This document shows positions 1-64,000 of a stretch of 64,000 nt of DNA, piece by piece. Made by a program: the position numbers and the translations under genes. The stretch lies in the NCBI GenBank assembly GCA_017512365.1, contig JAFWGQ010000066.1, positions 19,247 through 83,246 on the forward strand, read 5' to 3'. The number at the start of each line of letters is the position of its first letter. Position 1 is the first letter of the stretch. The notes under the pieces are model-generated. The model worked only from the letters and a program-made list of their open reading frames with translations. It made no database searches and was not told where the DNA came from. The DNA is from Mogibacterium sp. (GTDB lineage Bacteria > Bacillota > Clostridia > Peptostreptococcales > Anaerovoracaceae).

Positions 1-466
1 TGCAGAGCCGTGGTGTACACAGAATACTGCAAAACGGGCTCAATAGGGGCGGTTGGAAGGGCCATTGTGTGTACAGGCCCAGGGGCGAGCGTGGCAGTGT
101 ACACAACTTCCGGGCGGCGGGGCGAGTATGATGGTGTACACTGTTTCCAGGCAGCAAGGCGTGTCAGAAAGAATTCGCAGCTTCCGGACAGGAAAGAACG
201 CAAATAAGAACGTACAGCTTCCGGGCAGCGGGCGAGTATGAAACGGTAAACAGTTTACAGGCAGAAGGAAGCGTGGAAAGCAGTACATACTTTCACTGCC
301 GCTCGCGCTCCATTGCGCTTGCGGGGATCGCCGGCCGGCCGACGCTCGCTCTTCAGCTGCCCGGGCGGGCAGAGGAGACCCCGCCGGTCAGCGCGGGTCG
401 TCCGGGGCGATCCGGGTGCAGCATAAGATGAGCACCATCTATGATGCAGGGGGTGTGACAGCACAG
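1..466. other. Non-coding, repeat-bearing stretch
   Basis: I see no convincing gene here. The left part holds two diverged direct copies of a ~66-bp unit (97-163 and 209-276). The right part is very GC-rich, with GGATCGCC at 325-332 and its inverse GGCGATCC at 406-413 bounding a palindrome-rich core. The short open frames in both strands have no ribosome binding site and no recognisable protein character. Confidence 0.6.
97..276 (+). repeat. Imperfect direct repeat, two ~66-bp units
   Basis: Units at about 97-163 and 209-276 share the order: a GTACA motif, CTTCCGGGC, GCGAGTATG, a GGTRWACA motif, CAGTTTNCAGGCAG and AAGGMRGCGTG. They differ by small indels and substitutions, so this is an old duplication. 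Function unknown. Confidence 0.55.
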
Positions 467-489
467 AAAAAGGCCGCGTCTTCGCGGCC
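467..489 (-). terminator. Rho-independent terminator after the YitT-family gene
   Basis: On the minus strand GGCCGCG, a 4-base loop and CGCGGCC (472-489) are followed by a T run (467-471). It lies 27 bases past the stop codon of the YitT-family gene. Confidence 0.85.
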
Positions 490-515
490 CGCAGATCTGT
501 ATAGTTTAGAGGCAT

Positions 516-1394
516 TCAGTCTGTGAAGCGTTTCTGGAAATTGCCGACGACCCTGATGTTGTCGGATATTATCATGAAGGCATGCTCGTCGTGATGCGCT
601 ATGAGCTCTCTGAGGTGAGGCTCCTCGTATTTGCTTATCACCGTTATGAGGATGTATGTGTCCTCTTCGGTGTACATGCCCTCGCCGTCTATGGCGGTGA
701 CGCCCCTTCCGAGTTCCTCCATGATGGCCTTTGAGAGGCCCGGCTTCTTGGTTATTATCATGCACTCCTGCTTGATGTTCTGTATGTGCACCCTGTCGAT
801 GCAGACTCCGGTCACCACGGCGAATATGATCGAGTAGAGCACCGTCGGTATGTCATATATGAAGAGACATATGGTGTAGATGCACAGGCTTATGAATATC
901 CCTATCGTACCGACCTTGAAGTTCGGGTGCGTCTTTGCGAGGCATACCCCGATAATGTCCTGTCCGCCCTGCGAGCTTCCCGCTCTGAGGACGAGTCCCG
1001 CGCCTACTCCCGAGCCGAGTCCTCCGACGACCGAAGCGAGTATGCGGTCCTCGACGATCGGCGGCTGCGGCACAGGGATCACTCCGAGGAAGAAAGACGC
1101 CATCGCGATCGATATGAGCGAAGAGATGCAGAACTTCTTCCCCATCACCTTATATGCGTAGTAGAACAGCGGGATGTTTATGGCAAAGTAGATGATGCCC
1201 ATGTAGTCGACGCCGGGTATCTGAGGGAAATGCAGTACATCGAGCAGAAAGAGCCTGATGAGCTGGGCTATCCCCGTGAAGCCCCCGCTGTACAGATGCA
1301 GCGGGTTTATCATCAGATTGACGCCGCATGCGTATATGAGATTGCCGACGACTGTCAGCGCGATTTTTTCGATTCTCTTCCTGTTCAGATTCAT
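516..1394 (-). CDS. YitT family membrane protein (DUF161 + DUF2179)
   Basis: This 292-residue integral membrane protein has an N-terminal half with about five hydrophobic segments (for example ALTVVGNLIYACGVNLMINP). It also has the GLVLRAGSSQGGQDIIG glycine-rich loop typical of YitT proteins. The soluble C-terminal ~80 residues (ECMIITKKPGLSKAIMEELG onward) match DUF2179, thought to be a small-ligand-binding domain. The family's transport substrate is not established. I chose the internal ATG because AGGAG sits 6 bases upstream; the longer open frame adds 39 residues without membrane character or a ribosome site. It is a single-gene unit, divergent from the ABC exporter, and ends at a strong terminator. 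Confidence 0.88.
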   Translation of the reverse strand: MNLNRKRIEKIALTVVGNLIYACGVNLMINPLHLYSGGFTGIAQLIRLFLLDVLHFPQIPGVDYMGIIYFAINIPLFYYAYKVMGKKFCISSLISIAMASFFLGVIPVPQPPIVEDRILASVVGGLGSGVGAGLVLRAGSSQGGQDIIGVCLAKTHPNFKVGTIGIFISLCIYTICLFIYDIPTVLYSIIFAVVTGVCIDRVHIQNIKQECMIITKKPGLSKAIMEELGRGVTAIDGEGMYTEEDTYILITVISKYEEPHLRELIAHHDEHAFMIISDNIRVVGNFQKRFTD

Positions 1395-1547
1395 TGCGTC
1401 TCCTGTCTGCGCGGGGATATCTCGCCCGCATTGCCGGGCGGCAGGCTGCCGCGGATCCTGCTTTTCCGCACACTGTCCGGCCTTTCCATCCGGTCCTGCC
1501 GTCAGAATCATTCTAAATTAATTGGCCCCTTTCTTCAACAGATGTAA

Positions 1548-1553
1548 TATAAT
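1548..1553 (+). promoter_or_regulatory. Possible -10 box for the ABC exporter
   Basis: TATAAT lies about 54 bases upstream of the ABC exporter start, in the AT-rich gap between divergent genes. No clear -35 box can be paired with it. Confidence 0.4.
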
Positions 1554-1606
1554 TCCTGCATAAACGCTGCGCTGCGGACGCGGCTTCCGAAAGGATCATC
1601 CGATAC

Positions 1607-3391
1607 ATGGAACAGAAACAGATATCGACCAAATACCTGCTGAAGCGCTTCTTTCCGTACTTCAGGCCGTACATGCACATACTCATCTTCGACCTTTTCT
1701 GCGCGTCGCTGACGAGCGTGTGCGAGCTTGTGCTGCCGGTCATGGTGCGCTTCATCACAGACACCGTGACGACCGACGCATCGGCTCTGACGGTCGAGAC
1801 TGTCGTGCGCATAACGCTGCTCTACCTGGCGCTGCGCATCATAGATGTGCTCGCCAACTATTACATGCAGAACACCGGACATGTCATGGGAGCCCGCATC
1901 GAGGCCGACATGAGGCGCGACCTCTTCGAGAAGTTCCAGGAACTCTCCTACGGCTACTACAGCCACAACAAGACCGGCCAGCTGATCTCGCGCATCACGA
2001 CCGACCTTTTCGACATAGCCGAATTCGCGCACCACTGCCCTGAGGAATATTTCATCGCTGCGGTCAAGATCATCGTGGCCTTCGTGGTGCTCATCAGGGT
2101 GAACGTGCCGCTTACTCTGCTGCTCTTTGCCATGATCCCGCTGATGCTCTTCTTCGCTCTCAGGTACAGGGTCAGGATGCGCAACGCCTTCAAGTGGCAG
2201 AGGAGCGAATTGGGCGAGATCAACTCTCACGTCGAGGACAGCCTGCTGGGCATCCGGGTCTCTAAGTCCTTCGCGAACGAGGATGTCGAAGAGGAGCGTT
2301 TCGCCGAAGGGAACCAGCGCTTCCTGACGACCAAAAAGGTCGGCTACAGGACCCTGGCGGGATTCAGGAGCGTCACTAAGTTCTTCGACAGTCTGATGTA
2401 CATATCGATAGTCTTCTTCGGTTCGATCGCTCTTATCAGGCACCGGATCACGGCCGGAGATTTCATAGCCTACCTCATGTACGTGAACGTGCTGCTCGAA
2501 TCGATACGCCGCATAGTCGAGTTCACCGAGCAGTTCCAGAAAGGCATCACGGGCATCGAAAGATTCGTCGAGGTCATGGACACGCGCATCGAGGTCGATG
2601 ATCTGCCCGGCGCTGTGGACATGCCGGACGATGTCAGGGGCGAGATCGAGTTCTGCGATGTGTCGTTCGCTTATACGGAATACAACAGGGAGGAAGGCCA
2701 CGATCCGCGCGGCGAGAGCTGCGTGCTGAGCCACATCGACCTGAAGATAGAAAGCGGCGAGAACGTCGCGCTGGTCGGTCCGAGCGGCGCGGGCAAGACG
2801 ACGTTCTGCAATCTCATACCGCGGTTTTACGATGTGACCGAAGGCTGCATAAAGGTCGACGGGCACGACATCAGAGACTACAAGGTAAGATCTCTTCGAA
2901 CTAAGATCGGGATGATGCAGCAGGAGGTCTATCTCTTCTCGGATACGGTGGCGGGCAATATAGGATACGGACGCCCGGGAGCGACGAGAGAAGAGATAAT
3001 CGAGGCCGCGAAGCTCGCCGGAGCCGACGGGTTCATAAGAGAGCTGCCCGACGGTTACGACACATACGTGGGCGAGCGCGGAGCAAGGCTTTCCGGCGGC
3101 CAGAAGCAGAGGATCAGCATCGCCAGGGTATTCCTCAAGAACCCGCCTGTCCTCATACTCGATGAAGCCACATCGGCCCTGGACAACGAGAGCGAGCATT
3201 ATGTGCAGGAGTCCCTTTCCGAGCTCGCGAAGGGCAGGACCACGATCACCATCGCCCACCGTCTTTCGACCGTACGCAACGCCGACCGCATAATCGTGCT
3301 GACGGAGGACGGCATAGTCGAGGAGGGCACGCACGACGAACTCCTGAAGCTGGGCGGTGTCTATGCGGCGATGAACAGCTTCACGCTGTGA
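1607..3391 (+). CDS. ABC transporter, fused permease and ATPase (exporter type)
   Basis: This 594-residue half-transporter of the MsbA/BmrA/LmrA type has six transmembrane segments in residues ~20-310, followed by one nucleotide-binding domain. Walker A GPSGAGKTT lies near residue 390, the signature LSGGQKQR near 496, Walker B LILDEATSALD near 516 and the switch histidine in AHRLST near 551. Such proteins work as dimers that export lipids, drugs or peptides using ATP. With no second half-transporter beside it, a homodimer is likely; the substrate cannot be read from sequence. The ribosome site (AAAGGA) is weak. It is convergent with the GNAT-like gene. Confidence 0.93.
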   Translation: MEQKQISTKYLLKRFFPYFRPYMHILIFDLFCASLTSVCELVLPVMVRFITDTVTTDASALTVETVVRITLLYLALRIIDVLANYYMQNTGHVMGARIEADMRRDLFEKFQELSYGYYSHNKTGQLISRITTDLFDIAEFAHHCPEEYFIAAVKIIVAFVVLIRVNVPLTLLLFAMIPLMLFFALRYRVRMRNAFKWQRSELGEINSHVEDSLLGIRVSKSFANEDVEEERFAEGNQRFLTTKKVGYRTLAGFRSVTKFFDSLMYISIVFFGSIALIRHRITAGDFIAYLMYVNVLLESIRRIVEFTEQFQKGITGIERFVEVMDTRIEVDDLPGAVDMPDDVRGEIEFCDVSFAYTEYNREEGHDPRGESCVLSHIDLKIESGENVALVGPSGAGKTTFCNLIPRFYDVTEGCIKVDGHDIRDYKVRSLRTKIGMMQQEVYLFSDTVAGNIGYGRPGATREEIIEAAKLAGADGFIRELPDGYDTYVGERGARLSGGQKQRISIARVFLKNPPVLILDEATSALDNESEHYVQESLSELAKGRTTITIAHRLSTVRNADRIIVLTEDGIVEEGTHDELLKLGGVYAAMNSFTL

Positions 3392-3401
3392 TTATCTGAA
3401 C

Positions 3402-3428
3402 AAAAAAAAGCGGTCGCATGTACCGCTT
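3402..3428. terminator. Bidirectional terminator between convergent genes
   Basis: AAGCGGT (3408-3414) pairs with ACCGCTT (3422-3428) around a 7-base loop. The A run 3402-3409 gives a T run for minus-strand transcripts, and T-rich sequence follows on the plus side. It overlaps the stop codon of the minus-strand gene. Confidence 0.75.
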
Positions 3429-4557
3429 ACAGTTGTTTGACGAAGCAGCGCCTCCTTTTGTGAGGCTCTATGTTGAACATCTCCCACTGATGATGAACAT
3501 TGGTATTCGTCTCCAGCTGAGGTCCCGTCTCAGCGCGGCGGATACCGTTTTTATTGCAGCCTGTGAAGAGATGCTCCATTATGACTCCGTTGAGTCCGCT
3601 CTTCTTGTACTCCGGCCTTATCGCGATCAGCAGCAGGTCGAGAGTATCGTTCTTCTGCGCCAGAGCTTTGAGCAGGCCGATCCATCCGAACGGGAAGAGA
3701 TGGCCCTTGCACTTGCGCATGGCCTCTGCCGTCGAAGGAGCTCCTACCCCGAAGCCCATGAGTCTGTCGTTGTCATCGACTATGAGGCAGGCAAAGTCCG
3801 GATCGATGAGAGGCAGGAATTTGTTGGTGTATTTTTCTATCTGTCTGTCGTTGAGCTCCACCACGCCGTAAAGGTGCGCGTAGGCTATGTTGACAAGTTC
3901 GAACACCTGCTTGATGTACGGCTTGTATTCCGACTTGTGCTTCACCTCGAGCTTGTGGAAGCCCGTCCTCCTGAGCATGGCGTCAGATATCCTCTTCAGC
4001 CTTTTGTAGTTCGGGTCGTCCCATCCGTTCAGCGGTATGAGATGCTCGATCCAGTCCGTGTCCTTGACATAGCCAAGCGCGGTCAGGTGGTCGATGTAAT
4101 AAGGATCGTTGTAATAGGTATAGAACATGCTGCGCTTGTCGAAGCCCTCGACGAGCATGCCCTCTCTGTCGAGATCGCAGAAGCCCAGCGGCCCGTGTAC
4201 CTCATCCATGCCCTTTTCTCTCGCCCACTGCTCTACAGTATCGAAGAGGGCTTTTGAGACTTCCATGTCATCGATGAAGTCCACCTGCGAGAAGCGCATC
4301 CTTTTCGTGCCCCACTTCTCGTTCGACGCGTGGCTGAGTATGGCGCCTATGCGTCCGACGACTTCGCCGTCCCTGTACGCGAGCCATGACTTCGCCTCGC
4401 AGTACTCGAAGGCCGGGTTCTTCTTTTCGTCCCAGTCATCCACATCGTCCCCGAAAAACGCAGGCACGAATGCCGGATTTTCCAAATAAAAGCGGTTCGG
4501 AAGATCGACAAAGATCCTCCGTTCCGCTTTTGTCTTTACTTCTTTGATCTCTACCAT
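3427..4557 (-). CDS. GNAT-like acyltransferase family protein
   Basis: This 376-residue cytosolic protein lacks signal or membrane segments. The N-terminal region (LAYRDGEVVGRIGAIL, residues ~59-74) and the C-terminal part (LLLIAIRPEYKKSGLNGVIM) look like beta strands and the acetyl-CoA pyrophosphate loop of a GNAT fold. The middle (GPLGFCDLDREGMLVEGF) is a conserved signature of a large uncharacterised family annotated as acyltransferases in Clostridia. Substrate unknown. It lies 18 bases downstream of the phosphofructokinase gene on the same strand, so it is probably co-transcribed, which does not by itself suggest a shared pathway. Confidence 0.65.
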   Translation of the reverse strand: MVEIKEVKTKAERRIFVDLPNRFYLENPAFVPAFFGDDVDDWDEKKNPAFEYCEAKSWLAYRDGEVVGRIGAILSHASNEKWGTKRMRFSQVDFIDDMEVSKALFDTVEQWAREKGMDEVHGPLGFCDLDREGMLVEGFDKRSMFYTYYNDPYYIDHLTALGYVKDTDWIEHLIPLNGWDDPNYKRLKRISDAMLRRTGFHKLEVKHKSEYKPYIKQVFELVNIAYAHLYGVVELNDRQIEKYTNKFLPLIDPDFACLIVDDNDRLMGFGVGAPSTAEAMRKCKGHLFPFGWIGLLKALAQKNDTLDLLLIAIRPEYKKSGLNGVIMEHLFTGCNKNGIRRAETGPQLETNTNVHHQWEMFNIEPHKRRRCFVKQL

Positions 4558-4575
4558 TACTAGTTTTTTCCCGGT

Positions 4576-5823
4576 CTATTTGTGCTTTCTCTTCTTGTTC
4601 ATCGTGAGGTGGACAGGAAGTCCTCCCGCGGTATAAGGCGGCACGCGGCCGATGATGAACGGTCTGGCATAGCTGAGGAATTCATCGCTCACATATGTGC
4701 CGTCGTTGGTTATCCAGTTGATCGGCACCTTCTTTTCGACATTGGCCACGTCGTGTATGTCGAAGAGGCTGTATGTCTCGACATAAGGCTCTCTGCTCTC
4801 GACCTTTATGGTCACCATCACTCCTGTCTGGCCCTCGAACGCAGCCTTCGCAGCGAGGAATCCCACGTTGTACGCCTCGTCGGAATCGGCGCGCGAAGCA
4901 AGATGCGCAGCGCATCTCTGGAGCGAGCTGAATTCGATGTAGCGCGACTTGAGTCCCGTCTCCTTCGTTACGACTCCGGCCAGATATGCAGCCGTGCCGG
5001 CAAGGGCCTTGTGGCCGAACGCGTCTATATGCTCATTGGCGTTTCCGAGCTCGCATACGAACTTGCCGTCCTTTGTCTGGAGTCCTTCGGAGACCGCGAC
5101 CACGACGGATTTCTTGTTCTTGGCAAGCTCCTTTATCCTGCCGACGAAGTCCTTGATGTCGAAAGGCACCTCAGGCAGATAGATGAGATCAGGTCCCGAG
5201 CAGTCGATGTCCTTCGAGAGCGCCGCGGCAGCAGTCAGCCAGCCCGCGTGGCGTCCCATGATCTCGACGATGCATATCGTCGGCTTGGATACGCCGTAGC
5301 TCTCGTTGTCCCTGATGATCTCCTTCATCGAAGTGGCGATGTACTTGGCGGATGAACCGTACCCCGGGCAGTGGTCCGTCACAGGGAGATCGTTGTCGAT
5401 GGTCTTCGGTATACCGACGAATTTCTGCTTCTTCTGATGAGCGAGAGCATAGTCCGAAAGCTGCTTGATGGTATCCATCGAGTCGTTTCCGCCGTTGTAC
5501 AGGAAGAACTCTATGTTCTTCGAGTCGAGTATGTCGAAGATCTTCTCATAAACATCCTCGTTGCCTTCTGCCGGCGGCAGCTTGTAGCGGCATGTGCCCA
5601 GGAACGAAGACGGAGTCCTCTTGAGGAGCGACAGATCCTGTCCGCTCGTGATGTAGTCCTCGATGTCCACGATGTCTTCCTGGAGCAGGCCCTCGATGCC
5701 GTAGTGCATCCCGTATATCCTTCTGATCCCTTCCTTCCAGCAGGCCTTGACGGCGCCCGCGAGGCTCGAATTGATGACGGCCGTAGGACCGCCCGACTGT
5801 CCGATTATCACATTGCCCTTCAT
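4576..5823 (-). CDS. pfp: 6-phosphofructokinase, probably diphosphate-dependent
   Basis: This 415-residue enzyme converts fructose 6-phosphate to the 1,6-bisphosphate in glycolysis. The start IIGQSGGPTAVINSS, the loop GGNDS (111-115) and PKTIDND (139-145, catalytic Asp 143) define the PFK family. ATP enzymes have GGDGS and PGTIDND. The Asp in the fourth position of the GGNDS loop and the Lys before TIDND are the known markers of PPi use. The length (ATP enzymes have ~320 residues) also fits the longer PPi-type clade. A good ribosome site (GGAGG) precedes the ATG. Phosphoryl donor choice is inferred from these residues only. Confidence 0.88.
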   Translation of the reverse strand: MKGNVIIGQSGGPTAVINSSLAGAVKACWKEGIRRIYGMHYGIEGLLQEDIVDIEDYITSGQDLSLLKRTPSSFLGTCRYKLPPAEGNEDVYEKIFDILDSKNIEFFLYNGGNDSMDTIKQLSDYALAHQKKQKFVGIPKTIDNDLPVTDHCPGYGSSAKYIATSMKEIIRDNESYGVSKPTICIVEIMGRHAGWLTAAAALSKDIDCSGPDLIYLPEVPFDIKDFVGRIKELAKNKKSVVVAVSEGLQTKDGKFVCELGNANEHIDAFGHKALAGTAAYLAGVVTKETGLKSRYIEFSSLQRCAAHLASRADSDEAYNVGFLAAKAAFEGQTGVMVTIKVESREPYVETYSLFDIHDVANVEKKVPINWITNDGTYVSDEFLSYARPFIIGRVPPYTAGGLPVHLTMNKKRKHK

Positions 5824-5993
5824 TCTTTTTTCCTCCTTCAGATCTCTGCCCCCTTACGGGTCCCGATCCATGCTTGAAATGCTATAGTTTTTTATACACA
5901 AAAATCCTATTAATTATAGCCGCGCGGCCGCGTGCAGTCAACAGAAAAATGAGCCGGAGCCGCGAGGGCCGGCCTTTCCGCAGCATGAAAAAT

Positions 5994-6020
5994 GAGCCGG
6001 AAGCGATCCCCCTCCGGCTC
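5994..6020 (-). terminator. Terminator after the nucleotidyltransferase gene
   Basis: GAGCCGGA (5994-6001) and TCCGGCTC (6013-6020) form an 8-bp stem, with an AAAAAT stretch on its left (a T run for minus transcripts). A second partial copy of AAAAATGAGCCGGA lies at about 5945-5958. Confidence 0.7.
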
Positions 6021-6050
6021 AATGATCTCATTCTTATCCGTCTTAGTATC

Positions 6051-6959
6051 TTAGCCCCAGAGCTCGCGCGGATATGTTCCGTCGTCCTTCAGGGCCGCGA
6101 ACTTCGCGACCACTTCAGGCTTGTCCTCCTTGTAGGTGACTCCGAACCACTTGTCGCCGGATGTCAGGACCTCGTAGCTCGCCGATCCGTCCGTGATCTG
6201 ATCGTTGATCGGCGTCTGTATGTAGTACTCGCCCTTCATAGGGTTTTCTGCGAGTATGCGGCCCAGGGCCTTGACGAAGCCAGCACTGAGGACCTCCATG
6301 TACTCCGCCCCGAATCCCCAGAGGTTCATCGATACCGGAGAATCGCTCGGGATGATCTCCTTGCTGCCGTCATCCTTCGTATCCGTGATCGTGCCGTCGG
6401 CTTCCTTCGCGACCTTGAGATGCTCGACGATGTCCGTCAGTTTGCCGTCCTTTGCCTTGCAGATGCCTCTGGACACCGTGCCGTTCTCGGACAGGGTCTT
6501 TTCGACCTCGAATCCCACCATGCAGTTGTGCGTCGCGTCAGCCTTCGCTGTAAGGAACTCGTATATCTTGATGAAGCCTTCCCTGCCGTAATAGTCATCG
6601 GCGTTGATGACCGCAAACGGAGCGTCGATGATGTCCCTTGCTGCGAGCACGGCCTGGCCTGTTCCCCATGGTTTGGTGCGTCCCTCAGGAAGGCTATAGC
6701 CTTCAGGAAGGTCCGTGAGCTCCTGGAATGCATAGTGGACTTCGTATTTTTTGCCGGCGCCTTTTTCGATATGCGCTCTGAACACGTCTTCGAAGTCGTG
6801 CTTTATGATGAAGCAGACCCTTCTGAATCCCGCCTGATAAGCGTCATAAAGGCTGAAATCCATTATGATATCGCCCTCGGCTGTGATCTGATCGAGCTGC
6901 TTGTTGCCTCCGTATCTGCTGCCCATTCCGGCCGCCATTATTACCAAAATCGGTTCCAT
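6051..6959 (-). CDS. Nucleotidyltransferase family protein (sugar-phosphate type)
   Basis: This 302-residue protein carries the nucleotide-binding signature VIMAAGMGSRYGGNKQL near its N-terminus, as in sugar-phosphate nucleotidylyltransferases. PWGTGQAVLAARD and the INADDYYG metal/product loop follow. These enzymes make NDP-sugars for wall and capsule polymers. The exact sugar is not readable; the variant GGNKQL is typical of a Clostridia/Bacteroidetes group of unassigned function. It is monocistronic with its own terminator. The UDP-GlcNAc genes nearby (nagB, glmM) make a cell-envelope role plausible. Confidence 0.82.
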   Translation of the reverse strand: MEPILVIMAAGMGSRYGGNKQLDQITAEGDIIMDFSLYDAYQAGFRRVCFIIKHDFEDVFRAHIEKGAGKKYEVHYAFQELTDLPEGYSLPEGRTKPWGTGQAVLAARDIIDAPFAVINADDYYGREGFIKIYEFLTAKADATHNCMVGFEVEKTLSENGTVSRGICKAKDGKLTDIVEHLKVAKEADGTITDTKDDGSKEIIPSDSPVSMNLWGFGAEYMEVLSAGFVKALGRILAENPMKGEYYIQTPINDQITDGSASYEVLTSGDKWFGVTYKEDKPEVVAKFAALKDDGTYPRELWG

Positions 6960-7119
6960 TCGTATTCTCCTTATGATCTTCCGGTTTAATCTGTGCGATC
7001 CGCCCGCGGACCGGCGGAACTATTGTAGCAGAAAAAATGCTCGATTTAAACTCCGGAAGCCTTCATTTTTGAGGGCAATCTGTTGAATAATCGCCTCCGA
7101 ATTCGAGAAAGGAGGAATT

Positions 7120-8187
7120 ATGAAGAGAAAGAGTAAAGGATTAGCATTGCTGCTGGCCCTGATGATGCTCATCTCGATGAACCCTGCGATCGTATTCGCG
7201 GAAGCCGTAGGCCAGCCGGGCGATACGCCTGCTGTGACTGAGGAAACTGAGGTCACGCCTGAAAAGGTGCACGAAGAGCTCGGCACTGCCATCGATTCCG
7301 AGCTGGATGCGGCCAAGGAGTTCTTCCCGGAATCTGAGACATGGGACGAAGTCGGCGCGGCGGTGAACGATGCCGCTGCTGACAAGGCTCTCACAGATGC
7401 TGAGGAGATCGTCGAAGATGCCAATAAGCAGACCAAAGAAGCTGCGGATGATGCCTATAAGAGCATGGAAGATGCCGGAAAGGCAGCCGACAACGCAAAT
7501 TCCGCTAAAGAGACCGCTGCAGCTTCAGCTGACTACGCACAGGGTCAGCAGGCCATCGCCGAGGATCCGACGAAGAGCAAGACCGAGTCCGAGGAGGCCG
7601 CCGACCTGGCAGGCGCTGAAGCTGTCGACGCCAATGTGGATCTGTTCCAGGCCAATGTCACAAAGGCATACGTCGACAGAAAAGCGCAGGATGCTGCGGA
7701 TAAGAAGGAAGCTGCTGATAAGGCTGCCATCGATGCGGCTATAGCGCTTGAAGACTATCAGCGTCTGACAGCGGCCTATGGTCCGGACAGTGAGAATGTC
7801 ACAAAGGCATATGCCGCATGGCAGGATGCAGAGATCAAAGCCAGGGCTGCAAATATAGCTGCTGGTGACGCTGCTGATGAAGCCATCGCTGCAAAGGCTG
7901 CCTATGAAGCTGCCAAGAGAGCAGCTGATGCAAAGAACGGCTCAAATTCGGGTTCGGATTCGGGTCAGGCTTCGGGCAATGACCCGCAGGTCAGTCCGCA
8001 GAACGGAGGCAACTCCGGAAGCGCTAACGCTGCTGCAGCCAGCGGCAGCGGTTATGCAGCTGCAAGCAGCACAAGCAAGGCCAATACAGGCGATAACAGC
8101 AAAACGCTCGTATGGCTCACAACGCTCGCCACAGCAGGCATCGCGCTTGCAAAAGGGCTCGTGAGCAGGCTGAAAACTCAGAACTGA
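7120..8187 (+). CDS. Ala-rich secreted coiled-coil surface protein
   Basis: This 355-residue protein has a clear signal peptide (KRK, hydrophobic LALLLALMMLISM, cut near VFA-EAV at residue ~27). Residues ~90-270 are rich in Ala, Glu, Lys and Asp in heptad-like order and predict long helices. A Ser/Gly/Asn linker (~275-320) follows. The C-terminus has NTGDN, a hydrophobic stretch (LVWLTTLATAGIALA) and a basic tail, resembling a degenerate sortase signal (NTGD instead of LPXTG). A strong ribosome site (AAAGGAGG) precedes the ATG. It probably works as a wall-anchored stalk or adhesin. The sequence is low-complexity, so homology would be weak evidence. Confidence 0.8.
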   Translation: MKRKSKGLALLLALMMLISMNPAIVFAEAVGQPGDTPAVTEETEVTPEKVHEELGTAIDSELDAAKEFFPESETWDEVGAAVNDAAADKALTDAEEIVEDANKQTKEAADDAYKSMEDAGKAADNANSAKETAAASADYAQGQQAIAEDPTKSKTESEEAADLAGAEAVDANVDLFQANVTKAYVDRKAQDAADKKEAADKAAIDAAIALEDYQRLTAAYGPDSENVTKAYAAWQDAEIKARAANIAAGDAADEAIAAKAAYEAAKRAADAKNGSNSGSDSGQASGNDPQVSPQNGGNSGSANAAAASGSGYAAASSTSKANTGDNSKTLVWLTTLATAGIALAKGLVSRLKTQN

Positions 8188-8228
8188 TCATCTTGCTGAT
8201 CAGCTGAAAGCCTAAGCAAAAAAAATGA

Positions 8229-8254
8229 CGCATTGCTCTCCTGAGCAATGCGTT
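8229..8254. terminator. Strong bidirectional terminator
   Basis: ACGCATTGCTC (8229-8239) and GAGCAATGCGT (8244-8254) form a perfect 11-bp stem with a 4-base loop. A run of As lies to the left and TTGTTTTGTTTG to the right. It serves both the surface-protein gene and gltX. Confidence 0.92.
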
Positions 8255-8289
8255 GTTTTGTTTGTCAGGTACCGCGACCGCGCTGTTTC

Positions 8290-9960
8290 CTATGCGGTCA
8301 CGGATCCGATGCGGGCCCGCACCATGTCCTCTCCCATTATCTGCTGTATGGCCCATACATCAGGCGACTGCGCCCTTCCCATGAGCGCTATCCTGATGAC
8401 CGTGCTCACGTGGCCGACATGGCCCTTGTAGTCGTCGGGATTCTTTTTGTAGTCCTTCGGCTTTGCCGCATATCCGAGATCCGTCGCGATCTGCCTGATC
8501 TTATCGAACCACTGTCCGTTGTCGTCTGAGTGGTCGTAGCTGTCGAGATAGGCCTTAAGTATCGCGTCAGCATCCGCTGCCGCCTCAGCCGGGTATTCAT
8601 CCTTCCTTTCGAACGATTCATCGAAGAAGTATCCGATGAAGTCCATTATCTGCCTCGCGTACACGAGATCCGCTCTCGGGCGGGCGTCATGCCTGCCGAG
8701 GTCGAGTATCTCAGCCAGGTGATCCATGTCTCTGAATACATATGCGTATTCGGGAGCGAACTCATCTGACCAGCCCTTCAGCCACTCCGCGAGCTCACGC
8801 GCATCGATATGCAGAAGCGTGTTCTTGCTCACATCGTTCAGCTTGTCGAGGTCGAAGAGCGCGCCGCTGCTGCTCATCTTTTCTGTCGTGAAGCGGAACT
8901 CATCCGCGTCAGCATCAGGGTTCTCCATGCGCCACTCCTCGTAATTGGAGTTCAGTATGGTCAGCAGGTATTCCCTTACCGCCGCCGGATGATATCCCTC
9001 GCTCCTGTAGAAGTCGAGAGAGAGCTCCGGGTCCTTTCTCTTGGAAAGCTTTCTCTTATTGCCGTCCTCGTCTATCTTCATCAGCTGGGCGGTGTGGCAG
9101 TATACAGGCAGCTCCCATCCGAGATCCTCGAAGAGTTCGATGTGGATCGGCAGCGACGGGAGCCACTCCTCGCCTCTCACGACGTGAGTGGTCCTCATCA
9201 GATGATCGTCCACGACGTGGGCGAAGTGGTATGTCGGTATGCCCGTCTGCTTGATTATGACGATATCGAGGAAGTTGTCAGGTACCGAAAGCTCGCCTCT
9301 GATGGCGTCGGTCACGGCGTGCCTTGCCGTCTCCTCCGCGCCGGCGTTCGGGATTCCCTTCGATTTCAGCCTGATGACGAAAGGCTCTCCTGCCTTTATG
9401 CGCGACTCGACTTCTGCGGCGGTCTCAGGGTCGCTGTCCCAGTCTCTGTACTTCGACCAGCCTGCGTATATGCCCGGCGAGAGCTTCTGCGCCTCCTGCT
9501 CTTCCCTGATCGCGCTTATCTCCTCTTCGCTCAGGAAGCACGGATAAGCGAGGCCTTCCGCGAGCAGCTTCTTTGCAAAAGTCTGATATATCTCTCCCCT
9601 GCGGCTCTGCGTATAATCGCCGTAGTCTCCGATGTCGCCGTCGAGCGTCGCCCCTTCGTCGAAGCGGATCCCGAAAAATCCGAGAGAGGTTATTATGGTC
9701 TCCACCGCGTTCTCGACATAGCGCTTGTCGTCGGTGTCCTCTATCCTGAGATAGAAGACTCCTCCGCTCTGGTGCGCAAGCCTCTCATCGACAAAGGCTC
9801 CGTAGAGATTGCCGAGATGGATGAAGCCCGTCGGGCTCGGTCCGAGCCTGGTGACCATGGCGCCCTCAGGCAGGTCCCTCTGCGGGTAGATCTTTTCGTA
9901 TTCCTCCGGCGTATGCGGGAGTGACGGGTAAATAAGTTCGCTTAGTTCTTTATGATCCAT
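8290..9960 (-). CDS. gltX: Glutamate--tRNA ligase
   Basis: This 556-residue class I aminoacyl-tRNA synthetase charges tRNA-Glu (and possibly tRNA-Gln for later amidation). The HIGH-type motif is in PSPTGFIHLGN (41-51) and the KMSKS-type motif is KLSKRKD (~304-310). VTRLGPSPTG, YLRIEDTD and the THVVRGEEWLPSLPIH block are typical. It has a ~35-residue N-terminal extension before the catalytic core and is somewhat longer than the common ~490-residue form. It starts 10 bases after the stop of the CofE-like gene, so the two are co-transcribed. Confidence 0.93.
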   Translation of the reverse strand: MDHKELSELIYPSLPHTPEEYEKIYPQRDLPEGAMVTRLGPSPTGFIHLGNLYGAFVDERLAHQSGGVFYLRIEDTDDKRYVENAVETIITSLGFFGIRFDEGATLDGDIGDYGDYTQSRRGEIYQTFAKKLLAEGLAYPCFLSEEEISAIREEQEAQKLSPGIYAGWSKYRDWDSDPETAAEVESRIKAGEPFVIRLKSKGIPNAGAEETARHAVTDAIRGELSVPDNFLDIVIIKQTGIPTYHFAHVVDDHLMRTTHVVRGEEWLPSLPIHIELFEDLGWELPVYCHTAQLMKIDEDGNKRKLSKRKDPELSLDFYRSEGYHPAAVREYLLTILNSNYEEWRMENPDADADEFRFTTEKMSSSGALFDLDKLNDVSKNTLLHIDARELAEWLKGWSDEFAPEYAYVFRDMDHLAEILDLGRHDARPRADLVYARQIMDFIGYFFDESFERKDEYPAEAAADADAILKAYLDSYDHSDDNGQWFDKIRQIATDLGYAAKPKDYKKNPDDYKGHVGHVSTVIRIALMGRAQSPDVWAIQQIMGEDMVRARIGSVTA

Positions 9961-9970
9961 TATGGTTTTA

Positions 9971-11173
9971 TTATCTTCCTGTAGTGTAGTTGTCGAAATA
10001 GCCCTGTATGTATATGACCGGCGTGCCCTTGTCGCCCGAGCCCGACGTCAGGTCGCAGAGCGATCCGATCAGGTCTGTCAGGCGTCTCGGAGTCGTGCCT
10101 TCAGACGCCATGTTGCCCACGAGGCTCTCCTCGCCCTTGGCCTTTATCGCCTTGCTGATCGCGTCTCTCAGAGCTTCGCCCGAGAGGTCCGCGAAATCGT
10201 TGTCGGCAAGATACTTGAGCTTGAGCTCGTTAGGCGTTCCCTCGAGTCCCGGCGTATAGAACGGGGATACCACAGGGTCCGCGAGTTCCCAGATCTTGCC
10301 TACAGGATCCTTGAAGGCTCCGTCGCCGTAGATCATGACCTCGACATGCTTTCCGGTCTTTTCGAGCATCCTCTTCTGGATGTCCAGAACGAGTCCCTGA
10401 GCGTCTCTCGGGAAGAGCTTGACGGTGTCTTCGGTCGCCTTGTTCGATCCGAGCAGACCGTAGTTCTCGTTGTATCCGCTGCCGTTCACAGGGGCTGTCA
10501 GGATGTCGTCCATGCCGTATACGTTGGCGCCCTTCTCTCTGAGCTTCCTCTTGGTGCGCTCGCGGGTATGGATGTCGCAGGTGATCACGTTCTTTGTGTA
10601 GCTGAGGATCTCTTCAGCGTGGTTCGCAAAGATGATCTCGGCCTCGGCTCCCATCTCCCTGATGAGATCGCCGTAGTACGACACATAATCCACGCCGGTG
10701 AACTGGTGCTTATTTTCGCCGAAGAGCTCTCTGTATTTCTCAAGAGTGAGTACGTCGCTGTACGGATTGACTCCGGACTCGTCGATCTGGTCCATGGTCA
10801 GAAGCGCGTTGCCGACCTCGTCGGAAGGATAGCTGAGCATCAGAACGACTTTCTTCGCGCCCTTTGCCATTCCCCTGAGGCAGATGGCGAACCTGTTCCT
10901 CGAAAGGATCGGCCAGATGATGCCTATGGTCTCGCCGCCGAGCTTCGCCTTTACATCCGCCGCTATGTCGTCGACGCTTGCGTAATTGCCCTGGCATCTG
11001 CCGACTACCGACTCCGTTATGGCCACGATGTCGCGGTCCCTGACTTCAAATCCGTCTTCCGACTCTGCCGCAGCCAGAACGCTTTCCGTTACCATTGCCG
11101 CAAGGTCGTCTCCCTCGCGGAAGATCGGGCATCTGATGCCGCGCGATACTGTTCCTACTCTTCTCTCTCCCAT
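9971..11173 (-). CDS. CofE-like family protein (coenzyme F420-0:L-glutamate ligase fold)
   Basis: This 400-residue protein has features of the CofE/FbiB ligase family: RDIVAITESVVGRCQGNY near the N-terminus, an LSRNRFAICLRGMAKGA block and a C-terminal VIYIQGYFDNYTTGR. Archaeal and actinobacterial CofE adds glutamate to F420-0. No F420 biosynthesis genes are seen here, and most Clostridia are not known to make F420, so the substrate is probably different. I start at ATG 11173, preceded by GGAGAAGAAA; the TTG at 11185 is an alternative. It shares an operon with gltX, another glutamate-using enzyme, which is suggestive only. Confidence 0.75.
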   Translation of the reverse strand: MGERRVGTVSRGIRCPIFREGDDLAAMVTESVLAAAESEDGFEVRDRDIVAITESVVGRCQGNYASVDDIAADVKAKLGGETIGIIWPILSRNRFAICLRGMAKGAKKVVLMLSYPSDEVGNALLTMDQIDESGVNPYSDVLTLEKYRELFGENKHQFTGVDYVSYYGDLIREMGAEAEIIFANHAEEILSYTKNVITCDIHTRERTKRKLREKGANVYGMDDILTAPVNGSGYNENYGLLGSNKATEDTVKLFPRDAQGLVLDIQKRMLEKTGKHVEVMIYGDGAFKDPVGKIWELADPVVSPFYTPGLEGTPNELKLKYLADNDFADLSGEALRDAISKAIKAKGEESLVGNMASEGTTPRRLTDLIGSLCDLTSGSGDKGTPVIYIQGYFDNYTTGR

Positions 11174-11207
11174 TTTCTTCTCCAATCATTTTTAATCAAA
11201 AACAATG

Positions 11208-11243
11208 ATCCCGTCCTTCTTCTTTCCTTCTGAAGAACGGGAT
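11208..11243 (-). terminator. Terminator after the beta-helix gene
   Basis: ATCCCGTCCTTC (11208-11219) pairs with GAAGAACGGGAT (11232-11243) with one mismatch. On the minus strand it is followed by CATTGTTTTTGATT. It separates the nagB-glmM-beta-helix group from cofE-gltX. Confidence 0.8.
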
Positions 11244-11253
11244 AATTCTATCA

Positions 11254-11916
11254 CTATTCGTGCTTGTCAGCAATCTCCCCGCTGTTCTTGAAGATGCTGT
11301 TCTCAGGCACGACGCCCCTGACGCATGATGTCGGATAGACATTGGAATTTCGCCCGATGACCGTGCCCGGGTTGAGCACCGCGTTGCAGCCGACCTCGAC
11401 ATGATCGCCGAGCATGGCTCCGAATTTCTTGATGCCCGTCTCTATCTTCTCTGTGCCGTTCTTTACGACGACCAGCTGCTTGTCGGCCTTGACGTTCGAT
11501 GTTATCGAGCCGGCTCCCATGTGGCTGTAATAACCGAGGATGGAGTCGCCCACATAGTTGTAGTGCGGGGTCTGGACATGGTCGAAGAGGATCACGTTCT
11601 TGAGTTCTACGGAGTTGCCTACCACGCAGTCGGCTCCGACAAGGGCCGAGCCTCTGATGAAAGCACAGTGCCTCACCTCTGTGTTAGGTCCGATGATGCA
11701 AGGCTCTCCGAGATACGCGCTCGGGAATACCTTCGCCGTCTTGTGGACCCATACGTTCTCGCTTACCTCTCCGTACTCGGACGGATCGAGCGTCGGTCCG
11801 AGCTCGAGTATGAATTCCCTGATGCCCTTGAGAGCTTCCCACGGATACTCGAACTGCGAGAGATAATCCTTCGCGAGGGTATGGTCCAGATCATATAAAT
11901 CTTTTATCGTATACAT
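11254..11916 (-). CDS. GlmU C-terminal-like left-handed beta-helix protein
   Basis: This 220-residue protein has hexapeptide repeats from residue ~50 on (YLGEPCIIGPNTEVRHCAFI, ALVGADCVVGNSVELKN, AMLGDHVEVGCNAVL). These form a left-handed beta helix as in the acetyltransferase half of GlmU. The SHMGAGSITSNVKADKQLVV stretch resembles the GlmU acetyl-CoA and glucosamine-1-phosphate site. No pyrophosphorylase domain is present. Downstream of nagB and glmM, it is likely a glucosamine-1-phosphate acetyltransferase or a related sugar acyltransferase in UDP-GlcNAc synthesis. If so, the uridylyl step would need a separate enzyme. Confidence 0.8.
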   Translation of the reverse strand: MYTIKDLYDLDHTLAKDYLSQFEYPWEALKGIREFILELGPTLDPSEYGEVSENVWVHKTAKVFPSAYLGEPCIIGPNTEVRHCAFIRGSALVGADCVVGNSVELKNVILFDHVQTPHYNYVGDSILGYYSHMGAGSITSNVKADKQLVVVKNGTEKIETGIKKFGAMLGDHVEVGCNAVLNPGTVIGRNSNVYPTSCVRGVVPENSIFKNSGEIADKHE

Positions 11917-11936
11917 TCTGTTTCCTTTCTGTAAGT

Positions 11937-12123
11937 CGCGTTATCGTGTGAGCTGAGCATTTCGCGAGGATCTTGCCAGCTGCACCGATGGAGTGAAGCG
12001 AAGCGGCCGGATGTTTGAGACGGAGTCCCGGTACCCAGTGCGACGGCGAAAACTCCCCGCGCTCGCAAGCGCCTGAGGATGCAATGGCAGATCCGAGCGA
12101 CGCGAAGCGAACACCGTAACGCG
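11937..12123. repeat. 187-bp intergenic element with inverted ends
   Basis: It fills the gap between glmM and the beta-helix gene. Its ends are CGCGTTATCGTGT (11937-11949) and the inverse of CGCGTTACGGTGT (12111-12123), matching at 11 of 13 positions. A GGATC-TGCCA motif follows at similar depth in each arm. The core is GC-rich with repeated GCGAAGCG. No frame is coding-like. It resembles a palindromic intergenic repeat or MITE-like unit, but I see no target duplication. Confidence 0.5.
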
Positions 12124-12131
12124 GCTTAACG

Positions 12132-13481
12132 TCAGTCTGCTAAGTGTCCTTTTTTGCGGATCATGTCGATGATCTGATCCACGTACTTCTCGCATTCCTC
12201 TTCCGACGGCGCCTCAGCCATTACTCTGACTACAGGCTCTGTGCCGGATTCCCTGAGGAGGGTGCGGCCCTTGTCGCCGAGCGCCTTCTTGGCCTCAGCG
12301 TCAGCCGCCAGCACATCAGGATCGCTCATGCACTCCTCCTTGCTCTTTACTCTCACGTTCTTGAGGACCTGAGGATAGAAGACCACAGGAGCCGCGAGCT
12401 CGCTCATAGGCTTCTTCTTGGCCAGCATGACCTCCATGAGCTTCAGGGATGTCAGGATGCCGTCGCCCGTCGTGGCGTACTTGGTAAAGATGATGTGTCC
12501 GCTCTGCTCTCCGCCGATGCGGTGGCCGTTCTGGACCATGTTCTCGTATACGTACTTGTCGCCGACCTTGGTCTGCTCGTATTCGATGCCGACCTCGTCG
12601 AGCGCCTTGTAAAGTCCGAAGTTGGACATGACTGTCGTAACGACCTTGTTGTTGAGCAGCTTGTCTCTCTCCTTCATGTAGAGACCGTATATGTAGAGGA
12701 TGTGATCTCCTGTGACCACATTGCCCTTCTCGTCGACGGCGAGACATCTGTCAGCGTCGCCGTCATAGGCGAATCCGACGTCGAGTCCGTTGTCGACTAC
12801 GAACTTCTGCAGGTGCTCGATGTGAGTCGAACCGCATCCGGTATTGATATTGTAGCCGTCCGGCTTGTCGTTCATGATATACAGCTTGGCACCGAGCGCC
12901 TCGAACACTCCCGGCGCGATCTGCCAGGCCGCTCCGTTGGCGACATCGAGTCCGACCCTGACGTCCTTGAAGCTGAATTTGGACATCGAGATAAGGTAGC
13001 CGATGTAGCGGTTGCGCCCCGCGACGTAGTCCACAGTGCGTCCGATCTCATCGCGCTCCGCCATAGGAACTTCCATCTCGCCGTCGAGGTACTGCTCGAT
13101 CTTGAGCAGCGTCTCCTCATCCATCTTTTCGCCGTTGTTGTTGACGATCTTGATGCCGTTGTCATAATACGGATTATGCGACGCCGAGATCATGATTCCG
13201 CAGTCGAAATCGTCGACTCTGGCGATATACGATACGGAAGGAGTCGTGGTGACATGCATGATGTAGGCGTCGGCGCCGGATGCCATGAGGCCCGTGCAGA
13301 GCGCGTACTCGAACATGTAGCTCGATCTTCTCGTGTCCTTTCCGATGACGACTCTGGCCTTGCGGTCGAGTCTCTTGCCGTAGTACCAGCCGAGGTAGCG
13401 GCCGATCTTTATGGCGTGATCGAAGGTAAGATTTTTGTTGGCCTCGCCGCGGAAGCCGTCTGTTCCGAAATATTTGCCCAT
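12132..13481 (-). CDS. glmM: Phosphoglucosamine mutase
   Basis: This 449-residue enzyme interconverts glucosamine 6-phosphate and glucosamine 1-phosphate on the way to UDP-GlcNAc and peptidoglycan. It begins with GKYFGTDGFRG, has the phosphoserine loop ISASHNPYYDNGIK (Ser 101), the metal loop DGDADRC, the sugar-binding GEQSGH and the phosphate-binding RESGTEPVVRVM, all in the expected order. The ATG overlaps the nagB stop by one base (TAATG-type), so translation is coupled to nagB. Confidence 0.95.
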   Translation of the reverse strand: MGKYFGTDGFRGEANKNLTFDHAIKIGRYLGWYYGKRLDRKARVVIGKDTRRSSYMFEYALCTGLMASGADAYIMHVTTTPSVSYIARVDDFDCGIMISASHNPYYDNGIKIVNNNGEKMDEETLLKIEQYLDGEMEVPMAERDEIGRTVDYVAGRNRYIGYLISMSKFSFKDVRVGLDVANGAAWQIAPGVFEALGAKLYIMNDKPDGYNINTGCGSTHIEHLQKFVVDNGLDVGFAYDGDADRCLAVDEKGNVVTGDHILYIYGLYMKERDKLLNNKVVTTVMSNFGLYKALDEVGIEYEQTKVGDKYVYENMVQNGHRIGGEQSGHIIFTKYATTGDGILTSLKLMEVMLAKKKPMSELAAPVVFYPQVLKNVRVKSKEECMSDPDVLAADAEAKKALGDKGRTLLRESGTEPVVRVMAEAPSEEECEKYVDQIIDMIRKKGHLAD

Positions 13482-14272
13482 TACAGTCTCTCCTTGCTCT
13501 CGATATCCAGGAAGTACTTATATGTGTCGACGGTCAGCTCGCCGCAGGCCTCCTCATCGCAGGCGATGATGGCCGCATTGTGCATCTGAAGCGCCGAGCA
13601 GGTCCATTTCTGGCTGACTCCGCCCTCTACTACGGCCGCCATGGCTCTCGCCTTGTTGTGGCCGCTGATGAGGACGAGCACTTCCTTCGAGTCCGTGACA
13701 GTCCCGATGCCTACCGAAAGGGCCTGCGCAGGAACCTTCTCAGGATCGTTCCCGAAGAATCTCGAGTTCACGATCCTCGTGTCCGTCGTGAGGTCTCTGA
13801 GTCCGGTGCGTGACGAAAGCGAAGTGAAAGGCTCGTTGAATGCGAGGTGTCCGTCTACTCCGATGCCTCCCATGAAGAGATCGATGCCGCCGTAGCTTGC
13901 GATCTTCTCCTCGTATCTTGCGCACTCGCCCTCCGGATCGTCCGTCATGCCGTTGAGTATGTTGATGTTCTCAGGCTTCATGTCGACGAGGTGGTCAAAG
14001 AAATTGTCGTGCATGAAGTACCAGTAGCTCTGGTCATGCTCGTGAGGAAGTCCGAGATACTCGTCCATGTTGAATGTCACGACATTCTTAAAAGAGACCT
14101 CTCCTGCCTTATTCTTCCTGATGAGCTCCTTATATACGCCGATCGGTGAGGAGCCTGTCGGAAGTCCGAGCACGAAAGGTCTGTCTTCCTTGTGTCCGTT
14201 TATCTTTGCTGCGATGTAGTCTGCAGCCCATTTGCACATTTTTTCATAATCGTCCTGAATTACTACTCTCAT
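13481..14272 (-). CDS. nagB: Glucosamine-6-phosphate deaminase
   Basis: This 263-residue enzyme converts glucosamine 6-phosphate to fructose 6-phosphate and ammonia. [13 protein letters not shown] (phosphate loop), FNMDEYLGL (68-75, catalytic Asp) and [14 protein letters not shown] are diagnostic. It is the first gene of a coupled pair with glmM, so the operon can divert amino sugar either to glycolysis or to the wall. A strong site (AAGGAG) precedes the ATG. The family length is normal. Confidence 0.96.
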
Positions 14273-14386
14273 GATATGATCTCCTTTTTTCAGTGAGTTG
14301 CGGGGGAACGCCCCCTCTTCTTTACGATTCCGCGTGGATTATAGCACGGGGTTTTTTACTGTGTAAATGCGCTTGCGGATATTTCT

Positions 14387-14415
14387 TTGATTTTATACTC
14401 CTGCAGGAGTACACT
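14387..14415 (+). promoter_or_regulatory. Promoter with 16-bp palindromic operator for DUF3990-HTH
   Basis: TACTCCTGCAGGAGTA (14396-14411) is a perfect 16-bp palindrome. It sits between a -35-like TTGATT (14387-14392) and a -10-like TACACT (14410-14415) with a 17-bp spacer, 36 bases upstream of the first gene. It is the likely binding site of the HTH protein encoded second in the operon. Confidence 0.65.
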
Positions 14416-14451
14416 ATTAATGTGCATTTATTATTGCGAGGTGGGAAGAAT

Positions 14452-15117
14452 ATGCGCATCGATATCTACCACGGTTCAGAGACAGCAGTCAGGCAGCCCA
14501 GGTTCGGGGTCGGAAGAGCGTACAACGATTTCGGACTCGGCTTTTACTGCACGGAGTTCAGGGAATACGCTGCCGAGTGGGCGGTCTCATCCGGCAGGAA
14601 CGGCTTCGTATCCGCCTATACGCTCGACACCTCCGGCCTTCGCGTCATCAATCTGTGCGGTCCTCAGTATACCGCCATGCACTGGCTCTGCATCCTGCTC
14701 AACTTCCGAGAGTTCGATGTAGCGGCTCCTCTTTCGCAGCAGGCGAGAGAATACATAAACAGGAACTATGCCGTCGACTATCAGGGATGCGACTGCATAT
14801 CCGGCTACAGAGCCGATGATGTATGCTTCACCTTCGCGAGGGAGTTCCTGTCAGGAGGGATATCGTATCAGTGCATGGACAGACAGCTGAGAGGGAGCAG
14901 CGCCAACAGGGAATTCGTTCTCAAGAGCAACCGCGCCTTCGACCGCATATCCTTTGCGGGACACGAGCCGGCCATTTACCGCGACAGCTATCCGGCAGGC
15001 GCAGCCAGAGAGCTCGCCGCTCTTAAAAGCATAGGACGGCCCGCCTGCAAAAATGATCTTTTCATCACGGACATGATCAGAGAGGAGGTCAAGCCTTATG
15101 ATCCGCGCCTACGATGA
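14452..15117 (+). CDS. DUF3990 family protein, ADP-ribosyltransferase-like toxin candidate
   Basis: This 221-residue protein has an N-terminus (IDIYHGSETAVRQPRFGVGR, then NDFGLGFYCTEF) that is the DUF3990 signature. That family is grouped with the ADP-ribosyltransferase fold, in which YHGS and FYCT would line the NAD pocket. The region AANREFVLKSNRAF carries a candidate catalytic Glu. I start at ATG 14452 (site GAGGTGGG); the longer frame adds 53 residues of hydrophobic translation from the promoter. It overlaps the next gene by 20 bases, and that gene encodes an HTH protein, so a toxin-antitoxin arrangement is likely. Target unknown. Confidence 0.75.
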   Translation: MRIDIYHGSETAVRQPRFGVGRAYNDFGLGFYCTEFREYAAEWAVSSGRNGFVSAYTLDTSGLRVINLCGPQYTAMHWLCILLNFREFDVAAPLSQQAREYINRNYAVDYQGCDCISGYRADDVCFTFAREFLSGGISYQCMDRQLRGSSANREFVLKSNRAFDRISFAGHEPAIYRDSYPAGAARELAALKSIGRPACKNDLFITDMIREEVKPYDPRLR

Positions 15118-15829
15118 AGCCTGTCTGCCGGCTGCATGCAGCTGCCTCGGCAGGATGCTCGATTACAGCGTATACAGCCTGCATATCGATGCGGACTCCA
15201 TGATAAAGCTCTTCATCGCTTCCGGCACCGCCGCCCTCTTCGGGCGCGGCGATATCCGCACCATAGCCGGCAGATCCGGCATCGAGCTCGCATATTCAGT
15301 TCTCGAAAAAAGCTCGATCCCGTACGAGAGAGTGCCGGCGCGCCACACCGTGAGCCTCAGCAGCGAGTACTGGTGCGGCCACGCCCTGGCCTACGCCCAG
15401 TGGGCGTCGGGGCTCAGCTTTGAAGAGATAACGTCTGCCTGTCCGGCTTCCGAGCTTGCTGCGGACTGCACGAAGGAGCGCCTTGCCCTTCTGGACAGCC
15501 TGCCCCTCGACATAAGCGACGCGAACAGGGCGGAAGCTCTCAGGCGTTTCGGAGCCGGATTCGCGCGCGCAGCAGCCGGCAGGATCATGTCAGGCGGATC
15601 AGCCGGCGTCAGCGCAGCGCCCGCGGATACCCGGCTCAAAAAAATGCGCACAAAAAACGGCCTCAGCCAGAGCGCTCTTGCAAGGGCGAGCGGCGTTCCC
15701 CTCCGCACCATACAGCAGTACGAGCAGCGTCAGAAGGATATAAACAAAGCTCACTTCGAATGCATCATCATGCTCTCTACCGCTCTGAACTGCGAACCCG
15801 CGGATCTGTTCGAGCGATCCGGACGCTGA
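15098..15829 (+). CDS. XRE-family HTH protein, partner or antitoxin of DUF3990
   Basis: This 243-residue protein has an N-terminal ~75 residues (MLDYSVYSLHIDADSMIKLF, GRSGIELAYSVLE) and an SSEYWCGHALAYAQWASGLSFEEI block that belong to a domain found next to DUF3990 genes. The C-terminal ~60 residues are a classic Cro/C1 HTH (LKKMRTKNGLSQSALARASG). GAGGAGGT seven bases upstream supports the start inside the end of the toxin gene. It probably binds the toxin with the N-terminal part and represses the shared promoter with the HTH. Confidence 0.75.
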   Translation: MIRAYDEACLPAACSCLGRMLDYSVYSLHIDADSMIKLFIASGTAALFGRGDIRTIAGRSGIELAYSVLEKSSIPYERVPARHTVSLSSEYWCGHALAYAQWASGLSFEEITSACPASELAADCTKERLALLDSLPLDISDANRAEALRRFGAGFARAAAGRIMSGGSAGVSAAPADTRLKKMRTKNGLSQSALARASGVPLRTIQQYEQRQKDINKAHFECIIMLSTALNCEPADLFERSGR

Positions 15830-15846
15830 AAAGAAAAAAACGGCCG

Positions 15847-15881
15847 GGGGCGGCCAGGGGGTCTGTCCCCCTGGCCGCCCC
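15847..15881. terminator. GC-rich 15-bp hairpin, repeated elsewhere
   Basis: Arms 15847-15861 and 15867-15881 are perfect complements around TCTGT. The central ~28 bases recur unchanged at 52419-52446. It lies between the convergent HTH gene and cdaR, where it could end transcription, but the plus side lacks a good T run. Confidence 0.6.
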
Positions 15882-15908
15882 TGACCGGATGTGCTTCTGT
15901 CATTTCTG

Positions 15909-16856
15909 TTATTCTGTTTCGTCTTCGGTCTTCTTTTCGCTGACCGTCACCTTTATCACCTGCCCCTTCGACTTGTCCGCGACATATATCCCTTCAGGCA
16001 GGTTGTATTCGACAGGCAGCTCGGTATCCTCATAGATCCCGCTTATATCTATCTCATGCGCTCTTACGGTCCCTATATTGTCGATGTCTTCTTTTGATCC
16101 CTTTATGATCATGCGTTCAGGGACAGTGTATTTCCTCTCGTAGTAGTCATCCTGCGCATTCTTCACAGGTACGCTCAGGCTGACCGTCTTTGTGAAGCCC
16201 GCACATGCGTCGAGCGATATCTCTTCAGGAGTGATCATGACATGCGGGATCACATTGCCCTCCTTGTCCAGAGCGACGAGATCGACGGTATAGCTCTTGA
16301 CGGTATCGGTCACCTCATCATAGCTGAGCATGGCGGCGACGGTATCTATGCTTTTCAGGCGGTCCTGCGTACAGACCACCTCCGCCTCGGTATTGCTGAG
16401 ATCGAAAGTGATGAGCTCGGCATCCTCCTCTTCAGGATCCTCGTACATCACCTTTATGTCCCTGACGTCTCTCTTGGCCCTTCCTACGCTGACCTCGACA
16501 GTGGACTTGTCCGCCTTGAGCACGGTAGTGCCTTCAGGTCCGCTGATCCTGAAATCGACCCTGTTATCACCGGCAACGCACTCGCCGAGATCTGCCTGCA
16601 CCGTGATGTCTTCCGGGCTGATCCGGCTTGCATCGACCCGTTTCTGGCTCAGCGTCACTGACAGCCCTTCGACATTCGTCTGTGCGACTGCAAGACCTCT
16701 TTCCGCCAGCACCTCTTCGCCTGTGAAGATCACCGGAACGTCGTTGTAGGTGATATCGGTCATCGGATCATAGTTGATGATAACGAACACCCACGCCGCG
16801 ACAGCTACCAGTACAGCCAGCACCATATTCACGATTTTCCGGCCCCTTGGCGTCAC
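15909..16856 (-). CDS. cdaR: CdaR/YbbR-domain regulator of diadenylate cyclase
   Basis: This 315-residue protein has an N-terminal membrane anchor (VNMVLAVLVAVAAWVFVIINY) followed by an extracytoplasmic tract of YbbR-type repeats (GLSVTLSQKRVDASRISPED and similar). CdaR binds and modulates the membrane cyclase CdaA. The start is a GTG whose bases overlap the cdaA stop (GTGA), so translation is coupled. It is the last gene of hpf-LCP-cdaA-cdaR. Confidence 0.88.
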   Translation of the reverse strand: MTPRGRKIVNMVLAVLVAVAAWVFVIINYDPMTDITYNDVPVIFTGEEVLAERGLAVAQTNVEGLSVTLSQKRVDASRISPEDITVQADLGECVAGDNRVDFRISGPEGTTVLKADKSTVEVSVGRAKRDVRDIKVMYEDPEEEDAELITFDLSNTEAEVVCTQDRLKSIDTVAAMLSYDEVTDTVKSYTVDLVALDKEGNVIPHVMITPEEISLDACAGFTKTVSLSVPVKNAQDDYYERKYTVPERMIIKGSKEDIDNIGTVRAHEIDISGIYEDTELPVEYNLPEGIYVADKSKGQVIKVTVSEKKTEDETE

Positions 16857-17689
16857 TTCTTTTCCGTTCCTTTCTTTGTTTTGAATCTCGAGAGCAGCCC
16901 GCGGTCATCATCCGATGTGATGTATATGTCGAGCAGCATCTTTTCAAGGGACTTGAGGTCGAGGAACCTGCTCAGTTCGCCGTTCCTGGCGACCGATATC
17001 GCCCCCGTCTCTTCCGATACTATGATGATGAAGGCATCCGACACTTCGCTGAGTCCCAGGCCCGCTCTGTGCCTAGTGCCGAGGTTCTTGCCTATGTTCT
17101 GGCGGCTCGTGAGAGGCAGCACGCAGCTCGCGGCGTAGACCTTGTTTCCCCTTATGATGACGGCTCCGTCATGAAGCGGCGAACCCTCGTAAAAGAGGTT
17201 GCCCAGAAGTCTCACGGACATCTCTCCGTCTATGACCACGCCCGTCTCGATGATGTCAGCCAGAGTGGTCTCCTGCTCGATCGCGATGAGCGCGCCCGTG
17301 CGCGTCGATGAGAAGTCGTCGACCGCATCGACCAGGATGTGCACGGTGGCGTAGCTCTCCTCCTTGCTCAGGTTCCTGAAGGTTCCTGTTATGAAGCCTC
17401 TTCTCCCCAGCTGCTCGAGAGCGCGCCTTATCTCAGGCTGGAATACGATCACCACCGCTATGAGTCCTACCGTGACCAGGCTCGTAAGGAGCCAGTTGAG
17501 CAGGCTCAGGTCTAACGCCTCGGACGCGATGAATGCCGCGACAATCAAAAGGATGCCCCTGAACAGCTGCTGGGCTCTTGTCTCTTTTATGAACTCAAGC
17601 AGCTTGTACAGGAGAAATGCCACGATGATGATATCGATGATATCCGTCACCCTGATGCTGATAAGAAGCCCCATCAGATCCTCGAGCAT
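16853..17689 (-). CDS. cdaA: Diadenylate cyclase
   Basis: This 278-residue enzyme makes c-di-AMP from two ATP at the membrane. Three hydrophobic segments lie in residues ~10-85. The DisA-N catalytic domain follows, with the DGA motif in PLHDGAVIIRG (~165-176) and the RHR motif in GTRHRAGLG (~200). c-di-AMP controls potassium uptake, osmotic balance and wall homeostasis in Firmicutes. It lies 18 bases after the LCP gene. Confidence 0.95.
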   Translation of the reverse strand: MLEDLMGLLISIRVTDIIDIIIVAFLLYKLLEFIKETRAQQLFRGILLIVAAFIASEALDLSLLNWLLTSLVTVGLIAVVIVFQPEIRRALEQLGRRGFITGTFRNLSKEESYATVHILVDAVDDFSSTRTGALIAIEQETTLADIIETGVVIDGEMSVRLLGNLFYEGSPLHDGAVIIRGNKVYAASCVLPLTSRQNIGKNLGTRHRAGLGLSEVSDAFIIIVSEETGAISVARNGELSRFLDLKSLEKMLLDIYITSDDDRGLLSRFKTKKGTEKK

Positions 17690-17707
17690 TTACCTTCCTT
17701 CCTTTTG

Positions 17708-19519
17708 TTATTCTTCCGTTGTTCCTTCGGTATTTTCGCTGTCTTCGGTCTGGACTACGGAGACATTGCCCTCCTCGTCCTTTTCAAGCTCCTGTCCGTT
17801 CATGACGGCCTGAATGAGCGACTTGGCGTTATTGATGCTTTCCGCGTCCTGAGTCATGACATAGCAGAGCTCATCACCGGTCGTGTATGTGGCCATCGAA
17901 CCGTCGCCTCCGGTGATCTGGTTCCTGTATATGAGCCAGTTCGGGCTATGCTTCAGCTGATACTTGATCAGGGCACGAAGCTCCCTCGAGCTGAAGCTCA
18001 TCTCGAAGTAGTCCCTCAGGCTCGAAAGGATCTTGTTGTAGTTCAGAAGCATGGTCTTGCTGCTCGTGGCTTTCTTGATCATGGCTTCGAATACAGCCTG
18101 CTGGTTCTTGATCCTCGTTCTGTCTCCGTCGTCGAACGACTTTCTCTCACGGGCGAACACGAGCGCCTGGGCGCCGGTCATGTGGTTCATTCCCTCCTTG
18201 ACCGTCCAGCCCTCGACCTCCGGAGGAGCCTCCTTGTCATCCGGGTAGGCGTTGTATGAAGGCGTGAATTCATTCTCGGAGTAGACATCCACCCCGCCGA
18301 TCGCGTCGATGAATTTCTCTACCGTGGTGAAGTTGACCTTGACGTAGTAGTTCGAGGTGAAGTCAAGCAGGTTCTCCTCAGCGCCTATGGTCGTCTGGAC
18401 GCCGTAAGTACCCGTATGAGTGAGCTTGTCGAGCGCCATGTCCTTGTCAGGCATGTAGATCTCGTAGTCCCTCGGTATGGATGTCATCAGTATCTGTCCC
18501 GTCTTCGGATTGACGGTAACGATCATGTTTACATCCGACCTGCCCTTCTCGTCGATCTTGCCCGTAACATCTATTCCCGTGATGACCACGTTGAACGGGT
18601 CCCTTGTTATGTTCGCTACAGCGTTCTCGTTGTCGACAGAGGTCGAGCTCAGGAACGTGAGCGTGCCCATGGCGTAGACCGTGCCCATGCCGTATATGAA
18701 TATGAGAAATACCGCAAGCGCAGTGGCAAGCCTTCTCGCCCACACCTTGATGCTCTTTCTGCGCATCTGCATGAAGATGACAAGAGTCAGAAGTCCGAGG
18801 ATCACATAGAGCGCGATCAGCATGCCTCCCGGCAGCACGTTCATGATCGTCATCGAGATCAGGAACGCGGCGAGAGTGATGCCGTACACACTTGTAAGGA
18901 TCCTCATGGCCTTGTTGAACTGCAGCTTTCCCGCCATTTTTGCGCGGTTCTTTACGTAATTGCTGCGGTATCTGTCATAAGCGTCCTGCGACGCCTGCTT
19001 GATCGCGTCGAGCTCTACAGGCGAGCGGAGCCTCTTTTCCTCAGGCAGCTCTACAGGCTTTTTCCCCGCGCGTTCGCTGCGCTGTCTGTCGAATTTGTCG
19101 AAGAAATGATCCTCAGGGAGAGGCTCTATCTTCGGAGGTCTTTTCGGCTCTGCCGCATGAGACCTTTTCGGCTGCGCCATCTGAGTCCTTGCCGGCTCCG
19201 CCGCACGTGGCCTTACCGGCTCTGATGCACGAGGCCTTGCCGGCTCTGATGCAGGCGTACTGTAAGAACCGGCGCCGGCGTCGCTCCTGCGGGAGGACAC
19301 CTCGCTGAGGTTCAGCTCATCGTAGAAATCGAAAGATTCACCGAGCCCTCTGCCTGTCTCCTGCTTATTGGACTCGATCAGCCTGTCGAAAACTTCGAAA
19401 TCGTCGTCTATGCTCTTTTCAGCGCTTTTTGCCGCGCTTTCTCTGATACTTTCTTTCGGGCCCGGATTGTCAAAATGAAAGTCAAGAAACTCATCCGGCT
19501 CCCAGTCATTGAATGCCAT
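17708..19519 (-). CDS. LytR-CpsA-Psr (LCP) family protein with long cytosolic N-terminus
   Basis: In this 603-residue protein, residues 1-~205 are charged and cytosolic, with Arg/Pro/Glu repeats (ASEPARPRASEPVRPRAAEP). Two or three membrane segments (~210-290) lead to an LCP domain starting at FNVVITGIDVTGKIDEKGRSD, with SIPRDYEIY, DKLTHTGTYG, IGGVDVYSENEF and ALVFARERKSFDDGDRTR (pyrophosphate-binding Arg residues). LCP enzymes ligate wall teichoic acid or other polymers to peptidoglycan. The long cytosolic tail is unusual and could be a regulatory or interaction segment. The C-terminus is acidic. Confidence 0.9.
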   Translation of the reverse strand: MAFNDWEPDEFLDFHFDNPGPKESIRESAAKSAEKSIDDDFEVFDRLIESNKQETGRGLGESFDFYDELNLSEVSSRRSDAGAGSYSTPASEPARPRASEPVRPRAAEPARTQMAQPKRSHAAEPKRPPKIEPLPEDHFFDKFDRQRSERAGKKPVELPEEKRLRSPVELDAIKQASQDAYDRYRSNYVKNRAKMAGKLQFNKAMRILTSVYGITLAAFLISMTIMNVLPGGMLIALYVILGLLTLVIFMQMRRKSIKVWARRLATALAVFLIFIYGMGTVYAMGTLTFLSSTSVDNENAVANITRDPFNVVITGIDVTGKIDEKGRSDVNMIVTVNPKTGQILMTSIPRDYEIYMPDKDMALDKLTHTGTYGVQTTIGAEENLLDFTSNYYVKVNFTTVEKFIDAIGGVDVYSENEFTPSYNAYPDDKEAPPEVEGWTVKEGMNHMTGAQALVFARERKSFDDGDRTRIKNQQAVFEAMIKKATSSKTMLLNYNKILSSLRDYFEMSFSSRELRALIKYQLKHSPNWLIYRNQITGGDGSMATYTTGDELCYVMTQDAESINNAKSLIQAVMNGQELEKDEEGNVSVVQTEDSENTEGTTEE

Positions 19520-19531
19520 ATACCAAATATC

Positions 19532-20065
19532 CTATCTCTTAGTTTCTATAAGTCCGTAAGCGTTTCCCTTACGCTTGTAAACGACGCTCACATCGTTCGT
19601 GTCCATGTCGAGGAACACGAAGAAATCGTGTCCGAGCATCTCCATCTGGAGCACCGCTTCTTCTGCCACCATCGGGGACAGCTCCACCTGCTTTCTCCTT
19701 ACGATAGTCATCTCCTCTTCGTACTCGTCGTCGTCCGGTTCCGGTACGAACTCGAGCTTGAGAGCCTTGTTTTCCTTGTATCTCGCCTCGAGCTTGCCCT
19801 TGAGCTTGCTCATCTGGCTGGCGAGTTTATCTGTAGCCATGTCCACTGCGTCGTAGATGCTGTCATTCGCCATCTCTGCTCTGAACACAGCCTGTTTAGC
19901 GTTGATAGTTGCCTCGAATTTCGGCGTCTCTCTGAGTTTGGAGACTACCACGCTGGCTGTTACGTCTTCGTTGAAATACTTGTCGAGCTTGCTCAGTTTC
20001 TTTTCGATGTATGTGCTGAGCTTTTCGCTCATCGGATAGTTCTTTGATGAGATCTGTACCTTCAT
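19532..20065 (-). CDS. hpf: Ribosome hibernation promoting factor, long form
   Basis: This 177-residue protein has an N-terminal ~100 residues (VQISSKNYPMSEKLSTYIEK, IYDAVDMATDKLASQM) that bind the 30S decoding region. The C-terminal ~60 residues (VRRKQVELSPMVAEEAVLQM, GHDFFVFLDMDTNDVSVVYK) form the dimerisation domain that joins 70S particles into 100S dimers. It starts the operon with the LCP, cdaA and cdaR genes (12-base gap to the next ATG). A structured RNA candidate lies ~400 bases upstream on the same strand. Confidence 0.95.
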   Translation of the reverse strand: MKVQISSKNYPMSEKLSTYIEKKLSKLDKYFNEDVTASVVVSKLRETPKFEATINAKQAVFRAEMANDSIYDAVDMATDKLASQMSKLKGKLEARYKENKALKLEFVPEPDDDEYEEEMTIVRRKQVELSPMVAEEAVLQMEMLGHDFFVFLDMDTNDVSVVYKRKGNAYGLIETKR

Positions 20066-20122
20066 GTTTCAAATCCTCCTCATATCGTAGTTTTGCAACA
20101 TAATAATACCATATCTTGTACA

Positions 20123-20155
20123 AAAAATGTGTGCACCTTAGGTGAAGATGCACAC
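20123..20155 (-). terminator. Terminator after the 75-residue ORF
   Basis: GTGTGCA (20129-20135) and TGCACAC (20149-20155) form a stem. On the minus strand it is followed by A and then TTTTTT (20122-20127). Confidence 0.75.
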
Positions 20156-20181
20156 TTTCTAAACAAATTGTTATGGAAATT

Positions 20182-20409
20182 TTACCAGAGCTTGTCTACG
20201 ACGATCGCTACTCTTCTGCCTTCTTCAGCGCTGAGCTTGCATCTGAGCTGTCTCTTGAGCTCCAGCTTAGGATAATCCTTTTCCTTTCCCTCTTTGATAC
20301 GGGCGAGGATGACCTTTTCTGCTTCCTTGCTGGCCTTGCCGTCTGCCGACACGCCGCTTGCGAGGCATTCCAGTTCTTCCTTCGTCAGATCCATTGTATA
20401 ATCTCTCAT
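20182..20409 (-). CDS. Small conserved-looking protein, 75 residues
   Basis: I do not recognise this family. The protein (MRDYTMDLTKEELECLASGV at its start) is charged and helical with two Cys, and has no signal or membrane segment. GGGGAGG seven bases before the ATG and a good terminator after the stop argue that it is real. It sits between the pseudoknotted RNA candidate and hpf on the same strand, so it may share a transcript with the RNA. Confidence 0.6.
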   Translation of the reverse strand: MRDYTMDLTKEELECLASGVSADGKASKEAEKVILARIKEGKEKDYPKLELKRQLRCKLSAEEGRRVAIVVDKLW

Positions 20410-20444
20410 TTTATTCCTCCCCGGAAGTTTTCCGTCTGTTGATT

Positions 20445-20665
20445 AGCATATGCCGCGGCCACTCGACCTGGTCTTTGACCCCACACTCGCCTTTACCCGC
20501 TTTGCGGAGGACTTACCTCTAAGATACGCCATGATCACAGCCGCTTCCTGCGCGCTGCTTACGTGGGTCCCTTTGCCCGTATCTGGCATGGACTTTCAAC
20601 CACGAACATGACCGCGGTTTCATCATAAGGGGTGCCGCAGAGCAGCAGTCCCCCTGTGATCGCTA
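20445..20665 (-). ncRNA. Pseudoknotted structured RNA, candidate raiA-type
   Basis: There is no coding frame in this ~220-base tract. Two helices cross: 20522-20528 (AGATACG) with 20578-20584 (CGTATCT), and 20533-20540 (GATCACAG) with 20654-20661 (CTGTGATC). Crossing 7-bp and 8-bp perfect helices form a pseudoknot, which is unlikely by chance. On the minus strand, motifs such as GTTGAAAGTCCATGCC and GGTAAGTCC recall catalytic or ribosomal RNAs. The raiA-motif RNAs of Clostridia are of this size and named for lying near raiA/hpf genes, as here. I assign it on context and structure, not on a recalled consensus. Confidence 0.55.
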
Positions 20666-20683
20666 TTCACCTGTGCAAGAGCA

Positions 20684-20881
20684 TTATCTGCTCTTCTTTA
20701 CTTCCTGCTCAAGCATCTTGCTGAGTCTTTCCTTTGCCCTTGGATCGTATGCATCGAGTGCACCGTCGTCGCCGGCAAGGAACGCCTCGAGATTAGGCAG
20801 GCGGACGCCGGCCTTGTAGTTCATCTTGAACAGCGGCACGTTGAGTCTTTTTACGACATCGCGCATTTCCTGATTGGTCAT
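20684..20881 (-). CDS. Small protein, 65 residues, in hypA operon
   Basis: I do not recognise this family. The 65-residue soluble protein begins MTNQEMRDVVKRLNVPLFKM and ends in a charged helix (RAKERLSKMLEQEVKKSR). I start at ATG 20881, preceded by AAGGAGG; the longer frame would run into hypA. It begins 28 bases after the hypA stop and is the last gene of the oxidoreductase-hypA unit. Confidence 0.6.
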   Translation of the reverse strand: MTNQEMRDVVKRLNVPLFKMNYKAGVRLPNLEAFLAGDDGALDAYDPRAKERLSKMLEQEVKKSR

Positions 20882-20909
20882 ATTAACCTCCTTGACTGGG
20901 TATGGTTCG

Positions 20910-21290
20910 CTATGGTCTGTATTCGCCTCCGGCCTCAAGATCACCGTCATCGACCTCGATCGACTTGATCCTCATCTCATTGCCGCGCAGCAGCCATGTG
21001 TTGCCGCTGCCGCAGTGAGGACAGGTCTTGCCGTATGTCACGGTGTTATACGTGATCTTGCAGTCGTCGCACCATGTGACAGCCGGGATCTCCTCGCATC
21101 TGAGCTTTGTGCCTTCGAGCAGATGGTACTTTTTGGTGTACCAGTCCCAGTAGTTGTAGAGATACGACGATATTATGCCCGAGACCTCGCCGAATTCCAG
21201 CGTCACCGTCTTTATGTTGGTGATGCCTCTTTCCTTAGCGAACTTATCTACCTCTTTGACTGCGTAATTAACTAAACCTAGTTCATGCAT
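20910..21290 (-). CDS. hypA: HypA-like nickel metallochaperone
   Basis: This 126-residue protein begins MHELGLVNYAV; the MHE nickel-binding triad is conserved. A zinc ribbon follows with CDDC and CPHC about 20 residues apart (~73-96). HypA delivers nickel to NiFe hydrogenases or urease. No other hyp or NiFe hydrogenase gene is in the window. It follows the FAD/Fe-S oxidoreductase by 24 bases, so it is co-transcribed with an enzyme that shows no nickel site. Confidence 0.85.
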   Translation of the reverse strand: MHELGLVNYAVKEVDKFAKERGITNIKTVTLEFGEVSGIISSYLYNYWDWYTKKYHLLEGTKLRCEEIPAVTWCDDCKITYNTVTYGKTCPHCGSGNTWLLRGNEMRIKSIEVDDGDLEAGGEYRP

Positions 21291-21314
21291 AACTGATGAT
21301 CATCCAATCCTTGA

Positions 21315-24107
21315 TTATCTGCCTGCAACTTTTTTCTTGATGATGCGTGCCACACGTCCCGGCATGTTCTTGCCGATCCCGACGAACTTCTGCTCTGCAG
21401 GGATCATCCTGGAGTAGAGGTCGCCGTCCGGACGTCTGATCAGGTGGATGGCGTCGAACTTGCACTGTACCGTGCACATTCCGCAGCCGATGCACTTGTT
21501 CTGGTCAACTACGCTGCGTCCGCACTTGAGGCATCTCTCAGCCTCCTTCTTGATCTGCTCTTCGCTGAACTGCTTGATCTCGTAGTCCATTGTGAGCTTT
21601 TTGCTCTCGTCGATCTCTCTGATCTGACGTGCAGGCTTCTTGTACTCGCTTGCAGGGAGAACGATCTCGTCCTTGTTGAGCATCTCGAAGTTGCGTGTGT
21701 TCCTGTGGATCATCAGGTGCTGTCCCTCGTTCACGAATCTGTGGAGCGATACAGCGCCTTCGCGTCCCATCGCAAGAGCGTCTACTACGAACTTCTGTCC
21801 GCTTACGGAGTCGCCGCCTGCGAAGATGTCAGGCTCTGCTGTCTGCAGTGTGACAGGATCGGCAACGATCATGCCTCTCTGAGTGAGCTCGACCTTCGTG
21901 CCCTCGAAGAGCTTGCCGTAATCAGGCTTCTGTCCGATCGAGAACAGGATGGTGCTGCACTTCTGCTCCGTGGTCTCCTTGTCGTCGAACTTAGGGTCGA
22001 ATCTGCCCTCTGCGTTCTTGACGCTGACGCACTTTCTGAACTTGATGCCTGCGACCTTGCCGTCCTTTGTGACGACTTCAGTCTGTCCCCATCCGTCGTG
22101 GATAACGATGCCTTCGTTTTTGAGGAATTCCTGATCCTCTTCGCCCATAGGCATCTCGTCATAGGACTCAAGGCAGTACAGGTGCACGTTCTTCGCGCCC
22201 TGACGGATCGCTGTTCTTGCCACGTCAGCTCCGATGTTTCCGCCGCCGATGACTACTACATCGCCGCTGAGCTTCTTTGCCTTGCCCAGCGTCACGCTCT
22301 TGACGTAATCTACGCCGCCGATAACTCCCTCAGCGTCATCGCCCGGGATGCCGAGCTTTCCGCACGCCTGGAGTCCTGTTCCGACGAAGAAGCCCTTGAA
22401 GCCTTCCTCACGGAGCGACTGGAACGTAACGTCCTTGCCGACCTCGACGCCGCATCTGATCTCAACGCCCATCTCTTTGAGGATGTCGATCTCAGCGTTA
22501 ACGACCTTCTTGTCGAGTCTGAAGTTAGGGATGCCGAGTGTCATCATTCCGCCAGGCATCTCCTGCTTCTCGAATACTACAGGCTTGTAGCCCTCGATAG
22601 CGAGGAAGTAGGCGCAGGAAAGTCCCGCAGGGCCGGATCCCACGATACCGATCTTCTGGTCGAACGGCTCTCTTGTCGTGGATGACATCGGCGGGATGTA
22701 TTTATGCTTGTCCTCGAGATCCTTGGCAGCGATGAACGCCTTGATGTCGTCGATAGCCAGAGCTTCGTCGACCGAACCTCTCGTGCACTCAAGCTCGCAG
22801 TACTTATGGCAGATGGCGCCGCATACTGCAGGGAACGGGTTGTCTCTCTTGATGAGTTCGAGAGCGTCTCTGTACTCGCCTCTCGAAGCCATGTCGATGT
22901 AACCCTGGATAGCGATGTGGAGCGGGCATGCAGACTTGCAAGGAGCTGTTCCTGTAGGCCATGTCTGGATGACGCCGTTCTCGTTCTTGTAGTTCCAGTT
23001 CCACTTATCCTCAGGCCAGAAGTTCTCGTCAGGGAGCTCCTGCTTAGGATATTCGATCTCGCCGTGCTTCGTGCAGAGCTTCTGTCCGAGTCTGACAGCG
23101 CCTGCAGGGCAGACCTCTACGCACTTGCCGCAGGCAACGCACTTCTCTGCGTCGACCTCTGATGCGTATGCGGAAGCGGACATGTTAGGCGTATTGAAGA
23201 GCTGAGATGTACGCAGAGCGTTGCAGACGCCGACCGCGCAGTTGCAGATCGCGAAGATCTTGTTCTCGCCGTCGATGTTCGTGACCTGGTGTACATAGCC
23301 CTTCTCTTCGGCCTTCTCGAGGACCTCGAGGGCTTCTTCGTAAGTGATGTCGTAGCCCATGCCTGTCTCTTTGCAGTAGTCAGCGAAGTCGCCGAGGCCC
23401 ATGCACCAGTACTGCATGATGTCTCCGGAGCCCTCGCCTCTCTCTGTCTGCTGCTTACGACAGGAGCAGACGCCGAGACCGATCTGGCCTTCGTACTTCT
23501 TGAGCCAGTACGAGATGTGCTCTACGTCGAGCGACTCGCACTCTGCAGGGATGGCCTTCTCTACAGGGATGACGTGCATTCCGATGCCGCATCCTCCCTT
23601 GCCGACCATCTGAGTGATGCCTGCGAGCGGCAGGTAAGTCATTCTCTCGAAGAAGTCGGCTACCTCAGGATTGTGAGGCATGATCTGATCTCTCATGACC
23701 ATGATCTCAGCACTGCCCGGTACATACTGGTCGAGAACATAACGTCTCTCGTGCTGAGGATTCTTGCCGTCCTCGTTCTCGTTGTTCCACTCGATCAGTC
23801 CGTACTGTCCGAGAGCCTCGATGACCGTCCTGAGATGATCATCATCATAGCCCGTGAGTTCTCTCATCTGCGCGAATGTCTTAGGCTTGCGCTTGCCCAT
23901 CACGAGCGCTGTGTCGAGACATTCCTCTGCGATGTCCCTGCCGTACTTTCTGACGACGTACTGATAGCCGGCGTCCATTCCCCAGTACTCAGGAGAATCC
24001 TTTGAAGGCTTCTCGAGTCCGAGGAGGATCTCTTTACGGTCAGTGATGATCTTGATAAGCTTGAAGATCTTCTCGTCGTGGCTCAGCTTTTTAGCCTTTT
24101 TTGCCAT
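21315..24107 (-). CDS. Large FAD/NAD(P) and iron-sulfur oxidoreductase (GltD/NfnB-like)
   Basis: This 930-residue soluble multidomain protein opens with residues 1-~300, a lineage-specific region with its own Cys clusters (GVCSCRKQ, CNCAVGVC). A ferredoxin-like CVACGKCVEVCP follows near residue 325. Next comes a GltD-type FAD/NAD(P) reductase with CKSACPLHIAIQGY (~390), GSGPAGLSCAYFL (~490, FAD), VVIGGGNIGADVA (~620, NAD(P)) and FAGGDSV. A C-terminal 2[4Fe-4S]-type region (CIGCGMCTVQCKFDAI) closes it. It likely passes electrons between NAD(P)H and a ferredoxin or partner enzyme. Partner unknown; it leads an operon with hypA. Confidence 0.82.
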   Translation of the reverse strand: MAKKAKKLSHDEKIFKLIKIITDRKEILLGLEKPSKDSPEYWGMDAGYQYVVRKYGRDIAEECLDTALVMGKRKPKTFAQMRELTGYDDDHLRTVIEALGQYGLIEWNNENEDGKNPQHERRYVLDQYVPGSAEIMVMRDQIMPHNPEVADFFERMTYLPLAGITQMVGKGGCGIGMHVIPVEKAIPAECESLDVEHISYWLKKYEGQIGLGVCSCRKQQTERGEGSGDIMQYWCMGLGDFADYCKETGMGYDITYEEALEVLEKAEEKGYVHQVTNIDGENKIFAICNCAVGVCNALRTSQLFNTPNMSASAYASEVDAEKCVACGKCVEVCPAGAVRLGQKLCTKHGEIEYPKQELPDENFWPEDKWNWNYKNENGVIQTWPTGTAPCKSACPLHIAIQGYIDMASRGEYRDALELIKRDNPFPAVCGAICHKYCELECTRGSVDEALAIDDIKAFIAAKDLEDKHKYIPPMSSTTREPFDQKIGIVGSGPAGLSCAYFLAIEGYKPVVFEKQEMPGGMMTLGIPNFRLDKKVVNAEIDILKEMGVEIRCGVEVGKDVTFQSLREEGFKGFFVGTGLQACGKLGIPGDDAEGVIGGVDYVKSVTLGKAKKLSGDVVVIGGGNIGADVARTAIRQGAKNVHLYCLESYDEMPMGEEDQEFLKNEGIVIHDGWGQTEVVTKDGKVAGIKFRKCVSVKNAEGRFDPKFDDKETTEQKCSTILFSIGQKPDYGKLFEGTKVELTQRGMIVADPVTLQTAEPDIFAGGDSVSGQKFVVDALAMGREGAVSLHRFVNEGQHLMIHRNTRNFEMLNKDEIVLPASEYKKPARQIREIDESKKLTMDYEIKQFSEEQIKKEAERCLKCGRSVVDQNKCIGCGMCTVQCKFDAIHLIRRPDGDLYSRMIPAEQKFVGIGKNMPGRVARIIKKKVAGR

Positions 24108-24188
24108 ACTTTTCCCTCTCTTTCTCTTTGTTATATCTACGTTTTTTATTGTTTTTTTAAGCCCTTTTACAAGGCTGCTTAACGAAAC

Positions 24189-24767
24189 TTATCTGGCCCT
24201 GATCCCGTCCACAAGTATCGATGCGACCTCAGCCAGCGCGTCGCGGTAAGGGATGTTGTTCTTGACCAGGACGTCATCCTGGAAGAACTGCTCTATCGTC
24301 GACTGGAACATCGTCTTCAGCACAGGCAGCTTGACAGGTCTGATCTCACCCTGCTCGATGCCCCTTTTGAGCAGTATGCCTACGCCTTCCCAGTAATTTT
24401 CCCGGCAGCGCTGCCAGTGCCTGTATACCGAAGGGTATTTTTCCTTCAGCACATACAGCTGCGCAAGGTCGTTCTGTGTATATCTCTCCGGCACCCTTCC
24501 GATGATAGCCATGAGCTGTTCGGGGATCGAAAGGCTGTCGTCGTTGAGTATCGCCTCTTCTTCGGTCAGCGCGTCATCGAAGAAGCGGTCTATCGTTTCA
24601 TTCATGATCGACCTTTTGTCTTCAAAGACCGTGTAGATGGTCTTTTTGCTGACAGCCAAAGAGCGGGCAAGGTCGTCCATTGTGAACTTGATGCCCTTCC
24701 TGTCGAAAAGTTTTGCAGCCTCGTCAAGAATGCGAACTCTGAGTTCGTCAGCTGCTGCGTTCTTCAT
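24189..24767 (-). CDS. TetR/AcrR family transcriptional regulator
   Basis: This 192-residue protein has an N-terminal HTH, RILDEAAKLFDRKGIKFTMD followed by DLARSLAVSKKTIYTVFEDK, which is canonical TetR. The C-terminal ligand/dimer domain is unassigned. Divergent targets are not obvious: the FAD/Fe-S oxidoreductase lies downstream on the same strand (81-base gap), so it may be read through. The upstream 24.78-24.95 kb gap has no clear operator palindrome. Confidence 0.88.
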   Translation of the reverse strand: MKNAAADELRVRILDEAAKLFDRKGIKFTMDDLARSLAVSKKTIYTVFEDKRSIMNETIDRFFDDALTEEEAILNDDSLSIPEQLMAIIGRVPERYTQNDLAQLYVLKEKYPSVYRHWQRCRENYWEGVGILLKRGIEQGEIRPVKLPVLKTMFQSTIEQFFQDDVLVKNNIPYRDALAEVASILVDGIRAR

Positions 24768-24951
24768 CTTTATCCTTTCTCCCTCCCGGAGGTCTCGGAA
24801 ACTATTTGATGTGCTTCCGTTTCCTTACGCTGAAATTCTATCATTGACAACCATATGACGCAAGTAAAACGGCCATGTTATTAGTGCATTTTAATGTATT
24901 TTTTGCATGCCCCCTCAGGGGATGCGTTCCGCGCCGTCCGCAGAGCCTTTT

Positions 24952-26043
24952 TCACTTTTCATCAGCAGGACAGATTATGCCGAATACAGCCCTGCCCTTC
25001 TCATCGTCAGGCAGACGTTCCGCTGCGTCGGCAAGTATGGCGTCTGAAACAGGCTCTCCTTTTTCAGGCAGATGGCTTCCGCTCACAAGAAGCTTTGTTT
25101 CGCCGCTTTCCTCGCAATAGTCCACCGTGACGCCGAAGCTGTGATCCGGGTGGGCATCTATATCCGTCAGGAGGCGGGATACCGCCAGCTCCTCGGCGGC
25201 GAGCCTGCAGTTGACCGCCTGTTTTTTGCTCATGTATGTCCTTCTGCAGAAATCGTCGAGAGAGCTGAGCATCTCACGCATGTCGCGGCTTTTCGCGGAC
25301 AGAGTGTATCTCCAGCTGCGGATGTCGAAGATGAAGTCCCTCGTCCTTTCCCCCGACGGGTCTTCAAAGATCTTTGCGGCCGGGGCGTCCTCGTATATTC
25401 CGCCCTGATCCATGTACAGCACTCTTTCGGACACTTCTTTCGCCAGCCTCATGTCGTGAGTGACGGTCAGCATCGTGAGCCCGGTCTGCGAAAGATCCTT
25501 CATGACTGATATGACCTCTGACACCATGCCCGGATCCAGCGCGCTCGTCGGCTCGTCGAAAAGCATGATATCCGGGTGCATCGCCAGGGCCCGGGCTATG
25601 GCGACGCGCTGCCTCTGGCCTCCCGAAAGCTCGTCAGGATAGAGCCTGGCCTTGTCATCGAGTCCCACGCGGGCGAGCTGCTGCATCGCCTCGTCATACG
25701 CGTCCTCAGCGCTCACGCCGAGCAGGCTCTGAAGAGGCCTCATTATGTTTTCGGCGGCCATCATGTGCGGGAAGAGATTATACGACTGGAACACCATGCC
25801 CATTCTGCGCCTCAGCTTTGCCAGGTCTGCATCGGGTCTGCACACATCCTCTCCGTCTATGAGGATGCTTCCCGAGGTAGGCGTCTCGAGCCTGTTGAGA
25901 CAGCGGAGGAAGGTGGACTTGCCCGTGCCCGACGGTCCGATTATTCCGATCACCTCGCCTTTTCCGATATCTATGCTCACATCCTTCAGAGGAACCGAAT
26001 CTCCGTATTCTTTTCTAAGATGCTTTATCTCGATGAAGCTCAT
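24952..26043 (-). CDS. Amino-acid ABC transporter ATPase with extra C-terminal domain
   Basis: This 363-residue protein has as residues 1-~245 a polar amino-acid importer ATPase (GlnQ type): Walker A GPSGTGKST (36-44), LSGGQRQR and LFDEPTSALDPGM. Usual GlnQ proteins end near 240. Here ~115 more residues follow (SLDDFCRRTYMSKKQAVNCR, LAAEELAVSRLLTDI, SGETKLLVSGSHLPE) that look like a GHKL ATPase/anti-sigma-type fold. This is an inference from pattern only. I start at ATG 26043, which overlaps the stop of the permease gene (ATGA). It forms the transporter with the next entry. Confidence 0.85.
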   Translation of the reverse strand: MSFIEIKHLRKEYGDSVPLKDVSIDIGKGEVIGIIGPSGTGKSTFLRCLNRLETPTSGSILIDGEDVCRPDADLAKLRRRMGMVFQSYNLFPHMMAAENIMRPLQSLLGVSAEDAYDEAMQQLARVGLDDKARLYPDELSGGQRQRVAIARALAMHPDIMLFDEPTSALDPGMVSEVISVMKDLSQTGLTMLTVTHDMRLAKEVSERVLYMDQGGIYEDAPAAKIFEDPSGERTRDFIFDIRSWRYTLSAKSRDMREMLSSLDDFCRRTYMSKKQAVNCRLAAEELAVSRLLTDIDAHPDHSFGVTVDYCEESGETKLLVSGSHLPEKGEPVSDAILADAAERLPDDEKGRAVFGIICPADEK

Positions 26044-27575
26044 GCGTCGATCCCCTTTATCTTTCTTTCGCTGCGCTTTCTGGCATCCCTGACGTCTATG
26101 AGGCCTATCAGTTTTGTGATGATCCATGTCAGCAGGAAGTATATGACCGCCACTGCGATGAGCGGGAAGAACGCCTCCATCGTGCGGCTCCGTATAAGGT
26201 CTCCGGCGCGCGTGAGTTCGAGAACGGTGATATAGCCCGCAACGCTCGTCTCCTTCACGAGATTTATGAACTGCCCCTTCAGCACAGGCAGATATACGCC
26301 TTTCGCCTGCGGCAGTATTATCTCCCTGAACGCCCGCTGCCCGCTGTATCCGAGGGCAAGGGCAGCCTCAGTCTGCACCGGATCCACGGCACATATCGCG
26401 CTCCATATCGTTCCGCAGGCCCTGGCGCCGAATATGAGGGCAAATCCCGCGGATGCCACAAGAACGGCCGGCAGATCGACCGCGCCGAATATTATGTAGT
26501 ACAGCACCATCAGTATGACGACTGCAGGTATGCCCGCAACAAGAGCGCAGTACACGTCTATTGCCCTGTTCGGCAGCTTGCGGCCGCTGTGCCTCACAAA
26601 CACGAGGGCGAACGCGATCAGCAGCCCCAGGATGCCGGCAGAGACCGAGATCACGATCGTCAGCCACAGTCCGGAGAGCACCATTCTGTAGCGGTTGTCG
26701 GTGATGAAGTTGCGCCTGAAGCTGTCTTTCAGTTTTGCGAAAAAACCTTCCCCGCCGCTGCCATCCGAAGCGGCGCGCACCATGAACACATACGATGCCG
26801 GATAGTACTCCACGAAATCCACCGCCTGTTTTCTCTCGTCATTCACAAGTATGCATCCCGCCGCGATTTTCGCCTTGCCCGATTCGACCGTCGCCATGGT
26901 CGAAGAGAACTCCATGCCTGTGAATACAAGATGCACATCCAGCTCTTCGGCCATCATGAGGAGCAGCTCTATGTCGAAGCCCCCGATCTGCGCGTTTGCT
27001 CCGCGGTAGCTCATCGGCGGCATGGTGTCACAGGCCGCGACCGTCACTGTCCCGTTCGATCCGGGCCAGTCCTGCTCAGGAAGGCTCTTGCCGCTCTCAT
27101 CAGCGCTCATCCACTCGTCCCAGAGCGCCTTCTTCTCCCTGTCGCTGATGCCGCTGAGCGCCTGCTCCCATCTGTCACGGTCCGGGTCTCCTTTTGCGAA
27201 AGCATATCCGTAGACGGTCTCCCCGAGAGGTTCGGGGAATACCGCCAGCGTGCTGTCCTTGTTTGCGGCAAGCTCTGCGACAGCATTGTTAGTGAAATAG
27301 GCGTCGATCTTATGGTCTTTGAGGGCCATCTCCTCGTCTGCCATAGAGCTGTAATATTCGATCTTTCCGGGATCGCTCACCTTGCTGTGTATGAGCTCCT
27401 CAAAAGGCGCGCCCGTCAGCAGACCGATCTTTTTCCCGTTCAGCTGGTCGAACGAAGTAAACTCCGGCACGGCATCAGACATCGCAAAAGCCGCCTGAGT
27501 GTCAGTCGTTACCGAAATGAGCATCATGGCGGCAATTATCACGGATATCAATGATGCGGCGTGCCTGAGTCCCAC
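26040..27575 (-). CDS. Fused substrate-binding and permease subunit of an amino-acid ABC importer
   Basis: This 511-residue protein begins with a signal/anchor (residues 1-~32). Residues ~38-165 (LNGKKIGLLTGAPFEELIHS, DHKIDAYFTNN) look like the second lobe of a polar amino-acid binding protein. Residues ~172-270 (GTVTVAACDTMPPMSYRG, GGFDIELLLMMAEELDV, ERKQAVDFVEYYP) look like the first lobe. A HisM/GlnP permease follows (~300-500) with the EAA loop EAALALGYSGQRAFREIILP. The lobe order is the reverse of a standard binding protein. It is translationally coupled to the ATPase gene. Confidence 0.87.
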   Translation of the reverse strand: MGLRHAASLISVIIAAMMLISVTTDTQAAFAMSDAVPEFTSFDQLNGKKIGLLTGAPFEELIHSKVSDPGKIEYYSSMADEEMALKDHKIDAYFTNNAVAELAANKDSTLAVFPEPLGETVYGYAFAKGDPDRDRWEQALSGISDREKKALWDEWMSADESGKSLPEQDWPGSNGTVTVAACDTMPPMSYRGANAQIGGFDIELLLMMAEELDVHLVFTGMEFSSTMATVESGKAKIAAGCILVNDERKQAVDFVEYYPASYVFMVRAASDGSGGEGFFAKLKDSFRRNFITDNRYRMVLSGLWLTIVISVSAGILGLLIAFALVFVRHSGRKLPNRAIDVYCALVAGIPAVVILMVLYYIIFGAVDLPAVLVASAGFALIFGARACGTIWSAICAVDPVQTEAALALGYSGQRAFREIILPQAKGVYLPVLKGQFINLVKETSVAGYITVLELTRAGDLIRSRTMEAFFPLIAVAVIYFLLTWIITKLIGLIDVRDARKRSERKIKGIDA

Positions 27576-27579
27576 ACTT

Positions 27580-28128
27580 TCAGTCCTTTTCCCTGAGCCA
27601 GCGGCGGATGTACCCGATGGCCGCGTCCTCTCCTTCGTCCTTCAGGATCCTGAGCATCTTCTCGAGTTCGGCAGCCGTTTCGGGATGCATGATCCTCCCG
27701 TCCGTCAGCTTCCTTGCTTTCATGAAGTAATCGTAAGGGGCGGAGTCGGTATACTCATCCCCTTTATAGACCCTGCTGGCGGCGACTCTGTCGCAGAACA
27801 TCTCGGCCACATACTTCTTAGGCATCCTGTTGCCGCCGAAGCCGATCGAACCGTCCTCATTTATTATGTAGTCTACCCAGTACTCGAAGTGGTGCCTGTT
27901 TTTCCCCTTGTGGTGGAGCCAGGCTTTCGAGACTCCGGTGCTGCGGCGCTCCATGTCGTTCGGGCTCCTGTAGCCGACATAGTATTTGGCGCCGCGCAGG
28001 AATTCTACAGGGGCGTACTTGCTCAGGTCGTGAGTCAGCCCCTGCCACACGAGGCCGAGGCGCAGGCAGTAGCTGCGGACCAGCCGTCTGTGTTCTGTTA
28101 TCGTTTTGAAATGTCGTATAGGATGCAT
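27580..28128 (-). CDS. DUF5662 family protein
   Basis: This 182-residue cytosolic protein is rich in His, Arg and Tyr (GLVWQGLTHDLSKYAPVEF, KAWLHHKGKNRHHFEYWVDY). Conserved His/Asp/Glu positions resemble HD-type metal sites, and the family appears in Firmicutes and phages without known function. It sits just upstream of the transporter genes on the same strand and ends 4 bases before the permease start, so it is co-transcribed. Confidence 0.75.
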   Translation of the reverse strand: MHPIRHFKTITEHRRLVRSYCLRLGLVWQGLTHDLSKYAPVEFLRGAKYYVGYRSPNDMERRSTGVSKAWLHHKGKNRHHFEYWVDYIINEDGSIGFGGNRMPKKYVAEMFCDRVAASRVYKGDEYTDSAPYDYFMKARKLTDGRIMHPETAAELEKMLRILKDEGEDAAIGYIRRWLREKD

Positions 28129-28193
28129 GGTCTAATATTATCACCATTGTCCGGTTTTGGCTCGTCTTTTTCGTCCGTATGCATTCTGAATGC

Positions 28194-28227
28194 AAAAATC
28201 AGAGCCCGCCTGTTTCGGTGAGCTCTG
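28194..28227 (-). terminator. Terminator after the first Fn3 protein gene
   Basis: CAGAGC (28200-28205) pairs with GCTCTG (28222-28227). On the minus strand the stem is followed by ATTTTTG. It lies 21 bases past the stop codon. Confidence 0.7.
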
Positions 28228-28247
28228 CATACTCTTTTAGTCTGCTG

Positions 28248-29135
28248 TTATTTTACTACGGCTGCTTTCACCCCGGACCACTTCGATACACGGACTTCGC
28301 TGCTGGACTTCGTATACGCCCGGACGCGAACGTAGTATTTCTTATTTGTCTTCAGGCCCTTGATCCTGAATGACGTCTTTTTCGCGCTGACGAACTTATT
28401 TTTTACGTCTTTCCTGAATTTCCCGTCTGTGCTGTACTGGATCTGTACCTTCCTGATCACTTTCCGTTTCTCTTTTGATATCTTCTTCCATTTGACGGCC
28501 ACCGCATTCTTTGAGGACTTTGGTTTTGATATCTTTACTGCCGGCAGACTGCTTTTCTTTTCAGAAGCAGACGCATTGGAACCCGACGGGACCGATCCAG
28601 TATCAGTTATATTTGTCTTTGGTATTTCTGCCTTTTCCTTCTCAGTATCTGTCAAACCGCCTTTTTCAGGGTCCGGCGTCTTTTTGTCCCCTTCGTCAGG
28701 CTGCGGCCCGCTGCTGAGCTGATCATCCTCATTCGTTCCGGAATTTAAGCCATCGGCAGAAGAATCGTCTATTTCGTGGTTATTATCATCATTATTATCT
28801 ATGCCACCGCCGCCTAATCCCGGATACATATTCCCCCCGCCGGAACCGAAATCTGAAAGATCCGGAACGGAACCTTCATTCCAGCCCTTGAGTTCGTGAT
28901 CTTCTCCATCACCGGTGCCGCTGACGCCGCCGCCGCCAACGGAAAGCTGCCCATTGTATTCCGAATTGCCCCAGCCTGCTTCCTGATCGCCGCTCTGTCC
29001 ATGGTTCGGAAGCGGCGGCATGTTGTTATCATCTGCGAATACCGCGAGCGTGCCGGCAAGCGTCATAACAAGCGCCATCACGAGTGACGTAAAAAGCGCC
29101 ACTGCTGTCGATACGGCACTTCTCTTTCTGATCAT
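28248..29135 (-). CDS. Secreted protein with acidic linker and C-terminal Fn3 domain
   Basis: This ~295-residue protein has a signal peptide IRKRSAVSTAVALFTSLVMA cut near VFA-DDN. Residues ~40-190 are low-complexity and rich in Gly, Asp, Asn and Ser, with no fold. The C-terminal ~95 residues (VRKVQIQYSTDGKFRKD, KNKKYYVRVRAYTKS, VSKWSGVKAAVVK) are an Fn3 module close to that of the 31.3-kb gene. The start is uncertain: ATG 29135 follows AAAAGGAAA, while ATG 29153 has a G run too close to it. Transcription probably begins at the shared LytTR-like promoter upstream. Confidence 0.75.
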   Translation of the reverse strand: MIRKRSAVSTAVALFTSLVMALVMTLAGTLAVFADDNNMPPLPNHGQSGDQEAGWGNSEYNGQLSVGGGGVSGTGDGEDHELKGWNEGSVPDLSDFGSGGGNMYPGLGGGGIDNNDDNNHEIDDSSADGLNSGTNEDDQLSSGPQPDEGDKKTPDPEKGGLTDTEKEKAEIPKTNITDTGSVPSGSNASASEKKSSLPAVKISKPKSSKNAVAVKWKKISKEKRKVIRKVQIQYSTDGKFRKDVKNKFVSAKKTSFRIKGLKTNKKYYVRVRAYTKSSSEVRVSKWSGVKAAVVK

Positions 29136-29202
29136 TTTCCTTTTCACTTCCATACCCCCCTGCTTTTCTCTCTCAGGCCCGGCCTGTACTATCCATATCA
29201 GC

Positions 29203-29270
29203 ATTCTACTTTGGTTACACATAAGTTACAATGCGATATGCATGAACGTTGGAAAAAGCGCACGAAAGTG
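29203..29270 (-). promoter_or_regulatory. LytTR-like direct-repeat site and promoter, copy 1
   Basis: On the minus strand a 32-bp site runs from 29270 to 29239. It starts CACTTTCGTGCG and ends AACGTTCATGCA, with the two TTC(A/G)TGC units 20 bp apart. Thirty bases later comes TAGAAT (29208-29203), a -10-like box. It has the same layout as copies 2 and 3. The proximal 9-mer AACGTTCAT fits the LytTR consensus [TA][AC][CA]GTTN[AG][TG]. Confidence 0.65.
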
Positions 29271-29290
29271 GGATTGTTGCGGGGGGCAGA

Positions 29291-29602
29291 TCAGAATATG
29301 TTCTCTCTTCCTGTGACCAGCGCGTCAGGGAAGTTGACCTCTGCATATCTGATCATCCTGTCCCTTCCGTACACGTGCGTGGAATGGATATTTATGTGAG
29401 ACGGCCTCATGCCGTGCTTTTTCATATAGCGAAGGGCGTCCATGCCCGTGAAAAAGCTGTCTCTCCCCAGATAGTAGTCGAGGTCGACCAGTTCCAGGCA
29501 GTCTCTGTATCTGTCGAGCAGCGCAAGAAAGTCCGCGTAATCATCAGCGGATTTAAAGCCTTCTGCGGGAGCTGTTCTCCGGTCATCAAGGTACAGCTTC
29601 AA
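29291..29602 (-). CDS. Receiver-like small protein (cyclic-phosphate processing receiver type)
   Basis: This 103-residue protein opens KLYLDDRRTAPAEGF, with paired acidic residues as in a receiver phosphorylation site. ELVDLDYYLGRDSFFTGMDA has a second Asp in the phospho-acceptor position. It resembles the short cyclic-phosphate processing receiver domain family. The start is TTG at 29602, six bases after GAGGAGG and overlapping the hipA stop (TTGA), so it is translated from the hipBA message. Function in the HipA module is unknown; it may modify or regulate the kinase. Confidence 0.65.
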   Translation of the reverse strand: MKLYLDDRRTAPAEGFKSADDYADFLALLDRYRDCLELVDLDYYLGRDSFFTGMDALRYMKKHGMRPSHINIHSTHVYGRDRMIRYAEVNFPDALVTGRENIF

Positions 29603-30879
29603 TGCATCCTCCTCATGTCAGCAATGCTGAGTATTCGATTCCTGATATCAGGCGCCTGAATGAATCCTCCGTCGCAGAGTTCTTCCGCAGAAGTATTCAG
29701 CGCATCCGGCAGCTTTTCAGTCATTTGATCGATCAGGTCCAGCGCGTATCCGGTTCCCATGCCGATATCCTTCGCGGCCCTGCTCCATGCAGTGCGATCG
29801 ATATCGTCGATCGAATACTTACCGCCTATATTGAATGCCATGTTATGGGTCGAGGAAGGATATACAGCCGTTGATATCAGATCATATGCCGGTGCCAGTC
29901 TTACGGTTCTGAGGTCCGTCGAATAGATGAGGGAAATGTTTTTAATATGGTTGTCAGTATTGCCGATCAGCCAGTTGAAGACTGTCGTCTCCCATAATTT
30001 CCTGATATCTGTGATAGGATCCGAAGAGTGGTTTCTGATCAGTTCGGCGATCCTGCTAAAATGCTCGTCTCCCGGCTCTTCATACTTCGAGATCGCCGGG
30101 ATCCCCATGGCCTGAGCCAGATCTTCCTGATGCTTTCGATATGGCCGCGCCAGTCCGTCAACAAGCCGGTCGCTCATCTGATCGCGATCGTAACGCTTAC
30201 TTGCAAAAAGTATCTCGCCATCACGCCCGCTCCCCAGATCAATGATAAAGCTGTGCGGCACTTCTATACCGAGTTTTGATGCAGTCATCAGGACCATCTG
30301 TTCATTGGTTATTATATTATCCAGGCGGATATGGCTCTGCTTGATTATGTGAGTGCTCGGTGCATCTCCGACAGGCAGATACCATTCGTCATTCTGCCCG
30401 TCATAATACAGTCCCACCTTGCCGCTTGCACCTGTCAAAGAGAGATGCGACTCCACCACCATCTGTGACGATTCGACCGCTCCTTCAGCAGCCAGCTCTT
30501 TGATCCTGCAGGGCTCTATCTTACGGTAAGCTGCTTCTGCCGGTTCATCAGCACCTTCTGTTATCCTCACAGCACCCAGGCATTCGCTCCCCAGCCCGGC
30601 AAGCAGCGACAAATAATCATCCGCTCCGGATCGCAGCCATTTTGCCACGCTGCGTCTGGTAAACCCCTCCGGCAGTAAGCCATCGAAGAAAGCCGCTGTC
30701 TCCGCCGGTGAGAACGGCTCTTCGCGAAGCGGCAGACTGATCGAGACCGGCTGAGCATGATCAGATGCCAGATATGCATCCGCATATGCAAATCCGGCAT
30801 CCCTCGCATCATTTCCTGTGATCTGTCCGATGCTGACTTCAGATCCGGACAGCTCGATCGATACGTCTAAGCGTCTCAT
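29599..30879 (-). CDS. hipA: HipA-family serine/threonine kinase toxin
   Basis: This 426-residue protein has the N-terminal HipA domain (FFDGLLPEGFTRRSVAKWL), the SLTGASGKVGLY regulatory serine loop, KRYDRD, RKHQEDLAQAMG and the catalytic NWLIGNTDNHIKNISL (Asp and Asn present). DLISTAVYP lies in the metal-binding region. HipA kinases phosphorylate targets such as GltX and cause dormancy. hipB is upstream and overlaps by ATGA; the receiver-like gene follows with TTGA overlap. Confidence 0.92.
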   Translation of the reverse strand: MRRLDVSIELSGSEVSIGQITGNDARDAGFAYADAYLASDHAQPVSISLPLREEPFSPAETAAFFDGLLPEGFTRRSVAKWLRSGADDYLSLLAGLGSECLGAVRITEGADEPAEAAYRKIEPCRIKELAAEGAVESSQMVVESHLSLTGASGKVGLYYDGQNDEWYLPVGDAPSTHIIKQSHIRLDNIITNEQMVLMTASKLGIEVPHSFIIDLGSGRDGEILFASKRYDRDQMSDRLVDGLARPYRKHQEDLAQAMGIPAISKYEEPGDEHFSRIAELIRNHSSDPITDIRKLWETTVFNWLIGNTDNHIKNISLIYSTDLRTVRLAPAYDLISTAVYPSSTHNMAFNIGGKYSIDDIDRTAWSRAAKDIGMGTGYALDLIDQMTEKLPDALNTSAEELCDGGFIQAPDIRNRILSIADMRRMH

Positions 30880-31097
30880 TTGTCCGTACCTCTGGGTCCT
30901 ATCACCACATCCAGGCCCAGCATTCCGGCTATGAAAAGAGACTTCTCAAGTTCTGCGGTCTTCTTTCCCCTTTCCAGATCGGAAATAAAGCTTATGCTCA
31001 GCCCGGTGAACGTCGCCAGATCCTGTTGAGTATAGCCCAGTTCCTTTCTGCGCTCTCTTATCGCTTTGCCAAATTGGATGCTGTTTCCCGCTTTCAT
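30876..31097 (-). CDS. hipB: HipB-like XRE antitoxin and repressor
   Basis: This 73-residue protein has a Cro/C1 HTH, GKAIRERRKELGYTQQDLAT then GLSISFISDLERGKKTAE. I start at ATG 31097, with GGGAG upstream; the longer frame would run through the promoter and operators. It is the first gene of hipB-hipA-receiver. Three copies of a GCCGTACGGC palindrome lie immediately upstream, one inside the promoter, which implies autorepression. Confidence 0.9.
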   Translation of the reverse strand: MKAGNSIQFGKAIRERRKELGYTQQDLATFTGLSISFISDLERGKKTAELEKSLFIAGMLGLDVVIGPRGTDK

Positions 31098-31113
31098 ATC
31101 TGCTCCCTGAATA

Positions 31114-31209
31114 AGCCGTACGGCTAATTTATCTGAATTATCGAAAAATAACGCCGTACGGCTAATTAAATGCAAATGCATTATAATTTGCGCCGTACGG
31201 CTTTGTCAA
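31114..31209 (-). promoter_or_regulatory. hipBA promoter with three palindromic operators
   Basis: GCCGTACGGC occurs at 31115-31124, 31153-31162 and 31192-31201, spaced 38 and 39 bp apart. On the minus strand TTGACA (31209-31204), an 18-bp spacer holding the third operator and TATAAT (31185-31180) make a near-consensus promoter. HipB dimers on all three sites could loop or wrap the DNA. Confidence 0.88.
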
Positions 31210-31257
31210 GACAGGTCCAATGTATTGCTTCAGTTTACCCGATAACACCAGATTCGT

Positions 31258-32955
31258 TTATTTTATCTTCACCTTCTTCACAGCAGACCACTTAGATATA
31301 TGTACTGTCTTTCCGGATTTCGTGTAAGCCCTGACACGTACATAATAGGTCTTCTTTGACTTCAGTCCCTTTATCTTAAGAGACGTCTTTTTGGCATTAG
31401 CATACTTTGTCTTTACCCCTTTATTGAATTTTTTATACGGACTGTACTGGATCTGGACCTTCTTTATCTTCTTAAGGTTCTTTTTTGCCACTTTCTTCCA
31501 TTTGATCGTTGCGGACTTCTTTGCAGCTGCAGGCTTGGCGATCTTCACGGCTTTCAGAGAAGGCGCGAGTTTCTTGACAGTTCTTGTCTGCCTGTCTCCA
31601 CACAACGAGCAGGTTTTCGTCTCTGTCCCGGCAGCCAGCTCAGTCGCCGCTTTCGTTGTCGTCCAGGCACCATAATCATGACCCTTACTGGCGATCGTTT
31701 CTGTGGTCGTCTCTCCACACGCTGTACAGACGAGAGTCCTGATTCCGGTTTCAGTACATGTTGGCTGCTTTGTTATCTCACCCTCGACCCATAAATGCAC
31801 ATGGTTGAGTGGCATGCGAACATATTTAAAGTCTGATAAAGATGACGTCTTATTCCAGGCAGATGCGCCTGTTGCATCTGCCGCATCATTGACCCATGCA
31901 CCACGAGCCTTTGTAGCATCATCAATATTAGCAGCATCTACTGCGGCACCATCTGCAAGTGCTTCAAGTATCGAGTTTTCACTGACAGAGAGTCCGTCTG
32001 CTTTCACTCCCTCGGCATTTACACTATCCCCATATGATACAGCTTTCAGGACCGCCCCGTTTTTCAGTTCTATATTATTATTTGTCGCAGCTACACCATA
32101 AGCGATTTTCCGCGGCTCCGTCTTCACATTGCTCGTGATCTTTGCCCCGTCAATGGTCAGATCGCCAGAACTTATCCCATAGCATTTCTTATCAGTATCA
32201 ATGTTTATTTCTAAGCTGCCCGGGCCGGAAACATTAAGCTTTTCGGCATCAATTCCGATTGCAAATTCAGCCTCGGGATTTCCATCCTGTATTATATTAT
32301 TAGTGCCGATCAGCTTGAGATTCAGCTCCTCATAAGTTTTGACAGCTGTCCAGTCAACAGGACCTGTAGATTCTAGTTTCAGTGTTGCTCCGTTAAGAGT
32401 CAGCGTTTTAGTTTTACTATCGTATGCTACTGTATTGTCTCCTTTGACATCTGCGGCATTAGAATCATTCAATTGCGTTCCTTCGACCCAGATATCATAT
32501 ACTTCGGGAAGGATGATGTTGATATCGTCACAGTATGCTAGGTTTTTTGAATTTAAGTCTTCCTTAATCCCTGCAAAAACGCTTTTTTCGACATTTTGTG
32601 CCGTCGACCATGTTCCGTTATAATCTGCCTTCTCATATCTATAGTACTCAGAGAATCCGTCATAATCATGTCTGCATACATCATATTGACCACTTCTGCC
32701 CAAATCATATGCATCATCATCATATATTTTAAACTCATTTATTACTCTAGCCTTGTCAAGCGCCGTCATGACATTGTTAAACGCCGCAAGCTGATCACCG
32801 CTGAGTCTTACTCTCCCCTTGGTCAAGTCAAGGGTTATAGTCCCTACATTCGTCCCTTCCGCATATGCCTCCTGCATACCGATCACAGGTATGAAGCTGA
32901 GTGTTATCAGCAATGCCAGGCATATCGAAGATATCTTTTTCATCATGTTATTCAT
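31258..32955 (-). CDS. Large secreted protein with repeats and C-terminal Fn3
   Basis: This 565-residue protein has a signal peptide KKISSICLALLITLSFIPVI cut after AYA. Residues ~150-370 contain beta-helix-like LTLNGATLKL, LTIDGAKITSNVK and IELKNGAVLKA strands, as in surface adhesins. Two Cys-containing segments (CTETGIRTLVCTACGETT, KTCSLCGDRQT) form small zinc-ribbon-like linkers. The C-terminal ~95 residues are Fn3 (KVQIQYSPYKKFNK, YYVRVRAYTKSGKTVHISKW). It has a standard-looking promoter, not the LytTR-like one. It is probably exported and displayed; ligand unknown. Confidence 0.78.
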   Translation of the reverse strand: MNNMMKKISSICLALLITLSFIPVIGMQEAYAEGTNVGTITLDLTKGRVRLSGDQLAAFNNVMTALDKARVINEFKIYDDDAYDLGRSGQYDVCRHDYDGFSEYYRYEKADYNGTWSTAQNVEKSVFAGIKEDLNSKNLAYCDDINIILPEVYDIWVEGTQLNDSNAADVKGDNTVAYDSKTKTLTLNGATLKLESTGPVDWTAVKTYEELNLKLIGTNNIIQDGNPEAEFAIGIDAEKLNVSGPGSLEINIDTDKKCYGISSGDLTIDGAKITSNVKTEPRKIAYGVAATNNNIELKNGAVLKAVSYGDSVNAEGVKADGLSVSENSILEALADGAAVDAANIDDATKARGAWVNDAADATGASAWNKTSSLSDFKYVRMPLNHVHLWVEGEITKQPTCTETGIRTLVCTACGETTTETIASKGHDYGAWTTTKAATELAAGTETKTCSLCGDRQTRTVKKLAPSLKAVKIAKPAAAKKSATIKWKKVAKKNLKKIKKVQIQYSPYKKFNKGVKTKYANAKKTSLKIKGLKSKKTYYVRVRAYTKSGKTVHISKWSAVKKVKIK

Positions 32956-32993
32956 CTGGCCCTCCCTTATATTAGAATTTTAAGCATGCCACT

Positions 32994-33022
32994 ATTTTAT
33001 TACTCAGTTCGACAGATTTCAA
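32994..33022 (-). promoter_or_regulatory. Promoter for the 31.3-33.0 kb secreted protein
   Basis: On the minus strand TTGAAA (33022-33017), a 17-bp spacer and TAAAAT (32999-32994) lie ~40 bases upstream of the ATG. No LytTR-like site is present. Confidence 0.55.
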
Positions 33023-33060
33023 TAAATTGCTTATCATATCCCTGCCTCCGCATCTGCCGG

Positions 33061-33142
33061 GAGGTCCAACCGGGATGTGCCGGCAGCTTTGAGCAATGAC
33101 GCGATCTCATCGATTATTGGGTCTGTCGTACAGATGTCGTCA
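33061..33142 (-). pseudogene. comF 3'-end fragment
   Basis: On the minus strand this reads DDICTTDPIIDEIASLLKAA then GTSRLDLP, matching intact ComF (DDIYTTGSTIDEIASLLKAA, GASRVDFL). The DNA at 33079-33142 aligns with 38779-38842 at most positions. No start, no upstream half and no ribosome site remain, so it is a duplicated relic. It lies just upstream of a secreted-protein gene, as intact comF does. Confidence 0.85.
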
Positions 33143-33149
33143 GATGAAG

Positions 33150-33188
33150 AAACAACAGCCACCCGATCGTTGTTTTCGAGTGGCTGTC
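33150..33188 (-). terminator. Terminator after the ART-like/secreted fusion gene
   Basis: CAGCCAC and GTGGCTG at about 33158-33189 form a 7-bp stem. On the minus strand a TTGTTTC stretch follows. Confidence 0.6.
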
Positions 33189-33198
33189 ATATTTCTGA

Positions 33199-35892
33199 TT
33201 ATTTCGGCACTGTGACCTTGATGCTCTTTGATACGCCGTTGTGTGCGTATACATATATCCTGCAGCTGCCCTTGCCTTTGGCGGTGATCCTGCCGCTCTT
33301 CGATACTGTCGCTACCTTCTTGTCGGATGACAGATATCTGAGTTTCGATGTGTGGCTCTTTGGCATCAGCTTTTTCTTTTTGTTGACCTTGTTGACCTTC
33401 GCTTTGACCCTGAAGGTCCTGCCCTTCTTCAGGGACAACTTGTTTTTCTTGATGTTCCTGATCCTCACGCTCCCGGCGTTGGTGTATTTCCCGGTTCCGT
33501 TTCCGGTGTAGGCATGCACCGTCGGGCTTTTCTTTACATAGGACTTTTTGCCGTTCCTGTAGACGTATGCTTTGACATAGGCCTTGTATGCCGTTCCTTT
33601 CTCAAGACCCGATCTGGTCCAACTGAAAGTTTTGTTGCCTTTGACGGTCCTGACCTTCCTGCACTTTGCTTTCTTCCCGCCGCGGTTGCACTGTGCAAAG
33701 AAAATGTCGTAGCCTGCTGCTCCCCGGATCCTGTTCCAGCTGATGGTCAAGCTTTTCCTGCCCTTTGCCGTCATCCTGGCCATCGGAGTGCCGCTGACCT
33801 TTGCCGTCGTTCCGGCCGTTGGTGCATCGCCCTCTGCCGGCGCCGCTTCCTTTCTGACTTCGGCGCTGAGACAGACTCCTCCTCCTTTTGGAACAACGAG
33901 ATAGAAGTTGCCGTTTTCGTCTTTTGAAAGAGCTGTCTTTTTCTCTTTTCCGTTGTATGCAGCAACGATCTGATAACCTTCGTCAGCCTTCAGTATCACC
34001 TTATCGCCTTCATGCGCCACATCAAATCCGTGGGATCTGGCGAGGGCCCTGCCGTCTGCATCAAGCGCTCTGATCGTGCCGCCCGCCGCAGGCTGTTCTG
34101 TCCTGATGATGTAGTTTATCTTCTTTTCGAAAGCTCTGTCTGCGCCGGCCGGAGCAACGCCGTCAGGAAGGTTGCCTGAATCTTCCGTATAATACTCCGC
34201 CACGTTTCCATTTTCGTTTACTCTTATTTTCCAGGCAGTAAGATTTAACCTGTGCATTGAAGCAACACGATTTTCATCGTTTTCAGGTAAAAGAAGTTTT
34301 GCGTGGTGCTTATAAACCAATACACCGACGTTATCCGCCTGTATTTCATTTTCAACCAGGATGTCTGTTGCTGTCAGGTGCGAATAATCAGATTCAATAA
34401 ACATAATGCCTTTGTCATCAGAAATTAAATTTCCAAGCACATGTACGAATTGCTTTCCCTCCGGCAGGGAAGTATTCCCGTGATTTTCGCTGTGTGTCAT
34501 TCCGGCTTTAACAGCAGCCGAACGATTTTTCTCTGATTGCGCTTTAATGTCTCCCTGAATGTCAGCTGTCAATTTGCCGGATCCATCAGCCACTGTTAAA
34601 CCTGTGCTTAAGGGCATGCTGACAGGCATGCTTTGAACGTCTATATCCCCTTTACTGACTGCTGTTATACCGCCTTTGCCATCCGAAAACGTAAGATCTC
34701 CGTCTTCATCTTCTGCCGAAACAGCGGCCCCCTGAACAAATGATCCTTCGGAGAGAATGCCTCCTTTGATCATGATACTGGCTGGCTGATTATTTGACAT
34801 CGCCGCAACACCAAATGCGTAGTTTCCTGCGCTTGCCGAAATATTGCCGCCAACCGTAACATTGCCGTCGTCCGTATAGATTCCCTGAGCAACGCCATCA
34901 GAACTTAATGCCGTAACATTGCCTCCGACTTTGACCTCGGCATGTTCTGATTTTTTAGCGGCGGTAACAGAAACACCTTGTGCATATTTGGCTTTTCCTG
35001 ATGTCGAAACATTATCTCTTACATCCACATATGCGCTGCCGTTCGCATCAGCACGCACGGTGACACCGGCAAGGACTTGTCCACCGCCCTCAAACACTGC
35101 AGAAACGCTTCCGCTTACTTTCCCGCTTGCGGTCTTCCCGTTCGCACCATGGGCGACGATGTGGTAATTTTCATAGTGTTCAAATTTGTCGTCGATCTCG
35201 GCATGTTCCCCCGGGTTGATCTCCACTCTGTGTGACCCTTCTATCACTGTCGACCTGGATCCTGGCCGGAAATTGCTGATGCGTTCTCCTTCCGTCTGCA
35301 TGATCTGAGACATTGAACCGCTGCGCAAACTGTCAAGCGCCGCATCCCCGGGCAGGCTGTCCGCAAAGGCAGAGTGCGGGCTCAGGAGGACTCCGGTCAA
35401 CAGACCTGCTGCGGCGATTTTGCGAAGCCTGCGTCCGTCCATGCTGCAGACCCTTCTCCCGTCGGATCTTTTTCTGTTTGCCGCTTCCTTGCTGGCCACC
35501 TGCCGGCTCGTCATTTCCAGGACCCGCGCTTTTTTGAAATCGTAGGTTCCTCTGTGCGCAATGGCCAGGCGATAGATGGAATCCTCCGGCAGATCGTCAG
35601 CGTCAAACCTGTAGAAGCGATCGTCATCCCGGTAAGGGATCTTCAAAATGCAATAGTCCTTGCGGTCGCATTTCTCCCTGTACCGCAGGACGCCGTCCAG
35701 ATCTAAGTACGGCCTGCCTTCGGTCATGATCTCATTGTTGAACGCCTTCACGGAGTCCGCCAGACTTCCCGTAAAGAACACGAAGTCATCCCGGGATCTG
35801 ATGGACTTATCCTTCAGTATGCTTTCCACATTGCTCTTCAATGTGTAGTGATACAGATATCTGGTTTTCGGACTTATTTTCCTTGCTCTCAT
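33199..35892 (-). CDS. Fusion of ART-like N-domain to a secreted repeat protein with Fn3/Big_2 end
   Basis: This is an 897-residue protein. Residues ~10-130 (RYLYHYTLKSNVESILKDKS, DDFVFFTGSLADSVKAFN) resemble the YHYT/ILKDG entrance of ADP-ribosyltransferase-like domains. A basic stretch and a full signal-peptide-like segment follow (RRLRKIAAAGLLTGVLLSPH, ending SAFADS, ~153-180). Next comes a ~400-residue beta-rich repeat region (VGGNVTALSS, VTVGGNISASAG), then Fn3 and a Big_2-like C-terminus. An internal ATG at 35442 would give a normally secreted form. I start at ATG 35892 (site GGGGGGAG). The order cytosolic enzyme, signal, exported repeats is odd. It uses the LytTR-like promoter. Confidence 0.7.
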   Translation of the reverse strand: MRARKISPKTRYLYHYTLKSNVESILKDKSIRSRDDFVFFTGSLADSVKAFNNEIMTEGRPYLDLDGVLRYREKCDRKDYCILKIPYRDDDRFYRFDADDLPEDSIYRLAIAHRGTYDFKKARVLEMTSRQVASKEAANRKRSDGRRVCSMDGRRLRKIAAAGLLTGVLLSPHSAFADSLPGDAALDSLRSGSMSQIMQTEGERISNFRPGSRSTVIEGSHRVEINPGEHAEIDDKFEHYENYHIVAHGANGKTASGKVSGSVSAVFEGGGQVLAGVTVRADANGSAYVDVRDNVSTSGKAKYAQGVSVTAAKKSEHAEVKVGGNVTALSSDGVAQGIYTDDGNVTVGGNISASAGNYAFGVAAMSNNQPASIMIKGGILSEGSFVQGAAVSAEDEDGDLTFSDGKGGITAVSKGDIDVQSMPVSMPLSTGLTVADGSGKLTADIQGDIKAQSEKNRSAAVKAGMTHSENHGNTSLPEGKQFVHVLGNLISDDKGIMFIESDYSHLTATDILVENEIQADNVGVLVYKHHAKLLLPENDENRVASMHRLNLTAWKIRVNENGNVAEYYTEDSGNLPDGVAPAGADRAFEKKINYIIRTEQPAAGGTIRALDADGRALARSHGFDVAHEGDKVILKADEGYQIVAAYNGKEKKTALSKDENGNFYLVVPKGGGVCLSAEVRKEAAPAEGDAPTAGTTAKVSGTPMARMTAKGRKSLTISWNRIRGAAGYDIFFAQCNRGGKKAKCRKVRTVKGNKTFSWTRSGLEKGTAYKAYVKAYVYRNGKKSYVKKSPTVHAYTGNGTGKYTNAGSVRIRNIKKNKLSLKKGRTFRVKAKVNKVNKKKKLMPKSHTSKLRYLSSDKKVATVSKSGRITAKGKGSCRIYVYAHNGVSKSIKVTVPK

Positions 35893-35950
35893 AGTACGCT
35901 CCCCCCTTCTGATCATTATCGAGAGACTAATGCTGATCTGTTATGGGCAT

Positions 35951-36018
35951 AGTCTATCAAAACAGATACCGGAGCAGAACCGATTCTGCATGAACGTTGT
36001 TTAAAGCGCATGAAAGTG
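35951..36018 (-). promoter_or_regulatory. LytTR-like direct-repeat site and promoter, copy 2
   Basis: The 32-bp site (36018 to 35987 on the minus strand) starts CACTTTCATGCG and ends AACGTTCATGCA, with TTCATGC units 20 bp apart. Exactly 30 bases later lies TAGACT (35956-35951), preceded by TGA as in an extended -10. The ATG follows about 59 bases further on. Confidence 0.7.
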
Positions 36019-36036
36019 GGACTGCACCCGATGAAA

Positions 36037-36058
36037 GCGCCCCACCGAAGTGAGGCGC
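36037..36058 (-). terminator. Terminator after the pilin-domain protein gene
   Basis: GCGCCCCAC (36037-36045) pairs with GTGAGGCGC (36050-36058). On the minus strand the loop is TTCG and TTTCATC follows. Confidence 0.75.
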
Positions 36059-36089
36059 CGGATCAAAACATCCTATTGATAGTTCTTTA

Positions 36090-38477
36090 TCAAGGCACTG
36101 TTACCCTGATGCTCTTTGATACGCCGTTGTGGGCAAAGACATATATCGTACATTTACCCGTTCCTTTGGCGGTGATCCTGCCGCTCTTCGATACTGTCGC
36201 TACCTTCCTGTCGGATGACAGATATCTGAGTTTCGATGTGTGGCTCTTTGGCATCAGCTTTTTCTTTTTGTTGACCTTGTTGACCTTCGCTTTGATCCTG
36301 AAGGTCTTTCCCTTCTTCAGGGAAAGTTTTCCCTTCCTGACGTTCCTGAGAGTCACGCTTTTGGCATTGGTGAAGTTCCCGGTTCCGTTTCCTGTGTAGG
36401 AGTGCACCGCGGGGCTCTTTCTGATGTAGGTCTTCTTTCCGGCCTTCATGGTGTAGGCCTTGACGTAGAATTTGTACGCCGTGCCTTTTTTCAGTCCTGA
36501 TTTTTTCCATACGAAGGTCTTGTTGCCCTTGATGGTCTTCACCTTCCTGTAGGCAAACTTCTTGCCGTGGCGGTTGCACTTTGCGAGGAAAATGTCATAG
36601 CCGGCGACTCCTTTGACCTTGTTCCACCTGATGGTCATTTTTGTTTTTCCCGCTTTCACCTTTGAGAGCAGTATACCGCCGGTCTTCCCGGGAGTCGGCG
36701 TTGGATCAGACTTGTTTCCTCTTTCGTATTTATTCACAAATTCGCAGATCTTAACTTCATTTTTACCATCCAGGATCGTCTGCTTTGTACAAAGCATGTC
36801 GTCGGGATCATCCGGATCGGGTTCAACGACATATTTAACGGTGTAAACTTTATCGTCGTACGTATATCCGGCAGCGCTTTCGTTCAGCTCACGGACATTA
36901 TAGATGTATTCGCCCGGCTTCTTAAACGTAAGGCCGGGAATTTCAGAATTCGCTTCCGTTTGTCCTTTTTCCACCTTTAGCTTAACTGTTGCAGCAGTAC
37001 TCTTACCGGACTGTCCCGAAGGAAAACCCGTGCCTTCCATCACACACGTGAATTCCTGATCTTTATCGGGAACATCGCCTGTAATGATCTTACGGACCGG
37101 AATCGGTTCCGATGCAGCGCCCGGGAGTTTCCACGTCACGCTGATGTTCTTGTTTTCATTCACAGTATCTTCGCCAAAAGTGTACTTATAATAATCGATT
37201 TCAGATGAGTCTGCCTTGTACACGATGCCCGTTGGATATACCCTGGTACCGTTGACCGTTAATGTATCCAGTATATATCCGGGATCCGGCGTCATTTTGT
37301 AAGTTACTTCTTTTCCATGAGGAACAGCGTAGGTATACGGGGTATTAACATTGCCGCCGTCTAATTTTCTGAATTTATTTTTTTCTGCATCCGTGTCATG
37401 GATCTGACCGTCCGTCCATAATACGATCTCCCCGTTGTCTCCGGAAAATGAAGTAAAGCTATGGGTCAGATCATAGTTCATGAAGTGTATTTCGGATGGT
37501 TGGAAATCCGGGCCTGAACTTGCCCATGCTCTTGTAATATATCCATTATTTTTTCTGTCATCTGATCGTCCTCCCGCCCTTACGGCAATCGCCAGGCCGA
37601 AATCGTACGGATCAGTGGAAGGAACGGCAGCCTTGCTGTTTACCATAAATCGATGTTCATAACCGCCGGAGGTTCTGTTCCAGCCGCCACCGGACGGATT
37701 ATCTGTAATATTGGTTGATTGAGGTAAATAAATATCGGATTCGCTGTTGATGCCATACAAAGGCTCAACAGATTCAGAATAATTCTGGTTACCGTAATCA
37801 TTCACGATATTTGAAGAACTGTTTTTAATATTTATATCACTTGCAGTAAAGAAAAAGCTTTCCTCCTCATCGCTTATGCGGCCCCCCTTGCCTGCTCTGA
37901 ATTTGATTTCCGATCTGATGGCAAAATGTTTGTCTGAATTTTTCACAGAGAGAGGAGTCAGTGACAGAGGTTTTCCGTTACTGTGATCTCCGGCATATGC
38001 GATGCGAATTTTTTCATTATCATATTCTTCGGGCTTGCCTTTCTCTCTTATGACATTTATTTCATCAAAAATAACTTCCAGATTTTCCCTTGTTCCATCG
38101 CGCATGATCGCGGCGTCTTTATACACAAAAGTAAAATTTCCCAACCTCTTGTAATCCGCATTGACATCAACGCCTTCCGCATACGCGTATCCGTCACTAA
38201 ATGTAAAGACTATGCTGGTTCCGCTGTTAGGCAGTTGATCCAGTTTCCCGGGTTCGGTAAACACCAGATTGTCTTTGTGTATTTTGCTTCTGTCGATGGT
38301 GATCGTTGTGATCGGTGCGTCTTTGGCAAAATTACTTACATCGCCGTTTTTTATCACGCTCGGGTCAGTGTTCTCACGAGCATAGGCCGTATCGCTCATC
38401 ACAGGTATCATCGTAAATACCACAGCCAGCGACATCAGCATGGCCAGCATTTTGCTTTTCATCTTCTTTTTCATCAT
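36090..38477 (-). CDS. Secreted protein with pilin isopeptide-type domain, Fn3 and Big_2 end
   Basis: This 795-residue protein has a signal peptide MLAMLMSLAVVFTMIPVM cut after AYA. Residues ~40-440 are a large unassigned ectodomain. Residues ~450-575 match a Spy0128/FctA-like domain (DQEFTCVMEGTGFPSG, KPGEYIYNVRELNE), which forms a self-made Lys-Asn isopeptide bond in pilins. The C-terminal ~200 residues are Fn3 plus Big_2 (GTAYKFYVKAY, KKLMPKSHTSKLRYLSSD), nearly the same as in the neighbouring fusion. No LPXTG motif is seen. A GAGGAGG site precedes the ATG. It uses the LytTR-like promoter copy 3. Confidence 0.78.
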   Translation of the reverse strand: MMKKKMKSKMLAMLMSLAVVFTMIPVMSDTAYARENTDPSVIKNGDVSNFAKDAPITTITIDRSKIHKDNLVFTEPGKLDQLPNSGTSIVFTFSDGYAYAEGVDVNADYKRLGNFTFVYKDAAIMRDGTRENLEVIFDEINVIREKGKPEEYDNEKIRIAYAGDHSNGKPLSLTPLSVKNSDKHFAIRSEIKFRAGKGGRISDEEESFFFTASDINIKNSSSNIVNDYGNQNYSESVEPLYGINSESDIYLPQSTNITDNPSGGGWNRTSGGYEHRFMVNSKAAVPSTDPYDFGLAIAVRAGGRSDDRKNNGYITRAWASSGPDFQPSEIHFMNYDLTHSFTSFSGDNGEIVLWTDGQIHDTDAEKNKFRKLDGGNVNTPYTYAVPHGKEVTYKMTPDPGYILDTLTVNGTRVYPTGIVYKADSSEIDYYKYTFGEDTVNENKNISVTWKLPGAASEPIPVRKIITGDVPDKDQEFTCVMEGTGFPSGQSGKSTAATVKLKVEKGQTEANSEIPGLTFKKPGEYIYNVRELNESAAGYTYDDKVYTVKYVVEPDPDDPDDMLCTKQTILDGKNEVKICEFVNKYERGNKSDPTPTPGKTGGILLSKVKAGKTKMTIRWNKVKGVAGYDIFLAKCNRHGKKFAYRKVKTIKGNKTFVWKKSGLKKGTAYKFYVKAYTMKAGKKTYIRKSPAVHSYTGNGTGNFTNAKSVTLRNVRKGKLSLKKGKTFRIKAKVNKVNKKKKLMPKSHTSKLRYLSSDRKVATVSKSGRITAKGTGKCTIYVFAHNGVSKSIRVTVP

Positions 38478-38646
38478 CGTGATCCTCCTCGTGATATGCC
38501 ATCATGCGAGTATGCTCTGTAACGATTTCACTTATTGGTTGTGATTCTTACGGGTTTTACTCACTTAAAAACGCCGGAAACACAATGCGGCAGATCGGTG
38601 TCACATTACATTTCCGGCGGGCATCTGCTCGTCATTGATTATGTGC

Positions 38647-38714
38647 ATTCTATCATGCGATCCTCTGAATTGATATCGGATCTGCATGAACGTTGTCTAA
38701 AGCGCATGAAAGTG
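38647..38714 (-). promoter_or_regulatory. LytTR-like direct-repeat site and promoter, copy 3
   Basis: The 32-bp site (38714 to 38683 on the minus strand) differs from copy 2 at one position. Thirty bases later comes TAGAAT (38652-38647), again preceded by TGA. It lies between the comF stop and the pilin-domain gene, ~170 bases from that ATG. Confidence 0.7.
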
Positions 38715-38721
38715 TGTTTCA

Positions 38722-39501
38722 TCACGACACTATCATGTCCGCGCCGCCGGCGTAGGCCAGAAAGTCCACGCGCGAGGCGCCGGCAGCTTTGAGCAGTGAC
38801 GCGATCTCATCGATCGTCGAGCCTGTCGTATATATGTCGTCGATGAGCAGTATGCTCCTCCCTTCGATCAGAGGATGCCTGCGCTCCCTGAGCTCAAAAG
38901 CGCCGCTTATGTTGAGACGTCTTTCTTCTGCTCCGAGCCCTTTCATCGGCGCGGTGTCTCTCGTCCTCATGACCATGCCCGTATCGCACGCTATGCCTGC
39001 TCTTTTCGCGAAGCTCTCAGCCATGAGGTCTGCGTGGTTGAAGCCCCTCTTCTTTTTCTTTGATCTGTGGATCGGTACGGGCACGACAAGATCGTACATC
39101 CCCGCCAGAGCGTCTTCTCCGTACTCAGCCGCCATGCGGTCATGCATTATCTCTCCCAGAGTACCTCCTATGTCGCTCCTTGAGCCGTACTTGAAGGCGA
39201 ATATGAGGGACTGCTCGACGGCTCCGTAACCGGCGCAGGCGTGTCCCCTGTCAAAGCTGCGGTCCGCTTCCATGCTGCAGGCAAAGCACTTCTCTCCCGG
39301 ATCGCTGTACGCGAGAGGCTTGCCGCATTTGGCGCAGCGCCTTTCAGTGACCCAGTTCGACGCCTCCATGCATTCGTTGCACAGCCTGTAGGTGCGGCTG
39401 TCGTCTGTTATCTTGCCGCAGCTGATGCAGTAGAGGTTCATGGGGTAAACCAGATCGAGCAGCTTATTCCCCGTTCTCCTGATCCATTCTCCTTTGCTCA
39501 T
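38722..39501 (-). CDS. comF: ComF family protein (phosphoribosyltransferase-like)
   Basis: This 259-residue protein has an N-terminal zinc finger (CISCGKITDDS, CAKCGKPL, CFACSME) and a C-terminal PRTase fold with the PRPP loop SILLIDDIYTTGST. It is required for DNA uptake in competent bacteria and is also linked to fork restart. It lies 3 bases downstream of the PfkB gene and is co-transcribed with it. A broken copy of its 3' end lies at 33.1 kb. Confidence 0.92.
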   Translation of the reverse strand: MSKGEWIRRTGNKLLDLVYPMNLYCISCGKITDDSRTYRLCNECMEASNWVTERRCAKCGKPLAYSDPGEKCFACSMEADRSFDRGHACAGYGAVEQSLIFAFKYGSRSDIGGTLGEIMHDRMAAEYGEDALAGMYDLVVPVPIHRSKKKKRGFNHADLMAESFAKRAGIACDTGMVMRTRDTAPMKGLGAEERRLNISGAFELRERRHPLIEGRSILLIDDIYTTGSTIDEIASLLKAAGASRVDFLAYAGGADMIVS

Positions 39502-39504
39502 GCC

Positions 39505-40452
39505 TCAGTCCTTGTCCACGTCCAGTCCGAATTCGGCAGGCAGGAACCTCGGACATACGTTCTCATCGGTGATGATGACCGAAGCCGAGATCCTGGCCCC
39601 TATCTCGCAGGCCTCGCCGAGGGTCTTGCCGTATGTGAGTCCTATCGCCACTCCCGAGAAGAAGGCGTCGCCCGCTCCCGTAGTATCCTTTACATCGACC
39701 TTGGGCGCCGGGCAGTGTCCGTGCTCGCCGTCAAGCGAAGCGTACGCCGCTCCGTGCTCTCCCATGGTGACTACTATAGCCGGCATCCTTGCCGCACTCA
39801 CCTTTTCGAGCAGCACTTCTCCCATGTCTTCAGGCGCGACTTCATCGAAGTCCTCGGTGAAGAGGAGCTCAGCCTCCTGGCGGTTGCACACCAGACAGTC
39901 CACGTGCTGGAGAAGATCTCTTCTCTCTATCGCGATCGACATGTTGGATACCGGAGCGTATACCTTCTTTTTGTGCTTCTGCGCGAGTTCTATGACCTTC
40001 TTGAGGATAGGCACCTCGATGTCGAACTCGACCGCTATGCTGTCGGCGTATCTGAATATCTCGTCGCCCTTCTCCTCCAGCATCCCCAGCATCGGCATGA
40101 GATCGGGACGCTTGGATATGGACGCCACTACGTCGCCGCTGTTGTCGAAAACAGCGAGCCATGTGCCTAGTCCGTCGTCGGTGCGCGTTATGTACTCCGT
40201 GTTGCAGCGGTGCTTGGCCAGTTTGTCCGCTACCTCCGTGCTTATGTTCCGCCGGTCGAGCACGGTGACGAAGGTCGGCCTGAGCTCGACGTTCGCTATG
40301 TCTTCAGCTATGTTCCGTCCGACTCCGCCGTGCACCTCGACCACGAAGCCGGAGTTGCGCCCCGTCGGAATGTACTGCGAGTACGGATACCCCTTGATAT
40401 CCACGAACGCAGCCCCGAACACCACTATGCCGTTGTCTTTCTTCTTAGCCAT
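39505..40452 (-). CDS. PfkB family carbohydrate kinase
   Basis: This 315-residue enzyme has the N-terminal VFGAAFVDIKG, the GGVGRNIAEDIA sugar loop and the C-terminal catalytic DTTGAGDAFFSGVA. The family phosphorylates ribose, fructose 1-phosphate, nucleosides or pseudouridine; GGVGRNIAEDIA resembles the pseudouridine kinase and related subgroup more than fructokinases. No pseudouridine glycosidase is beside it. The exact substrate is open. Confidence 0.85.
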   Translation of the reverse strand: MAKKKDNGIVVFGAAFVDIKGYPYSQYIPTGRNSGFVVEVHGGVGRNIAEDIANVELRPTFVTVLDRRNISTEVADKLAKHRCNTEYITRTDDGLGTWLAVFDNSGDVVASISKRPDLMPMLGMLEEKGDEIFRYADSIAVEFDIEVPILKKVIELAQKHKKKVYAPVSNMSIAIERRDLLQHVDCLVCNRQEAELLFTEDFDEVAPEDMGEVLLEKVSAARMPAIVVTMGEHGAAYASLDGEHGHCPAPKVDVKDTTGAGDAFFSGVAIGLTYGKTLGEACEIGARISASVIITDENVCPRFLPAEFGLDVDKD

Positions 40453-40698
40453 ACTGACCTCCCTGAGTAACTAAATAATTCTATACTATCAGTCACATAT
40501 CGTTTATCTGTTAGTTTTTCAATGCTTCAAAGAAAAAGTCTGCTTATTTCACAAAAGTGCTTTTTGCCGTAACACACTTTTTGAAAAGTACCTTTCCCGA
40601 CTGTCTTTTGCTCTCCTATTTTCTATCAAAAAGTACTATTTTGCAATAAAAACTGACCCTTATACCAACGGGCCAGCGTTAAGTAAATAATCTCCCAA

Positions 40699-40794
40699 CT
40701 AAGGATATGTTTTAAATATAGAAGCGTCTCTTCTGTCTTCTTCCATTACAATACCCGATGAACTTTCTTCTCTTTCTTGTTGAGTAGTCCTCAT
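40699..40794 (-). CDS. Tiny ORF, 31 residues, coupled to the preceding one
   Basis: It begins MRTTQQEREESSSGIVMEED and ends in TYP. It is strongly charged. Its ATG overlaps the stop of the 34-residue ORF (ATGA), a hallmark of coupled translation. No family is recognised. It could be a small regulatory peptide pair or a chance frame. Confidence 0.3.
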   Translation of the reverse strand: MRTTQQEREESSSGIVMEEDRRDASIFKTYP

Positions 40795-40895
40795 ATCCAT
40801 TCTGCCTGAGCATTGATCTCAGAAATAGATGTGTCGCGGGTACACACGGTCTTTACCCAGTTGTCAGCTTTGTTTATCAATTTGATGCTGTACAT
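40791..40895 (-). CDS. Tiny ORF, 34 residues, with strong ribosome site
   Basis: It begins MYSIKLINKADNWVKTVCTR and ends in AEWI. AGGAGG lies seven bases before the ATG, far better than chance for such a short frame. No family is recognised. The next tiny ORF overlaps its stop. Together they may form a two-peptide unit. Confidence 0.4.
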   Translation of the reverse strand: MYSIKLINKADNWVKTVCTRDTSISEINAQAEWI

Positions 40896-40940
40896 AGGTC
40901 GTCCTCCTTTTTTGCTTTTTTGTATCATGAGGTGATACCT

Positions 40941-41081
40941 ATGTCTACAAGACAAACAAAAATCGGGGAAATAATGTCGGATTTCGGGAAAAACGTCATA
41001 AAAAAAGCAGCCCCGCGAACGAGGCTGCCTTGCGATTATTTCACCTTCATCTTGAAAGTTTTGCTCAAGATACCTGTATAA
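40941..41081 (+). CDS. Possible small ORF, 46 residues, truncated-looking
   Basis: It begins MSTRQTKIGEIMSDFGKNVI behind an excellent site (GAGGTGAT). The frame then runs through the terminator of the opposing gene (41009-41032) and into its coding end. The first ~22 residues look protein-like; the rest is antisense. It may be the surviving N-terminus of a truncated gene. Confidence 0.3.
   Translation: MSTRQTKIGEIMSDFGKNVIKKAAPRTRLPCDYFTFILKVLLKIPV
41009..41032 (-). terminator. Terminator after the three-Fn3 protein gene
   Basis: On the minus strand GCAGCCTCG, the loop TTCG and CGGGGCTGC are followed by TTTTTTTATG. Confidence 0.88.
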
Positions 41082-42502
41082 GTAACACCACCGTGTTCTT
41101 TTATAGGTCTAACCCTGACGTAGTATCTCTTACCGCTCTTGAGGCCGCTGAATTTATACGACCTGCTGCCAGCGCCGAGAGTCACTGTCTGGGCGTTCTT
41201 CATCTTCTTGTTGCCGGCGATCTTCACCTGATAGCCGGTCGCGCCTTTGTCCTTCTTCCAGCTTACTTTGACAGCGCCCTTGCCGGCTTTAGCTTTCGTC
41301 TTAACCTTGTTGAAGTAGCGGTAGTTAGTGTCCGACCATACAGTTCCATTAGAGGAGACTGCTGCGACCTTGTATTCATACAGGCCCTTCATCTTATGCT
41401 TCTTGACTACATACTTGGTCTTCTTTGTGTTCTTGTAGGTCCACTTATTACTTCCGACCTTGCGGTATGCAACCGTGTACTTCTTGGCTCCGCTTACCTG
41501 TCCCCACTTCATGGTCCACTTCATCGTCATGGCTCTTGCGGATGTGGTTGCAACCGTCGTCACCTTAGGTGCAGCGGGCTTAGCCTCATCCTTCTTCGGT
41601 GTGAGTTTGGGTATAGCCTCTGTCTTTGTAGCGTCACAGTTCTTGCACTTGAATGTCTTTACGCCTTCAGTTGTTTCAGTCGGCTCCTTCGTTACTGTAC
41701 CGGCATCCCAGTCGTGGTCGGCTGTGGCGGTGAACGAGAATTCTATATACTCTCCATAGACAACACTGTACTCCAGGCCTGTGCCGCCCTCGACCGTTAG
41801 AACGAAATCGTTCGGTACGTAATACTTCCAAAAATCACCACTACTACGCTGAAATTCCAGTACTCCTTTGAGGGTGTACTTCTTGCCGCCCTCGAAGGTT
41901 TCCACCGAATCATTGTTTTCATCTTTCCAATGGGTCTCATAATCAAGCAGTGTGAAAGCATCGGGAATCGTCGGCATAGCCTCGCTTGCCTGCTTGCCGC
42001 AGGTCGGGCTGCCATTGTCCAGTTCGAGCTTCTCGTAGGGCTTCTTCCAGAGAAGATAGTAGGTCATCCCGTCGCTGACATTAGTCGTCTCGTGCGCGTC
42101 ATTGTAGGTGTCGTCGACGTAATCCTTAAATGTCGCATAGTCATCGATCGCTTTATAGGCGACATCGATAAGCTCTTCGCCGTTGTGCCTGTAGCCGCTG
42201 TCGCTGATTAAAGAACCGACAACGTTGTGTATGCCAATACGCAAAGCGGCTTCGACGTTGTTCGGGTGAACACCCTTGAGGGTGATGATGTTGCCCTCGA
42301 TGGTCGCGTCCTGCAGAAGGAACTCGGTTTTGATTTGGTTCAGCACATCGCTTGTGAATAAATCTGCGTGACCGGCGCCCACATCGATATAGACATCAAT
42401 GCCACTTGCCGCATCTGCCTTCTGCGCCACGCCCGGCAGCGCTCCTGCAACCATGACCAGAGCCAGTAATAGGCTTAGTGCCAAATTAGTTAACTTCTTC
42501 AT
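41036..42502 (-). CDS. Secreted protein with tandem Fn3 domains
   Basis: This 488-residue protein has a signal peptide KKLTNLALSLLLALVMVAGA cut after ADA. Residues ~30-290 form a unique ectodomain with an X-Cys-Lys-Asn-Cys segment (KTFKCKNCDATKTEAI). Residues ~300-488 are two Fn3-like domains (WGQVSGAKKYTVAYRKVG and VSWKKDKGATGYQVKIAG). I start at ATG 42502 behind AGGAGG. It is related in style to the other surface proteins, but has no LytTR-like site. Confidence 0.78.
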   Translation of the reverse strand: MKKLTNLALSLLLALVMVAGALPGVAQKADAASGIDVYIDVGAGHADLFTSDVLNQIKTEFLLQDATIEGNIITLKGVHPNNVEAALRIGIHNVVGSLISDSGYRHNGEELIDVAYKAIDDYATFKDYVDDTYNDAHETTNVSDGMTYYLLWKKPYEKLELDNGSPTCGKQASEAMPTIPDAFTLLDYETHWKDENNDSVETFEGGKKYTLKGVLEFQRSSGDFWKYYVPNDFVLTVEGGTGLEYSVVYGEYIEFSFTATADHDWDAGTVTKEPTETTEGVKTFKCKNCDATKTEAIPKLTPKKDEAKPAAPKVTTVATTSARAMTMKWTMKWGQVSGAKKYTVAYRKVGSNKWTYKNTKKTKYVVKKHKMKGLYEYKVAAVSSNGTVWSDTNYRYFNKVKTKAKAGKGAVKVSWKKDKGATGYQVKIAGNKKMKNAQTVTLGAGSRSYKFSGLKSGKRYYVRVRPIKEHGGVTYTGILSKTFKMKVK

Positions 42503-42610
42503 ACATACCTCCTTTTCTAACCTTCTACATTGTAACATAAATACTTCTCAAATAGTTAGAGATGGAATCATCAAAAAAATAGGCCCGCTCAAATGAGCGA
42601 GCCGTGTGCG

Positions 42611-42985
42611 TTAAGCTGTGCGATGCCAACGCTTTGCTACTGTATAAGGCATCATATTATTATGTGGCATATCGCCACCTTCATACCAACCATAGAATTT
42701 GCCTGATTGACCGTTAGCAGATGGTCCATCGGGAACGTCCGTAAAACGCCAAGAAGAACTATCGCCTGAACTTTGTCAACCGGCTACATCTTCAAATGCT
42801 TCAACGTCACTGATCAACGCATAGACTATGTCTTCCGGGATTGCCTCCAACTCATCTGTGCTGATCGAACATCGCTCGTTTTCGCACTCGCTAATTCTAT
42901 CGATGTCGAGACAATAACTTAGTTCGGTTAAGAGTTTCTTGCTTTTTTTTCGACTCATGTATTCGCCGCCCGCTGCTCTGATCAT
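42611..42985 (-). pseudogene. ORF split by an in-frame TGA
   Basis: The 5' part (42985-42779) encodes 69 residues from MIRAAGGEYMSRKKSKKLLT to FEDVAG, behind a perfect AAAGGAG site and a TATAAT box. It stops at TGA (42776-42778). The same frame then stays open for 54 codons (SWRFTDVPDGPSANG, GKFYGWYEGGDMPHN) to TAA at 42611-42613. The second half is protein-like. Either a point mutation broke a ~124-residue gene, or the TGA is read through. I see no clear SECIS-like hairpin after it. Confidence 0.5.
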
Positions 42986-43099
42986 ACTTACTCCTTTCGC
43001 AATAGAATTATACTTACTCTATTAGTATATCGTTATTTTTTTACTCTCGCTTCTCATTTCAATTCTGCGCGAATATATGTTGTATTCGAAATAAAAAAA

Positions 43100-43117
43100 A
43101 GCAGGACTACGCCTGCT
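43100..43117 (-). terminator. Terminator downstream of recD2
   Basis: AGCAGG (43100-43105) pairs with CCTGCT (43112-43117). On the minus strand a run of eight Ts follows. It lies ~118 bases after the recD2 stop. The rest of 42.99-43.23 kb is AT-rich and shows only T-rich tracts. Confidence 0.75.
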
Positions 43118-43234
43118 CAAAAAGTTCGTTTTGCAAAAAACGACATTTTTAATGAATTAAGATTTCTCTTTCAAAAAGTTTGTTTTTTCGTCTCTTTTTT
43201 CAAAAAATTTTTTAGTTCCTTAGATGATTCCTGT

Positions 43235-45463
43235 TTAAAACCTTCCGAACGGATCCGCGTCCAGCGCGATGAGCCTGGCCTTCAGGCCGGTGTATCTTCC
43301 GTCTGCGCGGTTGTTGTCCGTCATCATTCGCACCCTCGCCGGGTCGCCTATTATGAGCACTAGGCGCTTGCCTCTCGTTACCGCCGTATAGAGCAGGTTC
43401 CTCGTCATCAGCATCGGTGGGAAGTTCAGCAGCGGTATTATGACCGCCGGAAATTCCGAGCCCTGGCTCTTGTGGACCGTGACCGCGTAGGCAAGATCGA
43501 TCTCTTCGAGCATCTCTCCCGAATAGTCTATGATGCGCTCGTCCATCCTCACGGTCATTTTCCTGTCAGCCGCGTCTATCTCCTCGATGATGCCCATGTC
43601 TCCGTTGAAGACGCCTTCGCCTTCCGTCGTGAAGCTGTCCGTGCGCCATTCTGCCCCGTAGTTGTTGCGCAGCTGCATGACCTTGTCGCCCTCGCGGAAC
43701 GTCACCGGCCCGACCTTCATCTCCGCCTTGCCCTCTTCAGGCGGATTGATGACTTCCTGCAGCATGTTGTTGAGGCTCGGCGCCCCCAGCATGCCCCTCT
43801 TTGTCGGGGTCAGCACCTGTATGTCGTCAGCGGATCTGACGAAGTCGAAGCGGCTTTCGATGCGTCCGCCTGTGAGCTCTCTGATCGTGTCCGTGACAGC
43901 GGTCTCGTTCAGCCTTCCGATGATGTAAAAGTCATCGCCGATCTGCTGAGCCGGGTATTCTCCGCCGTTTATCATGTGAGAGGCCGTCACTATGCCGCTG
44001 CCGTCGGCCTGTCTGAATATCTCGTTCAGCCTTATGGTCGGGATGCATTCGCTCGCTATCATATCGCGCAGCACATTGCCCGCGCCGACCGGTGGCAGCT
44101 GATCGGCGTCGCCCGTGAATATGACGCGGGTGCCTTCCTTTATCGCATTAAGAAGTCCGTCCATCAGCATCAGGTCTATCATCGACGCCTCGTCGACTAT
44201 GACGACGTCCTGTTCGAGGGGGTTCTCCTCGTTCCTTCCGAAGTTGAGCAGGTCCTCCTCGTCCGACCAGACGAACTCGAGCAGGCGGTGGATGGTCATC
44301 GCCGGCCTTCCCGTCGCTTCCTCCATCCTCTTGGCGGCTCTGCCCGTAGGCGCGGCCAGGGCGGCCGACATGCCCGCGAAATCGAAGATCCTCACGAGCG
44401 TATTGATTATCGTGGTCTTTCCCGTTCCCGGTCCGCCGGTGATTATCGTGACGTTCCCTGCGAGGCATTCGACGACGGCTCTTTTCTGCTCCTCCGAGAG
44501 CTCCACATCGCCGTCGGCGCTTATGCTCTGCTGAGCGGAATAGAGCGCGTTCTCAAGGCTCACCGGGACCTGCCGCGGAGATGCGTTCCTCAGCCTCGCA
44601 AGGGCATGAGCCACTCTCTGCTCCGCGTGGTAATAGCCGTACAGATATATGACGGCCGTGTCGTCTATCCGGTCCTCCTCGAGTTCGCCCGCAAAGACCA
44701 TGTCTTTGACGGAATCGGCGACCCTGTCCATCATCACATCGAGCAGCTCAGCCGTCTTCTCGATCAGCAGGCTCTCGGGCATTAGAGTGCTTCCCGACAT
44801 GGCCCAGGACCTGAGCATGTGGCGGATCCCGCTTTCTATCCTTAAGCTGCTCCCGGGCTCGAAGCCGATCCTTGCGGCTATCGCGTCCGCCCGGCTGAAG
44901 TTGATCCCGCGTATGTCCTCGGCGAGCACATAGGGGTTCTCCCTGACTATGTCCAGAGCTTCCTTTCCGTATATCTTGTATACCCTCACGGCTTCGCTAA
45001 TCTCTATGCCGAGCTCGCGGAGCTCTATCGCCGTATTGGCGGCGTCTCTCGACTCGCTGAAGGACTCGACTATCTTTTCGAGGGTCTTCACTCCTATGCC
45101 GCTCACCGACAGGAGCTTTTCCGGGGTCTCCTCTATCACCCTGAGCGTGTCCTCGCCGAACGTATCCACGAGGATCCTCGCGGTGGAAGGACCTATGCCG
45201 CGGATATTGCCCGCAGAAAGGAAGTCGAGTATGGCTTCCGTCCCCTCCGGCATCAGCTCCTCATATGCCGTGAAGCTGAACTGCTCGCCGTATTTCGGAT
45301 GCACGGTGAACCTGCCCTCGACGCGGTAATCGCCGCCCTGCTTCGGTTCGGCAAAAGAACCGGCTATGCGCATGGAGCCTTCCTCTGTGTTCAGGATCGC
45401 CACGGTATAGCCGTTTTCCTCGTTATGGTAGATTATCTTTCCGAGTCTGCCCTTCTGCTGCAT
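43235..45463 (-). CDS. recD2: RecD-like ATP-dependent DNA helicase
   Basis: This 742-residue protein has the N-terminal OB and helix-hairpin-helix region (GNIRGIGPSTARILV, VSGIGVKTLEKI) of RecD2. The SF1 helicase core has Walker A GGPGTGKTT, DEASMIDLML, GDADQLPPVGAG and the C-terminal AVTVHKSQGSEFPAVI. RecD2 works outside RecBCD in DNA repair and mismatch tolerance. Its ATG follows directly after the yhaM stop codon. Confidence 0.95.
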   Translation of the reverse strand: MQQKGRLGKIIYHNEENGYTVAILNTEEGSMRIAGSFAEPKQGGDYRVEGRFTVHPKYGEQFSFTAYEELMPEGTEAILDFLSAGNIRGIGPSTARILVDTFGEDTLRVIEETPEKLLSVSGIGVKTLEKIVESFSESRDAANTAIELRELGIEISEAVRVYKIYGKEALDIVRENPYVLAEDIRGINFSRADAIAARIGFEPGSSLRIESGIRHMLRSWAMSGSTLMPESLLIEKTAELLDVMMDRVADSVKDMVFAGELEEDRIDDTAVIYLYGYYHAEQRVAHALARLRNASPRQVPVSLENALYSAQQSISADGDVELSEEQKRAVVECLAGNVTIITGGPGTGKTTIINTLVRIFDFAGMSAALAAPTGRAAKRMEEATGRPAMTIHRLLEFVWSDEEDLLNFGRNEENPLEQDVVIVDEASMIDLMLMDGLLNAIKEGTRVIFTGDADQLPPVGAGNVLRDMIASECIPTIRLNEIFRQADGSGIVTASHMINGGEYPAQQIGDDFYIIGRLNETAVTDTIRELTGGRIESRFDFVRSADDIQVLTPTKRGMLGAPSLNNMLQEVINPPEEGKAEMKVGPVTFREGDKVMQLRNNYGAEWRTDSFTTEGEGVFNGDMGIIEEIDAADRKMTVRMDERIIDYSGEMLEEIDLAYAVTVHKSQGSEFPAVIIPLLNFPPMLMTRNLLYTAVTRGKRLVLIIGDPARVRMMTDNNRADGRYTGLKARLIALDADPFGRF

Positions 45464-46429
45464 CTAGAAAGTCCTCTTGTACAGTTTTCTGTTGTCGAGC
45501 GTGTATACCCTCTCGCTGAAGCCGCCCGGCTCCACGTTTTTGAGAGCGTCTTCCATGTCGAACATCTTGGCGTCGGTCATGTCGAGATAATGCAGCATCT
45601 CGGCCTCCGGGAAGAGTGGCTTTTTAGGGCTGCCGAAGTCCGGCTCGTAGTGGTGCGAAAGAGCCATGTGCTGGAGCAGCAGGCACTTTTCCTCGTCGAT
45701 CCCGAGCTCTTTGCAGCGCTCGCCTATCACCTCTACTCCCATCACCAGATGGCCGAGCATCTTGCCCTCGAGGGTGTATTCCGGCACGACTCCGTTCTCG
45801 TCGGAGTCCAGCTCGTTCAGCTTTTCGATGTCATGGAGGGCCACGCCTGCGAGCAGCAGATCCCTGTTGAGGTAGGTGTATACCTCGCACGCCTTCTCTC
45901 CCATCATCATCATGCGCTTGACGTGGTACAGAAGCCCGGCGTACTCGGCATGGTGATTGCTCATCGCGGCCGGCCAGTACATCAGCCTTTCCTTTTCGCC
46001 CTCGTAGAAGCTGAGGCAGAGCCTTTTGAGGTCCTCGTCCTTAAAGCCGCTGATCCTGCCGACTATGTAGTCGTACATGTCCTCGGGCTTCTCCGGCGCG
46101 GCTCTGAAGAGGTCGGCTCTCTCGTAGGAGTCGTCCTTTGCGCGGCCTTTTATGGTGTCGAGAATGAGCTGGTTCTGCCCCCTGTAGTCGCGGCATCTGC
46201 CGACTACGGTGATGACCATGCCCGGCTCTATCTTCGAGTATGCTGTGATCTCGTCCGGAGTCAGGCTCCACTTGACGGACTGGATATCTCCCGTCGCGTC
46301 CGAGAGAGTCAGGTAAAGATGCCTCTTGCCGTTGTTGCCGTCTCTGATGTCTGCGCCTTTGACGAGGTATCTGTCCTCGATGTGGCGGCCTTCGTCAGGT
46401 CTGAGATCCTTTATGTAATATGGTTTCAT
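45464..46429 (-). CDS. yhaM: YhaM-type 3'-5' exoribonuclease (OB + HD domain)
   Basis: In this 321-residue protein, residues ~1-110 form an OB fold (GNNGKRHLYLTLSDATGDIQ). Residues ~150-300 form an HD domain with NHHAEYAGLLYHVKRM, ALHDIEKLNEL and HMALSHHYEP metal ligands. YhaM degrades RNA and can act on single-stranded DNA. It is coupled with recD2, so nucleic acid repair is a fitting theme. Divergent from nadE. Confidence 0.88.
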   Translation of the reverse strand: MKPYYIKDLRPDEGRHIEDRYLVKGADIRDGNNGKRHLYLTLSDATGDIQSVKWSLTPDEITAYSKIEPGMVITVVGRCRDYRGQNQLILDTIKGRAKDDSYERADLFRAAPEKPEDMYDYIVGRISGFKDEDLKRLCLSFYEGEKERLMYWPAAMSNHHAEYAGLLYHVKRMMMMGEKACEVYTYLNRDLLLAGVALHDIEKLNELDSDENGVVPEYTLEGKMLGHLVMGVEVIGERCKELGIDEEKCLLLQHMALSHHYEPDFGSPKKPLFPEAEMLHYLDMTDAKMFDMEDALKNVEPGGFSERVYTLDNRKLYKRTF

Positions 46430-46542
46430 TTTTATCTTTTCTCCTTGGTCTTCTTTGTCATAAGAAAGTATACCATACGGGACGCTTATGGTATTATAAC
46501 TTAGGTGAAGATTCGCGTAGATTATGTGAAGAGAGGTGCGTC

Positions 46543-47301
46543 ATGAGTTTCGATGCTGAAAGAGCCGTAAAGGCGACTGTCAAATGGATAAGAGACTGGT
46601 TCGAGGTGAACGGTCCCGGCTGCAGCGCGATAGTAGGCGTGAGCGGGGGCAAAGACAGCTCCATCGCCGCCGCGCTGTGCGCAGAGGCTCTCGGAAAGGA
46701 CCGGGTCGTCGGAGTGCTGATGCCTAACGGCGATCAGGCCGACATAGACATGGCGAAGCTGCTCGTATCCCATCTCGGGATCGAAAACCACATCATCAAC
46801 ATAAAGGGAGCGTTCGATTCCACCATCAGTGAAATGAAGGCTGCCGGCGTCGAGCCTTCGAAGGATACCGTCATCAATCTGCCGCCGAGGCTCAGGATGT
46901 CCACCCTCTACGCCGTGGGCCAGAGCAGGAACGGCAGGGTCGTCAACACATGCAATCTCTCCGAGGACTGGGTCGGGTACTCGACCCGCTACGGTGATTC
47001 CGTCGGAGACTTCAGCCCGATGTCGTGCTTCACCACAGCCGAGATAAGGGCCATGGGCAGGGTGCTGGGCCTTCCGGAGGTTCTGATCGAAAAGGTCCCG
47101 AGCGACGGACTGTCAGGCATGAGCGACGAGGACAAGCTGGGCTTCACCTACGCTGTGCTCGACCGCTACATCCGCACCGGCGAGATAGACGATCCGGCGA
47201 CAAAGGAGCGCATCGATTCACTGCATAAAAAGAACCTCTTCAAGCTGAGGTTCATGGACTGCTTCAGATACGACGGCGTCGAAGTGAAAGCGGACGAATA
47301 G
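46543..47301 (+). CDS. nadE: NAD(+) synthase
   Basis: This 252-residue protein has the P-loop GVSGGKDSSIAAAL, the NTCNLSEDWVGYSTRYGDS strand and the KVPSDGLSGMSDEDKLGF adenylation segment, all typical. It makes NAD from deamido-NAD; the absence of a glutaminase domain means it uses ammonia. I start at ATG 46543 (site GAGAGGTG); the longer frame reads through the divergent promoter. Confidence 0.94.
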   Translation: MSFDAERAVKATVKWIRDWFEVNGPGCSAIVGVSGGKDSSIAAALCAEALGKDRVVGVLMPNGDQADIDMAKLLVSHLGIENHIINIKGAFDSTISEMKAAGVEPSKDTVINLPPRLRMSTLYAVGQSRNGRVVNTCNLSEDWVGYSTRYGDSVGDFSPMSCFTTAEIRAMGRVLGLPEVLIEKVPSDGLSGMSDEDKLGFTYAVLDRYIRTGEIDDPATKERIDSLHKKNLFKLRFMDCFRYDGVEVKADE

Positions 47302-47346
47302 TCATGGATACAATGAAAGATGTCTGCGGCAGCGCAGGCTTCTTTT

Positions 47347-47634
47347 TTATTCCCTGATCCTTTCGAGAACGGTCTCGTAGCCGCCCTCTCCGTATGCGAT
47401 GCATTTGTTGACGCGGCTGATGGTCGCCGAGCTCGCGCCGGTTTCCCTGCTGATCTCGCTGAAGACCTCTCCCTCCGACAGAAGCCGGGCTACCTCCAGC
47501 CTCGCCGACAGGTCGAGCACCTCCTTTATTGTCGCAACGTCATCGAAGAATCTGCGGCACTCCTCTTCATTCTCGAGAGCCAGCACGGCCCTGTAAAACT
47601 GCCGCATGTTTTTCTTTTCCCTGTCCGTGATCAT
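47347..47634 (-). CDS. YerC/YecD family TrpR-related regulator
   Basis: This 95-residue protein has the TrpR-like helices FDDVATIKEVLDLSARLEVA and an HTH GEVFSEISRETGASSATISR. The family is known in Firmicutes and its effector is unknown. It is convergent with nadE, and its promoter faces that of the DUF1461 gene. Confidence 0.9.
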   Translation of the reverse strand: MITDREKKNMRQFYRAVLALENEEECRRFFDDVATIKEVLDLSARLEVARLLSEGEVFSEISRETGASSATISRVNKCIAYGEGGYETVLERIRE

Positions 47635-47686
47635 GACTGCGCCTTCCTTCTCTGCCGTCTGATGAATATCTGCATGGTTATTATAT

Positions 47687-47713
47687 CACTTTCATGCGCT
47701 AAAGTGTGAAAGT
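47687..47713 (+). promoter_or_regulatory. Half of the LytTR-like site, remade as an inverted repeat
   Basis: CACTTTCATGCGCT (47687-47700) is the same as the distal part of the three LytTR-like sites. It is oriented the same way toward the downstream gene (47808). The second TTCATGC is missing; instead TGAAAGT (47707-47713) forms an inverted repeat with ACTTTCA. A TATGAT box lies at 47755-47760. Confidence 0.4.
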
Positions 47714-47807
47714 ATCGTGTATTTTTTTCTGTTGTTTTTACTCATTTCTGAGGCTATGATTTCACTGTAAGCAAAATCTGCCTGCTCATTACACACGAAA
47801 GGCCCCG

Positions 47808-48551
47808 GTGATGCAGAAAATACACGGATCTGAAAAGACTCACAGGATATGCGCGTTCGTCTGCGGGCTCTGCCTGCTCTTTGTTCTTCTGACGACCTCG
47901 GTACAGGCTGTATGCTTCTGGATACCGAACTGGTGGAGGAACGAATATGCGAAATACGACACCCCTTCCAATGTGAACGGAGAGATGTCGCTCGATGACG
48001 CAGTGCATGTCACCGAGGACATGCTCGACTACTGCATAGGCAGGATCGACACCCTGGACGATACCGAAGCGACTATCGACGGAGTCACCGCGCCTTTCTT
48101 CACCGACCGTGAAAAGGCCCATCTCGCTGACTGCAGGGAGCTTTTCATGGCGGGCATGCGCGCGAGGGTGATCGCTCTCTTTATCCTGATCGTCTTTTCG
48201 ATCTACATATACATGCACAACGGCAAAGAGAAAACACTGCGGATCATGGCGCGCGGATATCTGCAGTCGTTCGCCGCAGTGATCATAGCCGGAGCGGTCA
48301 TAGCGCTGCTCGCCCTGAAGGATTTCACTTTCGTTTTCACGGAGTTCCACCACCTGTTCTTTGACAACGATCTGTGGATACTCTACCCGGATAAGGACAA
48401 TCTCATAAACATAATGCAGGAGGACGTATTCGCCGACGCGGCGATGTGGATAGGATGCATCTTCGCCACAGTTTCGGTCATCCTCGCTCTCATTTCCGGA
48501 GCGATACTGAAGAAAGGCAGAGACGCCGATACGGTCTCTCATACGGCATAG
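47808..48551 (+). CDS. DUF1461/TIGR01906 family membrane protein
   Basis: This 247-residue protein has four hydrophobic segments: ~14-36, ~116-134, ~145-165 and ~215-235. The signature FTEFHHLFFDNDLWILYPDK, followed by LINIMQEDVFADAA, is diagnostic. Function is unknown, though the family is widespread in Firmicutes. It is monocistronic, with a strong terminator after it. Confidence 0.88.
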   Translation: MMQKIHGSEKTHRICAFVCGLCLLFVLLTTSVQAVCFWIPNWWRNEYAKYDTPSNVNGEMSLDDAVHVTEDMLDYCIGRIDTLDDTEATIDGVTAPFFTDREKAHLADCRELFMAGMRARVIALFILIVFSIYIYMHNGKEKTLRIMARGYLQSFAAVIIAGAVIALLALKDFTFVFTEFHHLFFDNDLWILYPDKDNLINIMQEDVFADAAMWIGCIFATVSVILALISGAILKKGRDADTVSHTA

Positions 48552-49222
48552 CAGTCCGGTCCCGTGATACTCTGCGGCCGGGTCAGCAGACGCCGGGTCA
48601 GCAGACGCCGTGGCAGCAAATAACGGCAATACAAAAGTGCCGCTCTCTGCGGCACTTTTGCGTTGTGTGTAGATATTGTATTAAAGAGGGATGAAAGTAT
48701 TATGGTGTAGTTAGTTAACACTAACTCTTGCTTACAAGCACATATTAGCACCGTTATTTCCTATTGTCAAGGTAGGAATTGAAATTTTTTTAAAAATTTT
48801 TGTTAATATTCACATCCGGCAGCTACATCACCTTGCCGCAGCGTTACTGATCACAGCCGGCAGCTGCACTACTGTCAGCACAGACCGGACCAAATGTATC
48901 CCCAGAGCGCATGTTCCCCGGATCATGGGCATTTACGGGGATCAGATCGTCAAAATGGTGTATGAACAGAGGAAAGTGCTCGAAAATTACACCCAAGAGC
49001 GCGGGACAGACGACGGCGGCTGGCTGTCCGCTGGATTGCCGTTGACTGGCTGCTGCTGGCTGTCCGCTGGATGGCTCTGCTCATTTTGACTGTGAATAGT
49101 AACAATTTCCCCGGTCCTCTGAGATGCAAGGCATCCGGTCAGATGTACCGTTCATCTGTAAGCGCTTGAGCCTCGTGTCGCTATGGTCCCGATTCCTGTC
49201 TGTTCATCTTATTTCCGGTATG
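48552..49222. other. Non-coding tract with repeats and a palindrome
   Basis: No gene is supported here. It holds a tandem 15-bp repeat (48581-48610), the terminator at 48632-48660, a GTTAGT-TAAC-ACTAAC palindrome (48710-48725), an AT-rich block near 48780-48810 and GGCTGTCCGCTGGAT twice near 49020 and 49060. Short frames have no ribosome sites. Confidence 0.5.
48632..48660 (+). terminator. Terminator after the DUF1461 gene
   Basis: CAAAAGTGCCG (48632-48642) pairs perfectly with CGGCACTTTTG (48650-48660); the T run is within the 3' arm. Confidence 0.88.
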
Positions 49223-49247
49223 AAAAAGCCGCCTCGCTTGAGACGGC
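49223..49247 (-). terminator. Terminator of the dehydratase operon
   Basis: On the minus strand GCCGTCTC, loop AAGC and GAGGCGGC (49247-49228) are followed by TTTTTCAT. Confidence 0.85.
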
Positions 49248-49273
49248 CTTTATCGCGAATCGATACCACCTCT

Positions 49274-49444
49274 TTACAGGTGCTGGTTCCTCGGGATCCT
49301 GTCGTACCACTTGAGCAGCAGCGGCTCGATCATCGAAGTCAGCTTCATGTCGAGGTTGAAGAAATATACTGTAAATGTGACCACGAAGAACGCGAGGCCT
49401 CCGGTCATGATATACAGCAGCAGCTTGAACAGTTTCTTTTTCAT
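49274..49444 (-). CDS. Small single-pass membrane protein in the dehydratase operon
   Basis: This 56-residue protein starts KKKLFKLLLYIMTGGLAFFV, one membrane helix, and ends in a short charged tail (KWYDRIPRNQHL). GGAGG precedes ATG 49444. It starts 20 bases after the stop of the larger dehydratase subunit. I do not recognise it; it might tether the enzyme to the membrane. Confidence 0.6.
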   Translation of the reverse strand: MKKKLFKLLLYIMTGGLAFFVVTFTVYFFNLDMKLTSMIEPLLLKWYDRIPRNQHL

Positions 49445-49464
49445 TTCATGCACCTCCGGTGTTC

Positions 49465-51063
49465 CTACCAAGAATTCTCATCATCGAGTATCTCGAGCGA
49501 CGGATCGAGCGGCTCTTCGCCCATGACCGTCCTCATGTACTGGTTGACCTGATCCCTTACGCCCTGTCTCGAAACGACACGAGGGTCGAAGAGCTGATGG
49601 TCTACCCAGATCAGAGGGATGCCGAGATCTCTTGCTCTGTCCTCGAAGAGTCCGTGCATGCCGTCCAGGGCCTTGCAGGTGATGTGCTCCCAGAGAATGA
49701 TCATGTCGGCGTTGAACTGCTCAACGAACTCGAAGAGGTCGTCGAGGAGGACCTTGTAGCCGCCATGTGTGCGGTTGCGCATGATCATCTCTTCCGTCAG
49801 CATGGCCATGTCGTAGTATGCCTGCTCTCTGTTCTCAGGAGTATCGGTGTCCGCGATCATCTCCGTGTTGATGCACGAGAGCATGTCTGTCAGAGGCACG
49901 ATGCCCCAGCAGTTCAGGAGCCATACCAGGAAGTCCATGTAGTAGTGAGACTGAACGCCCCATACGATCGCTCTGTGTCGGTACTCAGGAGCAGCCATCT
50001 TTCTCTTCTTGTAGGCCTTCTCAGCCAGCTTCATGATGCGCCTGTCGGCTGTCTCGAATTCAGGGACCTTGCCGCAGATAGCCATGTAGTTCGTCTCTGT
50101 GTAGAGCGCGAGGTTGCCTCCGAAGACCTGCGGATAATCCGTCTTGTTCATGTCGAGCCATTCATTACGGCACTTCGTGGCAAAGTTGACTCTCTTCGCG
50201 CATTCGAAGTAGTAATCCCAGTCCCACTTGTGGCCTGTGTGCTCTTCGACGAACTTGATCGCTCTTCTGATCTCCTCAGCGGCGTAATCCTGTACGTCTT
50301 CTTCCTTGTGGCGGAGAGGAGCCGGCAGCTGGAATACAGGTATGCCGTCTTCCTTCTCGAGCTTTCTCGAGATGACTCCGTTGCCGAGCAGCGAGCCGTC
50401 GCAGGTTGTGTTGCACTGGATAGCGCAGGCGCCGAGTATAGGGGCGTCGTCATCAATGGATACGCCGGCCTCGGCGGCAGGCATCGGGCAGACATCGCCG
50501 GGGAGTCCGTACTCCTGGACAACATCGAGGTAGTGCTCTACGGCATGCTGGTTCAGCAGGACCGGCACGTATGTCGAAGGCGTCTCACGCGATGTGCACT
50601 TGAGGTTCGGGAATCCCATCAGTACCGTGGTCATCTCGTTCTCATCAACGAGCACGTTGATCTTCGAGAACTCCTCGTCGTTTCCGACCCTGCGGTCTCC
50701 GCGGGCCAGAGTGTTGAGCAGCTTGGCCACGTCGATGATGATGAGGTCCTGCTCCTCGTGGGCCATGCGGAGGTACTCGCCTCTGAGGCCCTGCGTGAAG
50801 CGGTCTACCATCATAGGCACTGCCAGATAGTTCGCCATCCAGCGGTATCTGAAGAAGAATTTGATATTGCGCGGCTTGGCCATGAACTTGCCGAGTGTGA
50901 GCAGTATGCCGAGCCATCTCGAATAATCGTAAAGCGTATCGCCTACTCCGCGCCACTCGCGGCGTTTTCTTACCTTGCCGTGCGGCTTGTAGAGATCGCC
51001 GTATCTTGTGTCACCCTTGATCTTTTCAGGGTTGACCATAACCTTTGCTTTCTTAACTGCCAT
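49465..51063 (-). CDS. 2-hydroxyacyl-CoA dehydratase family subunit (larger)
   Basis: This ~532-residue protein has the HgdB/BcrC-type fold by AIQCNTTCDGSLLGN, EEIRRAIKFVEEHTGHKWDW and MIILWEHITCKALDGMHGLF. The Cys in CNTTC and HITC are likely cluster ligands. These subunits hold [4Fe-4S] clusters and carry out radical dehydration of 2-hydroxyacyl-CoA or reduction of aryl-CoA. I use ATG 51063, which overlaps the previous stop (TGATG); the GTG at 51066 is possible. No activator (HgdC) is near. Confidence 0.8.
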   Translation of the reverse strand: MAVKKAKVMVNPEKIKGDTRYGDLYKPHGKVRKRREWRGVGDTLYDYSRWLGILLTLGKFMAKPRNIKFFFRYRWMANYLAVPMMVDRFTQGLRGEYLRMAHEEQDLIIIDVAKLLNTLARGDRRVGNDEEFSKINVLVDENEMTTVLMGFPNLKCTSRETPSTYVPVLLNQHAVEHYLDVVQEYGLPGDVCPMPAAEAGVSIDDDAPILGACAIQCNTTCDGSLLGNGVISRKLEKEDGIPVFQLPAPLRHKEEDVQDYAAEEIRRAIKFVEEHTGHKWDWDYYFECAKRVNFATKCRNEWLDMNKTDYPQVFGGNLALYTETNYMAICGKVPEFETADRRIMKLAEKAYKKRKMAAPEYRHRAIVWGVQSHYYMDFLVWLLNCWGIVPLTDMLSCINTEMIADTDTPENREQAYYDMAMLTEEMIMRNRTHGGYKVLLDDLFEFVEQFNADMIILWEHITCKALDGMHGLFEDRARDLGIPLIWVDHQLFDPRVVSRQGVRDQVNQYMRTVMGEEPLDPSLEILDDENSW

Positions 51064-52259
51064 CACTTGCCCCCCTTCTGTATCTTCTTGATGTCGATAC
51101 TCTCGATGAACGCCTGTACACGGGTGCGCATCTGTCCGGAGGTACCGATAGCGTACGGTCTGTCGACTGCGAGCACAGGATAACCGTATTCCTCTCTGAG
51201 GATGTGGGATCCGAGCATTCTCTCATATGCCCACGGATCGCAGAACTTCATCTGCTGATAGATGATGCCGTCCGCCTTGTACTCTTTTGCGAGCTCGGCG
51301 ACATATTCGCGGCGCCCGTCCATGGTCGGCGTATCCATCATGCGAGGGCACTCGCATCTGTACATGTAGTGTCTGCAGACCTGGGTCAGTGCATCCTCTT
51401 CATCATTGAGCTCGATAGGGTCTCTGCCAGGGAGCGAGCCGTAGCAGAATCTGTCGGCGCATACGAAGGCGCCGCTGTCCTCGATGATCTTGATGAAGTC
51501 GGTATCGTCGACCTCGGAGCCGACTACCAGGACCCTGGCGTTGAACCACTGCTTTTCGTCCGGTTTTCTCTTCTTGAGTTCCTTGAGCGTGTCCTCGAGC
51601 TTGTCGATGATCAGATGCTTAGGAGCTACATAGCTCGCGAGGCAGAGCACGTTGTACTCGTATCCTGTGATGACAGGCTCGTCGAGCTTGCGGAAGTCGC
51701 CGATCTCTCTCAGCAGCTCGCAGACCTTGTTGTGGTCGGCGACAGCCTTGCGGATCGCCGCATCCGATGTGTCGATGCCGTAATTCTCGGCAAGCGGCTT
51801 AAGGATGTGGTTGCGGCACTGCAGCACATAAAGGTCGAGACCGTTGTAGTCAGCCTTCATAGGGATCTCCATGTAGTCGAAGAAGAACCCCTTCTTGTCC
51901 TTGCCCATAGCCTGGAGAACGTCCATGTTCTCCACGCAGCGGTTGAGCATCGTGCAGCCGTCAGGAGTGATGACTCCGTCGAGGAAGTTGAACCCTCCTT
52001 CGAGAGCTCTCTCAAGGATCGCTCTGGAATACTCGCAGAGGAAGCTTGTGAGATAGTAGGTGCCTACATCGATCGATCCCGTACGCGGGGCGCGGAGTCT
52101 CGACGAGAAGCAGCCCGGAAGATTGAGGAGCGGTTCAGGAACGTTTTCGCACATGTAGCCGATGCATTTGAGACCCTCTTTCTGGGCCTTGCCGACCAGC
52201 TCGTTGTTCGCTTCCTGAAGCAGATCCTCAAAGTAGATAAGGTGCTTTAGGTCTTTCAT
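51063..52259 (-). CDS. 2-hydroxyacyl-CoA dehydratase family subunit (smaller)
   Basis: This 398-residue protein has GYMCENVPEPLLNLPGCFSS, ITPDGCTMLNRC and MYRCECPRM, the Cys pattern of the HgdB/HgdA family. It pairs with the next gene as an alpha/beta dehydratase. Amino-acid fermentation (for example via 2-hydroxyglutaryl-CoA or phenyllactyl-CoA) is a plausible role; the substrate is not readable. I start at ATG 52259 (site GAGGAG), not the longer frame. Two terminator-like hairpins lie in its leader. Confidence 0.82.
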   Translation of the reverse strand: MKDLKHLIYFEDLLQEANNELVGKAQKEGLKCIGYMCENVPEPLLNLPGCFSSRLRAPRTGSIDVGTYYLTSFLCEYSRAILERALEGGFNFLDGVITPDGCTMLNRCVENMDVLQAMGKDKKGFFFDYMEIPMKADYNGLDLYVLQCRNHILKPLAENYGIDTSDAAIRKAVADHNKVCELLREIGDFRKLDEPVITGYEYNVLCLASYVAPKHLIIDKLEDTLKELKKRKPDEKQWFNARVLVVGSEVDDTDFIKIIEDSGAFVCADRFCYGSLPGRDPIELNDEEDALTQVCRHYMYRCECPRMMDTPTMDGRREYVAELAKEYKADGIIYQQMKFCDPWAYERMLGSHILREEYGYPVLAVDRPYAIGTSGQMRTRVQAFIESIDIKKIQKGGK

Positions 52260-52382
52260 AAAAACTTTCTCCTCTTCCCTCTCAATTGCGGCCGCCTTTT
52301 CGGCCGCTGAGTACCTGAGGAATCCGGTACTCACACTATTGGCAATATTTTATCACGCTGGCGCATCCATTCTCAATCAAAA

Positions 52383-52411
52383 AAAGAAACTGTACATAAA
52401 AAAACAGTTTC
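52383..52411 (-). terminator. Hairpin with T run in the dehydratase leader
   Basis: On the minus strand GGAAACTG, an A/T-rich loop and CAGTTTC (52411-52386) are followed by TTTTTTTG. With no gene upstream on this strand, it would act as an attenuator or as a block to antisense transcription from the csoR side. Confidence 0.55.
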
Positions 52412-52418
52412 CAAAAAT

Positions 52419-52446
52419 GGCCAGGGGGTCTGTCCCCCTGGCCGCC
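52419..52446. repeat. GC-rich hairpin, second copy
   Basis: GGCCAGGGGG (52419-52428), TCTGT and CCCCCTGGCC (52434-52443) are the same as the core at 15847-15881. On the minus strand ATTTTTGG follows, so it is terminator-like. It lies between the divergent dehydratase and csoR genes. Confidence 0.7.
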
Positions 52447-52448
52447 TC

Positions 52449-52504
52449 TTGACTTATACCCTCCTGGGGTATATATTGGTTCTGCAGATACCCCTTGGGG
52501 GTAT
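52449..52504 (+). promoter_or_regulatory. csoR-copA promoter with two CsoR operators
   Basis: TTGACT (52449-52454), a 17-bp spacer and TATATT (52472-52477) form the promoter. The operator TATACC-CTCCTG-GGGTATA (52455-52473) fills the spacer. A second, ATACCCCTTGGGGGTAT (52488-52504), follows the -10. Both fit the CsoR pattern of TACC...GGTA with G/C tracts. Copper binding to CsoR would release them. Confidence 0.9.
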
Positions 52505-52529
52505 ACGGGAATGACAAAAGAGGTGTTAC

Positions 52530-52868
52530 ATGGCAGATAAAAACAATGTGCACGAAGACGGAGCCCGGAAGGACTGCTGCGCCTGCAGCGAAAGGCACAA
52601 GGAGCGCAGTCCGGAGGAGTACAGGGATCTCATCAACAGGCTGAGCAGGATAGAGGGACAGGTCCGCGGCATCAGAGCCATGGTGGAGCGCGGCGCGTAC
52701 TGCCCGGATATCCTGGTCCAGACATCGGCAGTCAACTCGGCGCTGAACAGCTTCAGCAAGGTGCTGCTGTCGAACCACATACGCACATGCGTCAGAAACG
52801 ACATAAGGGAAGGCAACGACGAGGTCGTCGAGGAGCTCGTCTCGACGCTTCAGAAGATGATGAAGTAG
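52530..52868 (+). CDS. csoR: Copper-sensing transcriptional repressor
   Basis: This 112-residue helical protein has the Cu(I) triad Cys58, His83 and Cys87 (AYCPDILVQ, SNHIRTCVRN) and NRLSRIEGQVRGIRAMV. An N-terminal CCACS and extra His/Cys are specific to this copy. It binds the two operators upstream and lies 19 bases before copA. Confidence 0.95.
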   Translation: MADKNNVHEDGARKDCCACSERHKERSPEEYRDLINRLSRIEGQVRGIRAMVERGAYCPDILVQTSAVNSALNSFSKVLLSNHIRTCVRNDIREGNDEVVEELVSTLQKMMK

Positions 52869-52887
52869 GCAAAGGGGATCGCAGATA

Positions 52888-55491
52888 ATGGAACAGTATA
52901 CGGTAACCGGGATGAGCTGCGCCGCATGTCAGGCGCGGGTCGAAAAGGCCGTTTCGAAGGTCGAGGGCGTCGAATCATGCTCGGTCAGCCTTCTTACGAA
53001 TTCAATGGGGGTCGAGGGAAGCGCTTCCGCCGAAGACGTGATCCGCGCCGTGACCGACGCGGGCTACGGAGCCCGTCTGAAAGCGGATGAAGGCGCGGCG
53101 GTCTCTTCGGGCGGCAGTTTTGCCGCTGAAGAGGCGGCTCTTGAAGACAGGGAGACGCCGGTCCTGAAAAAGCGCCTCCTCTGGTCGCTCGGATTCCTCC
53201 TCGTCCTCATGTACTTCTCCATGGGACACATGATGTGGGGATGGCCCCTCCCTTCCTTCTTCGAAGGCAATCACATCGCAATGGGCCTTCTCCAGATGAT
53301 ACTTGCAGCCATAGTGATGGTCATAAACCAGAAGTTCTTCATAAGCGGTTTCAAAGGACTCCTGCACGGGGCGCCGAACATGGACACCCTCGTGGCGATG
53401 GGAAGCGCAGCCTCCTTCTGCTGGAGCGTCTGGGCGCTCTTTGCGATGACCGGCGCTCAGCTCGCGGGCGACAGCGAGGCAGTGACTGGGTACATGCACG
53501 ATCTGTATTTCGAATCCGCGGCCATGATACTGACCCTCATAACGGTCGGAAAGATGCTCGAAGCGCGGTCGAAGGGCAAAACGACCGACGCTCTGAAGAG
53601 CCTGATGAAGCTCGCTCCTCAGACTGCGGTCATTGAAAAGAACGGAACAGAGACCGAAGTCCCTGTATCCGCGCTTCGCGTCGGAGATGTGTTCCTGGTC
53701 AGGCCGGGAGAAAACATCCCTGTCGACGGTGTCATCATCGAAGGTGATTCGGCAGTGAACGAGGCTGCTCTGACCGGCGAGTCGATACCGGTCGACAAGC
53801 ACCCGGGCGACAGCGTGTCCGCAGCGACCGCCAATCAGTCCGGCTTCATGCGCTGCAGGGCGACGAGAGTCGGCGAGGACACGACCCTGGCTCAGATAAT
53901 ACGGATGGTGAGCGACGCTGCGGCGACAAAGGCTCCGATAGCCAGGATCGCCGACCGCGTATCCGCTGTGTTCGTCCCTGTGGTCATGGGGATAGCGCTG
54001 GTCACTCTCATCATCTGGCTCCTTGCCGGCAAGGACGCCGGCTTCGCCCTTGCGAGGGCCATATCCGTCCTCGTCATAAGCTGTCCGTGCGCGCTCGGAC
54101 TCGCGACTCCTGTCGCCATCATGGTCGGAAGCGGAGTCGGCGCGAGAAACGGCATTCTATTCAAGACCGCGGCCGCTCTCGAGGAGACAGGCCGGGTGGA
54201 GACGGTCGCTCTCGACAAGACAGGCACCATCACGGGCGGAGACCCTGCGGTGACGGATGTCTTCACCTGTCACGGCGTATCAAAGGATGAGCTGCTCAGC
54301 GTGGCCGCTGCCGTGGAGTCGAGGTCCACGCACCCTCTCGCAAAAGCGGTCTCGGAATACATCGGAGGCACCACGCTCAGGATCAGCGACTATACCGAAG
54401 TCCCGGGAGGCGGAGTAAAGGCCTTCACATGGGAAGGCTCCGGGGCCGTGAGCATAGCCGGAGGCAATGCGAAGTTCATGACCGGAAACGGCGTCAGACA
54501 GGCTGATGTCGACCGCCTTCTCAGGGAGACCGCCGAATTCTCCGATGCCGGGAAGACATCCGTGCTCTTCGAAAAAGGCGGCCGGCTCCTCGGCCTGATC
54601 GCGCTTGCCGATTCGGTGAGAGATGACAGCGTCGAGGCGGTAAAGCAGTTCAGGGAAATGGGCATAAAGACGGTGATGCTGACCGGCGACAGGAAAAAGA
54701 CCGCGGAAGCGATAGCCGCCGAGACCGGCGTAGACGAGGTGATGGCAGAGGTCCTTCCTGACGGCAAGGAGAAAGCGGTCAGGAGCCTCATGGAGAAGGC
54801 CCGCACCGCCATGGTCGGGGACGGGATCAACGACGCCCCTGCCCTGACAAGAGCGAATGTCGGGATAGCCATCGGCGCCGGCACCGACGTCGCGATCGAC
54901 GCCGCCGATGTCGTACTGGTCAACAGCCGCCTGGCGGACGCGGTAAAGGCCGTAAGGCTGGGCCGCAGCACCCTCAGGAACATACACCAGAACCTGTTCT
55001 GGGCGTTCTTCTACAATGCGATATGCATACCGGTCGCGGCAGGAGTCTTTTATCCCCTGCTCGGCTGGACGCTGAACCCGATGCTGGCGGCGGCCGCGAT
55101 GAGCCTTTCGAGCTTCACCGTGGTCACCAACGCCCTCAGGCTCAACCTGTTCGACGCGGCCGAAAGGAAATCTGCCGTTCAGACAGAAGGAAAAAGTCAG
55201 AAACAGGCAGGAGCCGCATCCGCGGCCGCGCCTGATAATGAAAAAGACAAATATAACAAAAACGAAAGTGAGGAAAAACTGATGAAGAAGACTATGAAGA
55301 TCGAAGGAATGATGTGCCCGCACTGCGAGGCTGCCGTAAAGGACGCCCTCGAGGCGCTCGAAGGAGTCACCTCCGCTGATGTGAGCCACGAGGCAGGCAC
55401 CGCTTCGGTGTGGATGGCGGCAGATGTTGCGGACACAGTCCTCAGGGAAGCTGTCGAAGCCAAAGACTACAAGGTCACCGGCATAGAATGA
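52888..55491 (+). CDS. copA: Copper-exporting P1B-type ATPase with fused C-terminal CopZ-like domain
   Basis: This 867-residue protein has an N-terminal HMA domain (GMSCAACQ, 8-15), then eight membrane segments with SCPCALGLATP (~397). DKTGTITGGD (~442) holds the phosphorylated Asp, and GDGINDAPAL (~644) is the hinge. Residues ~800-867 are a second HMA (GMMCPHCEAAVKDALEALEG) after a charged linker. C-terminal HMA domains are rare. An ATG at 55282 behind GTGAGG would give a separate 69-residue chaperone. Confidence 0.93.
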   Translation: MEQYTVTGMSCAACQARVEKAVSKVEGVESCSVSLLTNSMGVEGSASAEDVIRAVTDAGYGARLKADEGAAVSSGGSFAAEEAALEDRETPVLKKRLLWSLGFLLVLMYFSMGHMMWGWPLPSFFEGNHIAMGLLQMILAAIVMVINQKFFISGFKGLLHGAPNMDTLVAMGSAASFCWSVWALFAMTGAQLAGDSEAVTGYMHDLYFESAAMILTLITVGKMLEARSKGKTTDALKSLMKLAPQTAVIEKNGTETEVPVSALRVGDVFLVRPGENIPVDGVIIEGDSAVNEAALTGESIPVDKHPGDSVSAATANQSGFMRCRATRVGEDTTLAQIIRMVSDAAATKAPIARIADRVSAVFVPVVMGIALVTLIIWLLAGKDAGFALARAISVLVISCPCALGLATPVAIMVGSGVGARNGILFKTAAALEETGRVETVALDKTGTITGGDPAVTDVFTCHGVSKDELLSVAAAVESRSTHPLAKAVSEYIGGTTLRISDYTEVPGGGVKAFTWEGSGAVSIAGGNAKFMTGNGVRQADVDRLLRETAEFSDAGKTSVLFEKGGRLLGLIALADSVRDDSVEAVKQFREMGIKTVMLTGDRKKTAEAIAAETGVDEVMAEVLPDGKEKAVRSLMEKARTAMVGDGINDAPALTRANVGIAIGAGTDVAIDAADVVLVNSRLADAVKAVRLGRSTLRNIHQNLFWAFFYNAICIPVAAGVFYPLLGWTLNPMLAAAAMSLSSFTVVTNALRLNLFDAAERKSAVQTEGKSQKQAGAASAAAPDNEKDKYNKNESEEKLMKKTMKIEGMMCPHCEAAVKDALEALEGVTSADVSHEAGTASVWMAADVADTVLREAVEAKDYKVTGIE
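55282..55491 (+). CDS. Possible internal CopZ-like chaperone start within copA
   Basis: The same frame as copA from ATG 55282 gives 69 residues with GMMCPHC, the exact length of CopZ. GTGAGG lies 8 bases upstream. If used, the gene would yield both the ATPase and a free chaperone. This is predicted only from the site and length. Confidence 0.4.
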   Translation: MKKTMKIEGMMCPHCEAAVKDALEALEGVTSADVSHEAGTASVWMAADVADTVLREAVEAKDYKVTGIE

Positions 55492-55517
55492 TACCTCCCT
55501 GCATGCGCAGGCAATGA

Positions 55518-55562
55518 AAAGAGCGGCTCCGTATCCATGGTGGATGCGCGGCGCCGCTCTTT
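55518..55562. terminator. Bidirectional terminator after copA
   Basis: AAAGAGCGGC (55518-55527) pairs with GCCGCTCTTT (55553-55562), with a T run on the plus strand. It also serves the convergent lyase gene. Confidence 0.82.
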
Positions 55563-55602
55563 TATTTCTGTGCAGCTCTGTGCTCCGGCGCTGCTCTGCT
55601 GC

Positions 55603-56625
55603 CTACGCTTCGGCCAGAGCCTCGATGTCCTCCTCTGTCGTGGACCAGCTCGATGCGAGCCTTACGATGGTATGGTCCGCGTCATACGGCCCCCAGCGGT
55701 CGAACTTCACGTGTTTCCCGAGTTCGGCCATCTCATCGTCGGTCATGATGATGAGCTGCTGGTTGGTCGGTGAGTCCATGTACACCCTCCAGCCCTTCTG
55801 CCGGATGATCTCCTTTATCTTCCCTGCCATCTCAATGGCGTGGCGGCTGATCTCGAAGTACAGGTCATCAGTGAACAATGTGTCGAACTGTATGCCGAGC
55901 AGCCTTCCCTTCGCGAGCAGCGCTCCCCTCCTCTTGACCGACGTCATGAAGTGATCCGGCCTGTTGTTCTTAGTGAACACGACTGCCTCCCCGCAGAGCG
56001 CGCCGACCTTCGTTCCGCCGATGTAGAAGACGTCCGTGATCCTCGCGATGTCCTCGAGCGTCATGTCCGAGGCCTCGCTCATGAGGCCGTAACCAAGCCT
56101 CGCCCCGTCGAGGAAGAGCGGTATCTCATACTCATGACAGACGTCCGCGAGTGCCTCGAGCTCCTTCTTCGTATATAGAGTGCCCGGCTCGGTCGGATGA
56201 GAAACATACACCATGCCCGGAAAGACCATGTGGTCGTGTGTCGCATCACCGTAGAAGGTCCTGATGAACTGCCTCACCTCTTCCGCGTCGAGCTTGCCCT
56301 CGTGCGCCGGAAGTGTCAGCACCTTGTGGCCCGTGAATTCTATCGCTCCCGATTCATGGACGCTGACATGCCCGCTCTCTGCGGAGATCACTCCCTCCCA
56401 ATCGCGCAGCATGGTGGATATGACGACGGAATTCGTCTGCGTGCCTCCCACCAGGAACTCCACGTCCGCGTCAGGCAGTCCGCAGGCCTTTCTTATCTTT
56501 TCCTTCGCGCTTTCGGTATAGCGGTCCATGCCGTAGCCCGGAAGAGCTTCCATGTTGGTCTCCGCGAGCCTCTTCAGGATCGCAGGATGAGCGCCGGATA
56601 TATAGTCGCATTCGAATGAAACCAT
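55603..56625 (-). CDS. Low-specificity threonine aldolase/beta-eliminating lyase family
   Basis: This ~340-residue PLP enzyme of fold type I has FLVGGTQTNSVVIST, FLDGARLGYGLM and FYIGGTKVGALCGEAV (Lys of the PLP link in GGTK). It cleaves threonine to glycine and acetaldehyde or acts on related beta-hydroxy amino acids. I use ATG 56625; a GTG four codons upstream is the alternative. Confidence 0.88.
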   Translation of the reverse strand: MVSFECDYISGAHPAILKRLAETNMEALPGYGMDRYTESAKEKIRKACGLPDADVEFLVGGTQTNSVVISTMLRDWEGVISAESGHVSVHESGAIEFTGHKVLTLPAHEGKLDAEEVRQFIRTFYGDATHDHMVFPGMVYVSHPTEPGTLYTKKELEALADVCHEYEIPLFLDGARLGYGLMSEASDMTLEDIARITDVFYIGGTKVGALCGEAVVFTKNNRPDHFMTSVKRRGALLAKGRLLGIQFDTLFTDDLYFEISRHAIEMAGKIKEIIRQKGWRVYMDSPTNQQLIIMTDDEMAELGKHVKFDRWGPYDADHTIVRLASSWSTTEEDIEALAEA

Positions 56626-56822
56626 TTCGTTCCTCACTTTCTGTTCACTTTTTTCGCAGCTGTCCTGCTGCTTTTTCTCAAATTATTCAGCAGTTATTTC
56701 GCAACTATTCTACAGCATTCGTCTGCATATATACAGTATCGAATACCATGTGATGAGAAGAGCAGCCATCGTACAAATGATCCCAGAGACCATCCAGCAT
56801 TGCTCTGTGCTATACTTCAGAC

Positions 56823-58016
56823 ATGGCAGACACAATCTATGACATCGTAGTGATCGGAGGGGGAGCATCGGGTCTGATGCTGGCCGCGAACCTGGACATC
56901 GGGGAGCCAGGACTCAGAGGGATAGTTCTCGAGGGCTCACAGAGGCCCGGGAGCAAGCTTCTCATGAGCGGAGGCGGCCGCTGCAACATAACTCACGGCG
57001 GATCCATCAAGGACTTCGTCGACTGCTACGGCGCCGCGGGGCCCGCTTTGAGGCGCTGTCTGTATAAGCACAGCAACCTTGAGCTGATGAAATGGTTCGA
57101 GGGTCTCGGAGTGGACCTGACCGAAGAGGAAGGGCGCGTATTCCCTGCGTCGATGAAGTCGAAGGATATACTTGATGTTCTCATCGGAGAAGCCGCACGC
57201 AACATGTGGCAGCTCGGGACGGATGCGAAGGTCGATGCTCTCACACTCTCACAGGTTCCGGACAGCGATCCGGTCTGGGAGATCCGTCTCAAAGGCCGCG
57301 GATCCATATATGCACGCAATGCGGTCATCGCAACGGGAGGCATCACATATCCGGAGACCGGTTCGGACGGATCGATGCTTGAGATCCTGCGCGGGCTTGG
57401 CATCGCCGTATCCGATCCGAGACCGGCGCTGGCGCCTGTCTATGTGAAGGACTACCCGTACGGCAGTCTCAGCGGCATATCCATACCGGATGTAACGGTC
57501 ACGGCTTTCGGCAGCGATGCAGCATGTACATGCAGCGGAAAGGCCGCGCGCATGAAAGGCGATATCCTCTTCACTCACGAAGGCTTCTCGGGCCCTGCCA
57601 TCCTGAACATATCCGGATTTGCGGAACCGGGCGAACAGATACGCATCAGCTACGGCAAAGAGCTCGAAGAGCTGCCGAAGCGCATGCAACGCATCCTCAA
57701 GGACCGCGCCAGAGGAGATTCCGGCGATGTCCGCACGAAAAAGCTCGCCTCCCTTCTCGATCACGATGACTTCACTGTCACCGGCACAGACAGGCGCGGC
57801 ATGGTTACAGCCGGCGGCGTCTCTCTCGATGAGATCGACATGTCCACGATGCGGATCAGAAAGTTTTCATACGAAAACGCCCGTGCACACGGCACAGGCG
57901 CTCTTTACGTCATCGGCGAAGCAATCGATGCCTACGGCATCACCGGCGGCTACAATCTGCAGCTCTGCTGGTCGACCGCGCTCACCGCAGCCGATTCGCT
58001 GACTGCTCTTGTTTGA
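56823..58016 (+). CDS. NAD(P)/FAD-dependent oxidoreductase (HI0933/BaiN family)
   Basis: This 397-residue flavoprotein has VVIGGGASGLMLAANL (FAD loop), MSGGGRCNIT, GGITYPETGSDG and the C-terminal ENARAHGTGALYVIGEAID. BaiN-type enzymes reduce bile-acid or other double bonds; most members have unknown substrates. No ribosome site precedes the ATG, and TATACT ends 7 bases before it, so the message may be leaderless. Confidence 0.86.
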   Translation: MADTIYDIVVIGGGASGLMLAANLDIGEPGLRGIVLEGSQRPGSKLLMSGGGRCNITHGGSIKDFVDCYGAAGPALRRCLYKHSNLELMKWFEGLGVDLTEEEGRVFPASMKSKDILDVLIGEAARNMWQLGTDAKVDALTLSQVPDSDPVWEIRLKGRGSIYARNAVIATGGITYPETGSDGSMLEILRGLGIAVSDPRPALAPVYVKDYPYGSLSGISIPDVTVTAFGSDAACTCSGKAARMKGDILFTHEGFSGPAILNISGFAEPGEQIRISYGKELEELPKRMQRILKDRARGDSGDVRTKKLASLLDHDDFTVTGTDRRGMVTAGGVSLDEIDMSTMRIRKFSYENARAHGTGALYVIGEAIDAYGITGGYNLQLCWSTALTAADSLTALV

Positions 58017-58056
58017 TGCCCGGCTCTTCTTAGGGTCATGACGCCCTGATCACAGC

Positions 58057-58491
58057 CTAAAACAAGTCCGGCGAACTCCTGTCTGTTTCTTTAAGAAACT
58101 CCCCCGGCAGCATGACAGGCACTCTGGATCTTGAGTAGTCTTTTACATTCCTCGTAACGATGCAGTCGGCTTTGATTCGGTATGCAGTTTCGCACATAAC
58201 AGCGTCTTCGTAATCAGCTGCGCCGTTATGGAGAGCATTGATACAGTCTTCAGCATATGTATCTGCAAGGCCGAACAGCATGGTAAGCGTACCGATTATT
58301 TTCCGTGTCCTGGCTGCATCGTGTGTGTGCCGGTGAATGATATAGTACAGGTCTGTAACTGAACTGGCAGTTATATAGGCCTCGTATTCTCTGTTGGCTC
58401 TTCCTATCGCAATATTAAGAGCATCATCAAAATACGGCTCCCTGTTCTGCAGATAATCCAGTATCACGCATGTATCTATTACTGCTTTCAT
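58057..58491 (-). CDS. PIN-domain toxin (VapC-like)
   Basis: This 144-residue protein has KAVIDTCVILDYLQ (first Asp), YEDAVMCETAYRI (Glu/Asp) and DCIVTRNVKDYSRS (Asp), the PIN ribonuclease acidic triad and extra Asp. It overlaps the antitoxin stop by ATGA. It cleaves RNA in the family; target unknown. Confidence 0.88.
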   Translation of the reverse strand: MKAVIDTCVILDYLQNREPYFDDALNIAIGRANREYEAYITASSVTDLYYIIHRHTHDAARTRKIIGTLTMLFGLADTYAEDCINALHNGAADYEDAVMCETAYRIKADCIVTRNVKDYSRSRVPVMLPGEFLKETDRSSPDLF

Positions 58492-58703
58492 TTTGACATC
58501 AGCCTTTCTGCTCTGGCCTCCTCAATGGTCATATCCGCAGGGATGATGCCTGCCAGAGATCTTGCAGCCTCCACAAGATCCTGATAGGGACTTGTAAGCT
58601 TTGCAACGACTTTTCCGTTCCTGGTGATCAGGATATCCTCACTGGCTGCAAGCTGCAGGTATTTCCCGAGATTCTCTTTTAATTCTGTTGCTGTAATGGA
58701 CAT
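58488..58703 (-). CDS. Phd/YefM-type antitoxin
   Basis: This 71-residue protein has SITATELKENLGKYLQLAAS, then DILITRNGKVVAKL, the Phd fold. Start ATG 58703 is behind AAAGGAG. Upstream, two TCGTACGA palindromes overlap the promoter, as expected for autorepression. It would neutralise the PIN toxin with its C-terminus. Confidence 0.9.
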   Translation of the reverse strand: MSITATELKENLGKYLQLAASEDILITRNGKVVAKLTSPYQDLVEAARSLAGIIPADMTIEEARAERLMSK

Positions 58704-58716
58704 TGTCGTCAGCTCC

Positions 58717-58757
58717 TTTCGTACGATTATACTATTATTTTCGTACGAAATTGTCAA
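58717..58757 (-). promoter_or_regulatory. Promoter with two palindromic operators for the Phd-PIN pair
   Basis: TCGTACGA at 58719-58726 and 58741-58748 are 22 bp apart (two helical turns). On the minus strand TTGACA (58757-58752) and TAGTAT (58734-58729, 17-bp spacer) or TATAAT (58731-58726) form the promoter. Confidence 0.8.
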
Positions 58758-58814
58758 TACATCCAGACATTGCGAAAAACAGCTGCAACAGGAAATACAT
58801 GCGAATTGTACAAA

Positions 58815-58860
58815 ATTCTCAAAAACGAAAGCGCCCGTGCACCGGGCACAGGCGTATCAT
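58815..58860 (+). pseudogene. Fragment of the BaiN-family gene
   Basis: Read on the plus strand it gives NESARAPGTGVSYVI, near the ENARAHGTGALYVI motif of the intact gene at ~57880-57920. The DNA match is about 25 of 28 across the core. The fragment also folds as a terminator for the convergent PTS-type gene. It is not a gene. Confidence 0.65.
58826..58853 (-). terminator. Terminator after the PTS-type permease gene
   Basis: On the minus strand GCCTGTGC and GCACGGGC form a stem with one mismatch, followed by GCTTTCGTTTTTG. Confidence 0.6.
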
Positions 58861-58868
58861 ATGTAATA

Positions 58869-59963
58869 CTATATCGTCAGATCTCCGTCTTTGACCCAGC
58901 CGAGCTTACGGCATCCCATGTTGATAAGAGGCGCCAGTATGGCCGGCAGCACGAAGCTGATCAGAATGAGGCCGAGCCAGTCCATGCCGGTTATGGCAGC
59001 CTTGGCTCCGGAAGCCACGTCGGCCACCCATCCCGAGTAGACTCCTATCTGTCCTACGAGGCCGCATGTTCCCATGCCGCTCGATACCGGGGCTCCGTTC
59101 ATCTGCAGTTTGAACACACAGGTGGCTATCGGCCCGGTTATCGCCGCTGTGAGGGTCGGCGCGATCCATATCCTCGGGTTCTTTACTATATTGCCCATCT
59201 GCAGCATCGATGTGCCGATGCCCTGCGAGATGAGCCCTCCCCATTTGTTCTCGGGGAACGACATCACGGCGAAGCCGATCATCTGGGCGCAGCATCCCGC
59301 GACAGCCGCTCCTCCGGCGAGGCCCGTAAGACCGAGCGCGGCGCATATGGCAGCCGAGGATATAGGCAGGGTCAGAGCCATTCCGACGATGACCGCTACG
59401 ATGATGCCCATCAGGAAAGGTCTCAGTTCGGTCGCCCACATGATGAGGGACCCTACCTTCATGGCGGCAGCCCCGAGTCCCGGTCCCCACCAGGCGGCAA
59501 GTCCTACGCCGATGCCTATGGTCACGAGCGGCGTAACGAGGATGTCCACCTTCGTCTCGCCCGCAACAGCTTTGCCAAACTCGGCAGCGATGATCGCGAC
59601 TATGAGCACAGCGAGCGGACCTCCTGCTCCGCCGAGTCCGTTCGCGGCGAAGCCGACCGTCGCCAGCGAGAAGAGCACCAGCGGAGGGGCTTTGAGGGCA
59701 TAGCCTATGGCGACCGCCATCGCCGGGCCCGTCATCGCCATCGCAAGGCCCCCGACCGTGTAGTCCGCGCCGCTTATGGTGCATACCGGAGCTGTCAGGA
59801 AGCCAATATGGAACTGCGTTCCCAGCGTATTGATTATTGTTCCGATCAGCAGCGAGCAGAACAGGCCCTGTGCCATTGCCGACAGGGCGTCTATGCCGTA
59901 GCGGCGCGCGCTGATCTCGATATTCTTGCGTTCGAGGAACGCTTTGACGGAATCCTTTGTCAT
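58869..59963 (-). CDS. PTS-type IIC permease-like protein (PTS_EIIC_2)
   Basis: This 364-residue protein has about ten hydrophobic segments with Gly/Ala-rich loops (GGLAMAMTGPAMAVAIGYALK, LGLTGLAGGAAVAGCCAQMI). It matches the small EIIC_2 group, which lacks an attached IIA or IIB domain, so no phosphotransfer partner is evident. Substrate unknown. The promoter region holds the hairpin repeats. Confidence 0.8.
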   Translation of the reverse strand: MTKDSVKAFLERKNIEISARRYGIDALSAMAQGLFCSLLIGTIINTLGTQFHIGFLTAPVCTISGADYTVGGLAMAMTGPAMAVAIGYALKAPPLVLFSLATVGFAANGLGGAGGPLAVLIVAIIAAEFGKAVAGETKVDILVTPLVTIGIGVGLAAWWGPGLGAAAMKVGSLIMWATELRPFLMGIIVAVIVGMALTLPISSAAICAALGLTGLAGGAAVAGCCAQMIGFAVMSFPENKWGGLISQGIGTSMLQMGNIVKNPRIWIAPTLTAAITGPIATCVFKLQMNGAPVSSGMGTCGLVGQIGVYSGWVADVASGAKAAITGMDWLGLILISFVLPAILAPLINMGCRKLGWVKDGDLTI

Positions 59964-59982
59964 TTCGACTCCTATCCTATAT

Positions 59983-60109
59983 AATGGTCTCAGTAATATT
60001 TATAACGGCGTTGCCGTGATGGCGAGACCATTGATCTCCGGAGGCTGAGCTCCTCCGATGGAATGGTCTCAACGATAGAAAGCGGCGTTGCCGCAGTTCC
60101 GGTACCATT
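59983..60109. repeat. Two tandem palindromic units in the divergent promoter gap
   Basis: Unit 1 (59983-60032) has AATGGTCTC/GAGACCATT around a nested ACGGC-gtt-GCCGT hairpin. Unit 2 (60062-60109) has AATGGTCTC and GGTACCATT around GCGGC-gtt-GCCGC. A CGGAGG/CCTCCG hairpin lies between them. The compensating A-T to G-C change in the inner stem shows the pairing is kept. It is REP-like. Confidence 0.75.
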
Positions 60110-60143
60110 GTACCACAACAAGGCATCGAAAGGGGCTTATTAT

Positions 60144-61370
60144 ATGAGTCGTGTGGAACGTGCAGCTGCGGCGGAAAGTGCTGCAGCAGAAAAGAAAACA
60201 AAAAAGAAACAGAAAAGGAGAAAAAGCAGCAAAGGGCTGTGGGTATTCGTCCTGGTACTGGCGCTGCTCGTAGGACTGGGAGGCTGGTATACCCTTCAGC
60301 TCAGGCCTGTCGATCCGGGCAATGAAGACCCGGTCGTCGTGGAGATACCGCCGGGGTCCGGGGCATCGTACATAGTCGACATACTTGACGGCGCAGGGCT
60401 TGTGAGGAACAGGTTCTGTGCCAAGATCAACGCCAGGATAGGATTCTACAAGGATCTTCAGGCCAACACATACATTTTCAACAAGGGCATGTCGTTCCCG
60501 AAGATGATGAGGGTGATGAGCACCGGAGACTTTGACTACATCTCGAAGGAGTCCGTCGAGGTCAAGGACGGTGCAAGGCTTGAGCAGGTGGCGGCCGCGA
60601 TGGCGGAAAAGCTGCCGTTCACAGCTGAGGAGATCATGGCGAAGTGGAGCGACAGGGATTACGTCAACGAGCTGATAGGCAAATACTGGTTCCTGACAGA
60701 CGAGATACTGAGCGATGATGTGATGTACCCTCTCGAAGGATACCTCTACGCGGACACGTACTTCGTGACGGCTGACATGACCATCGAGGATTTCACCGAA
60801 ATGTGCCTCGACAGCATGCAGGAGCAGCTGGATTCCAGAAAAGCTCTGATAGATGATTCGGGATGGACCGTCCATCAGTTCCTGACTCTTTCTTCGATAG
60901 TGACCAAGGAGGCAAGGGCCGATGATCAGGCGAAGGTCGCCGGAGTATTCATCAACAGGCTCAACAAGGACATGTCGCTCGGATCCGATGTTACGGTCTG
61001 CTACATCTTCCAGGAAGACAGAGTCGAACTCAAGCAGAGCCAGCTCGACAGCGACAACCCGTACAATACGAGGAAATTCGCCGGACTTCCTCCTGGGCCT
61101 ATATGCCAGGTCGTAGGCAATGCCATGGATGCGGTCCTCAATTACGAGAAGTCAGACAATCTCTTCTTCTTTGCGGATGAGGACGGAACGGTCCACTACT
61201 ACAAGGATCAGGAATCGTTCGAGCAGGGCATCGAAGACGAAGGTCTCCTCAAGGACTCCGACAGCGAGGAAGGATCCTCCGAGTCGTCTGGCGAAGAGGC
61301 ATCCGGTCAGGAATCCTCCGGCGAAGAAACTTCCGGCGAAGGATCTTCGGAAGAGGAAATAAAAGGCTGA
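60144..61370 (+). CDS. mltG: Endolytic transglycosylase MltG (YceG-like)
   Basis: This 408-residue protein has a basic cytosolic N-terminus (~1-30), a membrane segment (LWVFVLVLALLVGLGGWYTL), then the LysM-like and catalytic parts. LEGYLYADTYFV and SIVTKEARADDQAKVAGVFI (catalytic Glu) mark the YceG fold; PYNTRKFAGLPPGPI is also conserved. The Ser/Glu-rich tail (SEEGSSESSGEEASG) is lineage-specific. It cuts nascent glycan. I start at ATG 60144 (site AAAGGGG). Confidence 0.92.
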   Translation: MSRVERAAAAESAAAEKKTKKKQKRRKSSKGLWVFVLVLALLVGLGGWYTLQLRPVDPGNEDPVVVEIPPGSGASYIVDILDGAGLVRNRFCAKINARIGFYKDLQANTYIFNKGMSFPKMMRVMSTGDFDYISKESVEVKDGARLEQVAAAMAEKLPFTAEEIMAKWSDRDYVNELIGKYWFLTDEILSDDVMYPLEGYLYADTYFVTADMTIEDFTEMCLDSMQEQLDSRKALIDDSGWTVHQFLTLSSIVTKEARADDQAKVAGVFINRLNKDMSLGSDVTVCYIFQEDRVELKQSQLDSDNPYNTRKFAGLPPGPICQVVGNAMDAVLNYEKSDNLFFFADEDGTVHYYKDQESFEQGIEDEGLLKDSDSEEGSSESSGEEASGQESSGEETSGEGSSEEEIKG

Positions 61371-61413
61371 GCCGGAAGCCGACCATCAGGCTTTAATGAA
61401 GCAAAGACAGAAA

Positions 61414-61451
61414 CAGTGGCTGGACAGCCCTTCCGGGCTGCTCAGCCACTG
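61414..61451. terminator. Bidirectional terminator after mltG
   Basis: CAGTGGCTG (61414-61422) and CAGCCACTG (61443-61451) form a stem with an inner AGCCC/GGGCT stem. It overlaps the end of the Nudix gene. Confidence 0.8.
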
Positions 61452-61936
61452 ATTATTTTGCATTCCTCTCCGGTGTACTGCAGCGTCATGGATATTTCCT
61501 TTTCGCCCGCCAGGAGCTTTTCGACGAAAGCTCTGTCGCCCTGCCACATCGGCAGCGAGAGGAGCTCATCCTCGGCGATCCAGGCAAGCCTGCCCTCGTC
61601 GCACACGGGCGGCGGATACTTCCCTGTCTCCCTGAATGCGGCAGCCGCCTCTTCATCCGCGGGCTCGAAATCCGCAGATGAATACAGGTACATGTCCTCG
61701 TCCTCATAGGTGGTCGCCCTGAACTTTATGACTCCGTGGAAATGCGCCGAGCGGAGAACGAGGCCGGTCTCCTCGAGGACTTCCCTGACATTGCACTCGT
61801 CGGGAGTCTCGCCCTCCTCTATCCTTCCGCCTATGCCGAGCCACTTGCCCTCGTTGGGATCATCCGGCTTGCGGTCGCGGTAGAGCATCAGCACGCTGCC
61901 CTTATTCCTGATGTAACAAAGCGTAGTCTTCTTCAT
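61442..61936 (-). CDS. Nudix hydrolase (MutT-like)
   Basis: This ~164-residue protein has the Nudix box GGRIEEGETPDECNVREVLE with ETGL following, in the GX5EX7REUXEEXGU order. The N-terminal TTLCYIRNKGSVLML is typical of 8-oxo-dGTP or NTP hydrolases in Firmicutes. The start is uncertain: ATG 61936 or ATG 61945, neither with a strong site. Confidence 0.88.
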   Translation of the reverse strand: MKKTTLCYIRNKGSVLMLYRDRKPDDPNEGKWLGIGGRIEEGETPDECNVREVLEETGLVLRSAHFHGVIKFRATTYEDEDMYLYSSADFEPADEEAAAAFRETGKYPPPVCDEGRLAWIAEDELLSLPMWQGDRAFVEKLLAGEKEISMTLQYTGEECKIISG

Positions 61937-62030
61937 GCTTTTCATTTTACCATCAGCGTCAGCCAAAAAGTGCGCTTCTTTACTCTTTGTGTTACAATAT
62001 CAGTGCAAAAGATCCAGGAGGTTTACCAAC

Positions 62031-62510
62031 ATGAAGAAATTTACTATCGAAATGGAAGACGGCGGCATCATGAAGGGCGAGCTCTACGAGGACATCGCTC
62101 CGAAGTCGGCCGCCAACTGGGAGAAGCTCGCGAACGAGGGCTTCTATGACGGACTCATTTTCCACAGAGTCATCCCGGGATTCATGATCCAGGGCGGATG
62201 CCCTGAAGGCACCGGTATGGGAGGCCCGGGCTACACCATCGCCGGAGAATTCTCGGCCAACGGCTTTAAGAACGATCTGAAGCACGAGAGAGGCGTTCTC
62301 TCGATGGCAAGAGCGATGGACCCTAACTCGGCCGGATCCCAGTTCTTTATCATGACCTCGACCTCCCCTCATCTGGACGGCCAGTACGCGGCCTTCGGCA
62401 GGGTGACATCGGGCATGGAAGTCGCTGACAGGATCGTCAACACGGAACGCGACAGAAGGGACAAGCCTGTCACCGACCAGAAGATCAAAAGCATCCGTGT
62501 AGAGGGCTGA
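62031..62510 (+). CDS. Cyclophilin-type peptidyl-prolyl isomerase
   Basis: This 159-residue protein has IFHRVIPGFMIQGGCPEGTG and SAGSQFFIMTSTSPHLDGQY, the active Arg and the Phe/Met/Gln pocket. It lacks a signal and is cytosolic. GGAGG lies upstream. I start at ATG 62031, as the longer frame comes from the divergent promoter. Confidence 0.95.
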   Translation: MKKFTIEMEDGGIMKGELYEDIAPKSAANWEKLANEGFYDGLIFHRVIPGFMIQGGCPEGTGMGGPGYTIAGEFSANGFKNDLKHERGVLSMARAMDPNSAGSQFFIMTSTSPHLDGQYAAFGRVTSGMEVADRIVNTERDRRDKPVTDQKIKSIRVEG

Positions 62511-62534
62511 TCTTTCAATTTCCAGCAGCATACA

Positions 62535-62561
62535 AAAAGTGGCAGCTCCGGCTGTCACTTT
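62535..62561. terminator. Terminator after the cyclophilin gene
   Basis: AAAAGTG-G-CAG and CTG-T-CACTTTT form a stem at 62535-62561 with a G-T pair; As and Ts flank both sides, so it may serve both strands. Confidence 0.8.
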
Positions 62562-62598
62562 TGCTTTTCCGTGTATTTCTGTCCGGGACAGAGCATTT

Positions 62599-63813
62599 CT
62601 AAAACAGCGGCTCGTACTGGTACTTGCGTATGCTCTCTTTCGTGTAGAGGAGGACCTTGTCGTTCTCGAGCAGAGTGAGCTCTCCTGTAGGCGTTATCAG
62701 CTTGCCGTCCCTGTCGACCAGGATGATGACTGTCTGGCGCGATATGTCGATGTCCTTTATCTTCTGTCCGTTCCACGGATGTCTTGCGTGGAGTATCACT
62801 TCCTTGACATCCTCGAGCATGCCCTCTGTCGCGGACTCAGCGCACATTATCAGCTTGTCTCCGAGCCTTATCACCGTGTCGCCGTGCGGCACCAGTGTGT
62901 CTCCGCCTCTTATGACAAGCGCTATCATGCTGCCGCTCGGTACGGCTATGTCGCTTATGGTCCTGCCTATCCATACATCCCCTTCATCTATCGAGACCTT
63001 TATGAAGCGGACGTCCTGCTCCTGCTCGATGTCGGCAAGGCGCTTGGCCTTCTGATACTCTTCGATGAATCCGGCCGATATGATGCCCGTAGGTATGGCG
63101 ACCAGTCCGACGCCGAGGAAGGTGATTATTATGCCGAGCAGCTGACCCAGAAAAGTTATGGGGTATATGTCTCCGTAGCCGACGGTCAGCAGGGTCGATG
63201 TCGCCCACCATATGGCGGAGAACGCGTTTTTGAACACGTCAGGCTGAGCGTCGTGCTCGACGCTGTACATGCACAGACTGGACGCCAGTATGAGCATGGC
63301 GATGATGAACACCGATGCGAGCAGCTGGGTCTTCTTGCCCCTGATGACATTTCCGATAAGCGTCAGGGAATCAGAATAGGCGTTGATCCTGAACAGCCTG
63401 AATATCCTTACTACTCTCAGCATGCGGAAGACCGCGGCTCCTGCAGGGAAGAACGCAGGCAGGTAGTGCGGCAGGAAGGACAGCAGGTCGATGATCCCGA
63501 AGCCGGATGTCGCGTATTTGCGCACAGCATCCGCGCCCTTGTAACCGGGATACTGCTGCTCCGCTGTCAGCAGCCTGAGCACGTAGTCCAGAGCAAAAAA
63601 AGCCACCGTGATCTCATCGACCCAGTATAGCAGCGTCCCGTACTGAGCTCTGACATTGTCGAATGTCATCGCGAAGGCCGCGACAAGGTTTGCGACGAGA
63701 GCAAGTGTGCTTATTATGTCGTACGCCTGATTGATCCGGCTGTCGACGACGCCCGTCGACACCATCGCAAACAGCTTTTCCTGTGTCTTTTTCCAGCTTT
63801 TGTTTTCTTCCAT
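62599..63813 (-). CDS. Voltage-gated-type potassium channel with TrkA-C domains
   Basis: In this 404-residue protein, six membrane segments lie in residues ~30-250. S4 has regular Arg (RMLRVVRIFRLFRI, 130-143) and the filter is TVGYGD (210-215). Two C-terminal TrkA-C/RCK_C-like parts follow (~265-400: GRTISDIAVPSGSMIALVIR, DISRQTVIILVDRDGKLI). RCK_C domains in Firmicutes often bind c-di-AMP, which the cdaA product in this window makes. It is monocistronic. Confidence 0.9.
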   Translation of the reverse strand: MEENKSWKKTQEKLFAMVSTGVVDSRINQAYDIISTLALVANLVAAFAMTFDNVRAQYGTLLYWVDEITVAFFALDYVLRLLTAEQQYPGYKGADAVRKYATSGFGIIDLLSFLPHYLPAFFPAGAAVFRMLRVVRIFRLFRINAYSDSLTLIGNVIRGKKTQLLASVFIIAMLILASSLCMYSVEHDAQPDVFKNAFSAIWWATSTLLTVGYGDIYPITFLGQLLGIIITFLGVGLVAIPTGIISAGFIEEYQKAKRLADIEQEQDVRFIKVSIDEGDVWIGRTISDIAVPSGSMIALVIRGGDTLVPHGDTVIRLGDKLIMCAESATEGMLEDVKEVILHARHPWNGQKIKDIDISRQTVIILVDRDGKLITPTGELTLLENDKVLLYTKESIRKYQYEPLF

Positions 63814-64000
63814 ACCACCTGCATTCTATCATATAGACAGCAGTTTTGAAAAACTACCTTTCAACCAGGAGCGAAGCTCCATCAAGCTCGCTTGGTTGGA
63901 GCGAGCGACGCCGTCAACAGACGCCGGGAGCTTCAGCTTTTGAGATCGTCAGTCGGGGATTGCGACCCGCCACTGACGATCGAATATGGAACCCGCCGCC
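63814..64000. other. Non-coding end of window with palindromes
   Basis: CAACCA/TGGTTG (63862-63898) and GGAGCGAAGCTCC make one hairpin, and GATCGTCAGT (63944-63953) with ACTGACGATC (63972-63981) a perfect 10-bp one. No gene is seen before the window ends. Confidence 0.5.

Follow-up and report, generated by a model that had tools for sequence, protein, structure and literature searches.

Genes, sites and promoters at the locus

The window, by which we mean the whole 64,000-nucleotide stretch of Mogibacterium sp. DNA that was analysed, carries three minus-strand genes that are each preceded by a site made of two TTCRTGC units 20 bp apart and by a promoter (Table 1). Start codons (29153, 35892 and 38477) were inferred from ribosome-binding sites, that of gene 1 being the ATG behind an AGGGGGG ribosome-binding site, and those of genes 1 and 2 are not the starts of the mechanically called open reading frames; signal peptides and membrane segments were judged by eye. 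The N-terminal ~150 residues of gene 2 gave no confident family and are followed by a hydrophobic segment near residue 165 and by C-terminal Big_2 and Fn3 domains, while gene 3 has FctA/pilin isopeptide, Big_2 and Fn3 domains (Fn3 below the cut-off in both proteins). An earlier note on this DNA had described the three products as different surface proteins; this does not hold throughout, since the last ~207 residues of genes 2 and 3 are common to both (70% identity; 80.5% identity over 544 bp of DNA).

Table 1. Features of the locus, in window coordinates
Feature	Position	Strand	Remarks
Gene 1, secreted Fn3 protein	28248..29153	-	301 aa; start inferred; signal peptide by eye
Promoter 1, -10 TAGAAT	29203..29208	-	17-nt spacer; called by position
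Promoter 1, -35 TTGTAA	29226..29231	-	called by position
Site 1, CCACTTTCGTGCGCTTTTTCCAACGTTCATGC	29240..29271	-	tandem repeats, 20-bp period
Gene 2	33199..35892	-	897 aa; start inferred
Promoter 2, -10 TAGACT	35951..35956	-	called by position
Promoter 2, -35 position TTCTGC	35974..35979	-	weak; called by position
Site 2, CCACTTTCATGCGCTTTAAACAACGTTCATGC	35988..36019	-	
Gene 3, secreted protein	36090..38477	-	795 aa
Leader RNA of gene 3	38567..38640	-	terminator-like
Promoter 3, -10 TAGAAT	38647..38652	-	called by position
Promoter 3, -35 position TATCAA	38670..38675	-	weak; called by position
Site 3, ACACTTTCATGCGCTTTAGACAACGTTCATGC	38684..38715	-	

The 27-mer cores of sites 1, 2 and 3 run on the minus strand from 29266 to 29240, 36014 to 35988 and 38710 to 38684. 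A pattern scan of the window that allowed three mismatches returned exactly these three sites and no match in 100 shuffles, and the whole-genome search that the earlier note had proposed found no fourth copy within three mismatches in the assembly (2.46 Mb, 74 contigs, 92.9% complete; reversed-pattern control, 0). The exact 20-bp unit spacing claimed for the three sites was confirmed, as was an equal distance of 30 bases from each 32-bp site to TAGAAT or TAGACT, and the two other nearby Fn3 genes (31258-32955 and 41036-42538) do lack the site, having no proximal half-site upstream within two mismatches. A loose two-unit pattern with three mismatches occurred at chance level (20 found, 22 expected), and the AgrA-type 9-mer WMMGTTNRK, whose AgrA/ComE match had been taken as a pointer, is not diagnostic on its own, with 24 occurrences in the window against 37 expected.

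The module recurs in other Mogibacterium-like MAGs. In 23 copies aligned without gaps (the Rubritalea match and one contig-end copy were dropped), the distances between site, weak -35 and -10 are fixed, with a 17-nt spacer; the first -35 position is T in 22 copies and the -35 starts with TTG in 9, while the -10 hexamer has A at position 2 and T at position 6 in 21 copies each. Given these fixed distances, TAGAMT is, as far as sequence tells, an ordinary sigma-70 -10 box, and the special, regulator-specific box of the earlier note can be set aside, as the hexamer varies among the copies. Read as 9-mers, the window repeats have 11 nt between them and stop 10 nt short of the -35 position, in agreement with the arrangement described for LytTR sites, in which repeats of 9-11 nt with spacers of 11-13 nt lie just upstream of the -35 (PMC4847170, PMC6193735). 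A secreted or membrane protein, as judged by eye, is encoded downstream of 18 of the 21 site-bearing promoters with a readable gene.

Gene 3 also has a conserved leader RNA with the 5' arm GCAGAT, a long hairpin (38619-38572) whose apex, GTGACAC..ATCTGCCGC, is conserved, and then a U-run. It has no credible Rfam match: 12 loci searched at E<=1 gave one unrelated weak miRNA score only, the window at gathering scores gave only raiA, elsewhere in the window, and a weak S15 leader score in one relative (23.8 versus 39.5 bits) was not reproduced for the window leader. Three of the leader matches have no secreted-protein gene downstream. The arm-loop test covered seven representatives of our choosing, of which L172 was picked after its pairing had been seen.

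A candidate regulator that accompanies the site

A LytTR regulator, which the earlier note had suggested looking for, was found on a contig other than that of the target genes: a receiver-LytTR response regulator (G000:C1:132229-132981, G000 being the genome of the window), with a GHKL histidine kinase directly downstream (C1:130916-132238; HATPase_c_5; membrane segments by eye). Across the regulator family, Pfam detected the receiver in 13 of 13 members and LytTR in 11 of 13 at E<=0.01. In the window genome's own protein the LytTR domain falls below the Pfam cut-off (17.2 versus 22.6 bits, E 0.0059); this protein is 59% identical to that of G020, whose LytTR domain passes. Alignment of the regulator LytTR domain to four LytTR proteins of the genus with hhalign gave E 5e-7 and a probability of 92%, and the regulator profile matched ComE (4cbv) across both domains; a search of solved structures with the single regulator sequence gave receiver-domain matches among the best 60. 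With a receiver, a LytTR domain and a cognate membrane kinase in the same operon, the pair has the make-up of a two-component system; having receiver and kinase, the regulator falls outside the LytTR Regulatory System class.

Regulators closely orthologous to that of G020 (59-62% identity) were present in six of seven site-bearing genomes, G020 included, versus none of 40 site-less ones (Fisher p 6.5e-7, kinship not corrected for) among the 47 genomes searched; four of the 47 genomes of the genus (G004, G005, G006 and G011) were left out of this search. In five genomes from three genera (G020, G029, G087, G297 and G260) the site lies in the divergent promoter region of the regulator gene itself. 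The weight matrix used was trained on 22 sites, namely 19 of 20 places from the genome search and three from additional loci; of the three units in the G020 site, the overlapping one was excluded. Since training included the others, G260 is the only independent matrix detection among the regulator-adjacent sites; its site is a variant that scores 32.5 bits (highest of five shuffles, 5.0) and retains the -35/-10 spacing.

The pairing has exceptions. A close ortholog was not detected in 4 of 11 site-bearing genomes, namely G041, RUG14262, RUG13111 and Rubritalea. In G041 (RUG13917; 87% complete, 270 contigs) the locus with the site is the ortholog of window promoter 1, and the Rubritalea match (L031) is probably due to chance. 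RUG13111 is a bin titled Bacteroidales. The regulator promoter of the window genome itself has no site, and in G016 and G039 that promoter carries no more than a half-site. At more distant regulators (42-47% identity, genera g16 and g47) none of the seven loci scanned had a site, so the pairing of site and regulator holds for close orthologs only.

Computation established the site and its conservation, the layout of the promoters, the fact that site and regulator occur together and next to each other, and the type of target. We consider it very probable, judging from these sequence comparisons, that the C1 regulator reads the sites, which would make them the operator of a small LytTR two-component regulon; the co-occurrence, and the sites in the regulator's divergent promoter in other species, lend good support to the earlier proposal that a LytTR-type response regulator controls a small regulon of surface proteins. 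Binding, activation rather than repression, phosphorylation and a signal are what we infer. The response regulator would most likely bind both direct repeats through its C-terminal LytTR domain, one subunit per repeat and about two helical turns apart, and, from its place directly before the poor -35 element of the promoter, would recruit sigma-70 RNA polymerase. Since most targets encode secreted or surface proteins, the kinase signal would act as a switch for a small group of surface proteins whose membership can change.

Possible other readers and signals

A different LytTR protein encoded in this genome might instead read the sites, either a receiver-less one on contig C46 or a solo one on C19, both of which are present. 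Beside the C46 protein is a small membrane protein, so that the pair is laid out like a LytTR Regulatory System. In G041, where a site but no response-regulator ortholog was detected, there are two LytTR genes, one encoding a protein nearly identical to that of C46. However, no site copy was seen upstream of the C46 gene, the weight matrix found none in the examined C46 and C19 stretches, and LytTR genes occur in 15 of the 16 site-less genomes searched, yet none was found by PF04397 in site-bearing G039, where a weak-scoring regulator ortholog is thereby the only LytTR-type candidate detected. We therefore regard these proteins as unlikely readers. The HdrRM and BrsRM systems of Streptococcus mutans, as described in PMC6193735, act by activation through direct repeats that lie 4-11 bp, typically 10 bp, upstream of the -35 and are mostly spaced by 12 and sometimes by 11 or 13 bp. 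The position and spacing of the repeats and the inferred activation are alike here, whereas HdrR and BrsR have no receiver and work with a membrane inhibitor as partner (PMC6193735) and the C1 regulator has a receiver and a kinase.

Quorum sensing, which the earlier note thought possible and in which the kinase would read a secreted peptide pheromone as in Agr/Com systems, appears similarly improbable. A GHKL-type kinase does adjoin a LytTR response regulator, but this is the only domain that the kinase carries, and it is common to many systems. One of the sites in each of G039 and G016 lies ahead of a hydrophobic peptide of 28 or 32 residues, next to rpsB. As for the peptide exporter that had been suggested, G029 has an ABC-transporter gene at a distance of two genes from the regulator, yet the other five of six regulator stretches have no ABC-transporter signature. 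AgrB was found in none of 15 genomes, a search of unproven sensitivity, as control genomes gave a single match, below cut-off. In six genomes no pheromone gene was recognisable beside the regulator-kinase pair among open reading frames of at least 40 residues, a range in which short precursors would be missed. The C1 regulator has the receiver-LytTR architecture of AgrA of Staphylococcus and ComE of Streptococcus, and is predicted to bind tandem repeats as they do, but differs in that AgrB was not found and no pheromone gene was recognised in its operon, and in the TTCRTGC core and 20-bp period of the sites.

A mobile or recombinational element, of which the repeats would be copies, is a highly improbable alternative to an operator: two orthologous loci have kept the promoter while their downstream genes were exchanged, but the spacing of site to -35 and -10 is fixed in 23 copies, similarity among the window copies ends after 32-35 bp, and the site tracks a DNA-binding protein across genomes.

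Another comparison is with VirR of Clostridium perfringens, a LytTR-kind response regulator whose repeat sequence differs from that of the window repeats. The operator reading resembles the VirR/VirS system as portrayed in PMC2838878, in which a response regulator and a membrane kinase act through two direct-repeat boxes just upstream of the -35 on a small regulon that differs from strain to strain and comprises secreted products along with regulatory RNAs; VirR is also cited in a LytTR context by PMC4847170. The targets here differ in being surface or adhesin-like proteins, and regulator and targets lie on different contigs.

Implications for a possible switching of surface proteins

We suggest, tentatively and with considerable doubt, that the module might be a fixed expression slot, in which the LytTR-controlled promoter is kept, the surface protein is exchanged and one gene type carries a leader RNA. 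Recombination between conserved ends, the promoter and signal peptide on one side and the Fn3-Big_2 tail on the other, would swap the surface protein, and the new terminator-like leader might add a further switch, at the RNA level, in front of surface-protein genes of the family. The leader of gene 3 is a separate lead.

Our searches of open-access literature turned up no publication describing a regulon of this kind in the gut bacteria related to Mogibacterium. In these organisms, an operator, a regulator and a target set are here matched to each other, with promoters that stay put while the proteins behind them change, which yields a specific, testable prediction of how they may switch large surface proteins. 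An expression slot, if it exists, would give them a regulated and rapidly changing surface coat.

Promoter sites and their geometry

Three sites had been proposed in the earlier note, each a pair of TTCRTGC direct repeats ahead of a surface-protein gene, and all three were confirmed at their positions in the window: a 27-bp pattern allowing up to 3 mismatches matched only these sites and gave 0 matches in 100 shuffles. The genome-wide search that the note had called for revealed no fourth site in the 2.46-Mb assembly (G000; 92.9% complete), whose contig C40 holds the window and in which a reversed control pattern gave 0 matches. Likeness among the three promoter regions was confined to 32-35 bp, and the usual form of the site is (C/A)(A/C)ACTTTCRTGC-N8-CAACGTTCRTGC.

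Features of the window and copies of the leader element
Feature	Position or loci	Strand	Description
Site 1	29240-29271	-	Repeat pair ahead of gene 1
Site 2	35988-36019	-	Repeat pair ahead of gene 2
Site 3	38684-38715	-	Repeat pair ahead of gene 3
Gene 1	28248-29153	-	301 residues; Fn3 protein
Gene 2	33199-35892	-	897 residues; C-terminal Big_2; Fn3 match sub-cut-off
Gene 2 N-terminus	35449-35892	-	~150 residues ahead of hydrophobic segment
Gene 3	36090-38477	-	795 residues; pilin-type isopeptide domain, Big_2; Fn3 match sub-cut-off
HTH, HipA-like and cREC genes	29291-31181	-	Between surface-protein genes
Leader of gene 3, with apex	38567-38640	-	Terminator-like 5' element
Leader with apex, other loci	L013, L014, L015, L016, L024, L119, L122, L124, L125, L172
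raiA RNA (RF03072)	20454-20616	-	Known element, upstream of the following gene
Ribosome-hibernation-type gene	19532-20065

Twenty-three site copies were aligned without gaps, after the Rubritalea match and one contig-end copy had been dropped and with the variant site of genome G260 absent; the rows represent 22 promoters, one row being the upstream pair of a three-unit site that the wider site pattern found in one place, in G020. Relative to the final base of the site, T occupied position 9 in 22/23 rows (TTG began there in 9/23), position 33 was A in 21/23, position 36 was A in 18/23, and position 37 was T in 21/23. Positions 9-14 are the -35 and positions 32-37 the -10 element, with a 17-nt spacer. 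Since the hexamer at -10 varies among copies (TAGAAT, TAGACT, TAAAAT, TAGTAT, TAGGAT, TAAACT, GATAAT, and others), TAGAMT, which had been read as a special box, has no special meaning. Taken as 9-mers, the repeats have 11 nt between them and end 10 nt ahead of the -35. LytTR sites are described as two repeats of 9-11 nt with spacers of 11-13 nt and without a common consensus (PMC4847170); in LytTR regulatory systems, the spacing between repeats is mostly 12 bp, and their preferred distance from the -35, on its upstream side, is 10 bp (PMC6193735).

The site was present in 6/47 genomes of the genus, G000 counted in, and, under a stricter pattern, in another genus of the family (3/296 genomes), which for Mogibacterium is Anaerovoracaceae at NCBI. 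A scan of 84,980 species, one genome each, returned 16 site-bearing stretches, assigned by record name to 10 genomes, 8 of them titled Mogibacterium, Clostridiales or Firmicutes, one a Bacteroidales-titled bin, and one Rubritalea, in which the match is probably due to chance.

A candidate regulator

A Pfam LytTR search of G000 yielded two genes, neither with a recognizable receiver; the protein encoded on contig C19 is solo, and the gene on C46 adjoins one for a 155-residue membrane protein (DUF3021-like by reading of the sequence). This latter pair (L004) is arranged like a LytTR Regulatory System and is divergent from another secreted-protein gene. With the wider site pattern, sites in G020 and G087 were found to adjoin weakly scoring LytTR genes, which encode receiver-LytTR response regulators. 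Directly after each comes a gene for a GHKL kinase, in which several membrane segments were recognized by eye. Close orthologs of the G020 regulator (59-62%) occurred, among 47 genomes searched, in G000, G016, G029, G039 and G087, that is, with G020 counted, in 6/7 site-bearing versus 0/40 site-less genomes (Fisher p = 6.5e-7, without kinship correction), the best match in the latter being at E 8.6e-24 and 26%. The LytTR domain of the G000 ortholog, on contig C1, falls below the Pfam cut-off (17.2 vs 22.6 bits), and because G039 has no Pfam-detectable LytTR gene, the ortholog is the only candidate detected there. With the G000 protein as query against a sample of 296 family genomes, G020 and G087 were recovered, further close orthologs (63-64%) were found only in G297 and G260, and the next-best regulators stood at 42-47%; no such site lay near these distant regulators at any of the 7 loci scanned.

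The site adjoins the regulator in five genomes from three genera (G020, G029, G087, G297 and G260). In G297 it lies within the regulator gene's divergent region, and in G260 that region holds a variant site with the same -35/-10 spacing, ahead of a secreted-protein gene. G016 and G039 carry a half-site at the regulator, and G000 has no site beside its own. The close ortholog was not found in 4 of the 11 site-bearing genomes (10 from the species-wide scan plus G000): G041 (RUG13917; 87% complete), RUG14262, RUG13111 (the Bacteroidales-titled bin), and Rubritalea. LytTR-type control of a small regulon, as suggested earlier, is well supported, and a probable regulator can now be named.

The accompanying suggestion of quorum sensing was not supported: AgrB was detected in 0/15 genomes (in the control genomes the search yielded a single, sub-cut-off match), and among ORFs of at least 40 residues flanking the regulator in six genomes, none was recognized as a pheromone gene. 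In these six stretches, an ABC-transporter gene occurred near the regulator in G029 only, two genes away.

Exchange of proteins behind the promoters

The gene behind the promoter could be read in 21 distinct cases (two contig-end sites were unreadable and not counted); in 18 of these its product has, as judged by eye, a signal-like or membrane segment. Two exceptions, in G039 and G016 (L009 and L011), are hydrophobic peptides of 28 and 32 residues beside rpsB, themselves membrane-like; these peptides, with a LVGLLITIFVAATAFA core, lie directly 3' of the site under the same promoter module and may be either small membrane proteins or signal peptides. At the third (L032, RUG14262), a terminator-like hairpin ends 135 nt past the site, ahead of a cupin-like gene; as the hairpin comes before any gene, this module may drive a small RNA.

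In the window, the products of genes 2 and 3 have their last ~207 residues in common (70% identity) and gave no significant match outside them. Gene 2 has a signal-like or membrane segment ~165 residues in (by eye); the sole Pfam match of its N-terminal ~150 residues was sub-threshold, to an ADP-ribosyltransferase-type domain (E 0.07).

Two loci (L027, 2248-7998; L023, 4139-6193) are orthologs of window promoters; in both, the promoter is kept and the surface protein behind it differs. At the first, cREC and promoter DNA are 72.5% identical over 476 bp between the window and G041, in which the protein behind the promoter has at least 1,917 residues and no significant similarity to that of gene 1 (best E 0.27); the cREC gene stays at the promoter in G041, and its other neighbors differ. 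At the second, a comF-like locus shared with G029, the upstream protein is 51% identical and site plus leader 80% identical over 207 bp; the G029 protein resembles that of gene 3 in two parts only, a 38-residue signal-peptide stretch (39%) and the C-terminal ~200 residues (48%).

The leader RNA and the nature of the system

Three features of the gene 3 leader are conserved: an arm at the 5' end, a long hairpin whose apex (GTGACA...CTGCC) hardly varies, and a U-run; the window hairpin folded with z -3.2, and 2/200 shuffles were as good. No credible Rfam match was found. A first model matched 7/296 family genomes, three weakly (E 0.0015-0.009), and a second matched 8/393 order genomes, all within the same family, 6 of the 8 having supplied training sequences; of its two new weak matches, judged by eye, that in G019 looks genuine and that in G186 does not. 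Among 15 leader matches examined, 10 precede a secreted-like gene and two could not be judged (L024, contig end; L129, insert). The other three are the doubtful G186 match (L173), one ahead of an AMP-ligase-like gene (L127), and one (L123) that has the end of a surface-protein gene on one side and an antitoxin-like gene on the other, and that could be the terminator of the former. Pairing between arm and loop is possible: singly, it reached p <0.05 in only 2/12 sequences, and summed over seven chosen representatives it was reached by 1/3,000 shuffles. Covariation in alignment-based folding was small (1/27 and 2/14 pairs in two runs). The leader is not tied to the regulator; in G294, and in G031, which lacks a close ortholog of the regulator, it is accompanied by the proximal half-site alone.

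Searches of mostly open-access literature found nothing on LytTR in Mogibacterium or on response regulators in Anaerovoracaceae; papers that connect LytTR with rumen, two-component systems and surface proteins dealt with other organisms. In kind, the system belongs with the known LytTR two-component regulons and can be set beside VirR/VirS (PMC2838878); less expected are its leader RNA and the way proteins are exchanged while the promoters ahead of them stay fixed.
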